Source: Nannochloropsis oceanica
Taxonomy: Eukaryota; Sar; Eustigmatophyceae; Eustigmatales; Monodopsidaceae
NCBI GenBank assembly: GCA_004519485.1
Contig: CP038132.1
Span: 231,001-295,000 of the forward strand
DNA: 64,000 bases
Direction: 5' to 3'
Shown here: in pieces, positions 1 to 64,000 of the stretch
Position numbering within the stretch: position 1 is the first letter of the stretch
How the letters are laid out: the number at the start of each line of letters is the position of its first letter
The notes under the pieces: generated by a model
Databases searched by the model: none
What the model saw: only the letters and a program-made list of their open reading frames with translations
What the model was told of the DNA's origin: nothing
Made by a program: the position numbers and the translations under genes

Positions 1-51
1 AAGCTTGTCTTCGTTGCTTTAGCTTCTTGCTTTAAGGATTGTTGGCACCTA

Positions 52-209
52 TTAACGTTTTTCGTCCGAGGGGGACGAGGATGAGTCAGAATCGTAACCC
101 GAATCGGGAGAGGAGGAGGAGGAGGAGGAAGATGAAGAGGAAGAGGAGGAGGAGGAGCCGGAAGAGGAAGAGGGGGAGGATCCACTACTACTACTACTAC
201 TGCTACTAC

Positions 210-285
<76 letters not shown>

Positions 286-792
286 ACTGCTACTACGACT
301 ACTGCCGCTGCTGCTGCTGCTGTCAGAATCGCTGCTGCTGTCAGAATCGCTGCTGCTGTCACTATTCGACGAGTGAGAGGAAGAAGGAGAGGAAGAAGAC
401 GAGGAAGAGGGTGAAGGAGACCGACGCCGCTTCTTCCCTCCACTTATCTTCCTCTTACTGCCGCTAGACGCCTTTTTGCTTTTGCTCTTACTTTTCTTGG
501 ATTTGTTCTCCTCCGCCTGCATTTTACCCTCCTTTTGTTCCTTGGTCTCGTACCCGGGAGGCACATCCAGGGAGAAGGAAGGTTTCAGGCCTGGGTTTTC
601 TAAGATAGCAGTCCTACTCTCTCGCTTCTGGTAGGGCCGAGCTTTCGCCTTGCATTCGTATGTCCAGTGTCCTGGGTGATTACACTTCTGGCACATAGCG
701 CTCTTTTTATCCTCTCGCATGCGTTGGTAAGGACCCTTGCGAAGGTCAGTCACGACCGTCCTCCGTCCCCCGCCCAAGAGGTGGGAAGACAT
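52..792 (-). CDS. ZCCHC10: ZCCHC10-like zinc-knuckle protein with poly-serine tail
   Basis: The ATG at 792 gives about 246 residues; the frame is open further upstream but only from a non-ATG codon. The N-terminal third carries one CCHC zinc knuckle, CQKCNHPGHWTYECK, followed by Arg-Thr-rich residues. This matches the signature of ZCCHC10 proteins (a Cys-x2-Cys-x4-His-x4-Cys knuckle containing GHWTYEC). A Lys/Ser-rich basic stretch follows, then about 110 residues that are nearly all serine with scattered Asp, ending in an acidic Asp/Ser tail. Such SR/S-rich tails are common in nuclear RNA-associated proteins, so a nuclear role in RNA metabolism is inferred; the molecular function of the family is poorly known. 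The serine tract is encoded by an almost pure AGT/AGC trinucleotide array, so its length probably varies between strains. An additional 5' exon cannot be excluded. Confidence 0.75.
183..365. repeat. Trinucleotide microsatellite (CTA/CTG)n in the ZCCHC10 coding region
   Basis: Tandem CTA/CTG triplets run almost without break and read as serine codons on the minus strand. A short repeated block (tgctgctgtcagaatcgc) occurs at the right end. This is an expansion-prone coding microsatellite. Confidence 0.9.
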
Positions 793-1243
793 GGGAACTG
801 GCGGGAAGATGATTGTTGCGGTTGGCTGCTTCCTCTTGCTCCTCCGTGCGCTCTCCAACAAGCTTGGAATCGCCGTGCCTGAGTTGGGTGTGCAAGCTTG
901 GAGTGAGTTGTTGCCCGGGAGATGCGGGGTAGAGTCTCAGCACACAAAGAGAGTATCAACGACCAAGAAGACAGCAATTTTCGACTACTGATGACTGGCG
1001 GGCGAACTTGAAGCCCTACCGAGCGGGCCCCAGCCCACCACCAAAAAATGACCACCACATCACGGTCGAGTGACGACAGGTGATACCAAAGCCCACCACT
1101 CGTAGACATTCCATCGGTCATTCCAGTGCGGGTAGGCTCGGAAACCCACAAAAAGTAAGTCTGAAGGATGAAATAGAAAAAAACAACTCAAGCACGACTT
1201 CACTTCACCACATTTATCGCATCTTTTAAGTCTCTATTCAGTG
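793..1243. other. Gene-free stretch upstream of the ZCCHC10-like gene
   Basis: No convincing coding potential. Open frames here lack family resemblance. A polypyrimidine run followed by CAG at about 1170-1195 on the minus strand looks like a splice acceptor for the oxidoreductase gene, but no continuation of that protein can be read after it. Confidence 0.5.
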
Positions 1244-1978
1244 TCACAGAGTGTCCAGGTCCCCTGCCGCCTTAGCCTCGGGCACCCACGAGGCTCCTTT
1301 CACGTAGACCTCCTCAATCTCGCTCCCCACCAAGAAACGAGCCATATCAAAATCGTGGCTGCTCATGTCCAAAAAGATGCCGCCGCTTGTCTTGAGGTAC
1401 TCAGCAGGGGGTGGGGCCTGATCCCGACTTACGATGCGGAAAGTCCGCATTTCGCCAATTGCGCCTTGCGTGATCTGCTTCTTGACATTTTGAAAGTTGA
1501 TGTCGAAGCGACGTTGGAAGCCGAGGATGAGCTTGGTGCCCGCCTTAGCCGCAGCTTGAGTGCAGGCGTCAATAGCAGAGAGATCGTTCGAGATCGGTTT
1601 CTCACAGAAGTCGTGTTTGCCACGCTCGACGGCCGACATGATTTGCTCCACGTGGCAGGGCGTGGGTGAAGCCACCACCACGGCATGCACATCGTCGCGG
1701 TCAAGCAGCTCGAAGTAGTCCTTGTGGTAGGTGGGCATGCCACCCGTTTGTCCTATTAACTTCTTACCCATCTCCTCGAAGGGGTCCGTAATGGCCACAA
1801 GCCGCGCGCCTGGCGTGTGGAAAGCGAGGGTATTGCCGTGTATCTGTCCGATGCGCCCGCAGCCAACGACGCCTACTCCCAACGGTGTTCGGGACATGCG
1901 GAGAAAGAAGCCCCAAGTTAGGACCGGGAAATGGAAGGCGAGACTTAGAAGGACGACGACGGCCTGCTTGAAGGCCAT
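1244..1978 (-). CDS. Gfo/Idh/MocA (inositol 2-dehydrogenase-like) oxidoreductase, C-terminally short
   Basis: The ATG at 1978 gives 244 residues. Residues 1-27 are hydrophobic and signal-like (ending in WGFFLR). A second ATG at 1897 begins directly at the enzyme core, so both secreted/plastid and cytosolic forms are possible. The core has the dinucleotide-binding motif GVVGCGRIG near residue 35, the conserved CEKPI motif of the family (the Lys binds cofactor and substrate), and GFQRRFD followed by HDFDMARFL in the catalytic domain. These match myo-inositol 2-dehydrogenase (IolG)-type enzymes. Family members are about 330 residues, but this frame stops just after GDLDTL, in the middle of the C-terminal beta-sheet domain. 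About 90 residues are missing. I tested an intron with the acceptor near 1170, but the joined frame does not resemble the family. It may be a truncated gene or a pseudogene, or it may have an exon I cannot recognise. Confidence 0.75.
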   Translation of the reverse strand: MAFKQAVVVLLSLAFHFPVLTWGFFLRMSRTPLGVGVVGCGRIGQIHGNTLAFHTPGARLVAITDPFEEMGKKLIGQTGGMPTYHKDYFELLDRDDVHAVVVASPTPCHVEQIMSAVERGKHDFCEKPISNDLSAIDACTQAAAKAGTKLILGFQRRFDINFQNVKKQITQGAIGEMRTFRIVSRDQAPPPAEYLKTSGGIFLDMSSHDFDMARFLVGSEIEEVYVKGASWVPEAKAAGDLDTL

Positions 1979-2012
1979 GCTTCGATTCGAGTGTGACCGA
2001 TGTAATACGGAT

Positions 2013-2179
2013 CATACTGGTGGCACTTGCTGAAGCACGACCCCGGGCAGCTGCAGGAGGAGGAGGAGGAGGGGGAAGGGATAGCAGGATGGATACAGGA
2101 GGGGATCCTGGAAGGGTAGGAGTGGGAGTCGGGGCGGCCGGAGCGGCAACAGGAGGAGGAGGAGAGGGAACGAGGGGAA
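2013..2179. repeat. Direct repeat copy 1 (about 167 bp)
   Basis: Nearly identical to 2763-2932: both begin catactggtggcacttgctg and end gagggaacgagggga. They differ only by a few GGA-type triplet or dinucleotide length changes. The copies flank the first part of the polypurine tract. Confidence 0.9.
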
Positions 2180-2279
2180 TCTCCACTATACTCTCTTTAC
2201 CCGGAGAACAGGCAGCACGAGCACTAGAAACCATTGGTAGAATTCGTGCGGCACTTACTGGAGGAATGGAGAAGGGAAA

Positions 2280-3540
2280 GAGAAAGATAGTGAGGCCGCT
2301 CCGACGAGGGGGAAGAGGGGGAGGAGAAGGAGGAGGAGGGGGAGAAGGAGGGAGAGGGGGAGGAGGGAGAGGGGGAGGAGGAGGAGGAGGAGGAGGGGGA
2401 GGGGGAGGAGGAGGAGGAGGGGGAGGAGGAGGAGGGGGAGAAGGAGGAGGGGGAGGAGGAGGAGGACGAGAAGGAGGGGGAGAAGGAGGAGGGGGAGGAG
2501 GAGGAGGACGAGAAGGAGGAGGCGGTGGAAGACGGGAAGAAGAAGGTAGAGGAGGAGGAGGGGAAGGAGGGAAAGGAGGAGGGGAAGGCAAGAAAGCTGG
2601 GGGTGGGACGGAAGTGGGAGGGAGGGGATATGTGGGAGCCAGTGCAACATCAGCACCAGCACCAACACCGGCAGTGGGAGGAGGGGAAGGAGGAGGGGGA
2701 GGAAGAAGAGGGAAAAGAACCCGGGCTGCGGAAGCAGCAGCAGCCGCCGGGATGCAGCTGACCATACTGGTGGCACTTGCTGAAGCACGACCCCGGGCAG
2801 CTGCAGGAGGAGGAGGAGGAGGAGGGAGGGATAGCAGGATGGATACAGGAGGGGATCCTGGAAGGGTAGGAGTGGGAGGAGTCGGGGCGGCCGGAGCGGC
2901 AACAGGAGGAGGAGGAGAGGGAACGAGGGGAAGGAGGAGGAGGAGGAGGAGGAGGAGGGGGAGGAGGACGAGGGAGGAGGAGGAGGAGGAGGAGGAGGAG
3001 GAGGAGGAGAAGAAGGAGGGGGAGAAGGAGGAGGAGAAGAAGGAGGAGGGGGGGGAGGAGGACGACGAGGAGGAGGAGGACGAGAAGGAGGAGGCGGTGG
3101 AAGACGGGAAGAAGAAGGTGGAGGATGAGGAGGAGAAGAAGAAGAAGAAGAAGAGGAGGACGAGAAGGAGGAGGCGGTGGAAGACGGGAAGAAGAAGGTG
3201 GAGGAGGAGGAGGAGAAGAAGAAGAAGAGGAGAAAGAGGAGGAAGAAGAATGGGGAGGAGGAGGAGGGGGAGGAGGAGGGAGAGGAGGAGGGAGACGAGG
3301 AGGGGGTGGAAGGGGAAGGGGCGGAGGAGGCGGAGGCGGTGGAAGCAGAGGACGGGGGGGGAAGGCGGAGGAGGCGGAGGCGGTGGAAGCAGAGGAGGAG
3401 GAGGGGAAGGTGGAGGAGGCGGAGGAGGCGGAGGCGGAGGAGGCGGAGGAGGAGGGGGCGGAGGCGGTGGAATTAGAGGGGAAGGAGGCGGAGGAGAACG
3501 AGGCGGAGGCGGAGGAGGACGAGGACGAGGCAGAGGAGGA
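2280..3540 (+). repeat. Polypurine (GGA/GAG/GAA) tract of about 1.26 kb
   Basis: The plus strand is almost exclusively A and G. A unit of roughly 45 bp (containing gaggaggcggtggaagacg) recurs at about 2500, 3072 and 3157. Mirror-symmetric polypurine DNA of this length can form triplex (H-DNA) and G-quadruplex structures, which is known for such tracts. All long frames on either strand here are simple-sequence artefacts or the glycine ORF. Confidence 0.9.
2763..2932. repeat. Direct repeat copy 2 (about 170 bp)
   Basis: Second copy of the block at 2013-2179, about 750 bp downstream, in the same orientation and the same reading frame of the glycine-rich ORF. Confidence 0.9.
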
Positions 3541-3723
3541 GGTCATGGGCGGGCCATCCGAGGACTGTATTGGTGTGACACCTGTGAACAGTTCGTGTCC
3601 CGGGACGGCAATGGGGCACGTAACATCCTGCGGGTGTACAGGAGTATGGTCCGTGGAGAAGCTCGTCCCCATGATCTGCGGTTTGGTCAACCACGGCAAG
3701 ATATGCGGACACTCTATGTGTAG
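3541..3723 (+). mobile_element. Fanzor (eukaryotic TnpB homologue) C-terminal remnant: half zinc finger plus RuvC-III
   Basis: The frame reads RGLYWCDTCEQFV, then SRDGNGARNIL, then a basic tail ending in a stop at 3723. A CxxC pair followed by R-D-x-N-G-A-R-N-I is the hallmark end of TnpB and Fanzor nucleases. The CxxC is the second half of the target-strand-loading zinc finger, and the Asp of RDxNGARNI is the third catalytic acidic residue of the RuvC fold. The wording RGL-x-x-C and NGARNI is closer to eukaryotic and viral Fanzors than to bacterial TnpB, which usually has NAARNI. The first CxxC, RuvC-I, RuvC-II and the wedge domain are not seen; the upstream part of the frame is glycine-rich simple sequence. 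It is therefore a fragment of an RNA-guided nuclease gene and not an intact one. Confidence 0.6.
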
Positions 3724-4064
3724 CGTTCCCGCTGACCTCCTCTTTTCTCCTCCTTCCCCTTCTCCTCCTGGCCCTGTGTGGGCCGTCCGGGGACTTTGCC
3801 AGGTCAAAAAACCTATCAAAGTCGCCAGAAAAACTCGGACGAGAAATAAGGGATGACACAAATTTATTGTTGGAAGGCTCCCCCTCGTATGCAAGTCCTC
3901 GAAGACGTCAGGTTGCATGCGATAGTTCTAGAGAGATGTAGGAGCAAGCAATAGAGCAAAAGAACTATTCAGCATTGATAATAATAAATAATAATACATA
4001 ATACATAATACATAATGTTGATATGTACCTCTCCCAAATATGTACACTTGCAAGCTAGCCTTAA
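3724..4064. other. Intergenic, with an AT-rich TAATA/ACATA microsatellite
   Basis: No gene seen. At about 3975-4020 tandem aataataat and cataatacataa units form a short AT-rich microsatellite, probably in the 3' flank of the kinase gene. Confidence 0.6.
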
Positions 4065-6452
4065 CTACACTACATGATCTTTGGCTTCCCCCTCCGTTTC
4101 ACTCTTACCCTGCTCCTCGAGCAATTTCACCAAAAATGCGTGCACCTCCGCCGCCGATGGTCGCTGTCTCGGATCCACATGCCAACACTGTCGGAGTACC
4201 TGTTGAAGCCTGAACGGTATAGAAAGAGACCAGGGATCATTTCCCCCTACGTCACCCTCCCCAAAAGATGGCCGACCCCCCTCCACAATATGCTGGACCA
4301 AATCCTGTGATCGCAAGGAAGTGAAAGGCTCATGGTGGAAAGGCACTTCCATGGTCATCACCTCATGCAAAACCAATCCTAAGGAATATACATCCATCGA
4401 GGGGTGGTACCTGGTCGCTCTCCCCGCCAGTACCTCAGGAGGAGCCCAATTAATGGTACTGGGAAGGACAGGTCCACCGCCCACTGGCACCGCTCCTGCC
4501 CTCCTGCATTCTCCGACATCTCCTAATTTGACGGAGAGTTTGGCAGTCACGAGAAAATTGAGAGATTTAATGTCACCGTGCACCAGTCCATGGGCATGTA
4601 AATGGCAGACACCCGCTGCGCACTCAAGCATAAATTGGAGGCGTAGGACCCGAGGGAGAGCGAGGGGGAGGGGGGGTTCGAGACCATTCGCTTCGTCTGC
4701 GCCGCTTCGTCGTTCACTCATTTTCCCTTCTCCGCGGCTGTTACATCTATTCTCAAGACGCAACCGCTGTGCTGCTTCACTGTCCTCGTCGAAGTCCTCC
4801 TCCTCCTCCTCCTCCTCCTGCTCGTTCTCGTCGTTGTCGTTCCCTTCGCTGTCATTGTCTTCCGCACGCAAGTCTTGCTTCTTGATCCCGCCATCGCATA
4901 GATGTGTGTCCATATCCTTCCCTCCCTCCTCCTCCTTCTCCTTGTCATCAACATTCCCCGCTGCCACCGTCACCACTACCCCCGGCTGCTGCCACACCTT
5001 CTTTTTCGCTCTCTCGTCCTCCCCCTCTTCCTGACCATGCTGCTGCTGCTGCTGCTGCTGCCACCGTCGTTCCCTTTCTTTCCGCACCTGTTCCCTCTTA
5101 AACCTCTTCAAAAAATCGAACATCGATCCATGTTCGCACAACTCCGTGACCAAACAGGCCGCTGGAGGCATGATCGCGACCCCAAGACACTTCAATACAT
5201 TCGGGTGTTGTCTTAGTGAGTACAGCATCCGCGCCTCCTGGAAAAACTCTCGGAGGATGACGGCGTCGAGCTCCATGGCAAAAAGCATTTTGACTGCCAC
5301 TGTCCTAGAATTCCACTCTCCGACATAGACACGACTGTTGCTGCCTGAGCGATATTTAAGATCGGTTCGGAGGAAAATTTGGCCGAAAGGGATAATGGGA
5401 ACCCGCTCCCGAGTCAGTGCTAGCACGGGAGGGGTGGGAGGAGGAGTGGAGGAAGAGGCGCCCTCTGGGGTGGTTTCAAGTTGATACATCAAGCTTGCGA
5501 GCTCGGAGGCAGGAGCTTCTAGAAGGCCGTCCCCCCAGACGTCCAGCAGAGGAGTGTTTAAATTCCCCGCCCATCCATGCGGATCGTGATAGAGGCCTTG
5601 CCACCATTGGGAATCCATGACCAGGGCACGGTAGACGACAAAGGGGTAAATGGCCCAGAGAAGTAATGACCAGGTTGTCCACAGCAGGCAGGGGCCCGGG
5701 AGGAAGCAATGTGCGACGAGGAGGGCTTCCCGAAGGACGAGGGTTGCGAACACGGCGGACATGAGTAGAGCGATGGGCAGAACGGCAGGGCGGCGGGGAA
5801 GGTGTTTCATAGGTGCAAAGGCCAGAAGCATGTAAGCGAGAAGGGGGGGGAATAGGTAAACAAATGCAATGATGTCGCCGACGGTGTTGGTTTCTTCCAC
5901 AGCTCGGAGGAGAGGGACACAGTACCATGCAAGGAAGGAGATGAGGGCCCACATGACGGCGTAGGTGAAACTGTATTGAATCGTCGCGAGGCCCACACCA
6001 TGATGAAGAAGGAAGATGGTAAGTCCTTCGGTGATGAGTCGGGATAAGGCCCAGCAGAGTGCCGCGATGGCGGGGGGGAGTTGCCCGCCGAAGGCTAGGG
6101 AGAGGGCAACGGTTAGAACGTCGACAAAGGCCGTGGCGAAAAAAAGGGAGTAGTAGAAGGGGAAAATGAGGGATGAAGTGGCCGCCGCGGCCTCTGCCGA
6201 GGAGGAAGATAAAACGAAGCTTCTGGAGGCAGAAGAAAAGGATCGAGCGAGGCGTTTGCGGTAGTACATATAGAGGAGCACGATGATCACAGCGCCAGTC
6301 TTGATGCAGGCTTCGACAGTCACGTAGATGCTGCCCGAGATCTGAGAGGGCTGGTTTCCGCACATTGGCGTATATTCGGACGTGTGCAGCAGGGGCGATG
6401 GGGAAGCAGTTGCCTTTGCGGCCCTCGCCACGTCGCGCAAGAACCGGCGCAT
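4065..6452 (-). CDS. Seven-transmembrane receptor-like protein fused to a TKL-type protein kinase
   Basis: The ATG at 6452 gives 795 residues in one exon. The N-terminal half has about seven hydrophobic helices (near residues 45-63, 95-121, 128-149, 162-183, 192-213, 221-249 and 256-276), like a GPCR. A linker leads to a kinase domain from about 350. It has a glycine-poor nucleotide loop (GSNSRVYVG), VAVK with the ATP-binding Lys near 388, HGDIKSLN near 625-632 in place of HRDxKxxN, DVG near 645 in place of DFG, APPEV as the APE motif and DVYSLG. An insert of about 145 residues (451-595) between helices D and E is polyglutamine and highly acidic. The lobe order and APPEV/DVYSLG point to the tyrosine-kinase-like family. 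The catalytic Lys, Asp and Asn are all present, so activity is plausible. GPCR-TKL fusions are known from oomycetes, also stramenopiles. It probably signals from the plasma membrane or an endomembrane; the ligand is unknown. Confidence 0.75.
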   Translation of the reverse strand: MRRFLRDVARAAKATASPSPLLHTSEYTPMCGNQPSQISGSIYVTVEACIKTGAVIIVLLYMYYRKRLARSFSSASRSFVLSSSSAEAAAATSSLIFPFYYSLFFATAFVDVLTVALSLAFGGQLPPAIAALCWALSRLITEGLTIFLLHHGVGLATIQYSFTYAVMWALISFLAWYCVPLLRAVEETNTVGDIIAFVYLFPPLLAYMLLAFAPMKHLPRRPAVLPIALLMSAVFATLVLREALLVAHCFLPGPCLLWTTWSLLLWAIYPFVVYRALVMDSQWWQGLYHDPHGWAGNLNTPLLDVWGDGLLEAPASELASLMYQLETTPEGASSSTPPPTPPVLALTRERVPIIPFGQIFLRTDLKYRSGSNSRVYVGEWNSRTVAVKMLFAMELDAVILREFFQEARMLYSLRQHPNVLKCLGVAIMPPAACLVTELCEHGSMFDFLKRFKREQVRKERERRWQQQQQQQHGQEEGEDERAKKKVWQQPGVVVTVAAGNVDDKEKEEEGGKDMDTHLCDGGIKKQDLRAEDNDSEGNDNDENEQEEEEEEEDFDEDSEAAQRLRLENRCNSRGEGKMSERRSGADEANGLEPPLPLALPRVLRLQFMLECAAGVCHLHAHGLVHGDIKSLNFLVTAKLSVKLGDVGECRRAGAVPVGGGPVLPSTINWAPPEVLAGRATRYHPSMDVYSLGLVLHEVMTMEVPFHHEPFTSLRSQDLVQHIVEGGRPSFGEGDVGGNDPWSLSIPFRLQQVLRQCWHVDPRQRPSAAEVHAFLVKLLEEQGKSETEGEAKDHVV

Positions 6453-6958
6453 GGTTTATTTAGGGGGTATGCAGGAGAGGGCGTCACCCCACGTGGAACA
6501 ATGAATGCCCTTGTGTGCTGTGCTGCTGCTTGCTCCTGGCGCTTTCAGGTTTGCGGCACGGCCATGGGCGCTATGTTGAAAGACAGTCTGTACGTACGTG
6601 TGTGTGGTGGTATGGGTGGCCACTATGCTGGAGTGACAAGGCAACGCAATTGAAGCAAAGCAAGTGATATGCCACAGAAAATCCTCGATCAAGAATCGAG
6701 AAAAATGCCGAGACATTCTTGACCCACACGCTCGTCGAAGCCACAGATGTCCTTTGTGAGCTTTGTCAAGGGCGTGCTGTGCATGGATGCATCACTAATC
6801 ACAAGCTGCATTTCCTCACCATTTTAACTGGACCCTTCGCGTTTCTCATTCATTCTGCTGCCTTCATAAATCAAGCAGGGAGCCGACGTCGCGTGCAACG
6901 ACATTCTCACCTCATTGTTCCAAGGGCACCTGCCTCTACTCTGACTAACAGAACGACC
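6453..6958. promoter_or_regulatory. Divergent promoter region between the kinase and a plastid-protein gene
   Basis: About 0.5 kb between two divergently transcribed ATGs. No element is recognised with confidence. The frame of the right-hand gene stays open upstream of its ATG but looks like 5' leader. Confidence 0.4.
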
Positions 6959-7597
6959 ATGCATCCGCGCGGTTTCCTCCTCTTACTTTACACCTATTCT
7001 TCGGCCAGTGCTTTTTTCCTCGGCGGCGGCGCTCCCACCTTGATCATATCCCGCAGCCGCAGGACGCCCTCCTTGTCCTCCTCCCTCCACATGAGCCGAG
7101 ACTGGTTCACAGATGCCGCTGGCGAAGCCCTTATTCCAGACGACAAACTCAACTTTGTGCACGATTTTCTGGACAACAAGGGAAAGAACGTAGTGCGTGG
7201 CCCCGCGCAAGTGACAGCACCTGATGGACGCTTGCTCGACGTGCTGCCGGGGGAAGAGGTTGAGATTATCGGTGGCATGGTCTACCGCACGTATCTCAAC
7301 GGATTTCCGGCTGTAAACGAAGCGCGTCTTCGTCAAGAAAGGCAAGTGGTATTGGAGATCAAGTGGGGTGATAACTGGGAGACAGAGGGCTTCACCTTGG
7401 AAGTGATGGGTGTGACGGGGCCGTCGTGTGAGATTTATACGAATCGGTTTTGCGAGGCAACGGGGTGTACTCCCAAGGGCCCTATGGTTGTGAAACCTGC
7501 TTATTTTGAAGTGCCCTTGACAGTTAATACTCAAAACGTAGAGGCGGTGGAAAAGCTGCGACAGGTCCAGCTTGGGACAGCGTCAATTGAATTTTGA
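6959..7597 (+). CDS. Plastid-targeted protein of unknown function
   Basis: The ATG at 6959 gives 212 residues. The first 20 are hydrophobic and end at a cleavage-like SSASAFF, the ASAF-type motif that marks import into stramenopile plastids. A Ser/Arg-rich transit-like segment runs to about residue 45. The mature part (from MSRDWFTD) is mostly soluble and acidic, with no membrane helix, and has six cysteines clustered in the C-terminal half around EIYTNRFCEATGC. I recognise no family. The open frame extends about 80 codons upstream without another ATG, and these codons look like untranslated leader. It could be a lumen or stroma protein restricted to algae. Confidence 0.7.
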   Translation: MHPRGFLLLLYTYSSASAFFLGGGAPTLIISRSRRTPSLSSSLHMSRDWFTDAAGEALIPDDKLNFVHDFLDNKGKNVVRGPAQVTAPDGRLLDVLPGEEVEIIGGMVYRTYLNGFPAVNEARLRQERQVVLEIKWGDNWETEGFTLEVMGVTGPSCEIYTNRFCEATGCTPKGPMVVKPAYFEVPLTVNTQNVEAVEKLRQVQLGTASIEF

Positions 7598-8020
7598 GGG
7601 AGAAAGAGGTTAGCCGAGCGATCTCCTCTCCTCTTTTGTTGTTGTACCCATAGCCATATGGATAAAACCACGGGCCGAAGAAGCCGCGAGAATAGCAGAG
7701 AGAAAAACTGCGGGGGCATCAGCACCAGTAGCTGCAGCAGCACCGTGAATCGAAGTGAAGTAGCGTATGAGGAGGACTCTATAATAGAGGATGACTGAGG
7801 AATGAATAGCCATACTCGATGTACCAACCTACTGAAATAGAGCGCGTGTTTCATTCTTCTTTCTTTAGGTTGTAAGCTTTCGTTGCTGGCTTCATATACA
7901 CTTAACGCACACACACACATGCACATACTACTTTCGCCTCCTCTACTGACTACTCCTTCTAATAACAAAAATCATTCCCCTTCCTCCCTCAGTCTCTAAG
8001 TATCCTCCTTCCCTGAATAC
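7598..8020. other. Intergenic between convergent genes
   Basis: 3' flanks of the plastid protein and DBP9. Contains a short CA-type run near 7908-7920. No gene seen. Confidence 0.6.
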
Positions 8021-10875
8021 CTAATGCCGATGGTGAAGCTTATACTGCTTTCGAGTTACGCGGGGCTTGGGATTAAACTTGCCTTTTTTGTGCATCTTCT
8101 GCCATCTTACCCTACCTGCCGTACTCTCCCCAAGGTCATCCCCCTCCGCATAAATCCGCTGGTCTAGCGGCACTCCTCCGTCTCCCCCTTCCTTCCCCTC
8201 GTCCTCCTCATCAAACGCATCTTCAACCTCCTCCGCCTTCCTCTTCCCCTCACCTCTCTCTTCCTCCTCTTCGTCCTCCTCAACCCCAAACTGCTGCAAA
8301 GGATCATTATCCTTTCTCCTCTGCGGGTCCGCCCCCTGCCCCACCGCCCGCTTCTTCCCCGCCCTCCTCCTCCTCTTCCTCTTCTTCGCCGCCGGATCCA
8401 CTCCAACCCGCATCCCTTCCGGCAAGAGATAATCAGGAATATGCTTTAAATGCCCCTGCACACGGTGCGAAGGCAAGAGGCCTTTATCATGCCTCAGCAC
8501 CTGGAACTCATGCGGGTTTGCCGCAAAATGACTTTTCAAGGCCTCGGAATTCATCAACTCCTGCTTTATCTCCGTCAACCTCGCTTCCTTGACCGCTACT
8601 TTGGTCACAGCCCGTCGGATGTCTTCCACTCGGTATCGAAAGCCTTCCAGCTCCTTCAAATCGAAGGCCAGCGGGGTGGGTTGCGCTCGCAAGGACCCTC
8701 CCCATCCTCCTGCTTCTCCTACTCCGCCAGCACCCATATTTTCGAGGGGGGTATCTCCTTCCATAGGGGCAAGGGCGGGTTGGGTCGCTTGGACTTCTGC
8801 CAGAACTTCCCACTGGCTCGGGTCGTCTTTGTTAAGGAGGGAAAGGGCAGTACCGTTCGCCCCGCCACGGGCCGTGCGACCGATGCGATGGGTGTAGGCA
8901 CGCGCGGTGCGGGGAAAGTCGACATTGACTACGAAATTGACGGCTTGGAAGTCAATGCCACGATGGACACCATACTCTGTTTTTTTGGGGGAAAGAAGAA
9001 GAAGAAAGGAAGAAAATCTAAGACAAGTGAAAGCCCGCGGGTGGGAGGAAAGGAGGAAGGGAAGGGAGGATGCATGTGTAGGGAAAGAAGAAGTACCGTG
9101 GGCGCGAGAGCGAGTGTGGACCCGCTACTGGCACCCAGGCCATGCCTTCACAAGGGTAGAAGTTATACAGAAATAACGACACCTTCAAAAGAAGCTCGGC
9201 CCTTTCCCGCAACCCTCAGAGAGTGGAAACAACAAGTCAAACAGAGGAGGTCCTGAGACGCCCTCATCCTGGCTGGTGTGTCTTCAATGTGTTTTAAGAG
9301 GGTGCATTTACTCTGGCACGGTTCTCTTCGAAAGTCGTCAACGGAGACAGACCACCTTCGCTTCACACATGCGGTTTTATGATTTTCGAACTTGTCTCAT
9401 GCGAGGAAATAGTATTGAAGGAGAGGCAAAAGAGGAAAAGGCTCTCTGTGGCATCCATACATACAATTACGCATTACTCAATCATTTACACATTCCCTCA
9501 TTCTCTCGTGATGAGCGATGAGGCGTATAGCGAAATACTTGGGCAACCGCCCCTTTCTCTCCCCCCCCCAAAATCTCTTACCTTTCTCATCTCCCGCTTC
9601 GTCCTCATCCTCCTTCGCCGCCGGCTTCTTCGCAGCTATTGCTGCCTTTCTTCCCTTCTTCTTCCCCTCCTTCTTTTTCTCGCCTTCCATGTCCTCCACT
9701 TCCCCCACAACGTCATCCTTGTTCTTCTCCGCCTCCTCTTCCTCCGCCTCATCCTCCTTCTCCTCCTGTTCCTCCTCCTCCTTCTCGCTGTCACTTCCCG
9801 CCCCACACGCCGCATCCATGCTCTCATCCGTTGCAATCAAAAAGTCAAAAATACCTCGGTTGAACTCTTGCAACGTGTGTAACCTCGAGTTCAGGGGCAA
9901 CTCTGCATTCAATACCGCCGAACGAATCGAAAATTGTTCCAAAAACAATTTTAGCCTATAACACGCATCGAGGCTGTTCACAAAGAAGAGCCCCTTGCCC
10001 TCCAGGACCCCCAGCTTCAGAAATACAAATACCAACAACAATTTATCTGCCTCAGGCAGCGCAACATAAAATTGCAGGAGCTCGCCATCGGTACGTCCTT
10101 CTTCAAGCTTCAATACGGCTGGGCTATGCAGAACAACGCGTTTCAAATCGTCAAGTTCAGGAGAAAGAGTCGCGGACATCAGCATGCCTTGATAAATGCG
10201 AGGTAAAGCGGCCACGACCTGCTTCACGTCCTCGTCGTACCCAAAGGAGAGGATCAAATCTGCTTCATCCATTACTAAGGTTTGCACAGAGTCTTTTAAC
10301 TTGACGTTCTCTGCTTGCAAGTGGGAGAGAAGCCTGGAAGGAGTGGAAATGAGGATGTCGGGCCGGTCGCGGAGCAAGGCCTGTTGCGCACTCATCGTCG
10401 CCGCATCCCCGCCCCCCACCAAGGCTTGCACATTCACCACATCACGACAGTAGTAAGTAAGGTCCCAAAATGTGCGAAAAGTCTGATCACATAGCTCCTT
10501 GGTCGGCACCAGCACTACGGCCAAGACCCCACCTTGTTGCCGTGCGGTAGATGCCGTTGGGGTTTGCTTCCTCTTGCCTGCGCGCGTGGTAGATGCCGTG
10601 GTGGCTGCAGCACTCGTTGTGTTCTCTACCGCAGTGGCTGCCTCTGTCTTGTACAGCAAAACCTTGTGCAGCGTGGGCAGGGCAAAGGCGGCGGTCTTGC
10701 CAGACCCCGTGCGCGCCCGTACTAGCAAGTCCTTTCCTTCCAACGCCAAGGGAATAGCCTTGCTTTGGACCAGAGTAGGATAGATGAAGCCCATGCGCGA
10801 CACTGCTTTGATCAGCCGCCGGTCCAGGCCAAAGTCAAAAGCACTGAACGTGCCAGCTTCCTTGTCGAGCAGCAT
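8021..10875 (-). CDS. DBP9: ATP-dependent RNA helicase Dbp9/DDX56, two exons
   Basis: Exons 10875-9582 and 8976-8021 join through a 605-nt GT-AG intron (GTAAGAG ... AAACAG) to give 749 residues. Exon 1 carries the DEAD-box core: a Q-motif region, ARTGSGKT (Walker A), PTKEL, TPSRLL, MDEAD, MSATLS and the start of the second RecA lobe. It also holds an acidic/Lys-rich insert of about 90 residues. The join restores [10 protein letters not shown], and THRIGRTAR follows directly. The C-terminus has the Dbp9-specific block around [19 protein letters not shown] and [10 protein letters not shown], then a basic tail. In yeast and animals this enzyme acts in the nucleolus in 60S ribosomal subunit assembly. 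The family usually lies near 550-600 residues; the excess here is the acidic and basic inserts. It shares an upstream region of about 0.75 kb with the divergent uL15 gene. Confidence 0.9.
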
Positions 10876-11631
10876 AGCCTGTGTAGTTGGAAAGGGTGGG
10901 CGGTGGGTGGAGGGGAAAGTTGGCAGGGTGGGTGGACTAGATTGAGTGTGGTATGGATTCGCAATGAATATCGCAACGGCACATTTTGTCGGGATACGTA
11001 GATAGGTGATCTGCTTGGTTTGCGCTCCATACCAGCACGAACGCTCGAGGCATGGCCATAGAACATATACGACGCGAGGATACTGGCCCGGCACTTGTGA
11101 GACTGGGTCTCTGATTTCTCATCCTACTGAGGCCGAGAATGCAAGCGAACGGCTCACGAGCCTCGGTCTCCTTCCTCCTGGTCACCCCTTCTTTCCTGCA
11201 CAAGCAGTACATGATAGTGCCTTGATGCGGCAGGTCACCTTGCTGTCGTGCAGCGTCCTATTTGGCTTTGGTGGTCTGCGGCGGCCGGACGTTGTACAAG
11301 CCGTTAAAGGGCTTGGATGGTGGGGAGGCAAGAAGCGGGCATGGCGCGGGCTTCTTCGCTGAGGCTGCCTGTGAGGAGGAGGAGGAGGGTGTAGGAAAAG
11401 GGCTTTGCCAACGGAAGTACGGGTATAATTCAGCCCTTAGCCGAGCAGCATGATTGGCTGGTGCACGCTCAAGGACTGGGAAGCAGCTGAGGCTTCCTAC
11501 GACGCCTGCCCTCTCTCTGTCTCTGAACAAGAGAACTGTCACCACGATCAACTTTGCCTGTCTTACCCCTTTCCCTGCCTACCTTACACTTGCACAACAA
11601 CACAGGAAGTGATCGTTCTTCTTGTTCATCC
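10876..11631. promoter_or_regulatory. Divergent promoter region of DBP9 and uL15
   Basis: About 750 bp between two genes of ribosome production, transcribed in opposite directions. Shared regulation is inferred. No specific element is identified. Confidence 0.4.
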
Positions 11632-12317
11632 ATGGTAAGTGCTACAGCTCAGTCGAGACGAATGGAAGGGAGCGACGATTGATCCCAGCATCATCATCAG
11701 CCCGCATGCTCATTACCCTTCCTTTCCTCCCTACAGCCTTCGAGACTCTCTAAGAACCGAAAGAAGCGAGGGCACGTCTCTGCGGGGCACGGGCGTATCG
11801 GCAAGCACCGCAAGCATCCGGGTACGTCACAGGGATCTGAGGGAGGGGAGGGACGAAGTTGGGGTGGCAAGGATTTGGAACGCGGAGTAATTACCACTCT
11901 CGTACAACACGCGCTCTAATCTTACGTGTCTCTATTCCTTTTCTCCTCTCTTTCTTTCTCGCAGGTGGGCGTGGTAATGCTGGTGGTCAGCACCATCACC
12001 GCATCTTGATGGATAAGTACCACCCTGGTTATTTCGGTAAGGTGGGTATGCGCCACTTCCACGTCCTCAAGAACCGCACCTACACCAAGTCCGTGAACGT
12101 CGACAAGCTCTGGTCCCTTGCGGGTGCAGAAGCGTTCGAGGCAGCCAAGAATGGGGACAAGGCGCCTGTGCTGGATGTGACGCAGATGGGTTTTTTCAAA
12201 GTGTTAGGCAAGGGGAAGTTGCCCTCTGTGCCCCTGGTCGTGAAGGCCAAGTACTTTTCCAAGGACGCGGAGAAGAAGATTAAGGCGGCCGGGGGCGCAA
12301 CCCTTCTAACGGCGTAA
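11632..12317 (+). CDS. RPL27A: 60S ribosomal protein uL15 (L27a/L28), three exons
   Basis: Exon 1 is only the start codon (11632-11634) followed at once by GTAAGT. Exon 2 is 11737-11821 and exon 3 is 11965-12317, giving 146 residues, the normal length for eukaryotic uL15. The joined protein begins [14 protein letters not shown], continues [18 protein letters not shown] and QHHHR, and then [10 protein letters not shown]. These are the invariant loop and globular regions of the family, which sits near the peptide exit side of the large subunit. An intron directly after the ATG is typical of ribosomal protein genes in compact algal genomes and may carry expression signals. Identity is secure. 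Confidence 0.97.
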
Positions 12318-13222
12318 AGAGTGGAAAGGCTCGCATAAGGGTGGAGACAGGATGGAGGGACAGACAGACGCGGGGGGCGGCACGACAGACGGACTTTTTG
12401 TTGTTGGTAGGAAAAAAGCAACTTCACGAGTGGCCACGAGGGTGGGCTCGTGCTTTGCTAATAGAGGACTTATTTGAATAAAAAGAAAGAAGTTCGGGTG
12501 CCGACCCTTACAGAAGTGGTGCCGCTGGAGGGGATTTATTTTGTGGAGGGAGCGTCACCCTTGCATTGGTAATCACATCTACTTCCACCTGTTCTGTTGA
12601 TGTCATGAAACGAGTGAGGGCTTGGAGATACACTCGTCTCCTTTTGTTCATCATCCCACCCTTCTGTATTTTCCCTTACCCCCCTTTCCCCTCCCCCTGT
12701 CGAACGCCCTCCGCCCCTGCAACCTCCTCGCTCCTCCACCAGAAGACCCAAGGTCTCCTCAGAAAGAAGCAGATGCAGTCCATAGCACCTTTATTCAATA
12801 AATTATGAATATGCAAAATAGTCTGTGCATAGCATTGGAGTGGCTGCGCGGGAAGGATTCAGCTGCAGCCCCGGGTACAGTCTACGCCACAGACCTTGGA
12901 AGTATACGAGGAAGAGGAGGAGAAGGGGGTGAGGAGGAGGGGGGGGGGGGGGTAGCTCGCGCAGTAAACTGATAAATGATAAGGGCCGAGTCAGGATCGG
13001 ATGATCTTCAAACTTCCTTTTTTCTTTGCCTTTCTTGCTTTATCAAGGGTATGCGAGTCTCTTTTTCTGTTTCCTTTTCTCTTTTTCTTAAATCGAGCCG
13101 CAGTGGAAGTGGCAGTATCGTCCAGAAGCGAGACAGCAGGAAAGAAAACAAAAACTAATGCGGCAATCCGCGTTCAATCTATCCACCTGTCCTGCTCTCT
13201 TCAAGCCGCCATGGCGTTTCAT
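12318..13222. other. Intergenic between convergent uL15 and the small plastid gene
   Basis: About 0.9 kb. Holds poly-G runs near 12940-12952 and, in the last intron of the next gene, near 13331-13346. No gene is supported; short frames are not conserved-looking. Confidence 0.5.
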
Positions 13223-14147
13223 TTAAGCCTTATTCATCTTCTGGATCCAGGCAGCAACGTGCAAGCCCCAGGAGATGGGCGTCAGGAAAGATCCAAGCAC
13301 GTATGCGGGGTAGATGCTGTGGTGGGGGAAGGGGGGGGGGGGGGGTGAACGGCGGTGCATAGAGGCGGGCCTTGTTTATCTGACATAGAAAGACCTCGAA
13401 GAAGAAGAAAGCAGGCAGGAAGGAAGGGAGGAAGGGCATTTTAAGATTTTAAATGACTAGGACTTATACGACCCTCCTCGTTCATCTCCCATGGCGCTAC
13501 TTCCGGAGGGCCGGGCCATCGCATGCATGTACAAGTCGGGAAAATCACAGGAAAAAGACAACAAGAAATTCAAAGGAAAAGAAGGACTCACGTGTCGACG
13601 GTGAGGGTGTTGAAGATGTTGGACTCGTGCGTGCAGTAGGAGCCCTGTAAATCGTGAAAGCATTCAAATGTAGAGGCAGCTTAGCGTCCTTCCGGTTTTC
13701 TTCTCTTTTCCGTTCATGCATCTACCTCTATTTCTTGCGCGCTCTCCCCCTCCCCCCTCCTTTTTTTCGCAAATCTGATATTTAAAAAAACGTACCACAA
13801 TGAGGGCGACGAGGGAGGCAGGGCCAAGCACACCGGAGGGGATCTTGGAAAGAAAGGGGCCCAGCACGACGGACGGGGGGGCCTTGCCTTCCCAGTAGGT
13901 GCTCTCCTCCATCATCTTCATGGTGCGGCCTGTCGGGGGGAGAGTTGAGTGAGTGTTCAGGAAGGCATTGTCTTGGCATGGGAGCCGTCTCCATGTCTAA
14001 ACTAGACACTCAATCTGCATGTCCTTCAAATGCTTGCTTACCGCGGGCGACGACGGGGCGGGCAGTGTGCACGGGCGCCTTGGGCATGAAAGCATTGGAA
14101 AAGTTGAACAGGGCGACGAGGGCCAGAAGGATGCAAAAGGTCTTCAT
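13223..14147 (-). CDS. Small plastid-targeted two-helix membrane protein, four exons
   Basis: Exons 14147-14042, 13929-13796, 13644-13592 and 13316-13223 join in frame to give 128 residues. The protein is too fragmented to be seen as an open frame. Residues 1-20 form a signal peptide ending SNAFMP, the Ala-Phe motif of stramenopile plastid precursors, followed by a short transit-like stretch. The mature protein starts near [10 protein letters not shown] and has two hydrophobic segments (around [15 protein letters not shown] and [10 protein letters not shown]). It ends [15 protein letters not shown]. All four junctions have good GT-AG sites with pyrimidine tracts, and every frame agrees. A small thylakoid or envelope protein, perhaps an accessory subunit of a photosynthetic complex, is the likely role, but I do not recognise the family. 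Stop codon TAA. Confidence 0.75.
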
Positions 14148-15398
14148 TCTTGAAAAGACGTGAGTGTGTTGTGGGGATGCTACCTGTTCGGTAGGACGTG
14201 TAAACGTACAGAAGGAAAAGGATGAAAGATTAGGATGGTTGTCGCGCTGGCGGGAACAAGGTATGAAGAGGAGACACGAGCCAGCAAAGCAAGTTGTGTG
14301 GGCTAGATATGAGAAAGATGATGGGGAACTCCCCAGTCAAGCTTGGGATCAACTCCAGCCCATCTTGGTCTTCCCCACAGCTCCAGCGGGCGCTGTCGCT
14401 GGGTCAGGGAAAGGATAAGGAAGTGGGATCGGGCTTCGCCCACGTCTGATTGATGTTGCGAGCTTGCGCTGGTTGAGTCGCGTAACGCAGAATGCGTTAG
14501 CGGAGGAGCTTCTTATGAGTGCAATCTGCGGAAGGGCTTTTTATTGCGCGTGCCGAAGCGGGCTAACACTGCACCGTCGAGAACGTTGCACCTTCATGAA
14601 TAGAGTAATCAGCTTTCGAGCACCTGAACCACCTCGGGGCTTGTGGAATTCTGACTCACTATGGTCGTCCTAATTACGTTCCGATCTGTCTGTTAATTCA
14701 TCCCCTAGCACTTCAGTCATGATTCTCGGTGCGAGACCGCTTTCAAGTCACAGGACGAGTTTTAAAAAAACAAGACAGCTTCCCGGCGAGTAAAAATATG
14801 AGGACTGAACACACCGACGAGGAAATGTTTACCAAATACCGCTATTATTTCTTTTCCCCATTTTCTTGTTTTCTTGTTTGAATCAAGTCCTGGGTTCGTT
14901 TTCAGATTTGATCAGTATGAAGCAGGTTTACGCCGAAAGAACGGGAACGAGACAATAACTGCCTCTTACCTCTAGTTCCCTGACTCTCCTCAATCACACT
15001 GTGTATGGTACTGCTAATGATTACCACTGACCACTGCATATCACCCGAACACACGCCAGTACTTGCGCACTCTCCCCGGCCTGCCCTGCAGGGTTGTCGG
15101 GGCAAATTTCTTTCCCTTTGTCCTAACCATTCTTCTATCTTTCTCTCACAACGTTGCACTCACTGCGGTCGGCTACTCTCTAAAATAAAGGCTCCCTCTT
15201 CCTTCAACCTGTGTCGCTCATTATTGTCACATGTCACACGTTCCTCTGGACTTCTCGCTCGTCCAACCCACCATTGATTCTTCCTCTTGTCAAAACGCAG
15301 CTTTCACACCTTTCCCATATGAAATGTCTGCGGTCTTCCCACCATTTCTATTTCTGTACAGTATAATCCACTCCCTTTTCCACCCTGTCGACTATCGT
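14148..15398. other. Gene-free stretch of about 1.25 kb
   Basis: Lies upstream of the small plastid gene and downstream of the START-like gene. No tRNA, rRNA or coding pattern seen. It probably holds the promoter of the minus-strand plastid gene. Confidence 0.45.
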
Positions 15399-16586
15399 TC
15401 ACTTCTCCCCTCTCTCGCCCCCTCCCCGGTTTTGCTCCACGTAGGGCTTCAGCCACGATGTAGCCCTCTTTAACGCTCGCTCTGCCGCGTACTCGACCAA
15501 CCACATGGGCACCAAGTTGTTCACCTTGACCGTCGCCGACATGTACACACGCGTCCACCCCTCGGTGCGATCCGCGGGCCTGTCATCAATAAACCAGAAG
15601 CCCTCCGCCATCTCAAGAATGCTACGGTATTGCGTCGAGTCCGGGTCCAAGTAAAAGTCCAAGCGGTTCTGTGGAGGGAAGGGGGGGGGGTTGTGAGGGA
15701 CGGAAGGGGGAAGGGAGGGAGGAAGGGCGACGTGAGTGATCTTAACATCCATATGTGATCCGGCAGAGCAAGCCTAGGATACGACCGACACTATCCGGTC
15801 TCCTTTTTTCGACAGAACATACCTCCTCCGGCACATGCTTGTGTACCACTGACAAGCGAAACCGGAACTTGGACAGGGTGAAGAGACCCTTGGTAATTGT
15901 CCTCCATCGCGACGTCACGCGGGTCTTCCGAATGGTCGGGATCATCTCTGGGTATCTCTCAAAATTCAACAGAGTCTCCCACACCTTTTTACTGTCCGCC
16001 AGGACATCCACGACGACATAACCACTTCCCATGCATCCGTTACGGATTTGATGTTGTACCCGCTGACCGGCGCGCAGGAGGATAAGATCGTCTTTGCTAA
16101 GCCCTGGGAGGTTGGCTGGCTTGCCGATTGCACGGGTGCGGGCGGCAGCTCGAGAAGGAGGGAGTGATAGGGCGGATGAGGAATCTTGCTGTATTTAAAA
16201 GGAGGAAGGAATGTGAGATGATTGGTACGTGGATGAATGAGGGGGAGAATGAGGACGAGTCGTTTTTCACTTTTCGTCTGACTCACAGTAATGGCAACAG
16301 AGGAATGGTTGAATTGGACAACCACAGGCGTAGTGGGCGTAGGACTGGAGCCAGCACTCGTGCCTGTGTAGCTCACGTGTACTCGTGGCATCGATATCCG
16401 TCTGCTTGCACTGCTGCGGCTGCTGGCGGGCCCCAGGGCGGCGGCGGTAGAGGGTGGCAGGAATGGACCAAGAAAACCGGCTGCACTGCTTTTTGTGACT
16501 GAGCTAGTCCAACCCCCTCCTACTGCGGTTGCTAGGCTGACAAGTGAGCAACAACAGAGAACGAGAAGCCCATAGCCCATAGCCAT
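15399..16586 (-). CDS. START/SRPBCC-fold (Coq10/polyketide-cyclase-like) protein, three exons, probably plastid
   Basis: Exons 16586-16287, 16188-15823 and 15668-15399 join in frame to give 311 residues. The chosen ATG opens a strong signal peptide (MAMGYGLLVLCCCSLVSLA). An upstream in-frame ATG at 16730 would add 48 polar residues. A Ser/Pro-rich region follows. The second exon holds GSGYVVVDVLADSKKVWETL and FERYPEMIPTIR, the start of the helix-grip fold of the polyketide cyclase/Coq10 lipid-binding superfamily. The third holds the C-terminal strands and long helix (SATVKVNNLVPMWLVEYAAERAL). Members bind lipids, quinones or pigments. Plant plastid relatives exist, but the ligand is not predictable here. 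Introns are about 98 and 154 nt. The last intron ends in a long C-rich pyrimidine tract. Confidence 0.75.
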
Positions 16587-17390
16587 CTGCCTGCGGCGAC
16601 GTTCATTCCCTCTCCGCGTCAGCGTCAGGGCGGGAAAGGGAAGGCCTGACGAGGAAGAAGGGCAGGGACACGAAGCGCCGTCCCCGCTGGCATGAACAGC
16701 ACTGCTGATGCTGGTGCTAGTGCTGGGCATTATGTTGGTGTGCTGGAGCGCACAGTTCGTTGTGTGATAGCTGCTGAGAGTCAGTCGGGGCAGCAACCAG
16801 AACACGCACGTCTCAAAGCGGACGAGGGCCAAACGGTCGTTGTGCGAGAGACCTGTCGCATGTGATGACGGGTAAAATGGAAGGGACAGAAAGAGAGGTG
16901 AATGTGGCAGCACAGCGCGACAGAGATCATGGCGCGGGCTGTCCCAAGCCCGACAAAAACAGCTCTAAAAAGAAGGCACATGGCCATGCTTTTCATTCGG
17001 GAGCAACACGTTGCTCCGGCTCCTCGTCATCACGGAGAGATCCCCACCCGGACGCACGAGAGGCCGCCCGCCTCCTGACCCTTACACACCCACGCCAGGG
17101 CGAAGAGAAAGGTAGATACGGAAATACTCAGCGCCAGGAAACAAGAGGGATGCCTTCCTAATTATTGCCAAGGAAAAAACAGAAGCTTTGGGGTTCCGTC
17201 TGGAAGTAGCCATGCAGACAGTCAGCTCAAGAAGGACGTGTCTTTCCGCAAGCCAGCCCACCCCATGGGGTTGCCGCCGTGCACGATTCCGAAAGATAGG
17301 ATAGCGCACAATTCCCTTGACCAAATCAAAAGCGCCATAGCCCACGGGTGTACAAAACAGTTTTTATATTCACTTATAACTTTTTTAGTC
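16587..17390. other. Intergenic, about 0.8 kb
   Basis: 5' region of the START-like gene (with an alternative ATG at 16730) and 3' flank of the methyltransferase gene. No further gene seen. Confidence 0.5.
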
Positions 17391-18644
17391 TCATGTCACG
17401 TCATTTTCCTCTTCCTCGTCATCACTCATGAGCGGGGCTTGCCATTCCTCCACTTCCACTTCTGGTGGGGCGACCTTCCATATGTCCCGAAACCAACGTG
17501 CTTCAGACGCTTTTAAAGCAGAAATAGACATAGCTTCATCCTCAATATCAGCGAGAGGCAAAGGAAATAACACAAAGACGCTGCCACCTCCCATCATTTG
17601 GACTCTCCGACGGTGCCGTCCCCGGAAACCTCCTCTACCTGCCTCCCCTCCTTCCCCCTCCTTTCTCCCCTCTTCCTCCCCCTCATCCTCCTCATCATCA
17701 CCACAATTAATCTCCCCCTCCTCCTCTTCTTCCTCCTCAATCACCATAAACCCTTCTTTCTCATCTGCAAAGAGGTCGCTCCCGGTCACCACTTCCTCTA
17801 TTTGAAACCGTTCCTCCCGCAACGCGAGGAGGAGATGGCGAAGCGTGGCCTTGTTGTCTCGATCTAGGAAGCTGAGAACAAATCGCCCCTTCAATTTGAC
17901 CATGTGTTTGACAGCATCTTTCTCTTGAGCAGTGTCTTGCATATTTGATAACTCATCTCCAGAAGTTAGCAAAGTTCGCACGGAATGTAACAGTTGAGAT
18001 ATCACGGCTGGTGGGATGGAGGGATAGAGAATGTCGCTGCCAAGCACAAATGAGGCTGTACGATCAATTCCTGAGCCAAGGGCTTTAATTTCATTCTGGT
18101 TGCCCCACCGCAGCCGCTGCACCACGATGTCAGCGTAAGGTGCCATGGACATAGTCGTGTTGTTGCCGTCAAGTCTCATTTCCCTCCCTCCTCTAAAATG
18201 ATGCTTGGCGTTATACGAGAGAAGTGCCACGCTTTCTGGATCACCATCCGTGAGAGTGACGCGCGGTCGCGATATTCCGCTGCTGGAACCGGAGGGCCGC
18301 TCATAAGAAAAATGCGCCAGTAGTGAGCCTGCTAAACCCGTCGCCCCTGCACCAAGCTCTACCACATGTCGGAGAGTTCCTGCCTTCCTCAGTGATGCGC
18401 GCGCTGCCAGAAGATATGCACACATTAAAAAGGAGCCAGGCCAAAGTAGAAGGCCGGTGCGATCTACATGTGCGTCACCAGCCGCACTGTTTAAAAGTTC
18501 ACCCTTAAAGGACTCGCAGCACTGGATCTGCATCATCAGGGTGCCGGCGGCTCGGCTTCCAATCCATAGGACCCGGGTGCTTTGCTCTTGTGTGCAATGA
18601 GATGGTGGCGATGAGGATGCAATTTCTGCCTGTGTCGACATCAT
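17391..18644 (-). CDS. FAM86/METTL21-like class I (lysine) methyltransferase
   Basis: The ATG at 18644 gives 417 residues in one exon. Residues 65-85 (LLLWPGSFLMCAYLL) and VVELGAGATGLAG near 95-107 are the entrance helix and SAM-binding motif I of the Methyltransf_16 family. TLTDGDPESVALL is motif II, and VLGSDILYP is the post-II motif that in this family replaces the usual DxY region and contacts substrate. A very acidic insert (poly-Glu, about residues 310-345) precedes the final strand SVFVLFPLPL. Relatives methylate lysines of proteins such as eEF2, eEF1A, HSP70 or VCP. Which protein is the target here cannot be told. The C-terminal tail is acidic. Likely cytosolic, as no targeting signal is seen. 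Confidence 0.75.
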   Translation of the reverse strand: MMSTQAEIASSSPPSHCTQEQSTRVLWIGSRAAGTLMMQIQCCESFKGELLNSAAGDAHVDRTGLLLWPGSFLMCAYLLAARASLRKAGTLRHVVELGAGATGLAGSLLAHFSYERPSGSSSGISRPRVTLTDGDPESVALLSYNAKHHFRGGREMRLDGNNTTMSMAPYADIVVQRLRWGNQNEIKALGSGIDRTASFVLGSDILYPSIPPAVISQLLHSVRTLLTSGDELSNMQDTAQEKDAVKHMVKLKGRFVLSFLDRDNKATLRHLLLALREERFQIEEVVTGSDLFADEKEGFMVIEEEEEEEGEINCGDDEEDEGEEEGRKEGEGGEAGRGGFRGRHRRRVQMMGGGSVFVLFPLPLADIEDEAMSISALKASEARWFRDIWKVAPPEVEVEEWQAPLMSDDEEEENDVT

Positions 18645-19179
18645 GGCGCCTAACCCTGACGCCTTGCTGTCAGTCTAGAAAAGAAAAAAGGGTGTATGAA
18701 GAGCATGTCAGTGGTGCTGGAGATGTGACGTGATGGGCTTTTGGACCATAGGGCTCAGATCCTTCGGGAAAGGGAAGACAGAGGACGTGTCACAAGACGC
18801 GTCTTCAAGGGTTGTGATGGAAGTTTTAATGCGGCGGGTATGTAAGCTTATCGGCGACATGGAGGACGCGGCGGTGGCTCGCCTCCCCTTCATATAGTGA
18901 CGGCACGAAGCTTTCCAATTTGCTACTTGTTTTCTTTTAGTGCCAGGGTTACCCCTAATGCTTTGTCTAAACCTTTGTTGTCCATCTTCACACCTACTCC
19001 TAGAACTACTGTTCAGACACCGTCCGAGACTGTCAAGCATGTACTGTTTCTGACCTGACTTAACTGTTCACTCCATATGCAGACCTAAACCTTAATGCAA
19101 GCTTCTTTTACGTGCCCATCTCTCCCGCCACGTCTTCTCTTCCCCTCACTACACCCACCACCCCACCGCCCCCAACACC
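18645..19179. other. Intergenic between the methyltransferase and POLE
   Basis: Promoter side of the methyltransferase and 3' flank of the polymerase gene; both run on the minus strand. No extra gene seen. Confidence 0.5.
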
Positions 19180-22100
19180 TTAGTTCGACTCAAAAGGTTG
19201 TGCCTGCTGGAATTGTTGCTGCAAATCCTGCAAGTCATGTTGCACCTCGTCCTCCGGGGCAATGCGAAGTGCAAATTCCACCGCCTCCTTCAACCCAGAC
19301 AGGGAGAAATGCAATGCCACCCGCCTCAAAGTCGCCACCAAATTCTCAAATTTCAACGGCAACTCATCCCCTACAAGTCTTCCTGAGCACTTGCATACGT
19401 CATTCATCAATAATGTGCTCACTCGCCGACACTTGATACACCGCAAGTCCTGCAGTGCATACCGTGTTATTTGCCGTTGCACTGCAGCAATCAGAAGCTG
19501 CTCCAATCTATCCACGTCATAGCGATTTGCACAATGCGGGCACCTCCACCATTGGTCCGGGTCCTCACCCAGCAGCTGCTCGTCTCGACACAAGTCCAAA
19601 TCCCGGCAATGACTACAGAACGCACAAATCAAATCAGGCACCACGAACGACCTGCAGTAATCTGCCGACAACCCCTCCTCTGAGAACTCCTTAACCCCCA
19701 ACTGCGCCAACAGCTGCCGTCGCAACACCATCACCTGCTCTTCCACTGCCGGGTCCAGCTTCAAAATCCCACACACTACCTTGACAAATTCCAAGGCCGG
19801 CCTGCTCAAGTGCTTGTAGGAACCCACCATCACTGGGAAGCATTCTGGCCCTCGCAATTCATTATCTATGTCTTGCACCATCCGTAGCAACGTCCGAGTC
19901 AACCGTCCCTCCACGAGCTTCTGCAAGAACTTGACCATGCTTCCCTCATGCCCGTCCTCCTCCTTTTGCAGCGCCTGTACCGCCTTGTCTTGCTCTCTCT
20001 CCGTATATACCGAGTCCTCCCCCCCTTCCTCCCCGTCATCCCCGTCCTCCTGACCCACTAATAACCGATCTCCCAACACCGCCAACCTCTCCTGCCGGTC
20101 CTGCCTCCGCTCCCGCTCTTCCCTCAGGTAGTCGGCCAACACCGTCGCTACCACGTAATCGAAAGGGTGTCGAAGGGCAGGCGGGAGGTAATTCAACAAA
20201 TCCCAGTGACTCTTCAAGTCGTAGTCCTCTACCTCCGATTCCTCCTCCTCTCCCTCCTCCTCCCCCCCACCAGTGGCATTGACCTTCTGCATCTCCCCAC
20301 CCACCTCTTCCAACCGTCCTTTGCTCTTTGTCGTCTTCTCAGGCGTCGCCTCGTCCATCTCACTCTGGTTTGCCTTGTCTTCTTTCTCCTTCCGTTCCTC
20401 TTCCTCCTCTTCCCCCTCCTCTTCCTCCTGCACTACACGACGACGACGGGAATTTGACTGAGAGGCTCCCTCCCCTCCCTCCTTCTGTCCGTCCTCCTTC
20501 TCCAACGATGGCCGTTTCTTGCCCACGACCCCACCATCATCCCACTCGTCTCCTTCACTTTCGTCCTCCTCCTCCTCCTCCTCTTCCACCTCCTCCTCCT
20601 CGTCCCTTCCTCCCTCCCTCCGCTTCCCCTTCCAGTAACTCTCCCGCCGGGCGTTCTTCCTCGCCTCCGCCTCCTCAACCGCCGCAAGCGCCACAGCTTC
20701 CTCTGCCGCCACCATCGCAGCTGCCCTTGCTGCTGCCTCCTCCTTTTCAGCAGCAGCTGCAGCCTTGACAGCCGCCCGATGCGCGGCAGCGGCTTCAGGG
20801 TCCTTGTATTCCAAACCCCCATAGTTGTGCTCGTCGTAAAACAGCAACTGCCACCAGTACCGCACAGGAGTGATCTGCAACCGCGAAAACACCCGTCGAG
20901 ACAACACGGTGCGCACCACGAAACTCGCATACTCATATGCTGATGCCATGTCCTCTTTATTAGTTGCAATCGTGATCCGCTGGGCATTGGCAAATATCAC
21001 CGTCGCTCCCAACCGACGCATCTCCGCCACCAAGCGATGGAAATACTTATTCATCAACATCAAACACAATCGCCTCAAAGCCGGGTCGTGAAACAAACTA
21101 TCAGCATCACACATCCATCGCCAGTAATTTGTCGCCAACGCATCCGCCTGCACACTCCCCATCTTCTCCACCTCCCCCATCCACGTCTCGACTAAAGCCC
21201 TCAACAATCTAAATGCTCCCGCACACGCCCGATCATCTCCCCCTCCTTCCGTCACTCCCCCTCCTCCTCCTCCCATCATCACATCTCCCATCCCCAAACC
21301 CCCCTGCGTCCCATCCATCTCTTCCAGCTCTGCCGCACTCAACATGCTCAGAACAGCCAACCCCTCTACCTCTAACTCAATGCATATCTTTCTGTAAGCC
21401 CCTGGGACCCTGATCACTGGGTTTGTCGCCTCGTCCGCCCATGCGTCATTCTCGTCATCCTCCGCCCCCCCCAAATCGGGCCTGGTGCTTTCTGACGCCC
21501 ACAACACATGCCGATTCCCATCCAGCAGCCTCCCGAAAAAGACATCTGCCATAGTCCTCTGCGTGTCCGCCCCAAGGTTACCCAGTGGCAAATGCGAGTA
21601 TCTAGCCGCTTCTAACCGATCTTGAAGCCAAGCAGGCATGCACAGGAAACGCTGAATCATCCGCTGGGTCGAATAAGACTGCCAGCTTAAAGCAGGGTAC
21701 CTGTTATCATCCGCGTTGCTGGGCATGCTCACGACAGGCATATCGTTCAAGGCCGGGACGTAACGACGGAGGATAGAGAGGTCCAAAACAGATTGAGAGA
21801 AGACAACGGTCGGGCCGTGTCGTTCTTGAAGGTAGCTGGCCAGAGCAGCATTGAGCTGCGCCAAGGCGCTGTTCAGACTCGCCACGTAGGCAGAGGAAAA
21901 ATCGCACGTCACCCCAGGAGGGGCATACCGGGCGAAGAAACGTTTCAAAGGAGGACGGGTTTCAGCGGAGGAGAAGGGGTTGGCAAGCCAGACTTGCGCC
22001 GTGGCATGCATGGGGGGGGGAGCAGGCTGGCCGTCCTGGGGTTCCAGATCACGGTTGTCCCCTCCAAGGATGAAGAGGGCAATGACGGCGCGGCGGGCAG

Positions 22101-25100
22101 ATTGAGATATGTACATGTAGACGTTGCGGAAGACGGCGGTGCTTGGGTGGAGATAAGGCATGGAAACCGTAGAGAGAGATTCGAGGTCCTCTAACTGGAA
22201 GGCGCGACTCCCGCTCTTCTTCCCCCCGGCACCGTAGCGACTGCTGAGCTGGGCGAGACAGCCAACCTTAGTGATGGCCCGGAACCAGAGAGGGGTTTGC
22301 AGTTCATACACGCCCGTGACACCCGCCGTCGACAGCCATCTGGCCAGGTTATTCTCGTTGCTCAGGAACCGGCGCTCGTCCATCTTAACCTCATAAATAT
22401 AAGGACTGCGGTGCCCGTGAGGCAAAAAGCGGTTCACCTTCCGCCCTCGGATCTTCTGGAACCCAACCTCGTCCTCAACATCGCTGGTGATGTACATAGT
22501 ACGTTGCACCTTCAAATGCAACCGCTGCAAGGACTTCTGGCCTGTCATTGCCCACACCACAAACTCCCCCGGCACCTCCGACTCACGGATCTCAATCACT
22601 TGCCAGCACCCTTGTGTCACCGCCAACGCTGCGCTTTTCAAAAAGGACGCCACATTCTGCCGCTTCGGCGCCCCGCCTATTGTCAACTCCCCACCTTCCC
22701 CGTCCCGAAATCGACGACTGCCCACCACAGCCCGTCGGCCCCGCGTCTCCAACCGCCGCTCCCGACGCGCTTCCCGCCACTGGGCCTTGCGAAAGGCAAG
22801 CCAGCCTTGAAAATCTTCCCCTATGGCTGGGCAACGTTTGCGCGCCGCCGGCATCGCTGCTGCAGTCGGTGCGGCTGTTGCTTCCGTCTCCCCGCCGATG
22901 TTGGTGCTGTCCTCGTTCTCGTCATTCTCATCCTCTCCACCGTCACCGCCCTTCGCACCCCGCGCTATCCTTCGCACGACTGCTGTGCGTGGCTTAGATG
23001 TCGTCCCACTCCCTCCACGTGTCCCTCCCATGGAGTCCTCAATGTCCAATAACACCGGCCGTGCCTGGCTTGGCGTCGCATCCACCCCTTCTCCTCCTCC
23101 AGCGGCAAACAAGTTACTAATCTTCAACTGACGATATCCATCGGTGAGCTCTCGAATCTTTTTTTCCAGCCAATCAGGGTGCAAGACACGAGGGACGGGA
23201 TTGGGGACTTTTTGCATGGCCGCGGGGATCGTGATGATCTTTTGAATAGACTTCCCCAACCTCTCCTTGTAGTACTCCCAATCAACCAATGACCGAATAT
23301 CAAAATCAGACATCGCGCTGTCCTTCAACCACTTCCGCAAAAAATGCTTCCTGATCCCAGGCTCCGTCGAGAAAATGGCCGTTGGGATGGCCCGCTCTGT
23401 GACAGGGGCGCCATGCGGACGGTTGGCAATGACAAGACGGCAGTTTAACCCCTTATCTTTCACCATGTCGGGCCCCAGGAAATCCGCTAACCGACTCGCA
23501 GTGGTCAGGCTCGTTCCCTTCTGGTCCCCGTACTGGTCAAGCGTCTTCGAAATCGTCTTGTTCTCACTAATGAGCCCCACCACCTCCTCGTCATCTAACT
23601 CCTCCCCCCGTGAATCCAAGACATCCAACCAATAATTGGCTACCTCTCCCACCGCTTCGTAACACTCCTGCAACGACCCTCCCTTTAAGAAACACTCAAA
23701 CACCTGCCCCTGGAAAGCCTTGATCAACTCCAATTCCCCCCTCCGCTTAAGTTCAAACCCCTTCAACTCGGCCAGGGATCCATCGACATTAAACACTGCA
23801 TATCTCTTCTTCAGCAACTTGCCTTCCTCCGTGGAGGAAGGGAGGACCATACAGCGGTAGGGGCCGTCGACCTCAAAAAAGATGGAGCACTCGGAGTGCG
23901 TGGCGTAGCGGTGTGTGGCCGGATCAACTAGGTCTTGGTACTGGTGGTTGGTGTAACGCTCGTGCACGTCCGCGTTGAGCATCACACACGGGTAGGAGAG
24001 GGGGATTGTCCTCCCTGTTGCTGTTTTAAGAGTAAAATTTTCAGGAAAAGACACAGGCAAAATACACCAAATCCCGTCCGTGTCCAGTTCCAGGGGCCGG
24101 CCAATCTGCTCCATCAGCTCGCGGGCTTGCGTGATCAGCCTCGCCCCGGTATCCGTCACGATGCCTGCCATCTGCATTGAGCGCCAACGGGCTCCCTTCC
24201 GCATTACGTACCCGTAAAATGAATTCAAAATACATTTGTGCGCCAGCTGCAGCGAGTCAAAGACCGTCTCCTTATCCTCTGCCGCCTTCCTTCCCAGAGC
24301 GTCATCCGCAGCCTCGGCCCTGAGCTTGGCCCCCTTCCATTTCTTCGTCAGCAACTTGTATTCATACCGCCGATCCCGAAACGCTCTCACTGTATTGACA
24401 TAAAAGGGATTCTCACGCATACACACCGTGTCCTCCCTCTCCTCCTGCGCCGTCACCTTGTTCTTCTTGTACACCTTGTGCGAGTACAGCTTCAGGCGCT
24501 CCCGGAGTTTCTTGGTCTGCTCCGCCCGATCCAGGGAATGATAGGCCTCCCCTGTGCTCGTCCTCTCGTACGCGAGCTGCGTCTGGACCTGTTCAAAATC
24601 CGAGCGTGTGGCCGGTAAATGATCCCCGCGCCACACCCACTTCATGGGGCGCTTGCACTGGTTCTTCTCCTGATTAAAACCACACGCAGCACAGTCAGAC
24701 TGGTCGACAATAGAACACGGCTGCAATCGATTGGTCAGGATAATATTAGGGTACATGGCCCCCACATCCAAATGATATATCAACGGCGGTTCATCCCTCA
24801 AAGGATTGTCCCTCAAATCCGCCAGCCTCTCCACGATCTGTGCCTTGACCTCTGCATAATTTACCACATCCTCCACCTTCGCCTGCCCCTCTACCTCAAC
24901 CGCAAACCTTAAGTCTCGATCAACATTATCTATCAACCCCTGCAACGCACTAGAGACCAATCGGAATTTGTAATCAAGATCGCTCCGATACACCCCAGTC
25001 TCTAAACACTCCACATGCCCCCCTACGTACGTCTCGTTTTCTAGCAAATGGCCCTTATAAAACTGTAGGGAGGCATCCACCTGTTTGTTCGGACAGACAA

Positions 25101-26694
25101 TATTCCCCTTAAAGGCCTCTACCATCAGCAAGGTCTCACAAAGCGTGCCTGACCCCTTCCTCAACACATCCTCCGCCTTCATCGGAATAATCGTACAAAG
25201 GGAAAAGATAAAGTTATGCACGTACGTCGTATACAAGTAGTACGTTGCCACTGCGTCCGACACCGAGTAAGAAGCCATCTCCGTCGGCCGCTCGTGGGCA
25301 AACCGCACCATGTCCTCCGGGTCCACCTCCACTGGGTCATAGCCCAACTTGTATTTAGTCACAGCCTTCAACCCCTGCGCACCCTGTGGTAAATACGAAT
25401 CACGCTTTACCCAGTGGAATGCATCTAAATGCACAGCAGCTCGCCCTCTATACTCTCCCTGCGTTTCCGCCACCCCAATCTCAGCCGACATGTCCATCCC
25501 CTGAGCCTGCAACCGCGTCTCTAAAAAAGGCCAATCGAAATAATCACCATTATAAGTCACGAAAATCTGCGGCCGAATCTCCTGGACGTGTCGCAAGAAC
25601 TCCCGCAACAACGCTGCCTCGTCCGCGAGGTTTACCACCTTGAACGGACCTGAGAATGCTGGCTTGGGCGTGTACTCAAAATCCTGTATATCCTCCCCCA
25701 CCACCTCGCGATTGATCAGCAAAAAGCCCTGCCCATCCACCATGTAGGAGATCATAAATACTTGGTCCACGTTCGCATCGGGAAATTTGAGCGGGGCTTT
25801 GGTACATTCAATGTCGAATGCCAACACCCTCGGCTCGGCCTTCTCTATTATGTCCCTCTCCCATTTCAGACTCACATGCTCCCCGCGCGCCGTCACGGTG
25901 TACCACGCCCCCACCCGTAAGTCCAAATCAATGGCAACACGCACCACATATGCCACATCGTATTCCCGAATATCTACCAGAGTCTCAAAGAAATCATCTG
26001 GTGGTCGACCAGCCCCCCCACCCGCACTACTCCCGTCCATACCTCCCCCGTTGGTGCCACCTCCTGCAAGGCTGACCGCCATCCGTTGCTTGTTGCGCTC
26101 TACAAGCGGCATCAGTACTGAACGGACCTCCATCAGATCAGAGACATTACTAAAGGAGAGGCGGAGAAACCGATGGAGTTTCCCGGACAGGTGATTAGGC
26201 ATGTCCAAATCCTCCTTATCGCAGGCCACGATCGTCATGCCCACCTGATCAAACTTCCGCTGCAACAGTTGCGTCACCTCCGCCACATACCGATCGTCAC
26301 GCAAGCCCACGTAGAAGTAGGGCTCATAGAACGCCGTCACCTTGAAAGTTTCCCCGTCCTGCTGCAGAAAGTACAGGTCCAGGCCGGAGCGCTCCCGGCC
26401 TTCCTCATCCGGCACGGTGGTGGCGCTTATGTCCAGCAGCCAGCCTAAACGAGGAGGCCCCTCATCGAAGCGCGAGTACCCAAAGCGGGCGTCAAACTCG
26501 TCTCCAGCTTGCCGGGCCCGAAACCGCGACGCAGACGCGGTCTTAGTCTTTTGCAGCCGCGCTGCCTGGCTGGCACTGGCATAGTTCCGCCCCGTCGCCC
26601 GCCGCCCCGTGCCGCCAATGGACCCGCCGCCCACATTGCTACCGCTGCTGCTGCCATTTCCGCCCCCGCTACCACCGTCACCCTTCTTGGACAT
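19180..26694 (-). CDS. POLE: DNA polymerase epsilon catalytic subunit A, single exon
   Basis: The ATG at 26694 (MSKKGDGG) gives about 2504 residues; the frame stays open upstream to a non-ATG codon, with another ATG at 26805. The exonuclease motifs are intact: FDIECTK near 292 (Exo I), TYNGDYFDWPF (Exo II) and YSVSDAVATYYLY (Exo III). Polymerase motifs are DVGAMYPNIILTNRL (A), the GARWRSMQMAGIV region (B) and LELDTDGIWC (C). DCAACGF...C is the cysteine cluster known to bind an iron-sulfur centre in this enzyme. The inactive second polymerase module and the C-terminal zinc fingers (CAFCSHC, CPHC, CIKC, CKC) are present, so the protein looks complete and proofreading-competent. It is longer than the roughly 2200-2300 residues of other eukaryotes, mainly through an acidic/Lys-rich insert of about 230 residues (roughly 20160-20780). 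It synthesises the leading strand. A 7.5-kb intronless frame stands out here. Confidence 0.97.
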   Translation of the reverse strand: MSKKGDGGSGGGNGSSSGSNVGGGSIGGTGRRATGRNYASASQAARLQKTKTASASRFRARQAGDEFDARFGYSRFDEGPPRLGWLLDISATTVPDEEGRERSGLDLYFLQQDGETFKVTAFYEPYFYVGLRDDRYVAEVTQLLQRKFDQVGMTIVACDKEDLDMPNHLSGKLHRFLRLSFSNVSDLMEVRSVLMPLVERNKQRMAVSLAGGGTNGGGMDGSSAGGGAGRPPDDFFETLVDIREYDVAYVVRVAIDLDLRVGAWYTVTARGEHVSLKWERDIIEKAEPRVLAFDIECTKAPLKFPDANVDQVFMISYMVDGQGFLLINREVVGEDIQDFEYTPKPAFSGPFKVVNLADEAALLREFLRHVQEIRPQIFVTYNGDYFDWPFLETRLQAQGMDMSAEIGVAETQGEYRGRAAVHLDAFHWVKRDSYLPQGAQGLKAVTKYKLGYDPVEVDPEDMVRFAHERPTEMASYSVSDAVATYYLYTTYVHNFIFSLCTIIPMKAEDVLRKGSGTLCETLLMVEAFKGNIVCPNKQVDASLQFYKGHLLENETYVGGHVECLETGVYRSDLDYKFRLVSSALQGLIDNVDRDLRFAVEVEGQAKVEDVVNYAEVKAQIVERLADLRDNPLRDEPPLIYHLDVGAMYPNIILTNRLQPCSIVDQSDCAACGFNQEKNQCKRPMKWVWRGDHLPATRSDFEQVQTQLAYERTSTGEAYHSLDRAEQTKKLRERLKLYSHKVYKKNKVTAQEEREDTVCMRENPFYVNTVRAFRDRRYEYKLLTKKWKGAKLRAEAADDALGRKAAEDKETVFDSLQLAHKCILNSFYGYVMRKGARWRSMQMAGIVTDTGARLITQARELMEQIGRPLELDTDGIWCILPVSFPENFTLKTATGRTIPLSYPCVMLNADVHERYTNHQYQDLVDPATHRYATHSECSIFFEVDGPYRCMVLPSSTEEGKLLKKRYAVFNVDGSLAELKGFELKRRGELELIKAFQGQVFECFLKGGSLQECYEAVGEVANYWLDVLDSRGEELDDEEVVGLISENKTISKTLDQYGDQKGTSLTTASRLADFLGPDMVKDKGLNCRLVIANRPHGAPVTERAIPTAIFSTEPGIRKHFLRKWLKDSAMSDFDIRSLVDWEYYKERLGKSIQKIITIPAAMQKVPNPVPRVLHPDWLEKKIRELTDGYRQLKISNLFAAGGGEGVDATPSQARPVLLDIEDSMGGTRGGSGTTSKPRTAVVRRIARGAKGGDGGEDENDENEDSTNIGGETEATAAPTAAAMPAARKRCPAIGEDFQGWLAFRKAQWREARRERRLETRGRRAVVGSRRFRDGEGGELTIGGAPKRQNVASFLKSAALAVTQGCWQVIEIRESEVPGEFVVWAMTGQKSLQRLHLKVQRTMYITSDVEDEVGFQKIRGRKVNRFLPHGHRSPYIYEVKMDERRFLSNENNLARWLSTAGVTGVYELQTPLWFRAITKVGCLAQLSSRYGAGGKKSGSRAFQLEDLESLSTVSMPYLHPSTAVFRNVYMYISQSARRAVIALFILGGDNRDLEPQDGQPAPPPMHATAQVWLANPFSSAETRPPLKRFFARYAPPGVTCDFSSAYVASLNSALAQLNAALASYLQERHGPTVVFSQSVLDLSILRRYVPALNDMPVVSMPSNADDNRYPALSWQSYSTQRMIQRFLCMPAWLQDRLEAARYSHLPLGNLGADTQRTMADVFFGRLLDGNRHVLWASESTRPDLGGAEDDENDAWADEATNPVIRVPGAYRKICIELEVEGLAVLSMLSAAELEEMDGTQGGLGMGDVMMGGGGGGVTEGGGDDRACAGAFRLLRALVETWMGEVEKMGSVQADALATNYWRWMCDADSLFHDPALRRLCLMLMNKYFHRLVAEMRRLGATVIFANAQRITIATNKEDMASAYEYASFVVRTVLSRRVFSRLQITPVRYWWQLLFYDEHNYGGLEYKDPEAAAAHRAAVKAAAAAEKEEAAARAAAMVAAEEAVALAAVEEAEARKNARRESYWKGKRREGGRDEEEEVEEEEEEEDESEGDEWDDGGVVGKKRPSLEKEDGQKEGGEGASQSNSRRRRVVQEEEEGEEEEEERKEKEDKANQSEMDEATPEKTTKSKGRLEEVGGEMQKVNATGGGEEEGEEEESEVEDYDLKSHWDLLNYLPPALRHPFDYVVATVLADYLREERERRQDRQERLAVLGDRLLVGQEDGDDGEEGGEDSVYTEREQDKAVQALQKEEDGHEGSMVKFLQKLVEGRLTRTLLRMVQDIDNELRGPECFPVMVGSYKHLSRPALEFVKVVCGILKLDPAVEEQVMVLRRQLLAQLGVKEFSEEGLSADYCRSFVVPDLICAFCSHCRDLDLCRDEQLLGEDPDQWWRCPHCANRYDVDRLEQLLIAAVQRQITRYALQDLRCIKCRRVSTLLMNDVCKCSGRLVGDELPLKFENLVATLRRVALHFSLSGLKEAVEFALRIAPEDEVQHDLQDLQQQFQQAQPFESN

Positions 26695-28718
26695 GCCGCT
26701 TTGGCCCTGTGTCGCGTATATGGTGTCACGTTTGCGTCGTGTTGTTTGAGGAAAGAAAGCGAAGAATGTTGAGCGATTGCATGGCGAGCGACCACAGCAC
26801 AGCATCAATAGCAAGCTCAAAGCCGGCACATTTGAAAGATGTTCAGCTCCCGTGTAAATTGTGCGGATCCTATAAGCGCAGTCATCCCTGCAGGGCGTGC
26901 TGCGGCTAGTCGCCCTTTGCAGAATGCGGATGGCATTTCACATGCCTCTTTGCTTCGCGCGCTTCATGTGGGACCTTCAATTTCATACGTTCCGAGCTAC
27001 TCTCAGTTTTTCTGGCTGGTGCTGCGCGGCCTGATGCCATCATTACTACGCTAACAATCAATGCAACGATAAAGCGAATTAAAAAAGTATTGAGCGCTTC
27101 ACACCCTGGTCCCCTTTTCAAGTTGCCAACACTCCCACTTTCTCTCTCCTCTACAAGCATCAACCTGGTGGCTCGTAGGAGAAGGGGAAGGAAGGGAGGA
27201 TTATACATCAAGGCAAGAATGGGAGAACTATGTCATCTATTTTCTCATTTTTTATATTATAAACAAAACACATTACAGTAGAATCGAGAGAAGGCTCACC
27301 ACGCATCTTGATACTATCGGATTCCGCCTTTTCTTCTTTCTTCGGTAAGTCGAACTCGAGTATATGGGCTCTCTTCTGTCCGCGAGATTCAAGGGATTAG
27401 ATTAGGCTAGATCTTGGGATATGCCGTCAAAGTATTGATTTAATTTCTTTTTAAATTAGGCTCTTTCTCTTTTTCCACTGGGTGCTCCTTAATTGTAGTG
27501 ACGCGAGCATCGCACACCCCACTAGCCGGTCCGTATCTATAGCAAGAGAGCTACTTGGTTGAGGTACTGCAGGTGCTGCGACAAGGTTGGCCCTGCTCCC
27601 AGTACTCATTTTGATTGCCTGGAAAAGTACTCTTTGCTCTTAAGGCGGATACAACCATAATTTTGATATTTCCAGGGCATATCAATAAGCAGGACTGGGC
27701 CACCTTTTTTTTTGGTTCTATTCCCCCCTCGTTTTCACAACCCCGCCCCTATGCTCTCATTAGGTTATAACAATATCAACAATCTTTGCACCTGCTCATC
27801 GCATCATTCGCTTTCATGCCAGCTTCGTTCAAACCAAAAGGCACACTTGCCCGAGTCCGCAGCATGGGCCACGAGGGCCAGGGCGATGGCTGCATGCGAT
27901 TTGTCCGTTACAAAGAGGCGCAGAAACAGCAACAATTGTTCCTCATCGGACAACAAAATGGTTTTTCCCGCCTTTTGCTGTTTTTCGACCCGCTACTACT
28001 GGTACATCAGCCCTGCCGGCATCATGAAGATCAGCTGGTTTCAAAGGAATGAGACGTTGCTATACATGGTCATCTATATGTGCAAAAAAAAATTGGTCGG
28101 CCGTGCTCCCCAGCCCCGAAAATCCCACCCCCAAAGAATGCCAGCTACTTCCGCAACAACGCCTTCGACGCGGGAAAAGTAGGCGAGAAGGCTCCGGTGG
28201 CTCTCCACCGCGCTGTGGTCACAAATCAATTCAAGACCAGAGGATGCCTCAAAAAGCCTCAATCATCATGTCGACAATGTGTGCAAGGTGTTACGGCGGT
28301 CCAAGTATTGCATGAGGGTACGCAAAGGGCATAGACAGAAAGTGTATGGAGCGACCCACTTCTTTCAGTCCACTTCTGTTTCTTTCTCCTTTCTCTTCCC
28401 ATCATCACATCTGCGCCAGCCTCTCGTGTAAACGAGAGGAGGAAGTGTCATGCTTGCTATGCGCCTTCATGGCGTGCACAAGGTTGTGAGCTTTGGTCCA
28501 AACTCTCTCATACTCTCGCTTGTGGTCTCGGTTAGCCACCAGCTGTATCAGCCATACCCTCGTCGGTGGACTTCTACGCGACGAACGACCACCTCCTTTG
28601 ACTTCTTGCTCTCGTTGTCCGATCTCCCATTCTTCCTTGGTCACGCGTCCTTTTTACACTTCTACACTTGCATGGGAACCAGGAACAGGCGTACACAGTC
28701 GTCCTTCACGCGGCCATC
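26695..28718. other. Two-kilobase divergent intergenic region (POLE / CXC protein)
   Basis: No firm gene. One minus-strand frame, 27992-27804 (63 codons, ending ...FWFERSWHESE), looks protein-like. It follows a possible TAG acceptor but has no recognised start or homologue. A second stretch at 28260-28140 on the same strand is similar in quality. They may be exons of an unrecognised gene. The part near POLE should hold its promoter. Confidence 0.4.
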
Positions 28719-31545
28719 ATGGCGGCCACGAATCAGGTGCCCTCGATAGAGGAGGAATCGGAAGCGGGTAAGTGCGGCAAATCCTCAGGCACTAAAGTGT
28801 TCTTTTGTCACATTCGAATGCTGATATAAGACACCACCGCACATATCCCTGCTTGTCTGCCTCTTTTTTATTTCCTGTCCCGTCTCACATCCCCCTATCC
28901 CCCATACACGACAGCCAAAGCGCTGTGGGAAATCACCAACTCGCCGGGACTGACGAATAAAGGGCCCTCCTGCCTCACTCCCCGAGGCCCCGCCTGCCGG
29001 GACCACCCCCTGGGCTTCCCAACGCCGCAGGGCGTGGGACAAGGTAGCCCCTCGATGAACTACAACAGGTGCGCATCCGTTGTCTGGTCTGGAAGAGTGC
29101 ACGTTTCGTTTGTGTGCGGGATGTGCGTGTTTGAATTTTGAACGGCCTCGTTGCCCCCCACCCGGTGTTGGTCAGCCACATCTGTAGTCCGTATGTTCTT
29201 GTACGAAAGCACCTTTCAGCTTAATTTGCTACTCTGTCTCTCTGCCTATACATCTCCCTCCTTCCCCTTCCTCCTTGTTCCTCTCCGTCCCCGCTCAGAT
29301 TCTTCAGTCCCAGCCAATTCTCTTGGTCCCCCCTGCCCGGTCACTCACCCGCCCCGCAACCCAACGCCGTCCATGCCTCCCACGGGAGCCACTCCTCGTC
29401 GTCCATGCCTAGTTTCCTTTCCTCCCTCGCCTCCACCACCACCTGCACTGAAATCGCCCATTCTGGCATGGGCACGGGCGCTGAAGAAGGCGCGGCAGCA
29501 GTAGACAAAGCAGCAGCGTCTGCCGCTCTGTACGCTGCGGCGGGAATAGGAGGAGGGGGTGGGGAGGCAGGTGGCGTGATCAAGAAGAAGGCTTATAGTA
29601 AGAAACTTGACTTCGCCGTGCCTTCGAGTGAGAAGGCATCGCGTGTGTGGTTGTCCCTGGACACCGAGTCGCAGCGCGTGGCGCGAACAGGACCCAGGGC
29701 GGCGCCTCCTGCTAGCCCTGCTGTGGCTGGTGGTGGGAGGGATTCACATTTTTTTGTGACGCAATCGCCCTTCAAATACCAAGGAGATGGGCTGGAAGAC
29801 TTCTTCGCGTCTTCGACGGGTGTCAGCAACAGCGAGAACGGTAGCACCGGCGACAGCGACAGCAGTGGTAGTGGCAGCAGGAGGGGGGGCAGGCCTGGAG
29901 GGGAAACGACGGTGAATGTGTCGCTATGCGGGGCACAGAAAGACGTGGTCGTCGACCACCAACAGAAGTGGGAGGAAGAGTCTGGCGGAGGGCGGGAAGA
30001 AGGGCAGCAGCTGCAGGCTGTAGAGCTCGTGACGGATGAGACGAGTAGGCTGTCATATTATGGCTCCGGGGACTCTCGGGGCTTGCCCTTTACACCTTTG
30101 CCCGTCAATGCAATCGCCATGAATCAGCACGGTAAGGATAGCCGAAGGGGTGGGGGGAATAGAGCAAAGAGTCTCCTTATACAAACACGAGCTTATCCCC
30201 TCTCTTCCTTCCAACCCTCACTCCTCCGACTCCAGGCGGCTCTAACTGGGGCGGCATCCAAGTCCGTGTCAAGAAAACCACACCCAGCCACACCCTTCAT
30301 CACAACAATACATCACTCCTTGACGCCCTCGCCGCTATGGTGCCTCTCCATGACGACGCCTCGCACAGCCCCTCCTCCCTCCCCACGCTCTCCTCCAACA
30401 CTCTCCCCTCCACTGGTACTTACCACAGTAGCATGCCCCCCCCTCAAAGTCCACGGACGACGACGTCTGCTTCCCGAGGGAAATTTGTGCCGGGCTCTCC
30501 CGTGTTAGAGGCCATGGCAATGGTCGCCTTGTCCCAGTCCCCCTCTGTCTTCCCCTCCGATCGCAAGAAGAAAAAGACCTCCTTGCGTGGCCCTCACAGC
30601 GCGCCCCGCGTGCTCATTCCTCATGATTCCTCTATCGGCACCTCTTCCTTCTCCTCCTTGGGCTCCAATATCACCATCACCAGTGCCAGTGCTACTGCTG
30701 CTGATGCTGCGAGCCACCCCTACCAAACCCCAAACTCAATCACTAAGAAAGCCCTTCATCTCGTCGCCGCCGGCAGGAATAACAGCCCTGATCGCAGCAA
30801 CTGCAATTGCAAGAAATCTCGTTGCCTCAAATTGTATTGCGAGTGCTTCCGGGGGGGTTTCACGTGCGGTGCTTCGTGCAAGTGTCAGAATTGTGCGAAC
30901 ATTCCTGAATTTGAAGCGGAACGGATCGAAGCCCGCGAGAAGATTGAGGAAAAGAAGAAAAGGAAGAGCGGAGGAGGGCGTCAGAGTCTGGGAAGGGGGA
31001 AAGAGGGGTTGGGGAACTGTTTGATAGCTGCCTCGCCTCTTGTGTCAGCGGCAGATGTGGAGAAACAGCAGAAGGAGCATGAGCAGGAGGCCTTGGTGCC
31101 CATGCCGTTGTCGCACTCGCACGCCACGCGCCACTCGACGCGCTTTGCGGGTACTCCTGCCACCAGCGCCACACTGGGGGCAGGAGGCCACATAATCTTT
31201 ACCCTAAAGCAGTCCCTCTCCTCCTCCCCTTCCTCCTCTTCCTGCTTATCGACCGCAACGATGACACCCGTGCAGCATCGCATGGGTAAGCGCAAGAACA
31301 AGGGAGAGGAGGACGCAGCTGCTGCCACTGTTTCTGTCGCCTTGTCAAAGCCCCTGCGACGTACCACGCCGAGCAAAGGAGGGAGAAAGGATGAGTTCTT
31401 GTTGTCTGTATTTGGGCCTCGTTCGAAAATTAACAAGCAGAATTCTCTTGAGGTGCTTTCGTACCTCGATGGGGATGACATGGCTGATGCGTGTCTGGTG
31501 TCTTCACTTTGGAATCGCCTAGCTCTTGAGACGCTGGATGAGTAG
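28719..31545 (+). CDS. Tesmin/TSO1-like CXC-domain protein, four exons
   Basis: Exons 28719-28767, 28915-29068, 29299-30131 and 30236-31545 join in frame to give 781 residues. Most of the protein is low-complexity Ser/Pro/Ala. The one clear domain, about two-thirds along, is a CXC repeat: NCNCKKSRCLKLYCECF followed by CGASCKCQNC. This is the zinc-binding, DNA-binding unit of the Tesmin/TSO1/LIN54 family, which binds cell-cycle gene promoters in DREAM-type complexes. LIN54 has two CXC repeats joined by an RNPxAFxPK spacer; only one is seen here. After it the frame is charged and ends with LEVLSYLDGDDMADACLVSSLWNRLA, which resembles a short F-box-like helical motif. Nuclear transcription regulation is inferred. 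The exon joins rest on clean GT-AG sites and frame agreement; the first exon is the least certain. Confidence 0.75.
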
Positions 31546-32617
31546 AGGCGTTGAGAGGGGAAGAAAGCAAGAAATCAACAGACAGAAAGAGCCTTTGTGC
31601 AATAAACAGAATTGGGTACAGGCAAAAACAGCACAACGAAAAATGTGTGATGTATAATAATTATTATTATTTTTATTCACATGCAGTGAAGAGAAATGCG
31701 AGTACCATCAGCAGTAGCAAGAGCATCGTCTTCAGTGTAAAATCATCACGTAGCACAGTCAATCAAAATCATATAGTCATTTAGTCGCTACCATAACCCC
31801 ACCCACTCATCCTCATCGTGTTAATGCAGAACGTGTGCGATGCCGCAGCGGTAGTGGCAGCAACACTGGGTCGATTCGAGCAATAAAAAGAGACAATAGT
31901 GAGATATAGCCAGATCATTAGTCATAGAGGGCGTTGCATCCCTTCTATCATGCACACCCGCCATTCAAAAAGATAGTAGGCAGTCATTAAGCCAATCAAA
32001 CCATATTAGTCTTTCCGTCCACCCAACCTTTCATCCATGTACGAACAAGAATATACCCAGGCCAGAAAATGTGTGCTTTCGATATTGAGACCAACAAGAA
32101 AAGAATTTAGCTGGTATTTATATGAATGTGTCGGTCGACTCCATTTTGTTTTGTTTGCTTTTTACTTCAGTGTTGATTACGAGGGCACTGTCATACATGG
32201 CAGGCTTTTTTATGAGAACACGATCTGCGTTTTGAAGCACCAGAAGTTTGTCTCGAGGAAGTATGGTTCTATCGACCACCTGATATTCTTTGATTTATTC
32301 TTTTGTATGGTAAAGCGTGGGCCTGGATTTTATTTCGCACCTGGTCTGCGGCGGGAGCAAAAGGGCGTTCCAACGTATTTGAAGCGCTCTGCAGCAACTT
32401 CACGCACCGTGTCCACCTTATCTGCTCTATTTTATAGGCAAAATAGAATACAGCTAGGCCAGTGACACCAGCCCGCTGTCCTTCGGATTGCAATGTGCAC
32501 ACCAGACCCTGGGCACGTACAGGTGGGAGTTTGGCATGAGCTGGGCGAAGGGGCTCATCATAAGATCCCTGAGGCTTACACGCCTTCTCATTCCAAAGCC
32601 CACCACACAGGCCCCAC
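31546..32617. other. Intergenic, AT-rich, about 1.07 kb
   Basis: 3' flank of the CXC gene and promoter of the next plus-strand gene. A 142-codon ATG frame at 32037-32465 is AT-rich and aromatic with no familiar motif; I do not call it. Confidence 0.45.
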
Positions 32618-33071
32618 ATGTCAAAGGCATTGACTAAGCAGCTCTACGAGGGCCTGCAGAAAAAGCTTGCGGTCACCTTGGCGCCCAAGAAGGGAATCGG
32701 GGTCAAAGCACAGGCAACCAAGAAAACGACAGGCGGTGCGAGAGGTGGCGGAGGCAAGACGATGAGAAGGAAACACTTGAAGGCCAGCAAGAAGGCTACG
32801 GACGCAAAAACTGGTGTAGAGGCATCTCCAGAGAGTATCCTGGCTAAAAACGTTCGGTTGCTTAAGAAGCTGGGTGCGCATCGAACTCAACAGGACGTGT
32901 TGGAACAGGTAAGGCATGTGCGCCCGTCGTCTTCCTCCATTCAGTTGCCTCTATTTGGACTCACCCTCAGCTCTCAAAGTCTTATGACTTCATTTCAAGT
33001 TGATTCTGTACCTTGCTCATTTCTGTCCCACCTCCATTCACCTCATTTGAATGCAGGTTTTGAGAAGATAA
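32618..33071 (+). CDS. Small basic protein, two exons
   Basis: Exon 32618-32908, then a 148-nt GT-AG intron, then a tiny exon 33057-33071 that adds only Val-Leu-Arg-Arg and the stop. Total 101 residues. The middle is Lys/Gly/Arg-rich (residues 24-67). The C-terminal third, from about SPESILAKNVRLLKKLG to the end, would form a helix. The composition suggests a nuclear or nucleolar RNA-binding or ribosome-assembly factor, but I recognise no family. If the intron is retained the frame would run on to 33094 with a different tail, so the two-exon model is preferred for its pyrimidine tract and CAG acceptor. Confidence 0.6.
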
Positions 33072-33502
33072 GCTTGAGTGCTGAAGCGCAGTAACAATAG
33101 CAGGTTGGATGAGAAAAAGAGACTCAGCTCTATCCCGCGCTGTATGTAAATGAACAATCATCGAAGTAACCAAACCGAACGATGTGTGTGCTGTCATAAA
33201 TTTCCGATCAGAGGCGTCAGACTACATTTACCTCTGATCCCCCTGCATGGCTTTTGTTCTCTCCGACAACAGGGAGGAGGGCCATTCTCTCTCCTGTGAC
33301 TCTCTCATAGTGAAGCATCGCGCTAACATTTCTTTGTATATTCGCATTAAATACATGCAGATATGATATGCTCATTTATAAACACCTTTAAAACACGCTC
33401 TGTCGGGATTCATATTCTACCCTCACTCCTCTTCCCTACCTCACCTTTTCCTTCATGTACCAGAAGAAAACCTACCTAGAGTACAACGTTCGCCTCTCCC
33501 AC
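33072..33502. other. Intergenic between convergent genes
   Basis: No gene seen; 3' flanks of the small basic protein and the beta-helix protein. Confidence 0.55.
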
Positions 33503-36500
33503 TCATAGTGCCTTCCACAGTTCTGGGTCATCAATTAAGTACCTAAATATGTCGGTCGACCCAAGCATCTCTTTGATATCCTCCCCTACCCCCGCATCCT
33601 GGAGCCTCGCCATTGTCATTCCCCCAAATCGTCTCGCGGCCTGCGAATCCATCAACACATTCATCGATGCTATATCCCGTTCCTGTGCTATACGCTTCGC
33701 CAATGCCTCCTCTTCCGGCGTTAAGCTTTCAAAGATTTTAGTCGGCCATTGGTTCGCTGTATCTACCCCCTCGTCATTTTGACGAAACAAGGCACCCGCT
33801 TTCTGCTTTTGCTGCTGCTGTCGCTGCTGTTGCAGGGCAGACAAGGACATATCCATGAAATCAGCTATCGCTTTTCCCATAGCAGCTTGAATCTGGACCG
33901 AGTCTTTCCAGCCGGCCTCGCCATTCGCATCCAGTGCAAGAATAGCAGGCGCGGTTTGAAGGGCTGGCACTCGCTCTAAGAGTTGCCGAGCAAGGGCGGG
34001 GTTTTTGAGTGCCTTTTGAGAGGAGGGGAGGGCAAGGAGAGCCTTCCAGAGGTTCCTCGTTATCGAAAATGCCTCCTCGGAATTGGGAGAGACAAGCAGG
34101 GTGGACATTATGGAGATAAGGTTAAGATTGCTGTCGTCGTTGTCCTCGAGCTTGGGGATATCTTGCTGCTCTTCCTCTTCCTCGCTTCCGGAAAATTGGC
34201 CGGAAAGCCGCCGGACAATGTGCTCGGCCCTCGTCTTTAATGTCGCAGAGCTTGTTCCTGCATTCCTTGTCCCAGCATTGAGCCCTCTCACAGTACCAGC
34301 TGTGGCAGTCACCCCTTCCAATTCAAAGGCTTGACTCAGCACAAACCGCTTCGGCTCCAAAATATCAAATGCTTTCAGAAAAAATGGCCCGCTACCCATA
34401 CCCCTAAACGTCAGAGCAGAAGTCTGCCATCCCCATGTCTGGTTTCCTGCCAGCGCATCGAATGGACGAAATGTGTACAGAGGCCGAGGGGTAGATTGAA
34501 AGAAGAGAGATGGGGTGGCCTTCTTGTCCTTCTTATCTTTCGAAAAAGAAGCCACCAGCTGTAAACCCACACGATCCCCGTCATCAAAGTCAGAGATGGC
34601 CACTTGGTACGTGTTCCCTACCGAAATTACAGGCGTGGTGATATTCACCCACACGCGCGGTAAAGTGATGCCGCCCGAGATGCCTGATGGTCGGTTGTTG
34701 CCGCTGCTGTCACTGCTTGCGGCCGTACCGATTGAAGAGGTAGGATTTTTTACGGGGGGGGGCACAAAGAGGCTGTCTTGTAGGGTAAGATTAACGTGGC
34801 AAATCTGCGGGTAGAGGGCCGCCAAGAGAAGAGATAGGCGGCTTGAGAGCAAAGTGATGATATTACTTCTGCCGCTAGTGCTGCTGCTGCTGTCGGTGGC
34901 CAAGAGGAAGTGTTTGAGCTTCTCGAACGTGACCTTGTCAGTCGTATGCAGGTAAGTCGCATAGATCTCTTGTTTGGTACACGCCGTGGAGGGTTCGGAG
35001 GGATTACTGCTACTACCGCTACTGTTACTTCTTCCATTGATAGAAAGAATTCCCAAGGTCTCAAGCAAACTGTCAGAGGACTTGAAAGGCGTTATGACCA
35101 CGGTAGTATCGTCCTCTGCTCCCAGATCCTTAAGCCAACTCTCCTCCAACAGGTCTTGCAGCTCCCTTGCCGTGGTACCACATCCACAAGTGGCGACAAC
35201 AACACTTTCGTTCGTGGTGGAGAACAAAGAAGAGCAGTTGAGAACCAAGTCAGCAGTAATCACGTATGTATCAGGTAGAAAGGCATCTGGCTCGTGGTCA
35301 TCATCTGCTGCCGCTGCGGCTGCTGCTTCTGTGGCCTCTGTGGCTTGTCTTACGCGATCGTTCTCGCTCCTGCCTGCAATGAGTCGACGGACCCTGGCGT
35401 TCAATCCAAAGAGTTTGTTCTTGACATCACGTGTGGGGTTGCTGCTGCTGCTGCTGTCGATAATGGTGTTGGCAACTGGCGCTATTACTACAGGTGGCTC
35501 GCCCGCTAATTCTGCTGTCTTACGAGGAGATTGATCTGCTGGACAGACCGCCGGTTCTGTCGCCTCTGCGTCATAACATGCCCCCGTCGCAGGCCCTTGC
35601 ACTTCCACGTTGTCCAAACCACATATCTGGCACGACGATATGTTCCCACCCAAATATAGGAGCGCCGGGCTGGTATCCGGCAGAGTCCATCCCCGCCATC
35701 CCCCCAAACGCTGACGGCCCTGCAAGTTCTGGACCACCACCAGGGCAACTCCCTCCCCCTCGATCTCCTCCTTCTCGTTACCGTCAAGCCCCTTGTAACA
35801 CAGTGCATATCCTCTCTCCTTGAATTTTGTGATCGCATCTGACTCCAACGTTTTGACTTCGCACTCCCTCCCCGCGACATAGAACCCCGCCAGGTCCTCA
35901 CTCACAAGGTGTATCCCGGCATTTATCGAGGCATTCACATGCTTTATATACGCACTTCCCGCTGCCAAGTACAAGTCCGAGCCCTGTCCGAGGAAGGCAG
36001 TTATGCCCGTGTTGCTCGTGAACACAGAGTGGACCAATACCAGCTGTCCAGCACCAACAAAAATATCTCCGCCCAGCCCTGTGAACGAATCAAGGCCCAA
36101 CGACCTTGTGAAAACACAACCGACCACCACGGCTTGACCTGTTCCGAGGTAGATGGCTCCTCCCAAAAGCTGCCAGGCCGCTATGGCATTTTGGTGCGCG
36201 AAGGGACACCCCACAAGAGCCAGGCGACCCGTGCCAACAAATATGAACACGCCAAGTGTGTTGAACAGTGTAATCCCCAAATTTTTCGAAAATACCGTGC
36301 CGTAGAACAAGCCTGTGCCTGCTCCCACAGCCACAGCTATCCCAACACCGGCCTTATGGCCAATGGCACTGTTTAACATGATCTCGCAGCCAGCAAAAAT
36401 CCCACCTCCTGCTCCAATGAAAATGCTAAAACCTGCGCCGTAGAATGCCAAAAAACAAATTGAATCTGTAATGACACACCCCGTAAACAGGCCGATTCCA

Positions 36501-37794
36501 CCCCCTACAAAAATATTACGCCCTACAATCCCTTGTACAGCAAAGACCAAGTTGGCCGTATGCGTGCAGGCTTGCATCGACATCGCCCCACCTAAGAGGG
36601 CGAGGTGCATCCCACTTCCTGCATTGAAAGCAAAGATTTGCGTTGTCATGAAGTTTACCTGGGAAGTAAAAGGGAGAGAGTTTAGCGGTAAGGGGGTGGA
36701 TCAGTAACTAGTGCTTCTTCTATTTCTTCTCCTTCCTTTCTTTCCATTCCTCTTCTCTCTCTCCTTACCAAAGTAAATGTCGCCTTCCCCCCCAGGATCA
36801 AGACCGAGCCGCCTATCTCCGTCGAGATGGAGTTAACAAAACCGGGCACGATCGCAAAAAATGAGCACGCAAGGATGTTCATGACGCCGCCTACCATAAG
36901 GAGGTCCCCACCAAAAATAAACTCTGGTCTGTCGTTGAAGATCGCCTCACGCGTTGGCTGGATCGTAAATAAACAATCAAAGGCGAAAAGGTTCGCACCA
37001 CTTGACAAATACACAACCCCACCAAACCGAGTTCGGATCTCGTTTCGAATCACGTCCCCTTCGCCTTCATAAAACATTATGTGTCGTATGTCCATGCTCG
37101 CCTTCGAATGCACCCAAAATGCCCGCTCGGCTTTTGCGGCGTTGATAATCGGCCTCTCCGCCGGATTGCCTATCAGCGTGATTGGTCTCCACACGTTTAT
37201 CATCTTTTTTAAATGATAGATATGTCCCGGTAAGAGCAACACAACGTCGCAGGCTGAAGACTCGACAGCTTCCTTAAGCCGTTTGGTGCTGTCTGCCAGG
37301 CACGTCCGCCCATTTCGGAGCCAAAAGCCTTCCCACGCGGCATTGAATCCTTCCACATCTGCCGTCATGTCCAAGGCATCCGTCAGTGGGTTCAAGGCAT
37401 CAAACCACTCGCCCACCCGTCCAGGAGAAATGCCCACTACGGCCGCTTCCTCCTCAACCCCGACTTTGATGGTGCCCTTTAAATTCCAAAAGAAGAGATT
37501 GGGAAAAGCTATCAGCGTGTCGAGGGCACGTTGCGGCTGGATGCTATTGCTGTTGCTGGTATTTTTGTGATGACTGTAAAAGACAACGGCGAATACAAGG
37601 CACGGGAAGGCAAGCAGGATGCCCACTACCGACACGGAACGATCTGGAGATCTAGGCATGATTCGGCGGTTCGTGCTGCTCGTGGTGGTATCAACGACCG
37701 TGACGACTGGAGCATGGTCAATGGGTGGGGGAAAAGAATAGTGGCCCGCCTCCTCCGCATATTTGCCCGAGACGGACGGTCGCCGTTGCCACAT
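33503..37794 (-). CDS. Membrane-anchored beta-helix (pectin-lyase-like) repeat protein, two exons
   Basis: Exons 37794-36769 and 36658-33503 join through a 109-nt intron (…ATFTL|VNFMTT…) to give about 1393 residues. An internal ATG at 37659 would start right before a single hydrophobic helix (SVVGILLAFPCLVFAVVFY), so the protein is probably a signal-anchored membrane protein. Residues about 200-640 contain roughly ten imperfect repeats of 35-40 residues with the pattern G-x-G-x-x-I/L-F-V-G-x-G-x-L-x-L-V-G-C-x-F. This regularity is typical of right-handed parallel beta-helices (pectate-lyase fold, as in carbohydrate-active enzymes and adhesins). The C-terminal half lacks repeats and is Ser- and Glu-rich, with a polyglutamine stretch. 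Catalytic residues cannot be assigned. A role at the cell surface or in wall polysaccharide handling is inference. Confidence 0.65.
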
Positions 37795-38224
37795 TGGTAG
37801 CAATCTGAGGAATGCGCGGGTACGGTGAATTTTTGACGGCAAGGTGTGGAGGCAAATGCTGGGTATACCGATGCGCACAAACGATACGCGAGGGGGGTGA
37901 CGTAACGGTCTAAACCAATGCGCGGAAATCAAGCCCGCACGTAGAGTTGTCAGGTTTGAGAGGATGTGGCTGTGGATGCGTGATAAAGTGTGCTGTGTGT
38001 TTTGAGTCTTGTGCTGCGACTATCATCGTGCACTCATCGTGCAAGACGAAAGAGGGCGCGTTGCGTTCGCCAAACCGGAAAAATTACTAAGTTAGCGATT
38101 GATTCTTTTTACACACACCCATCTCCGGGGGGGCAACCTTGAGTTCCTTTCATTCATTTCTGCTATTGTAAGTTTTTTCTTCTTTCAGTCATCTTTATTT
38201 TAAATATTAGAGTGTAAGTCATCT
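37795..38224. promoter_or_regulatory. Upstream region of the beta-helix gene
   Basis: About 0.4 kb, with AT-rich stretches near 38130-38220. No gene and no defined motif. Confidence 0.4.
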
Positions 38225-39492
38225 TTACCTGAATTTCTTTGCACATTTCTCCTTGTCCAACTCCGCCGCCATATTCTGTTTTTTGACTGCTGCTGCGCTC
38301 ACCTCCGCCTCAAGACCGCCTGCCAACTCCTCTCCCTCCTCTTCCTCTGCCCTCAAACTCCTTAGCCCCTTCACTCCCTCCAACCTTTGCTTTACCAAAG
38401 CCTCCAAGTGGTCCGCGGCACCATCCCGCCAATCCGAATTGGTCAAAGAATACACGGCTGTGTCTCTGTTGGCGTCCCTCCAGATCATGTGCTTACGCAG
38501 CACGCCCTCATTCATAAACCCCATGCGCTCTGCCGTCTTTTTTGCCCCGTAGTTGTCCGTATCGCAACGCCATTCCACGCGGCGGTAGCTGCATGAGAGG
38601 TCAAAATAAAGTTAATTCGGCATGCGTGGTAAATGGATCCATCCCTCTCGAAGTCAACAGATAATCGATTCCTTTCTTCCCCCTTTTCCCCTTCCTCCCT
38701 ACATCTCTTATTTCCCCTGCCTTTGACTTTACTCACCCTAGCCTATCAAATAGATATCGGAGAAGCAACTGGCCCACCTCCAGAACTGCGTAAGTGCCAC
38801 GAAACGCAGGGGTCAGCCATATGTCCCCAATTTCGGCTCGTAAGTGCAAAGGAGTGTTGTGGAGGAGGCAGGCCATGCCGATGATGTAACCGGAGGGTTG
38901 GTCACGCTGGAGTGAAGGATGGGGGTATAATTTTGGTCTTGTGCTTAGCATTCTTGTAGTCTAAGTGGCAAAGTGGTGGTGGTGGTGGAGGATACAACGG
39001 AGTGTCTGATAGAGGGAGCTTTGCCCTCCTCCTCCTTGAACAGGGCAAACATGGCATACATTCCCCCCCCCCCATCCTTTCGACCATACATTCCTCCATC
39101 CTTTCGACTCTTTCACTCACCACGTAGAAAACCATATCCCCCTCTTCTTTTACCCGCTCCCTCAACCCCTCTATCATCCCCTTGGCCTGCTCATGCGGCC
39201 CCATCTCTGCTGGCATCCACCGCCAGATCTTCTCCAAGGGGTCATAGCTCCCATGGCCATACCGCGGAGAACCATCACTTATCTCAAATAATGTTCTCAT
39301 TGCCTCCTCCTTGTCCCCAAGCACCACCAGCTCGATTCCTCGGCCCTGCAGACGTTCTCCTTTGATGTAGGGGGTACGAGGAAGGGTGTGGGACGAATCG
39401 AGGAGGGCGTCGTATAGGCGGGGTTTGGCTGTAAGAGGGACTTGGAATGCCTTGGCGCCATGTTGCTGGTAGGCTTCTGCCTGGTTGTCCAT
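38225..39492 (-). CDS. GNAT N-acetyltransferase (RimJ/RimL type), three exons
   Basis: Exons 39492-39121, 38906-38737 and 38588-38225 join in frame to give 301 residues. The joined C-terminal half reads GYIIGMACLL, then EIGDIWLTPAFRGTYAVLEVGQLLLRYLF, then RRVEWRCDTDNYGAKKTAERMGF. This is the standard GNAT order: beta-4 strand, acetyl-CoA-binding R/G-x-x-A/G loop (here RGTYAV), helix, then the N-x-x-S/A-x-x-x-A-x-x-x-G-F signature of the RimJ/RimL (Acetyltransf_3) subfamily. The N-terminal 120 residues are specific to this subgroup, and a Glu/Ala-rich tail follows. Substrates in the subfamily include protein N-termini, polyamines and small amines; the one here is unknown. Its start lies about 50 bp downstream of the stop of the small membrane-protein gene on the same strand. 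Confidence 0.8.
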
Positions 39493-39541
39493 GTATTGGG
39501 AGAAAGGGAAGAGCGGGCGGGCGTGGATATGAGTGCGGAGG

Positions 39542-40013
39542 TTAACAATCAGGAAGGGGGAGGTGGGAGCGAGAGGAGATGGTGGCGCTAGGACATGCAA
39601 GGCGCTTTGACAGTTGTGAGTGGCGCAGATATCGTCGATGAATGTGCATCTAGGTAAGGAAATTATGCACATATCCGCCGTGGTACACTTCACATCCTAA
39701 TCCTTCCGTCCGCAATAGCATATTTACAAGCAACTCACCTGCTCGCGCATCCGCTTGAAGGAGCCGCCGGCCACCAATAAGCACAGCACCACCAGGACCG
39801 TTGCAATGTACACGACGCAACCTGCCAATATGCCCCATTGGTAAGGCTATAGTGACGGTGGTGAGTTGAGTGCGGAGGGAGAAATTAGGGGAGAGAAGAA
39901 GGGGAGGAGGCTGCCTCATCGTAGTGGGGCAGCGTAAGCCTTACCTCTGCCGTACCGTCCAAGAAGCCGTGGACAACCGCGCCGATGGGAAAAGAGAACG
40001 ACCACGAGGCCAT
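39542..40013 (-). CDS. Small single-pass membrane protein, three exons
   Basis: Exons 40013-39945, 39846-39739 and 39649-39542 join in frame to give 94 residues. All three junctions have good GT-AG signals (GTAAGG, GTGAGT; TATAG, CCTAG). A hydrophobic stretch of about 25 residues (GILAGCVVYIATVLVVLCLLV) in exon 2 is followed by a basic turn (FKRMREQ), giving a single membrane helix. The tail is basic. No family recognised. The stop lies about 50 bp before the ATG of the GNAT gene on the same strand, so the GNAT promoter must overlap this gene or the two may share a transcript. Confidence 0.55.
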
Positions 40014-40551
40014 AGTTTCTGTGAGTAGGTGGAGGCGGAGGGCATAAATGCGCTAAAATTTAGTAATGCAGCAGAGACAACCTCCCACCCTCAGGGTAGA
40101 GCTCCGAAAACAGAAAACAAAATTAATATAGAACGCGAAGGCAACCAAATACAAGATTATCATCGATCTCGCTCTAGTTCCATTTTTTTCCTTCGTGACT
40201 CCATACTCTGAATTGTCATTCTTCCCCTCCGTCCATCCAATAGACACAAGAAAGCCTACGCTCCCCTACCTGCTCTGCCGTAGTCTGACTCTCCATCCTT
40301 CATCACCAAAATGGACATGATATCGTAGCCTGGCACTTGATATAGTCTGAAAGAAATATTTATCGATGACATTGTACACTCGAGTTGATGATGACGATGT
40401 TGAACTCACTTCCCTTCCTGTCCTCTTTCCCCGAGGCACCTCACACACTCGCCTTCACTAATGATTTCTTCTCCCGCGCGAAAAGCGCCTGAAAACAATG
40501 CTTTAATTTCAATATTAACTAAACCAAGTTATGTTCCCCTTATTTCTCATA
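40014..40551. other. Intergenic, AT-rich
   Basis: 3' flank of HEMA and upstream region of the small membrane protein. No gene seen. Confidence 0.5.
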
Positions 40552-42300
40552 TTAGAGCTCAAACACGGCCTTCAATGTCTTCAGCGCCACTAGGTTCTTC
40601 TCCAAGTCCTCCGTTGCCCTTAAGTGGGACATAGGTCCGTGCAGCAGCTTGTTCACAATCCCCTTGGTCAACCTCTCAACCGTCTGGAGTTCCTTGTCCG
40701 AGAGATTATTGAGTTTTTTCGACGCCTTTTTCAACTCCTCCATCCGCATCGTCTCTGCCTTCTCCTGGAGCTTCATCAGCGCCGGGACTGCGCCGAGAGA
40801 GAACTGCCACGAGCGAAATTTCTCCATCTCTTCCACCAGCAAATCCTCCGCCTCGAGCATCTGCTTCTTGCGCGTGGCTGTGTTGCGGTCAACCACCTCT
40901 TTCAGATGATCCACGTTGTACGAATACATGCCCTCTATGTCAGCCACCTCCGTCTCCACATTGCGGGGGACAGATATGTCGACAATGACTTTACCGGGAG
41001 CCAAACCAGCGTCTTGGATGTTGTCCTTGGTAAGCAAGCACCCTTGCGCTGAGGTCGAGGTGTAGACCACGTCATGCGAGTGCATGACCGGCCACAACTC
41101 ATCCATCAGTCGGATGTCCACCTCCATCTCGGGAAATTCCGCAGCCAAGGTCTCTGCCCTCTCCCTTCCTCGGTTCATCAGCGTCACGCTCTTCATGCCT
41201 TGGGACGCCATGTGGATCATGAGTAACCTTGACATTTTCCCCGCGCCAATAATGGCCACCTTACTTTCCTCAAACGTCTTTCCCAAGTCCTGGGGGCAAC
41301 GCAATTGAGAAAACTCTACCGCAGCTGACGAAATGGAGACAGCACCCTTGCTGATTCCCGTTTCAGAGCGCACACGCTTCCCGGCCGCCACGGCCGAGTT
41401 CAGCATCCGCGACACGACTTTGCCGCCCTTCCCATCCTCCTCCATCCCGTGGTTATAGCACTGTTTCACCTGACTCAAAATCTGGCCCTCCCCTACCACC
41501 AGCGAGTCCAAGCCGCCTGATACCCGCATCAAGTGCCAGATAGCATCCTCCCCCGACAGGAGGAACAAATTCTTTCTTAAAACTTTCTGGGGCAGGCCCG
41601 AGTGACGCTCCAAGAAAGCTGTCGCCTCGTGAAAGGCAGCGTAGGAATCATGAGCCGCAAAGTAGATCTCGAAACGATTGCACGTCGACAGGGTGCAGGC
41701 CTCAGCGATGACATTGCTCTCACACAATTTGTTGGCGGCGTCGTTCCATTGCGCTTCGGGAATGGAGAGCTTCTCACGTACATCCACCGCGGCGTTGTGG
41801 TGCGACAAGCCAATCACATGCACTTCCAAAGGCGTCATGCTCGTGGCCTTGCGCTTCTTCTTGCCTTCTGCTTTCTCCTCCTTTTCAGCTGCCGCGGCCA
41901 CCACGCCAGTCGAAATAGGAGGGGCAACGGTTGCCGCATAGAGCGGCTTCAGAGCAGCCCCCACGCGACGCTTGCGCATCGAGGATTCCACCTTGCTGCC
42001 CGTTGAGGGCGCCACAAAGAGCCCCGAAGACGTGCGGAACCCGCCCTCATCCAAAACGGCGGTGCCGGCACCGCTGGGTGGTGCACGGGGGGCGGCGATG
42101 TTGCGGGGAAGGGTGGCCGGAGCCAAGAAGGCGGCGGTCGTCACCGTGTTCGTGGCCTTGCTCCCACCCCAGCCTCGGAAAGGGCAGTTGCGGCCGCCAG
42201 CTTTGGCACTGCTCGCGGACGCCGCAGAGCTACCACTCATGCCTAGCATGAAGAGCAGGTGGAGCTGCAACAAGGCGAAGAAGATGCGGAGAGGGCACAT
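40552..42300 (-). CDS. HEMA: Glutamyl-tRNA reductase, plastid
   Basis: The ATG at 42300 gives 582 residues in one exon. The enzyme reduces glutamyl-tRNA(Glu) to glutamate-1-semialdehyde, the committed step of tetrapyrrole (chlorophyll and heme) synthesis. Residues 1-155 are an extension with an N-terminal hydrophobic segment and an Ala/Ser/Arg-rich region, fitting a bipartite plastid presequence. The core starts at HVIGLSHHNAAVDVREKL near 161. The catalytic cysteine lies in TLSTCNRFEIYF at Cys207. GGLDSLVVGEGQILSQVK, the NADPH-binding VAIIGAGKMSRL and DISVPRNVE follow, then the C-terminal dimerisation helix. All landmarks are present and the length after the presequence is normal. It diverges from the methylmalonate-semialdehyde dehydrogenase gene. 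Identity is secure. Confidence 0.97.
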   Translation of the reverse strand: MCPLRIFFALLQLHLLFMLGMSGSSAASASSAKAGGRNCPFRGWGGSKATNTVTTAAFLAPATLPRNIAAPRAPPSGAGTAVLDEGGFRTSSGLFVAPSTGSKVESSMRKRRVGAALKPLYAATVAPPISTGVVAAAAEKEEKAEGKKKRKATSMTPLEVHVIGLSHHNAAVDVREKLSIPEAQWNDAANKLCESNVIAEACTLSTCNRFEIYFAAHDSYAAFHEATAFLERHSGLPQKVLRKNLFLLSGEDAIWHLMRVSGGLDSLVVGEGQILSQVKQCYNHGMEEDGKGGKVVSRMLNSAVAAGKRVRSETGISKGAVSISSAAVEFSQLRCPQDLGKTFEESKVAIIGAGKMSRLLMIHMASQGMKSVTLMNRGRERAETLAAEFPEMEVDIRLMDELWPVMHSHDVVYTSTSAQGCLLTKDNIQDAGLAPGKVIVDISVPRNVETEVADIEGMYSYNVDHLKEVVDRNTATRKKQMLEAEDLLVEEMEKFRSWQFSLGAVPALMKLQEKAETMRMEELKKASKKLNNLSDKELQTVERLTKGIVNKLLHGPMSHLRATEDLEKNLVALKTLKAVFEL

Positions 42301-43674
42301 AGTTGTCGTAATGTGGGGTGAGTGATTGGTCGACCTCGGGAGATGACGGCGGGGCCTTGCTTCCCGTCCTCAAGCTCAACTCGTCCCAGGGCAACCGCAC
42401 GGCAGGCAGGCTGCAGCAACAAAAGGGGTGGAAAGGCACCTATGGTGGTGTGTGGGTGGGTGGGTTAGGGTGATGGACTGAGTACGAGTGCGCAATGGAA
42501 TCGCGAGACGAAAAATCTTGCGCAGCAATCTGACTGGGTCTTTTTGTTGCCTCAGCCACAAACGCTGCAAGGCCTTCAGCAGCCCCAAATATCCTCTCCC
42601 CTCGCACACAACAGCCTTTGTTTGAGCTCGAATGCGCGTGCTTAAGCAAGGTTTTGGACTGTGCCTAACCAGGGAGGGGGGCATGGCGTCATGTGGAGAG
42701 GGATGCCAAGGTTGCCGACCATGAAATGCCTCTGATTCAGCGCTTTCGATCTTTAGCAGCCGAGAGACAACCCAAGAGATTGGGAAAGAGGGTTGACCAA
42801 TTTGTTAATTAGGTAGGGCTTACGCTTATGTCTCGTTGCTGATTGGAGAGGGATGTTGTGTTCGGGTCACAGAGGCAACCGAAAACTCAGAGCCGTAGTG
42901 GTTATTGAAGGCTTGGATGCTTCTTTCATCAAATCCGAGCTTCTGAGCTTGCTGCAGCACAATTGAAGCTCAACCCCTGTTTTTCGCTCAACCAGGGAAG
43001 CCCTCGATTACGGCTGTCCCAGCATTTCGGCTCCAGCACATGTCCGGGTCGCCAAATTCAACAAATAGTTTTGGTATATGCAGCCTCATGGCACCAAAAG
43101 CCAAATTAAGCACACCCTCACCTCCCATGCGTGAGGCTTTGTCGAAGCCCCACTAGCTTCACCACCTAATCGCTCCTGTCTAAATCGAATTGGATCGAGA
43201 ACTTGATTCGTTTGTTCCATTTATCATACATTACGACGCGTCGCCGAGGTTTCATATCACAACAACAGTAGCAGCATCCGCAGCATCCGCAGCATCCGCA
43301 GCATCCGCAGCAGCAGCAAAAGCAGCAGCAGCAAAAGCAGCTGTAGCAGCAAAAGCAGCAGAGGCAGCCAAGCGGGGGGGGCAAGATGTCTGCGCCCCCC
43401 CTGGCGACACCGATACTGTTATGTACACCTTGTGCAGCTTTTGCTTTGTTGCGTTGTGGTTGCATAGACCTTTTTATTCGTCATCCGCCGCATAAAGGAC
43501 GAGATTTACCTTCTCATCCCACGTGGACGCGGACGCACATTTGATGCATCCGCACCTACCATTTGACTTCGCGCCGTCTGAGCCGGGTAAAACAGGCTGT
43601 ATCAAATTATATTTAATGTGACTTTTTTCCCACCCATACCTCCTCCACAACGATAAAAGAGCTACAGGAAGAAA
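42301..43674. promoter_or_regulatory. Divergent HEMA / dehydrogenase upstream region, 1.37 kb
   Basis: No gene supported. Contains the CAG-type minisatellite at about 43260-43375. HEMA promoters are usually light- and cell-cycle-controlled, but no specific element is visible. Confidence 0.45.
43262..43375. repeat. GCAGCATCC / CAGCAGCAAAAG minisatellite
   Basis: Four tandem 9-bp units (gcagcatcc) are followed by CAG-rich 12-18 bp units with AAAAG interruptions. There is no spacer diversity, so it is not a CRISPR array. Confidence 0.9.
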
Positions 43675-45448
43675 ATGAGTCACCCCACCACCAATTCATC
43701 CGCTCCCTCCTCGAGCACGCAAGCCCTGATCACCTGCGACAACTTCATCCAAGGGAAATACCAGCCCTCCTCGTCCTCCAATGATTACCTCCCCGTTGTT
43801 TCGCCGGTCGACAATACGCAGGTCGGGAGGGTCTGCATCTCGAATGCCGCCGATGTTGACATGGCAGTGGCCTGTGCCCAAGGAGCCTTTCCTGGCTGGA
43901 GCGGATTGACCATGAAGGCAAGGGCTAGCATCATGTTCCGCTTTCAGCATTTGATGGAAATTCACGCGGAAGAGTTGGCCCAGCTGGTAGTGCGTGAGAA
44001 CGGGAAGAACATCGCCGAGGCCCGTGCTTCCGTCGCTAAAGGAAACGAGACAGTGGAATGGGCGTGTGGGCTGCCCCAAATGGTGCAAGGGAAGATCTTG
44101 CAGGTCTCTCGTGGGGTCACATGCTCGGATTTGCGCGAGCCTATAGGGGTGGTTGCTTCTGTGTCTCCTCTTAATTTTCCGATAATGTGTCCCATGTGGA
44201 CGATTCCGATCGCGTTGACTGCAGGGAACTGCGTGATTCTCAAGCCGTCGGAAAAGGTGCCTTTGACAATGCACCGTGTGGCGGCATTGTTACACGAAGC
44301 AGGTGTGCCTCCAGGGGTGTTTCAGATCGTCAACGGTACAGCCGAGGCGGTGAATGCTCTAATCGACCATCCTGGCGTTGCAGGAGTGACGTTCGTAGGA
44401 TCCTCAAGGGTGGCGGAGTTGGTCGCCAATCGGGCCACCAAATTAAATAAAAGGGTGCTGGCTATGGGAGGCGCGAAGAACCATTTGGTGGCGCTACCGG
44501 ATTGTGAGGTGGAGAGTGCGGCGAGTGATATTGTGGCGAGCTTCGCGGGATGTGCCGGGCAACGGTGCATGGTACGTTGCCGCGTGTAAATGTTTTGATG
44601 GGTGACATTTCTATGTCTCTCCTCCTCCGGTCGTGCACTCTTTGCCATCACCATTCGGTGATGGTTCTTTCGTCTACTTTCAATCTTTTTCATTCATTTA
44701 TTCGTAATTGTTTGTTAATTTGTCGTCTTAAATCTTCTCATACACACGCAATTTTACTCCGCTCCTCCCCTTCCTCTGCACAGGCGGCCACCGTCCTCAT
44801 CCTCGTCGGAAAGCAGCCTGCACTACTTGACGCCATAGTTAGCAAAGCCAAAGGCCTCGCTCCTGGAGTTACACCTGGACAGGTGGGTGCTATCATTGAC
44901 GCCGCGTCGCAACAGCGAATTTTGGGGTATATAAGCGTGGCGGAGAAGGAGGGTGTGAAGCTGTTGGTGGACGGTCGAGGGTGGGCAACGAGCCAAAAAG
45001 CGGGTACTTGGGTAGGGCCGACGGTGTTGCTGCATTCGAATAAGGAGGACAAGGCGCTGAAAGACGAAATATTCGGGCCAGTCTTGTCGGTGATTGAAAT
45101 GCAGACCTGGGATGAAGCGATTGCCTTTGAAAATGCCAATCCGCATGGGAATGCTGCTTGTATTTATACCACGGTTGGGGCTCACGCTGCGTATTTTGAG
45201 ACAAGATTCCGCGCGGGCATGATAGGGGTTAATGTGGGCGTGCCTGTCCCGAGGGAGCCGTTCTCGTTTGGAGGGCTGTTTGGCACGCAAAGCAAATATG
45301 GGTGCATGGTAGATATTACGGGCGAGGGTTGTTTGGAGTTCGTGACCAATAAAAGGAAAATAACAACCAAGTGGGCGTTTCCCTATGGGGTGGGGGGGAG
45401 TGCTGCTGGTGGGGACGTGAATGGGAATGGAGGGGGCGCATTTCAGGG

Positions 45449-45485
<37 letters not shown>

Positions 45486-45521
45486 GCATCGGACCGGGCG
45501 AGTTTCATAGGGTCCATGTAG
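43675..45521 (+). CDS. Methylmalonate-semialdehyde dehydrogenase (acylating), two exons
   Basis: Exons 43675-44571 and 44784-45521 join as ...GQRCM|AATVLILVG... to give 544 residues. The family (ALDH6; MmsA/IolA) oxidises methylmalonate and malonate semialdehydes to propionyl- or acetyl-CoA in valine, thymine and inositol breakdown, normally in mitochondria. Visible landmarks are the N-terminal FIQGKY and SPVDNTQVGRV, PLNFPIMCPMW, GNCVILKPSEKVP, GVTFVGSSRVAE, GGAKNHLV and the catalytic cysteine in AGCAGQRCM near residue 297. EIFGPVLSV and PFSFGG follow in exon 2. The N-terminus is Ser/Thr-rich and only weakly presequence-like, so an upstream targeting exon is possible. The C-terminus is extended by a Gly-rich piece and about 13 glutamines from a CAG run. 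Gene symbol left empty because naming differs between organisms. Confidence 0.92.
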
Positions 45522-45765
45522 ATGGGAGAACGACAGATACAACAGGAAGAGAAGAAGAGAAAGATTCACAGCAAGCATTTCAGTTGACCGCGGTATAAAT
45601 TTCAAGGATTCTTACCTGCGCCATATTCTCGGTACTCCTTCAACACAGACACAAGAACACCGCACACTTAAGTACACAACTTGTTCACACTCAAGGCACT
45701 CACAGACATAAACTGATACAAATCTTATCATGACCCTCCATTTCTTCCCTCCCTCCTTTCCTACT

Positions 45766-47406
45766 CTATTTAAAATTCTGCTTCAGCCAGTCCGCGGCAA
45801 TCTTTTCCCGTTCCTTCTCCCGCTGCCGCACCAGCTTATTCCTTTGCCTTCGACGCCAATAGCTCCCATCCTCATTCGGATGGATAATCTCATAATCTCC
45901 CTCCGTCGTTTCCTTACTCAAGGCCTCCAACGACGACACCAAAATCAACGCCTGCCCCTCCCCCACCACCACCATCTCCCTCCCCCTCAATTGCTCTTTG
46001 TCCACCACGATCCCCAAAGGTGACAACGTCTCAGCATCGTACTCTATCACCTGCCCTTCGTGCACGCCCAGCACCCGCCCATCTGCCATATGCCACCAAC
46101 AAACCTTCTCCCTTCCCTCCCCCTCTTCGTCCATTGCATCCAGAATCACTCCTTCCGGACTCTGCAGATAACACCCATCTTCTTCCGCGGGGGAGTAGGC
46201 CCTAAACCACTTATCATGTGCATAATCCTCATGCCCATGCGCTTCGACTATATCTTCCCCCCCTGGTTTATATTTGATTGTGACATCCAATCGCAACTCT
46301 CCGCCCTTATGATGGTTGACCGTGTAGACTTGCAAGCCCTCCCCATCCCCCTGGACCATCCGACTTTGCCTCCTTCCGTCCCTCGAGGACTTCTCACCCA
46401 TCACGCCCGTTTGGACAAAAACCGTTCCTTCCCTAGACGTGATCGAGTCCTCATAGTCTGCTGAGAGGTGGAAATGACCCGAGAACCACGCCTTGATGCA
46501 ATGGTTTTCCTTGCACAAGCGAATGAACACCCGTCGTTCCTCGTCGCCGCTCGAGTGATTGAGGAAGGCACAGCCATTCTTAATATGAACGTTTTGGACC
46601 ACCCTTATCCCTGCGCCCATGGGAGGGGCATGGCTGAATACGAGAACGCGCCAACCCTCCTCCTCTGGATGATGCTTCAGCAGGTTCTCGAGCCAAATGG
46701 TTTGGGCCTTTGGAATGTAGACTTCGTGAGAGGAGAAGGGCGAGGACCTGAAACGCGTCGTGCTCAGGCCGATGCAGAGGGTCTTTTCGCCGATTTGATG
46801 GCAAAATGTAGGAAATTTTAGTCCGAATGCGTCTTGCCAAGCTTGTAAATTTTCCACGTCTGTCGAGAATTCGTCCATGCCCTCCAGGTCGTGGTTCCTG
46901 AAGGGGTGAAGTGGAGTGAGATGGAGGTCAGTAAGGGAGAGGGAAGAAAAAAAAAGGGCGGCGCGGGTGACATACCCAGTTACCAAGTTGTAGGGCAGGT
47001 GGTATCCTTCAAGGTATGCCTTGGCATGCTCAAAGCAAGTCGTCGTACCGGCATCGCCGTACGCCCCAAGGTCGCCTAAGCTTACGAGACGGGCTTGGGA
47101 CTTGGGCGAGGAGAGCTTGTTTTTGAGCACGGCCATGTTGTCGATGATGTGCTGCCGACCCTCATTGTGAAGCGCCATATCGTAACGATCCAGATGAAGG
47201 TCGCCGAGTATAGCAAGGCAAAAGTCGGGCACCAAGCCTTCCTCAGCTTTGAAAGGCTGTCCCCCGGACAAGACGAGGCCTCTGGATCGAAGACGCGTCT
47301 TGGCAGCTTTAAGGGCGTGACTGAAAAAGGCATGACTACTGATTGGGATGGTGACGATGGCAAGCAGCAGGAACAACAGGAGGGACAGCATTGGTGGCTG
47401 CACCAT
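45766..47406 (-). CDS. Calcineurin-like metallophosphoesterase with signal peptide, two exons
   Basis: The ATG at 47406 opens a strong signal peptide (MLSLLLFLLLAIVTIPISS) ending SHAFF, a plastid- or secretory-type junction. The frame is open further upstream to an ATG at 47661. A 78-nt intron (46975-46898) is in frame and unbroken by stops, but removing it restores the family motif TGNHDLEG, so I prefer 520 residues over reading through. The metal-binding motifs are LGDLHLD (GDxH), SLGDLGAYGD (GDxxD region), GNHDLE (GNHE/D), FSHAP and GHFHLS (GHxH). The C-terminal 200 residues are a separate region without known motifs, acidic and charged. Substrate is unknown; family members act on phosphoproteins, nucleotides or phospholipids. 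Convergent with the dehydrogenase gene. Confidence 0.82.
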   Translation of the reverse strand: MVQPPMLSLLLFLLLAIVTIPISSHAFFSHALKAAKTRLRSRGLVLSGGQPFKAEEGLVPDFCLAILGDLHLDRYDMALHNEGRQHIIDNMAVLKNKLSSPKSQARLVSLGDLGAYGDAGTTTCFEHAKAYLEGYHLPYNLVTGYVTRAALFFSSLSLTDLHLTPLHPFRNHDLEGMDEFSTDVENLQAWQDAFGLKFPTFCHQIGEKTLCIGLSTTRFRSSPFSSHEVYIPKAQTIWLENLLKHHPEEEGWRVLVFSHAPPMGAGIRVVQNVHIKNGCAFLNHSSGDEERRVFIRLCKENHCIKAWFSGHFHLSADYEDSITSREGTVFVQTGVMGEKSSRDGRRQSRMVQGDGEGLQVYTVNHHKGGELRLDVTIKYKPGGEDIVEAHGHEDYAHDKWFRAYSPAEEDGCYLQSPEGVILDAMDEEGEGREKVCWWHMADGRVLGVHEGQVIEYDAETLSPLGIVVDKEQLRGREMVVVGEGQALILVSSLEALSKETTEGDYEIIHPNEDGSYWRRRQRNKLVRQREKEREKIAADWLKQNFK

Positions 47407-47765
47407 TCTGTGTTGTGTGTGGGTTGTAGGGTTTCGTTCGGATGCTTTAGGGAATAGTGGTCTCGAAGTCGTGGGAATAAGGAGATCGGACTTTGGCGTT
47501 CGGAAGGTAATCCAGTCGCCTTGACTTAACAGTTCCGAGCGTTTGTTGTCACCATCAACAGGACCGCATGTCCTGCCTGTGGTCGTGCAGTTAAAGAGCG
47601 CAAAAAAGGCTATGTCAGTGTGCGGCAACCTCCCCATACACCCTCCCATTGTTTTTCGCATTTACTACATGTAGTACAACGCATTACTTTCTTACTTCTT
47701 TTGTTCATTATCTTATGTCATGGATGCTTTCTTTTTACACTTCTCCAGTATGGATAATCGTCCTG
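47407..47765. other. Short intergenic region
   Basis: Holds the 5' flank of the phosphoesterase (with an alternative ATG at 47661) and the 3' flank of the glycosidase-like gene. No gene seen. Confidence 0.5.
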
Positions 47766-50447
47766 CTACCAAAATTTCAAGAACGACAAGCCCGCACCCA
47801 CCACCCTGCCCACGCTTGACATCATACCCCCCCCACTCTCACCGCCTTCCCCTCTTTCATTCAAGCTTCCCATCTCGCTTTCAACACGTCGCAATTCAGT
47901 TCCACTGCTCGTACCACCATACCCATGGCCATGTCGGAATGATTCATAGAGCCCGCGGGGCCGGCCCACCGGGTGGCCACTCTTTTTTCTCTGTTTGGTC
48001 GTCAACGCCGTCTTACCATCAGCCGAACCAGCGCCAAGCCTGAGAGCTTTGGAACTCCTCTTCTCTTCCTCCTCCGTCTCCCCTCCTTGGTAGCTCCTTT
48101 CCCCATCATCATCCCCCTCTTCCCCTTCATAGTGTCCCTCCTCTTCCTCCTCCCGCACAAGCAACATGGACGATACCGGCCCCACATTTTCCACATCCGC
48201 CCTCGACAACTTCCTGAACAAACTCAACGACAATACAAAACACCCCATCCCCGTTGCAAACGCAATAACCAACTCCACTACCACCAAAGCAAACGTGAGA
48301 TCATGACTTATAGGCGGAGTCTCTGCCCCTCCCGGAGCATCAGCATGCAACAACGTCCAAACCAACGCCGCAGCCAACGTGCTCTCCTCTCCATACATGT
48401 CCTCCTTTTTCCCCTGGGGCAAACCAGAGACAGGATCAAAATACCGACAAAACCGAAACGTCGGGGACGTCGCCGGAGGCTTCGCAAATGGGTCCATGCT
48501 CGCGGCACAGACCAACGAAACCGTCTCGTTCAGTAGCCACTGATTCAAACCGAAGTCCCCATTCATGGCCAGGCCTCTTTGGACAATTAGATTGTGCAGG
48601 AGAGATACCTTGGGTTTGGGGTCGTTTACGGCACAGGCACTGGTGGGTAGTCTATACACATCCCCTTGACAATCAAAAGATGAGTTTAAGCCCGGCGTAA
48701 TGATTTGAAAGAAGAGGCCTTCCACTCGAGAAGGAGGCAGACCACTTCCTCCCACATACAAAGGCCAAAAATTACTTACGACGCTGAAAGGATAGAAGCT
48801 TCCGGGGGGCAAAGGGACGGAGGGAGGGGAGGGAGGAGGGGCGGACACTGCGGGGGGTTTCTTGGGCATGGCCAAGCTGCGCAATGTTCCTCCCTGATGA
48901 TGATGCACCGGTGTTGTCACCTTCGGTCGTTTACTGCCACTACCAGTAGTAGTAGCAGTAGCAGCAGTACCAGCAGCCCTACCACTACTACCGGCTCCCT
49001 TCGCCTGCGCCGTCAAACCCCCCACTCCTAACCCAGCTACCACGCCCTTCTGCGACACCGCCGTTGAGGCCGTCGATGCCGCCACAAAAGATACCCTTGA
49101 TGCTGTTGCTGCCTCGATTTTCGTTGAGGCCATTTTGGGTGCTGCGTTCGCTTCAAGCAAATAACTACTATACCGATCACCCGCCCACAGGTACTCTAAC
49201 CGTGTGCTTGCTGTGTCCGCCCACCCCGTCACCGCATTCCGCATCCCATCATCCACCACGTCCGAACTGTGCAGCTGCAATATCTTCGCCATTGCCGCCA
49301 GACTCACATCCGCCGCCGCTAACACCGAATTAAATTCCACGTCAATCACCAAGAAAGGCGTCTCCTGTTGAATCCTCGTGTCATCATACCCACTTCCCCT
49401 CCCCATCAAATCAACCAAATACATTTCTGCCGTAAATATCTCTTCTCCAGGATATCCAGCGATGCTTGCTGGCTCCTCCAGGGGTACGCGTGGCACCCAC
49501 TCCTCGGCAGTCAGTCGTGCTTGGGTAGCGTTGAGCACCTCGGCCCATATGGGTGAGTCGGCTGGGAGCTCGCTTTCCCACGGATGATAGGAATAAACCA
49601 AGTGATTGTGTGCATCTCGAGATAAATGTAGATAGCCATGATACTTATAAATGGCAGGAAAGACTTCAGCGAGGAAAGCCAGGCCTGCATCGTCCCGACG
49701 GGCATTAAAGAGTTGCATTGCGATGATAGCATGATAGGGAGGGGCAGCAAGTCCTGCGCTGGTTAGATTGGACTCGCCTTGAGGGGCTTGCCATTGACTA
49801 GGACCGGGGAAGAAAGTTCCTTGAAGCCAAGCGTCGCCGTCGCTGGCGGCGGGAAAACGTATACGGGGGACGAGGCCATTGATGGGCCACTGGCCTGCTA
49901 GGCTGTGTTTTGGGGTAGGAGAGACAGGGGAGAGTTGGGAGGGAAGGATGAAGAAGGAATTGTACAGAGACCAAAAAATAAGGTGAGTAGTATTGGATAA
50001 TTTCTAAGACGTGCACGGGGCTCAAAAATTGCGATTCGGACCGACTAGAAATGACCCTCCAGCTCCGTACCGAGCTCCGCCTCTGCTGCCTCCCTCCCTC
50101 CCTCACTCCCTCGTTTCCAGCGCCCGCAAGCGACAGACCCTCTATAGCCATACAGCCACACACATAGTAGTAGATAAAGCGTACCTCGCCAGCAGTTCTT
50201 TCATGCCGGCGTCCGGGTCAAACTTGGCATAGGCATAGGCAGTAAAGAGGGAGGAGGTCGAGTCGAGAAAGGGAGCCGTGGCTTTGGAAGGCACCGTCCA
50301 TCCTTGCGTGGGATCGACGTTCGCTCGTAGCAGCGCCTGGGCCTCATCCAGTAGAAGGGTCGTGTTGCAGGCTTGCTGCGCGTGGTTCAGAAAGGGGTTG
50401 ACCAAGGCAAAGAGAATGCTAGCCGCTGCAGATGTTCTTCCAAGCAT
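47766..50447 (-). CDS. GH63-like glycosidase with signal peptide and C-terminal membrane helix, two exons
   Basis: Exons 50447-50185 and 49902-47766 join in frame (Ser codon split) to give 799 residues. Residues 1-24 form a signal peptide. The lumenal part has QGTFFPGPSQWQAP, PPYHAIIAMQLFNARRDD, FPAIYKYHGYLHLSRDA and SYHPWESELPADSPIWAEVL, and later FLVIDVEFNSVLAAADVSLAAMAKIL. This order is that of the (alpha/alpha)6 barrel of GH63-type enzymes (mannosylglycerate hydrolase, glucosidase I, related bacterial glucosidases). A Ser/Thr/Pro-rich linker interrupts the domain. A single hydrophobic helix (LTFALVVVELVIAFATGMGCFVL) near residue 660 and an acidic/basic cytosolic tail make it a type I membrane protein, unlike glucosidase I, which is type II. 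Substrate not predictable; glycan trimming in the ER or turnover of a compatible solute are options. Confidence 0.65.
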
Positions 50448-51036
50448 GACCGCAGCTAGGGGAGGCGGGACAGCTTGGCTTTAGCCAGCCTCGCTTAGTT
50501 GGAGTGATGTCTGCTTGGGGGTAAGGACGCAATGACGAATGAGATACCAGTCGTGCGGTCGTGATACGTGATGTATGTGTTGAGTGAGCACGTAACATTG
50601 CCTCGATGAAGAAGCGAAAGCGCCGCAAGGAGACTGTCTGAGGCCGGTGACGTTCTGACATGTATGTGCTCCTCGCCAGAGGACACAACCATGCGAAGAC
50701 CCCACGATACCTTCACAGTATAAGCACAGGCATATTTAATGTGTGCAACTGTGGCTGACCTGCCCAGTGGGCCTTTTGCCTCGACAATTTGTGCTCGAGA
50801 CCCAGCCTCCCCAGTCTCGCCCAGCAGGCATCGTATTTGTCACAGGCACTCCTCTACGTCTACCACATCTACTATCGCACGATCGGCACAAAAAATAATC
50901 ATAACCGCAAATGGTTAGAACTCACAGCTCAAACCGACTCGGCTTGTCTGGTGGCTGTGTCCCTCTCTAGCCATCTACTTCTCATCGTCACCCCTCCCTC
51001 CCCATTCCCCCAATCACGCCCTCTTCGTACACAGCC
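50448..51036. promoter_or_regulatory. Divergent upstream region (glycosidase / mS34)
   Basis: About 0.6 kb without a supported gene. Short minus-strand frames here have no motif. Confidence 0.4.
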
Positions 51037-51345
51037 ATGCCGCCGCCCCCCGGCCAGAGCCTCTTCCAAGTCGTCAACGGCCTGCGGCATTATGGTGTCG
51101 GGGCCCGATTAACCCGCTCGATATGGCACGGCGAGCCGGGGACGTATTGGGATGTCAAGCGAGTCGCCTTGAAGGAGGGGGACCCAAACCACGGCAAGGC
51201 ATGGGGTGTCTTTCATTGGAAAGGTGTACCGAAAGGCGGAGAGCAGAAGATTCGCGGGCCCTTGAAGAAACAGTGGACGATTGTGGAGGGAACTGGAGGG
51301 AATGGTGGTGGGGCTGAGGGTGGGAGCTCTGCCACGCTACTATGA
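51037..51345 (+). CDS. MRPS34: Mitochondrial small ribosomal subunit protein mS34
   Basis: The ATG at 51037 gives 102 residues in one exon. The protein reads HYGVGARLTRSIW, GTYWDVKRVALKEGD, HGKAWGVFHWKGVP and KIRGPLKKQW. This matches the conserved core of mS34, in which a Gly-x-Gly-x-x-x-Thr-Arg segment, a TYW-x-x-x-RV strand, GKAWG and the final LKxxW follow in this order. Plant and algal forms are about this short. No separate presequence is apparent; mS34 is small and basic and may import without a cleaved one. The last 15 residues are Gly/Ser-rich. The same sequence could only loosely fit complex I subunit B17.2, which lacks the GVGxRxTR element, so mS34 is preferred. Confidence 0.7.
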   Translation: MPPPPGQSLFQVVNGLRHYGVGARLTRSIWHGEPGTYWDVKRVALKEGDPNHGKAWGVFHWKGVPKGGEQKIRGPLKKQWTIVEGTGGNGGGAEGGSSATLL

Positions 51346-51602
51346 CAAGCATGATTCAACAAAGTAAAACAGAGGAAAAGGAAAGCGGAAGCATCTGGAC
51401 TGGCTCCAGCGACCTGTGATCATCTGCACTAGCATTGTATATGTATTTATTTGTTCCTTTTTCTCGCTTCTATCGCGCACCTTCTCGTATAGTATGCGGG
51501 CCAAAATCACCCCGTTACTGTATTCTCAACAGTCATTCGTCCTCTCCCCTTTCTTTTTCCCCTCTCCCGATGCTTCTCGCCTCCTCCTGCTCTCTACCTA
51601 CA

Positions 51603-52872
51603 TCACGACCTCTTATCAAAGAAGGAGGAAATTGACTTGACACCCTTTAAATTCGTCTTGGCCAGCTTCTTTTGTGCAATGCTCGGGCCCATCGCAGCCA
51701 TTTTTTGGCACCTCCCTCCCCCTCCTCCTCCACCACCACCACCACGTGCAACCGCTCCTCCCCCTACCCCTTCTACAGCCTTCAACCTCTTTCCCTGCGT
51801 CAATTCCATGGCCGTGTCTTGCTCTGCGTCAGCTTCACCTTCCCAGACAGAACGTTTTAGGCTGCCGGCTGCGTGTTTCATTTCCTCCTCGCTGAATCCG
51901 CAGTGGGTTTGGAGTTTGGTTGCCCAAGCGTCTGTCAAATAGTCGCAGACAAGCTCGAGAGCGGTGCGCATTTCTTCTCGTGTAGCCTCTATACAGATAA
52001 AGAGAGGGGAAGGTGTAAGTGGTTTGTGGTCACTTCTAGATTTTTGAATTGCGTCTCTTCTCGATTCAGCACGACAGACACGGGGGCTAAGTATGGGCAT
52101 TGGAGATGAGAGATATTTTGGAGCGCAAGGTCTATTTATTTGCACCTTCAGGCTTTTTCTCGAACGTCAGCGCAAATGACGTACCTCGTGCTGTAGCAGC
52201 TGCTCTTGTTTTCTCCCCATTGTCCTCCGTGCCCCCCACACTCGTACTGCTGTTATCCATCGTCTGGATGGTAAAACCCGCAGCAAACCCCATGCCAATC
52301 CCATTATTCTGCCCTTCTCTTGCAGATTCAAGCATCACCAGCGCGCGCTTTGTCCGTTCCACCTTGCTGACAAGCCATGTCAAGACCTTCTCAGGATTCA
52401 GGCGGTAGAGAATCATGTCGTCGCCTAATTGGTCATTCACATCGCACATTCTATGCAACTCCAAGCGTTGGCATGTCCGCAAAGGCATGTAAAGCCCGTC
52501 CGCCTCCGCGGCCAAAATCTGCTCTAAGGGCGAGAAGTGGGCGGCCCCGTGCTTTTCCAGGACGGGCAGCAAGAGGAGTTTGGGGTCCATAGGGGAAGCC
52601 ACGTATAGGAGGCCGTCTGAGACCACTTTTTGCTCAATGAACCAGCTCCCATATTTGCTCCCCGAGGGTCGAAACGACTGAAGCTCGCAGAAGTGGCCCG
52701 ACGGAGTCAGCAAGTATTGCGTTGGGCTGCCTCCGCGTGGGTGTGCCAAGGCTAGGACCTGACCCAAGTGCATTGAAGACGACGACGCAAGGGCCGTGGA
52801 AATGAATTTGGACGCCACCACTGCCTCGGGTACGCACAAAAGCCGGGTCCGCGTGCTTTGAGACGTCGCCAT
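51603..52872 (-). CDS. RNASEH2B: Ribonuclease H2 subunit B, two exons
   Basis: Exons 52872-52185 and 51988-51603 join in frame to give 357 residues. RNase H2 is a trimer that removes ribonucleotides from DNA; B is a structural subunit that tethers it to PCNA. The N-terminal triple barrel region holds LAHPRGGSPTQYLLTPSG, the FRPSGSKYGSWFIEQKVVSDGLLYVASPMDPKLLLLPVL segment in the typical order, then LRTCQRLELHRMCDV and LNPEKVLTWLVSKVERTK. Exon 2 supplies the helix EMRTALELVCDYLTDAW. The extreme C-terminus reads GVKSISSFFDKRS, a match to the PIP-box core (S-I-x-x-F-F) found at the end of RNASEH2B in other eukaryotes. A Gly-rich linker lies between. Nuclear. Catalytic subunit A is not in this window. 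Confidence 0.88.
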
Positions 52873-53338
52873 GGTGCTGCCTGGTTGTGCTGTACAGGAA
52901 AGTGTGCGGACTTGAGGTCAGAGTGCTGAATTGTAGCTGCTTTTCAGAAAGAAAGCGGCGAGGCTTCGTCGTCAGCGAACCGAAGCAAGCGGCTGTCCTT
53001 CGGCATCTCAGACAGACGACTTATGCATTTACACACAATCTCTGCATGCGCATGGACAGGTATCACACGTGGCCTTAAGCCAGGACCACGCCGGCCCAGA
53101 AATCGTCCACACAACGCTCAGGCAAGGCAGATAGAGCAGAGAGGAGGTTTTGCTTCGTCGTCCCCAGCTCCACCCCACGCATCAAAGCACCGACATCCCT
53201 ACCTCACACCTTGACCTCGACAATACCAGCAGCGACTGGCCGGCAGCCACTCGACGCGACAAGCAGCTTCAAGCAGGGGACGATCATTACCACACACAAC
53301 CTCCTAAATCACCCGAGTGAGCAAGAGAGCCAGCAGCC
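52873..53338. promoter_or_regulatory. Divergent upstream region (RNase H2B / small membrane protein)
   Basis: About 0.47 kb between divergent ATGs at 52872 and 53339. No further gene seen. Confidence 0.4.
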
Positions 53339-53575
53339 ATGGCCTCCCCACCTTCTCCACCAGCGCCATCTACCACGACCCCGGATAAACCCGTGGAGCC
53401 CGAGAGTTTGGCCACAACCCGCAACATTTTCATTGCCGTCTTTGTCTTGGGCGCAGTTGCAGGGCAGGTATTAGTGGCCAAGCGCAACACACAGACGCTT
53501 AAAACTATTGCCAAGCGCACAGGCGTCAAATTTGAGAAGCCGCCTAAGAGCAAGAATGACGACGATTGGTTCTAA
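53339..53575 (+). CDS. Small single-pass membrane protein
   Basis: The ATG at 53339 gives 78 residues. A Pro/Ser/Thr-rich N-terminus is followed by one hydrophobic helix (IFIAVFVLGAVAGQVLV, about 30-46) and a basic C-terminal part ending DDDWF. The layout resembles small mitochondrial inner-membrane or respiratory-complex accessory proteins, but I recognise no family. It is an intact ATG-to-stop frame with codon use like its neighbours, 255 bp before the helicase start. Confidence 0.6.
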   Translation: MASPPSPPAPSTTTPDKPVEPESLATTRNIFIAVFVLGAVAGQVLVAKRNTQTLKTIAKRTGVKFEKPPKSKNDDDWF

Positions 53576-53830
53576 AGCCGGAGTTTTGGTTTTCACAGTG
53601 TAGATGACAAGAGATGCGGATGGACGCAACAGTTTTTTGGTGCTTTGCTACTTTTGAATATACAGCTAGAATGGAGCCTCTTCAGCTGCAGTTCAGAAAG
53701 GAAGGAGAGGCAAAAGCCCAACGTGTGCGAAAATGTAGATACAAGTACACAAATCGAAAGAAATAACAACATAAATGTGAACATAAAAACCATAAACACA
53801 GAAAGAAAGGGAGTCGAGACGCAGGAAGCG

Positions 53831-56800
53831 ATGGGTCGGGGGCCCAATGCGGGAGGCGGGCGTGGAAGGCGTGAGTTCGTAGCGCCTGGCGGAGCACGGG
53901 GTGGGCGGGACGGTAGCCGAAGAGGTAGCAGCCGTGGTGGTGGTAGCCGTGGCGGCAGAGGGACAGGAGGAGGATTAGGAGGAGGAGGAGGAGGAGGGAA
54001 AGGGGGAGGGCGGGGGGACGGGGGAAGCAGCCGGGGGGGCTTTGACACTGGACATGGTGGCCGGGGGGTAGAAGGGGGAGGGGGAGGGAACGGGTCGGCG
54101 ATCACGAAAAGCAACGTGGTGATTGGTGCGGAGAACCAGCGATTGATGCTCGAATTGCTCGAGAAGCTGCATTTGACCGACGATGACGGAGAGGACGGCA
54201 TTGGGGGTCCCGAGCTCTTAAGCCTGCTCGTCAAGGAAGAAAAACGCGTTTTCCTTGAGGAAAACATCTTGAATGCCGTCAAGAAAAAGACGGTGGTCGA
54301 ACGCCAACGGGAGCAGCAACAACGGGCCTCCCGCGGACGCCCTTCCAAGGTGCAAGTCATTATCTGCGCCTGGCATCACCCGGAAACAACCCGAAAACGC
54401 GTCGTCCTCGGCCGTGTTCCCAATCTCACCACCCTTTTCAATGCTGCTCGCGAAACGCTCCTCATCAAACGCCCCAAAGCTGCTTTTAATCTCGAGACGG
54501 GGTTTTACATTTCCGACACCATGGCCGTGGAGGAGGGTACCGTCATATGTGTCACCACCAAGATGCCTGAGGTCTCCGGGGTGCCAATCCCAGGAGGAGG
54601 AGGAACAGTGGTCGTTCCCTTGACGGCAGCGGAAAAATTGGTTAAGAAAGAGAAGGCTGAATTGACCAAGGCGGCGATGGTGGAGGCGGAACAGCGGAAG
54701 CTAGAGGAGATCAAGGAGGTGTACAGGGTAAGGGCGAGTAAAAGGGCATTAGCAGGGAAGAAGAGGCAGGAGAGGAGTGCCGCCGATATCCAGGCACTGT
54801 CTCGGATGTTGAAGCAGAGGTTGGAGAGGGTTAAGGGTACGGAGGCATACAGTGATATGTTGCGAACGAGGGGATCTTTACCCATATGGGCGAAGCGAGA
54901 AGCAATCGTGCGGTTGGTAGATGAGAATTCTGTGGTGGTCTTGAGTGGGGCGACGGGTAGCGGGAAATCCACTCAGGTCCCCCAATTTTTGCTCGATTAT
55001 TACATAGAGGGCAATAGAGGGAGCGAAGTAAATATCCTGGTGACGCAACCCCGGCGGATCAGTGCCATCTCGTTGTGTGAACGGGTAGCGACGGAGAGGT
55101 GTGAGGAGGTGGGGCAGACGGTCGGATATTCCATTCGACTCGAGAACAGGATTTCGGGGGCTACGGCATTAACATTTGTGACTACGGGCTTGCTATTGAG
55201 GAGGCTGCAAGAAGATCCGGAGTTGCAGGGGGTGTCACATGTAGTGATTGACGAAGTGCACGAGGTAGGGAGGGAGGAAGGGAAGGGGGGAGAGGGTTGG
55301 CATAGGAGAGAATGGCATGGATTGTGGTACATTTACATTTGTTTAACTTTCACAGCTACTATCTTACTAGCTAACTATCTTTGGGGAAAGACGTAAATGA
55401 TGTTTTCCGCAATATGTATCATGTATCATGTGTGTTCGTAGCTGTTCTTTCGTGTGCCTGCATATGATTGTGTGCGTACCAACGCACTCCCCTTTCTCCA
55501 CCCTCCCTTGCCCCAAACAGCGCGACATCCACTCTGACTTCCTCCTCATCATCATGCGAGAGCTGTTGGACCGTCGCAATGACCTGAAGCTCATCCTTAT
55601 GAGCGCTACGCTACAAGCTGATCTTTTCCAAAAATATTTCGGGAACTGTCCAGCCATTCACGTCCAAGGCCGCACCTTTCCCGTGCGGCACATTTTTCTA
55701 GAAGACATCGAGTCGAAGCTCGCTACAGTAAAGTCCATTCCTGGCATGGGGTATTGTGCTGGTGGGGGAGGAAGTGGAGGAGGAGGTGGAGGAGGACGGG
55801 GTGGTGGTCGAGATGGAGGGAGTGGGGGGAGAGGGAAAATGGAAGGAGGGCGAGGAGGCTTTGATGGGAGGGATCAAAGGAGAGGCAGCAATGGTAGTTT
55901 GAATAGGAATGGGAAAGGCCATAGTAGTGGATCTATTGGTCCTCCTATTATATCCCCGAAAGCTGATGATCCAATTGATTACGTTTTGATCCTGAACTTG
56001 CTCACGTTGCTCGTGGCCATGCGCGAGGCGGACGACAGCGAGGTTGGCGGTGCGGTCCTCGTCTTCTTTTCGGGTTTCCAGGAGATCAATGAGCTCTGCA
56101 AGATGATTAGCACGCATCCCGTCCTCGGCAACTCCAATCGGGTCCAGGCATTTCCTTTGCACTCCTCCCTTCCGTCTGATGCCCAGCGGGCGGTCTTCCG
56201 ACGGATGCCGAAGGGCGTCACCAAGGTATGTTTATTATTGCGGGTTTCTTCTTCTTGCATACTGAGTACTTTATCTGATTTAAATTTGAGTACACTTCGT
56301 CGCTTATTATGTTACTGACTGTCAACACGAGTAGCAAGCGCAGTATGAGAAGAATTAACTCGTTCATTTCGTCCCATCCCTCCCTTCTTTCTCCCTCTAG
56401 ATCGTCGTCGCCACCAACATCGCCGAGACGTCCATTACCATCGACGATATCTCCAGCGTGATTGACAGTGGCCGCGTCAAAGAAATGCGTTACGATGCAG
56501 AGACACACATGACTTCCCTTGTCAGCGTGTGGACATCGCAAGCTGCCGCTTCCCAACGTGCCGGCCGCGCTGGCCGCGTGCGAGAAGGAACTTGTTTCCG
56601 ATTGTATAATAAGAGCTTTATGGAAGAGCAGATGCCAACCTATACATTGCCGGAAATGCTACGCACGCCCTTGGAGGAATTATCGTTGTCCATCTTGGCA
56701 TTAGAATTAGGCAGCCCTGCGGAGTTTTTGGCAAGGGCCATCGAGCCCCCCCCTCCAGAGGCGATAACGACGGCGGTGCGAAATTTGAGAGAGATTGATG

Positions 56801-58011
56801 CATTGCGGAAGCACAAAGATGTAGATACTAAAGAGGTGTCACTTCATCTGACGCCGTTAGGGTTTCATTTGGCGAATTTGCCTTGTGATGCCCGGATCGG
56901 GAAGATGTTGATTATTGGGTCCATTTTGGGGTGTCTGGAACCGATTTTGACGATTGCTGCGTGTTTGAGTTACAAGAGTCCGTTTGCGAATCCATTTGGG
57001 ATGCAGCAAGAGGCAGATCGGGCCCATGCTAAATATGGATCGGCGATGTCTGACCATATTGCGGCGTTAGAAGCTTATAATGGATGGGCGGAATTAAGGG
57101 ATCAGCCTTATCGCGTGCGAAAAGAGTATTGCAGCGAGAATTTTTTGTCGATCGCCGCATTGGAGCAGATTGAGATGTTACGGAAGGAGCTGAGAAGACA
57201 GTTGGAGGACATTGGATTTGCAGCGCGAGGGCCACGAAGGGTGTATGGTGGCGGTTCAGGAGGAGGAGGGAGGGGTGGGCGGTTTGGAGGAGGACCGGGG
57301 GGAGGGAATGGAGGGAGGGGTAGACGGGTCATGTATGATGATGAAGACGAGTATTATCAGGATGTGCCGATGGAGAGAGGCGAAGGCAGGGGGGAGAATG
57401 GGTGGAGTGATGTGACGACGTTTGATGAAAATGGAGGAGAGTTGGATCAGGAGGGAAGGCCTGTGGTGGACGTGAACCTGATTCGCTGTTGCTTGCTTGC
57501 AGCATTGTATCCTCAAGTAGGCAAGCTTGTCCGACCGCAGAAGCCGAGTGATGGGGCGACGTTTGAGTTGAAAGATAAGACCAAGGTGGCTGTACATCCG
57601 GGTTCCATAAATTTTACGCGGTTAATGAACTTGTCGCCTACGGGGAAGGACGCGTTTTTGCTGTATCACAAGAAGGTGCAATCTACTAAGATCTATACCT
57701 ATGATTCGACATTCGTCTCGCCATTTACCATTTTGTTGTTTGGTGGGGAGATCAAGATTCAATGGGAGCATGGGTCGTTGGAAGGGGATCGCTCAATTGC
57801 TGTAACGATGGATAAGTGGCTATCTTTCCGCATGACAGAGTCAAGTGCTGTGTTGGTCAAATATATACGGCACGAACTCAATGAGTTATTGCTGGAGAAG
57901 TTCTCGGACCCTGTTCAGGCGATGGAGCAAAAGCGCAAACTTAAGGCGCGGGCAGTTGTGGAGACGATAAAGAAGCTCTTGCTTTCAGATCGGAACTCGT
58001 TGGGTATTTGA
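53831..58011 (+). CDS. DExH-box RNA helicase with RG-rich N-terminus and insert, three exons
   Basis: Exons 53831-55264, 55521-56225 and 56401-58011 join in frame to give 1249 residues. The first ATG is at 53831; the upstream open frame lacks one. Residues 1-95 are RGG-rich. The helicase core has GATGSGKSTQ (motif I), TQPRRISA (Ia), DEVHE (II, split by the first intron, with RD next), MSATLQ (III), then IVVATNIAETSITI (V, after the second intron) and QRAGRAGR (VI). HA2 and OB-fold regions follow (LGFHLANLPCDARIGKML, NFTRLMNLSP). The DEVH form and RGG-rich N-terminus place it near DHX36/DHX9/DHX57-type enzymes, which unwind RNA or G-quadruplexes in an ATP-dependent way. A Gly-rich insert of about 65 residues lies between the two RecA lobes, and another before the OB fold. 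Confidence 0.9.
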
Positions 58012-59656
58012 GGTGGTTGAGGGAGGGACGGAAGGGCGGGTAGAGGGGCGTGTGAGGAAGCGGGAGGGGGGAATGCTCTATGTAACCTCTTACATGTCTC
58101 ACCTGATACTCAAAACAAGAGTGGTATGCAAGAGAAGAAGCAATAAAATGCGCAAATGGTTCGCCATTGTATTCCTTTGCCAAGGTAGAAAGCGGATGAG
58201 GAATATAAAGAGGGAGACTTAAATGAACGAAATCAAATATACAATACTCATTAATTAAAATCGCGTTCAGGCACTTCGCTTCCTCGCTTGTTCCTCTGAC
58301 AATGTGCATTACATCTTATACTCACAAGAGGTGTCTTTTTGTTCAGGCTCCGAGCGCACGATGTGTGTGAAAGTATAATGCTCCGAGATGGATCGCTCAC
58401 TTGGTGTCCTAATTAAACGAAAACCACTCCATCCTCCACTTCTGGCCATCACCAATGATACTCTCAAAAACATTGCTTCTGGTTTCATTTGCGTCCTCCC
58501 CAACTTTGATCTTCGGGGGGGTCTTGGCTGGATTCTCTGCTTTCATAGTTTTACCAAAAGGCGGTCACGGTAACCCCCTATGCCTCAGCCCGTTGTGATA
58601 TCAGGTTCCCTAGTCTTACAAGAGCTAATCTCGTGGACATTTGCAACCAAGAGACTTTGGATCAAGGGGTGTTGGGCGCGTGTGCAAGATCCTGCTTTCT
58701 ATTCACTAACCTGAAACGTCCGAATTGCACTTAACGGGCAAGCACGGCGTGTGTTTAGCAGCAATATCTACGAAATTGTTGGATCATGACTACTTCCTGG
58801 TGTCACGGGGATTTCACGACGATGTATCGCTGGAGTGTATGGGTATATTTTCACATCTTGCTTCTTTATGTCCCTCCACACCTTATTAGGCCCCGGACAC
58901 TCAAATACGGAATGTAGCATTTTGTGTGTCACGATTGTCTCCGCAATGTTATATTACCAGGTTCAAGTTGACGTATCTATGGTATAGAGATGATGTAGCG
59001 ATGTTTCAATAGTATCGCACACGCCTGATGGGATCTCACTTATGGACTCCGTGAAGAAAACACTCTGCTTTTTCCCTTCCCAAGGCTCTTGTCTTCATAC
59101 ATTGCAACTAATTTTTGCATGAGATTTCGTGGCGATAGTGTAAGGATAGCTGAAGTGTACATGAAGCCCTTGCGCTGCTACCTAGATGGGAACTTACATT
59201 TATGCCCCTTAAATACCCAAAGGACCTAGAAGTTTTTAAGCAGCCGTGTCCGATGTGCGCCCCACAAGAGTTTAATACCAAGGCATTACGCTTCGTGCCT
59301 AACTATTAACTCGTGCGTACTAGTAATGAAAAAATGCATATTTGGTTCCGAGTCGTGTGTAATAGATGAAAGCCTTGCATTCGCCTCTTCTGTTTGGCAT
59401 AGAATTCGCGGATACTCCGCACAATGCTCTAGCAAAGTTTTCTGACTAGAAATGAGTTAAATCATACATTCAACCTGATCCCAAGGTCAAAAAAGACGAC
59501 CCGAAAGGATCTGCTTTCGGATCTGCGCTCATTCCTAGCGCGCGCAACCAAAAACATACGACAGTCACATCACACAGCTCATCCATGAAGCACCACCATC
59601 TCCACCTTCATATCCATCATCGCCATTGCTGCTGACCCATTCGTAACTATCATTAT
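58012..59656. other. Gene-poor, AT-richer stretch at the left edge of the repeat island
   Basis: Past the 3' flank of the helicase gene no intact gene is seen. Around 59118-59310 plus-strand frames of coding quality (one ends ALRFVPNY and stop) are broken by a stop and a frame change, as in a decayed gene. Base composition shifts toward AT from about 58.1 kb. Confidence 0.45.
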
Positions 59657-59668
59657 AATGCTGTACCC

Positions 59669-59794
59669 ACGGGGGCCACAGGGGCCACGGGACCTGCTGG
59701 CTCAGCCGGCTCTACGGGAGCTACAGGGGCGATGGGACCTGCTGGCTCAGCCGGTGCCTCGAGGGCTACAGGGGTCATGGGACCTGCTGACTGA
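59669..59794 (+). pseudogene. Collagen-like Gly-X-Y repeat fragment
   Basis: The frame from 59669 reads as triplets of Gly-Ala-Thr, Gly-Pro-Ala and Gly-Ser-Ala for about 40 codons and ends in TGA. No ATG opens this frame. The ATG frame at 59658 is out of register and gives no repeat. Collagen-like genes are common in giant viruses and phages and rare in algal nuclei. This looks like a broken piece of one. Confidence 0.55.
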
Positions 59795-59956
59795 GCCACA
59801 TTCTGCATTTGAACATTTTATATCTGCAAGCGACAATTCGCGTATAGATGAACCAGTTCGGGTTGGTACAGGCCCCGTGCAAGACAGGGACAGGGCGACC
59901 ATTTGACCTGATGAGAGTATATAGGGATCGCCGCGACAGCACATGGTTCTTTCATA

Positions 59957-60560
59957 TTAGCAATCACTCCATGATCCCTTCGACGACAAGTGACGCGCCC
60001 TCTGCGCTGCCGCCGGCCACCACCAGCGAAGTCCCGCAGAGAAGATAGAGCATGCCGGCCTACCATAAACATAACTTTTACTTTCCTGTGCCATGACGTC
60101 CGCTAGGCAACTTTCCATCCGACAGGCATTTTGGGTCGTCCCTATGATATGGCGGTACCCATTCTGATGCAAAATCTTTAAAACGCCCTTGTAGCGTGCG
60201 AGTGCGGCGCTGTCTCCCCTGGAAATCATCTCCAATGAATACGCACTCTCTTCCCCTTGCGATTGAAAGCCGTTCGATAGATGGCATATTCGATACTTCA
60301 ACGATCGAGCGCTGTGATCGTAGCTCATTCCAACCGGGACCTTCTTTTGTGCGATCGAGCGACACACTGCACGCGGCGTGATCTTAGGACATCCGACCGG
60401 TCTTAGTCCTGATCGGTACACGGAAAGGTCAATACCGTCTTTCCATAAATTCTCTCCTCCTTGCAAATCCCAGGGCACGTCCCGCGTCAAATGTTCGTCG
60501 ATCAAACGCACCAAGCAGTCGGCCCGATCCCGAAACAGCTGAGCCAGCAGGTCCCGTGGC
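59957..60560 (-). pseudogene. Primase-like frame resembling giant-virus primase C-terminal region
   Basis: About 200 codons are open without an initiating ATG at the 5' end. The segment LWKDGIDLSVYRSGLRPVGCPK fits the pattern (I/V)D-x-SVY-x-x-x-LR-x-x-G-C-x-K found near the end of the catalytic module of archaeo-eukaryotic primases of large DNA viruses (and, more loosely, PrimPol). The rest of the frame has protein-like composition (SLKYRICHLSNGFQSQGEESAY, then LARYKGVLKILHQNGYRHII) but no motif I can name. The catalytic Asp motifs lie upstream in such enzymes and are absent. The match rests on one short motif. The frame runs into the collagen-like arm at its 5' end, so the gene is a rearranged fragment. 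Confidence 0.3.
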
Positions 60561-60617
60561 CCCTGTAGCTCCCGAGGCACCGGCTGAGCCAGCTGACATC
60601 GCCCCTGTAGCTGCCAT
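60429..60617 (-). pseudogene. Second collagen-like fragment, inverted
   Basis: The ATG at 60617 opens a 62-codon frame: about ten Gly-X-Y-like triplets (GATGAMSAGSAG...), then an arginine-rich out-of-family tail. It is an imperfect inverted copy of the collagen-like segment at 59707-59790. The tail is read out of frame with the primase-like ORF beneath it, so a frameshift probably lies near 60540. Confidence 0.5.
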
Positions 60618-60833
60618 AAGGCCAGCTGCCTTGTCTAGGCAGCGTCACGAATAGGAACCTGAAGTGACGCACCAGAGCCATCCGGGCAGATTATCGCCTG
60701 TTGACTTTTGTACAGGCACAATGCTTCTTCGCAAATATTTCTGGAAAACAACGCGTGGAAAAACTGGGCCTCGGCGACAAGGCCACAGATATTCTTCTCA
60801 CCCGACTCAAATAGATGACGACACACGTATGTA

Positions 60834-61067
60834 TTATTTACTAACTGTATGATGGTCCCCCGTTATCGCCTGGACATGTATATATCTCGTAACACCTGGG
60901 TCAAGAAACATTGTCGTCATGTGTGTTGCATAGTAGAAGATATAAAAATAAAAAATGTTTTTTTTAAGCTTCGTATTTCTTTCATGGGCGGACATTGTCT
61001 GCCCCTTTTCTGTACTAGGCGTATGCCTCTCGAACATGTTTTTCGTGCAAATATTGATACGCGGCAT
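60834..61067 (-). CDS. Small AT-rich orphan frame
   Basis: The ATG at 61067 gives 77 codons, rich in Lys, Tyr, Phe and Thr. No motif recognised. It lies between the primase-like frame and the tandem duplication and shares their AT-rich composition. Weakly supported. Confidence 0.25.
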   Translation of the reverse strand: MPRINICTKNMFERHTPSTEKGQTMSAHERNTKLKKNIFYFYIFYYATHMTTMFLDPGVTRYIHVQAITGDHHTVSK

Positions 61068-61090
61068 GCGCCCTGGATTCTTTGGCGTCG

Positions 61091-61417
61091 TTACGTAACA
61101 CGTTTATTATCGCGACATGGGTACTCTGTCCGTCCACGACCGACCCTTTTCTTCATCATACTCCCAACTCGACTGCCCATAAATAAATCGGGCAAGTCTG
61201 CCTGCCGTTCACTCATTTCATACAGAAATCTGAGCACATCTGTACCATCATGGGGCAAGACCGTCGCCACACTACTTCCTTGAAATACACTTTGAGATAC
61301 ACTAAAAACAATTTTATGATTTTTTAAAATACATCCGCATGGCACGGTCACTTCACCCAATATGCTACACAACTTCTCCGAATGGAGCGTCCCGTACAAA
61401 AAGACGTGTTCGACCAT
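61091..61417 (-). CDS. Gamma-glutamylcyclotransferase-like (AIG2) protein, copy 1
   Basis: The ATG at 61417 gives 108 residues, 35-50 bp downstream of a TATATATATATA run on the same strand. The N-terminus HVFLYGTLHSE matches the Y-G-(T/S)-L signature of the AIG2/GGCT fold. SVFQGSSVATVLPHDGTDVLRFLYEMSE fits its following strands (GVAT...VxGxLYEL-E). The family degrades gamma-glutamyl compounds or glutathione using a conserved Glu. Usual length is 120-180 residues, and here the C-terminal strands are replaced by basic residues, so the protein is short and probably not fully functional. The frame continues a few codons past the duplication edge, which gives it a different tail (CRDNKRVT) from copy 2. 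Confidence 0.4.
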   Translation of the reverse strand: MVEHVFLYGTLHSEKLCSILGEVTVPCGCILKNHKIVFSVSQSVFQGSSVATVLPHDGTDVLRFLYEMSERQADLPDLFMGSRVGSMMKKRVGRGRTEYPCRDNKRVT

Positions 61418-61442
61418 ATGTGTTGTGTATGGTATGTATGGT

Positions 61443-61460
61443 ATTATATATATATATGAA
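61443..61460 (-). promoter_or_regulatory. TATA-like run upstream of AIG2-like copy 1
   Basis: An alternating AT run lies about 30-45 bp before the ATG at 61417 and is repeated before copy 2 at about 61945-61962. Promoter function is inferred from position only. Confidence 0.35.
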
Positions 61461-61610
61461 TAAAATACACGCCTACCACACAAGTGTGACACTTTTTGCA
61501 GTGTGGTATCGTATCCATCTTTCACGTCTGTCACAGTCTTGCTCTACAACTCCATCATAACATGTATACGTGACGCGCTATACACATATATAAAATTAAA
61601 AGGGTTAACC

Positions 61611-61919
61611 CTAACAGAGTGGGTACTCTGTCCGTCCACGACCGACCCTTTTCTTCATCATACTCCCAACTCGACTGCCCATAAATAAATCGGGCAAGTC
61701 TGCCTGCCGTTCACTCATTTCATACAGAAATCTGAGCACATCTGTACCATCATGGGGCAAGACCGTCGCCACACTACTTCCTTGAAATACACTTTGAGAT
61801 ACACTAAAAACAATTTTATGATTTTTTAAAATACATCCGCATGGCACGGTCACTTCACCCAATATGCTACACAACTTCTCCGAATGGAGCGTCCCGTACA
61901 AAAAGACGTGTTCGACCAT
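61611..61919 (-). CDS. Gamma-glutamylcyclotransferase-like (AIG2) protein, copy 2
   Basis: The ATG at 61919 gives 102 residues, identical to copy 1 up to the duplication junction, where it ends Tyr-Pro-Leu-Cys and stops inside the telomere-like spacer. The upstream TATA-like run (about 61946-61958) is duplicated too. If the ancestral gene was longer, its 3' end was cut by the duplication. Confidence 0.4.
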   Translation of the reverse strand: MVEHVFLYGTLHSEKLCSILGEVTVPCGCILKNHKIVFSVSQSVFQGSSVATVLPHDGTDVLRFLYEMSERQADLPDLFMGSRVGSMMKKRVGRGRTEYPLC

Positions 61920-62167
61920 ATGTGTTGTGTATGGTATGTATGGTATTATATATATATATGAATAAAATACACGCCTACCACACAAGTGTGACACTTTTTG
62001 CAGTGTGGTATCGTATCCATCTTTCACGTCTGTCACAGTCTTGCTCTACAACTCCATCATAACATGTATACGTGACGCGCTATACACATATATAAAATTA
62101 AAAGGGTTTATTTAATTTTCCGTTTGATTAAACTCAATGCGGGTGGTCGTTCCGGTTCGGCGTTTAT

Positions 62168-62536
62168 TTAATGGGGAACGCTTTGCACTTCCTTCCAGAA
62201 ATACGTCGCGTTTTCCAAAGGCGCATCCTTACTCTTTCTGCCAACCACGACCGTTTTGCCCGGTCGCGTGCAGCAATCTGTCGTGCGAGTCACCTGATGT
62301 ACGTGATTATTCTCAGAGGGGATATTATTCCGGTACGACACCGGCTCATTCTTCATATATTGCTTTTCAAAAGGACTTACACTTTGGTCATACACTCCTC
62401 GTGTATTCACATAAAATTGCTCCGTGAACCTGGAATCATCAATCTGCTTTGCCACGTCACGATGGTAAGAGAGATTCATAATGTTGTTTTCGGGATTAAT
62501 TTTCATTGATTGCAAGCAACAGAAAAAATAAACCAT
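62168..62536 (-). CDS. Orphan AT-rich protein in the repeat island
   Basis: The ATG at 62536 gives 122 residues; an internal ATG (MKINPENN) may be the true start. The sequence is polar and well balanced (SYHRDVAKQIDDSRFTEQFY, then VNTRGVYDQSVSPFEKQYMK), unlike simple-sequence artefacts. It has a basic tail and no membrane helix. I do not recognise it. Its composition, isolation and place next to collagen-, primase- and AIG2-like pieces suggest a viral origin, perhaps a structural protein; this is inference only. Confidence 0.45.
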   Translation of the reverse strand: MVYFFCCLQSMKINPENNIMNLSYHRDVAKQIDDSRFTEQFYVNTRGVYDQSVSPFEKQYMKNEPVSYRNNIPSENNHVHQVTRTTDCCTRPGKTVVVGRKSKDAPLENATYFWKEVQSVPH

Positions 62537-62700
62537 TCAGCTTAAATATAGAAATTACTGAGCCAAACGGTCAAGTTTGCAAAACTTGTTTATGCTACTT
62601 TATCTTACTTTCTTTCGCTTTTCCATCGTCATTCATATTCACATTGTGTGACCTGTGTTCTGTGTTGTGTCGACGAAAATTTTGAGACATGCAGAGGTAC

Positions 62701-63438
62701 CTAAATTACCAGCCTAACCCGGACATTCTCATCCTCGTCGACATACGTACAGTCTGTGACCAACATCAGCCCCATGCTCGGCAAGAGCGGGTGCCAGGAT
62801 CGAGCATGCGATGACATAATACTTGTGAATTTTGATCGAAAATGCTCCACCAAGGTATGGTCCCCGTCGCAGTCCAATAGTGCATGTATGAAGTCGGCTA
62901 AAACATAGCCATGCGCACCCCAGGTTTTAAAGTTGGCACTTTTTCTTCACCACTCACCATAGGATAAGAAGCACACTTCCACATTTTCAACGGCCATACG
63001 TAGGAGCGTATATCCCCATCCGACCGAACCCTTGTAATTGGTGTGTCCCGATTCGGCTTCGACCCACTGCCGCATATTTGCCTTGTAACAAGAAAGCCTG
63101 CTTCATTTGATACCATTTCTCCTGCTTTTGTATGTGTTTGGAGAGTGGTGTAGGTAATGAAATTAGGCCATCAAGATGTGAGAGGTCTTACCATAATTTT
63201 GATAATTCAATCTTAAAGAGGTCGATAGCAAAGACGGACAAAAAATAAAACGTTTTCTCCCCGACCACGTAAAGAAGTTTTAGGGCAGAGCGCACATAGT
63301 CTGCCACGCCACGCAATTTATCCTGCCGCTTGGACCACCACTGGGGTGACGCTGTTGAATCAAGCTTAATGAAATTCGCGCGACATATCAGCAGAGCATC
63401 AAAGACGGAGTTAGCAGTGTAAAGCAATTGAGCGCAGG
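62701..63438 (-). CDS. 3' end of an unrecognised spliced gene (three exons seen)
   Basis: Three minus-strand exons join in frame: about 63438-63192, 63097-62958 and 62897-62701 (stop TAG). Donors are GTAAGA and GTGAGT; acceptors are GCAG (or GAAG three bases earlier) and TTTTAG. The last intron is 60 nt. The joined protein includes SPQWWSKRQDKLRGVADYV, ANMRQWVEAESGHTNYKGSV, GWGYTLLRMAVENVEV and FRSKFTSIMSSHARSWHPLLP. It is clearly protein-like, aromatic-rich and not simple sequence. No family is recognised, and the 5' end lies further upstream or is lost. The frame before 63438 has a stop, so either an acceptor sits near 63439 or an earlier exon lies in 63.5-64 kb. Confidence 0.5.
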
Positions 63439-64000
63439 CTGAGGCGAGTAGATTGTGTCATGCATCACTGCAAACAAGGGTAGGGTAAGCCAAGCCATAC
63501 CCTCCCGGCAAATTAAGGACTGCCTGTTCAGCAGGCAAGATATGCACGCGTGTGCTGCAGTCAAAACAAGAGCAGCAGCGGGCGCTCGAGTCCATCCCCG
63601 CAAGTTTTCTGCCTTAGCACATGGACTACGAGAGCTTAAGGCGTATGAATGCAGGAAAGGAGGCCACCAGTGCAAGACACGCCAGTCTATAAAGCTGAAA
63701 GGTGATATTTCTGCCATAGTGATGCAGAAGGCAGACGTGGAACTGTCATGGTTTCGCGTTGCAAGTGGCAAAAATGACCGTGGAATTTCGAGCAACCTGA
63801 GGGACCGAGCGAAGGGATTTGTCTGATAAAAAGGCATGTGGAGAATTTCATATGGGGTCGTGGCAGAAATCTATAAGTGTAAATGTGTTTAGTATGTGTG
63901 TATGTCATGGTCAGATTCCTAATGACTCCGTGTCTCGTTGGGGGGCTCATGCTGGAAGCCAGGAGCGTACATCGCGACACCTTCTATATTAAAAATAATT
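63439..64000. other. Window end, no assignable gene
   Basis: Both strands have open frames (plus 63455-63826, minus 63837-63388), neither with a recognised motif. One may contain upstream exons of the gene at 62701-63438. Confidence 0.4.

Follow-up and report, generated by a model that had tools for sequence, protein, structure and literature searches.

Fanzor1-bearing elements with one-ended insertion have been described in Chlamydomonas and assigned to Helitron2 (Bao and Jurka, 2013; PMC3627910). According to the available text of that study, the elements CRe-1, CRe-2 and CRe-3 carry a Fanzor1 gene, are frequently truncated at the 5' side while the 3' end stays intact, have truncated copies flanked by duplications that vary in length and show extra sequence at some 5' ends. 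These traits are shared by the family described here, whereas the site of insertion differs: CRe-1, CRe-2 and CRe-3 insert after TTTT and the Nannochloropsis family at pyrimidine-CTA. Captured pieces of 0.8-1.2 kb and an insert in the zinc ribbon set the Nannochloropsis family further apart from the elements as portrayed there. Nannochloropsis oceanica itself is listed in the same source with one Fanzor1 family, NOc. The suggestion made in the first-pass annotation, that a Fanzor in this lineage would be a useful host-range point, was thus anticipated in 2013. NOc belongs to the same genus and protein family as the copies studied here and is very likely the same element family.

Two further systems can be compared. 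For SpuFz1 of Spizellomyces punctatus, the Fanzor to which our modelled homologue P0004 is nearest, ghost loci are reported that consist, as here, of many right-end copies without the gene (Saito, 2023; PMC10432273). The Spizellomyces ghosts are described with inverted repeats at both ends, whereas the present family consists of truncated copies with duplications, some of which contain captured DNA. PpFz1 also contains a large extra insertion, the FRI, which in the sections available is given as a folded element, roughly 100 aa long, inside the RuvC domain (PMC11423790); in contrast, the insert found here is of low complexity, Gly-rich and located between the zinc-ribbon halves. The mode of movement of Fanzor elements and the role that Fanzor plays for them are open questions in the field. 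A right-end-dominated Fanzor1 family with clean duplications, a traceable capture and the target motif in its terminal stem makes models of one-ended insertion and of guide supply in trans testable.

A chimeric insertion between target site duplications

The DNA analysed, referred to as the window, is a stretch of 64,000 nt of N. oceanica (contig CP038132.1, positions 231,001 to 295,000 of the forward strand). From nucleotide comparisons, window 1242-3964 is shown to be a chimeric, 5'-truncated insertion between 8-bp target duplications. Its parts are as follows:

1234-1241, plus strand: left target site duplication CTATTCAG, identical over its 8 bp to the right flank
1242-1248, no strand assigned: 7-nt filler at the left junction, unlike the donor locus
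1249-2012, minus strand: captured 764-bp piece of an oxidoreductase gene (GFO/IDH/MocA), lying antisense to the element, 98% identical to the donor
2013-2307, plus strand: unique part of the zinc-ribbon insert of Fanzor; longer copies have a homologous insert (right limit approximate, from translation)
2308-3540, plus strand: GGA-rich, Gly-rich tract, read from sequence
3541-3720, plus strand: Fanzor1 C-terminal tail with the second half of the zinc ribbon, RuvC-III and a basic tail, assigned by profile, identity and dN/dS
3574-3585, plus strand: second CxxC of the zinc ribbon (TGT GAC ACC TGT), from sequence and profile match
3604-3606, plus strand: RuvC-III Asp of the RD motif, within TCC CGG GAC; R617 and D618 are invariant in 31 homologues
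3721-3723, plus strand: stop codon TAG, read from sequence
3724-3964, plus strand: 3' untranslated region and right end, putatively an omega-RNA scaffold; 122 right-end matches
3923-3967, plus strand: terminal hairpin, with possible pairing between TAGTTCT at 3923-3929 and AGAACTA at 3961-3967; 30 of 33 copies
3965-3972, plus strand: right target site duplication CTATTCAG, an exact repeat of the left flank

The captured fragment corresponds to C14:145216-145979, where the oxidoreductase gene runs past the breakpoint to its stop, and donor and window diverge at 2012/2013, where the Fanzor insert sequence begins. An oxidoreductase-like ORF on the minus strand (1244-1978), whose Pfam C-terminal domains are cut short, is by this comparison a fragment that was captured and forms part of the insertion, since the donor gene continues beyond the breakpoint and window and donor part at both breakpoints; annotations of this ORF should carry a corresponding warning. 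Because the fragment occupies the 5' side within the target duplications, the missing 5' part of the Fanzor gene was probably never inserted here. A second, putative capture is seen in copy L065, in which the 1,174 bp between duplication and tail match two other loci, C4 (90%) and C10 (97%).

Exact duplications of at least 8 bp (8-15 bp), all beginning with CTA, are present in 11 of 38 copies, compared with 0.46 expected from 1,406 cross-pairs, and the base before the duplicated CTA is C in nine and T in two of them. This set combines 33 of 41 scanned copies, the eight without a recognised end being left out, with five fetched right ends that lack a tail. The other 27 copies show no duplication of this length within an upstream stretch of mostly about 1.5 kb (0.36 kb for five). 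Short matches in L056 and L057 were rejected as duplications, as they lie inside element sequence.

The window also contains, on its minus strand at 52-861, a Ser/Asp-rich frame with a CCHC-like zinc knuckle, recognised by eye.

Longer copies and the glycine-rich insert in the zinc ribbon

The genome (29.26 Mb, 32 contigs) holds longer relatives of the window copy. In L047 on contig C4, which is itself truncated on the 5' side, one frame runs from the RuvC-I motif VAIDPGRVNLV through TTKVHLDCGQRLNPIAR, continues over some 60 residues of Gly-rich sequence and enters a tail of the window type. A genome search with the L047 core gave 33 matches, the best of the other copies having open frames of 707 aa (C27), 887 aa (C9) and 657 aa (C8), with a core-to-tail distance of about 1.1 kb in C27 and C9. 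An intact paralogue elsewhere in the genome had been thought possible, and to the extent that longer paralogues exist this was correct; among the copies read, however, none is uninterrupted from N-terminus to tail, because C27 changes frame between core and tail, C9 is in frame but contains stops and C8 has an assembly gap.

In the longer copies read, the Gly-rich insert sits between the two halves of the zinc ribbon, at the point where the 10 homologues read, full-length or nearly so, have a short loop (e.g. RLNPIASRMAGPPVRAIRGLCWCNTC in P0004). The unique conserved part of the insert is also present in C27, C9, C8, C15, C19 and C11, and a second partial copy of it lies at 2730-2940 of the window, inside the Gly-rich tract. 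Since longer copies carry the insert at the same point, the tract belongs to this Fanzor. A later overwriting of the gene is thereby ruled out, and the proposal that most of the gene had been lost or overwritten by simple sequence gives way to a tract that came with the gene. The tail had further been described as fused in frame to the tract. The frame is indeed open in the window, where 2040-3540 has no stops in the tail frame and seven and six in the other two; this openness is nevertheless poor evidence of fusion, because the purine-rich tracts of the 16 copies aligned from query position 1 contain 13 stops in the tail frame, compared with 17 and 6 in the others.

Purifying selection on core and tail is shown by codon comparisons. 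In 33 of 37 aligned tails (those with more than 90% identity and no gap), silent differences amount to 0.138 and replacement differences to 0.030, giving a dN/dS of 0.20, compared with 1.76 and 2.53 in the other two frames of the same tails; a premature stop is found in 6 of the 37. The core yields a dN/dS of 0.29 over four copies and of 0.33 over six; C11, with 15 inserted or deleted positions, was left out of this comparison, and C19 and C15, with one stop each, were kept. In our reading, the source genes were functional while they bore the insert, and many copies are now dead. The conserved part of the insert behaves differently: its three codon positions differ equally (0.062, 0.062 and 0.063 in 11 partly dependent sequences), which we take to mean that it is without purifying selection and not constrained as protein.

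This last result bears on a different reading, in which the Gly-rich tract lies outside the protein, being either spliced out or gene-killing junk, and the working protein has a short loop as in the homologues. Besides the equal codon positions, it would be consistent with the shift of frame in C27 and the stops in C9, both of which fall within the tract, with a tail frame not depleted of stops, and with an agreement of frame between insert and tail in 11 of 18 cases, several of them not independent, where 6 are expected. Against it stand the constrained cores, which belong to copies already bearing the insert, the single frame of L047 through its insert and the purine tract, which offers no pyrimidine-rich 3' splice site. 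On balance, exclusion of the tract from the protein is the less probable reading, although it keeps appreciable weight, and we retain source genes that functioned with the insert in place. In an RNA-guided nuclease the insert would then be a strange tolerated expansion. Nothing joining Fanzor, zinc finger and glycine-rich was found in the literature searched, whose coverage excludes most subscription papers, and within it the zinc-ribbon insert appears new.

Right ends and the spread of the family

The first-pass annotation had pointed to a conserved right end just downstream of 3723, and one is present at 3724-3964. Its pattern has 122 matches genome-wide at no more than three mismatches, and the reversed pattern has none. 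The 58-aa tail has 110 matches at E <= 10, fragments included, so that the window copy is one member of a repeat family. Loss towards the 5' side is graded: 122 matches to the right end are followed by 110 to the tail, 36 to the insert, 33 to the core and 13 to the N-terminal part, figures that count matches rather than copies and include fragments and some simple-repeat similarity. When 100 of the 122 right ends were compared with 108 of the 110 tail matches, 53 of those listed had a tail match no more than about 700 bp away, and the other 47 had none at that distance. Five of these 47 tail-less right ends were read; two are flanked by exact duplications (15 and 9 bp), a third by a duplication of 14 bp with one mismatch, seen by eye, and the remaining two show none in 450 bp.

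In most copies the right end consists of GTAGGA, a spacer of variable length and AAAAGAA, followed by CTA. The pattern fits 33 of the 41 scanned copies, the others being diverged, cut short or one base off. The spacer differs in length and sequence between otherwise alike copies (window 3943-3957, for example). Of the 33 copies with an end recognised by the pattern, 30 allow all seven pairs of the terminal hairpin, and the last CTA of the hairpin belongs to the target duplication, so that three stem bases equal the target site. Both this CTA-closed terminal stem and the one-ended family with gene capture in the window appear new within the literature searched. The 3' UTR differs by 0.060 between copies, less than the 0.138 at silent sites of the tail, which suggests a function as RNA or as transposon end. 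Its fold in the window has a z of about -2.4, with almost no covariation, and thus gives weak support for structure.

Other arrangements were noted among the copies. Two right ends stand tail to tail about 40 bp apart (C11:850302-850399, L048), and two copies lie head to head at C27:183190-186670 (L044 and L045), the truncated copy lying directly against the N-terminal part of its neighbour's Fanzor gene. The right flanks of L058 and L060 are nearly identical, CTAACTAGC(T/C)TTT, despite different contigs (C2 and C21). A 5' terminus at TCTTTTG mirroring the right end, proposed from these same two copies, was rejected, as homology runs on upstream in other copies; the 5' terminus of the element, and hence a 5' hairpin or ATIR, was not reached in the copies extended upstream.

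As a whole, the locus is probably best explained as a chimeric one-ended Fanzor1 insertion, spread by Helitron-like copying. Copying would start at the fixed right end, with its hairpin and pyrimidine-CTA target motif, proceed 5'-ward over a variable distance, sometimes switch to other genomic DNA and close at a staggered cut. The pattern resembles, by analogy, the one-ended transposition of the Helitron-type Fanzor1 elements of Chlamydomonas. Overabundance of 3' ends, 5' truncation and target duplications of variable length, as described for one-ended Helitron2 insertions, are all found; insertion after TTTT or a T-rich tetranucleotide, as in Helitron2, is not, the 11 duplications beginning with CTA after C or T. 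In N. oceanica CCMP1779, Helitrons are given as the most abundant elements and retrotransposons as few, none of them intact, in the portion available of that genome report (PMC3499364). No transposase was found in the genome. The search with PF14214 (RepHel) yielded no match here and none in any of 14 control genomes, and its silence therefore shows nothing either way. The Y1 transposase of IS200/IS605 (PF01797) has no match in the genome, compared with matches in 6 of the 14 controls.

Another mechanism to be weighed is target-primed reverse transcription, in which an RNA ending in AAAAGAA would be copied at a nick before CTA, with truncation, duplications and template-switch chimeras as its products. 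The classic retroposon pattern likewise combines truncated 5' sides and an intact 3' end with variable duplications and a 3' junction of fixed motif. However, the captured gene fragment lies in the window in antisense orientation, which favours DNA copying, and the 3' junction has no poly-A. The scarcity of retrotransposons and their lack of intact members in the species, as given above, also speak against it, and a six-frame search of the one assembly found no RVT_1 domain over its cut-off, with just two weak matches below it (controls: matches in 3 of 14). Spread through an RNA intermediate is accordingly judged unlikely, and Helitron-like copying of DNA is preferred.

Fanzor1 identity and possible guide RNA supply

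The plus-strand frame read from the sequence at 3541-3720, in which AACATCCTG stands between the RD motif and the stop codon, is identified by profile comparison as the C-terminal end of a Fanzor1. The frame is matched at E 1.3e-18, in a set of 1,560 six-frame segments, by a profile built from 31 homologues outside the window, while reversed segments, with filters off, give 0.57 at best; together with 42 of 54 residues identical (78%, BLASTP) to the full-length homologue P0016, this places the frame far beyond chance. The RuvC-III and zinc-ribbon end of a TnpB/Fanzor nuclease recognised earlier at 3541-3723, and proposed for a profile search, is hence borne out and can be narrowed to Fanzor1. 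That the frame resembles a zinc ribbon by chance, or belongs to an unrelated protein of the zinc-ribbon kind, is a negligible alternative, given this profile match, which rules out a chance ORF, the identity to P0016 and the genome copies that join a catalytic core to the same tail, even though the 61 residues of the tail alone, too short for such searches, stayed below the cut-offs of Pfam (best PF07282 TNB, E 0.057) and of phmmer against the PDB (best TnpB-like protein L79, E 0.28).

With the L047 core, 54 protein homologues were found. Those covering at least 79% of the core are 25-50% identical, and one of them is a Marseillevirus protein; the homologues also include an annotated protein of N. 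oceanica, with 81% identity across 18% of the query. The 31-homologue profile matches the solved structures PpFz1 (E 1e-17), SpuFz1 (2e-16) and GtFz1 (7e-7). As a single sequence, the core gave no result against PDB and Pfam, and a search for relatives among viral contigs returned 91 pattern matches, none of which was confirmed.

The DPG motif, an alternative glutamate and the TDG motif are marks of Fanzor or Fanzor1 in the available text of PMC10711439. The DPG at RuvC-I appears as IDPGR in the longer copies and is invariant in the 31 homologues, the window copy being without that part. The alternative RuvC-II Glu precedes the zinc finger by six residues, the longer copies reading E-HLTTKV-HxxC there and E573 being invariant in the alignment, and the TDG motif of the WED domain is found as STDGVSV, with T379, D380 and G381 invariant. 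Of a C4 zinc finger followed by RD, the longer copies have the second CxxC and the RD, with HxxC in the place of the first pair and the insert between the two halves. In addition, a structure was predicted for the homologue P0004 (46% identical to the core; pLDDT 83.8). The seven best PDB matches of this model are SpuFz, PpFz and GtFz (E 7e-19 to 4e-15), compared with 1.4e-3 for the Fanzor2 9b0l. The predicted fold is thus that of Fanzor1, with P0004 standing as model in place of a protein of this genome.

A second TnpB/Fanzor-like family lies over the PF07282 cut-off (L021-L025, on C1, C8 twice, C4 and C11), and its translated stretches are interrupted by stops.

The copy at 3541-3723 had been claimed to be incomplete, which agrees with the absence of RuvC-I and RuvC-II; lacking these, the window copy cannot make a nuclease or cut. 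By analogy with ghost loci, for which supply of guides in trans is proposed in the available part of PMC10432273, it could at most provide a right-end guide RNA to full-length Fanzors, and other short copies may do the same. If the right end is an omega-RNA, the guide would begin at about 3968. It is conceivable, though quite improbable as a whole, that the 100-odd right ends form a trans guide library, in which the CTA-closed stem would match scaffold to target site and each copy would offer its own flank as a guide to the few full-length Fanzors. One-ended copying would then shuffle gene pieces, and the Gly-rich insert would link the nuclease half to the target-binding half, as a tolerated or a tuning element.

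Beyond the insertion, a protein kinase gene (PK_Tyr_Ser-Thr) with a long N-terminal part occupies 4065-6452 on the minus strand of the window, its end lying about 100 bp from the right end of the element.
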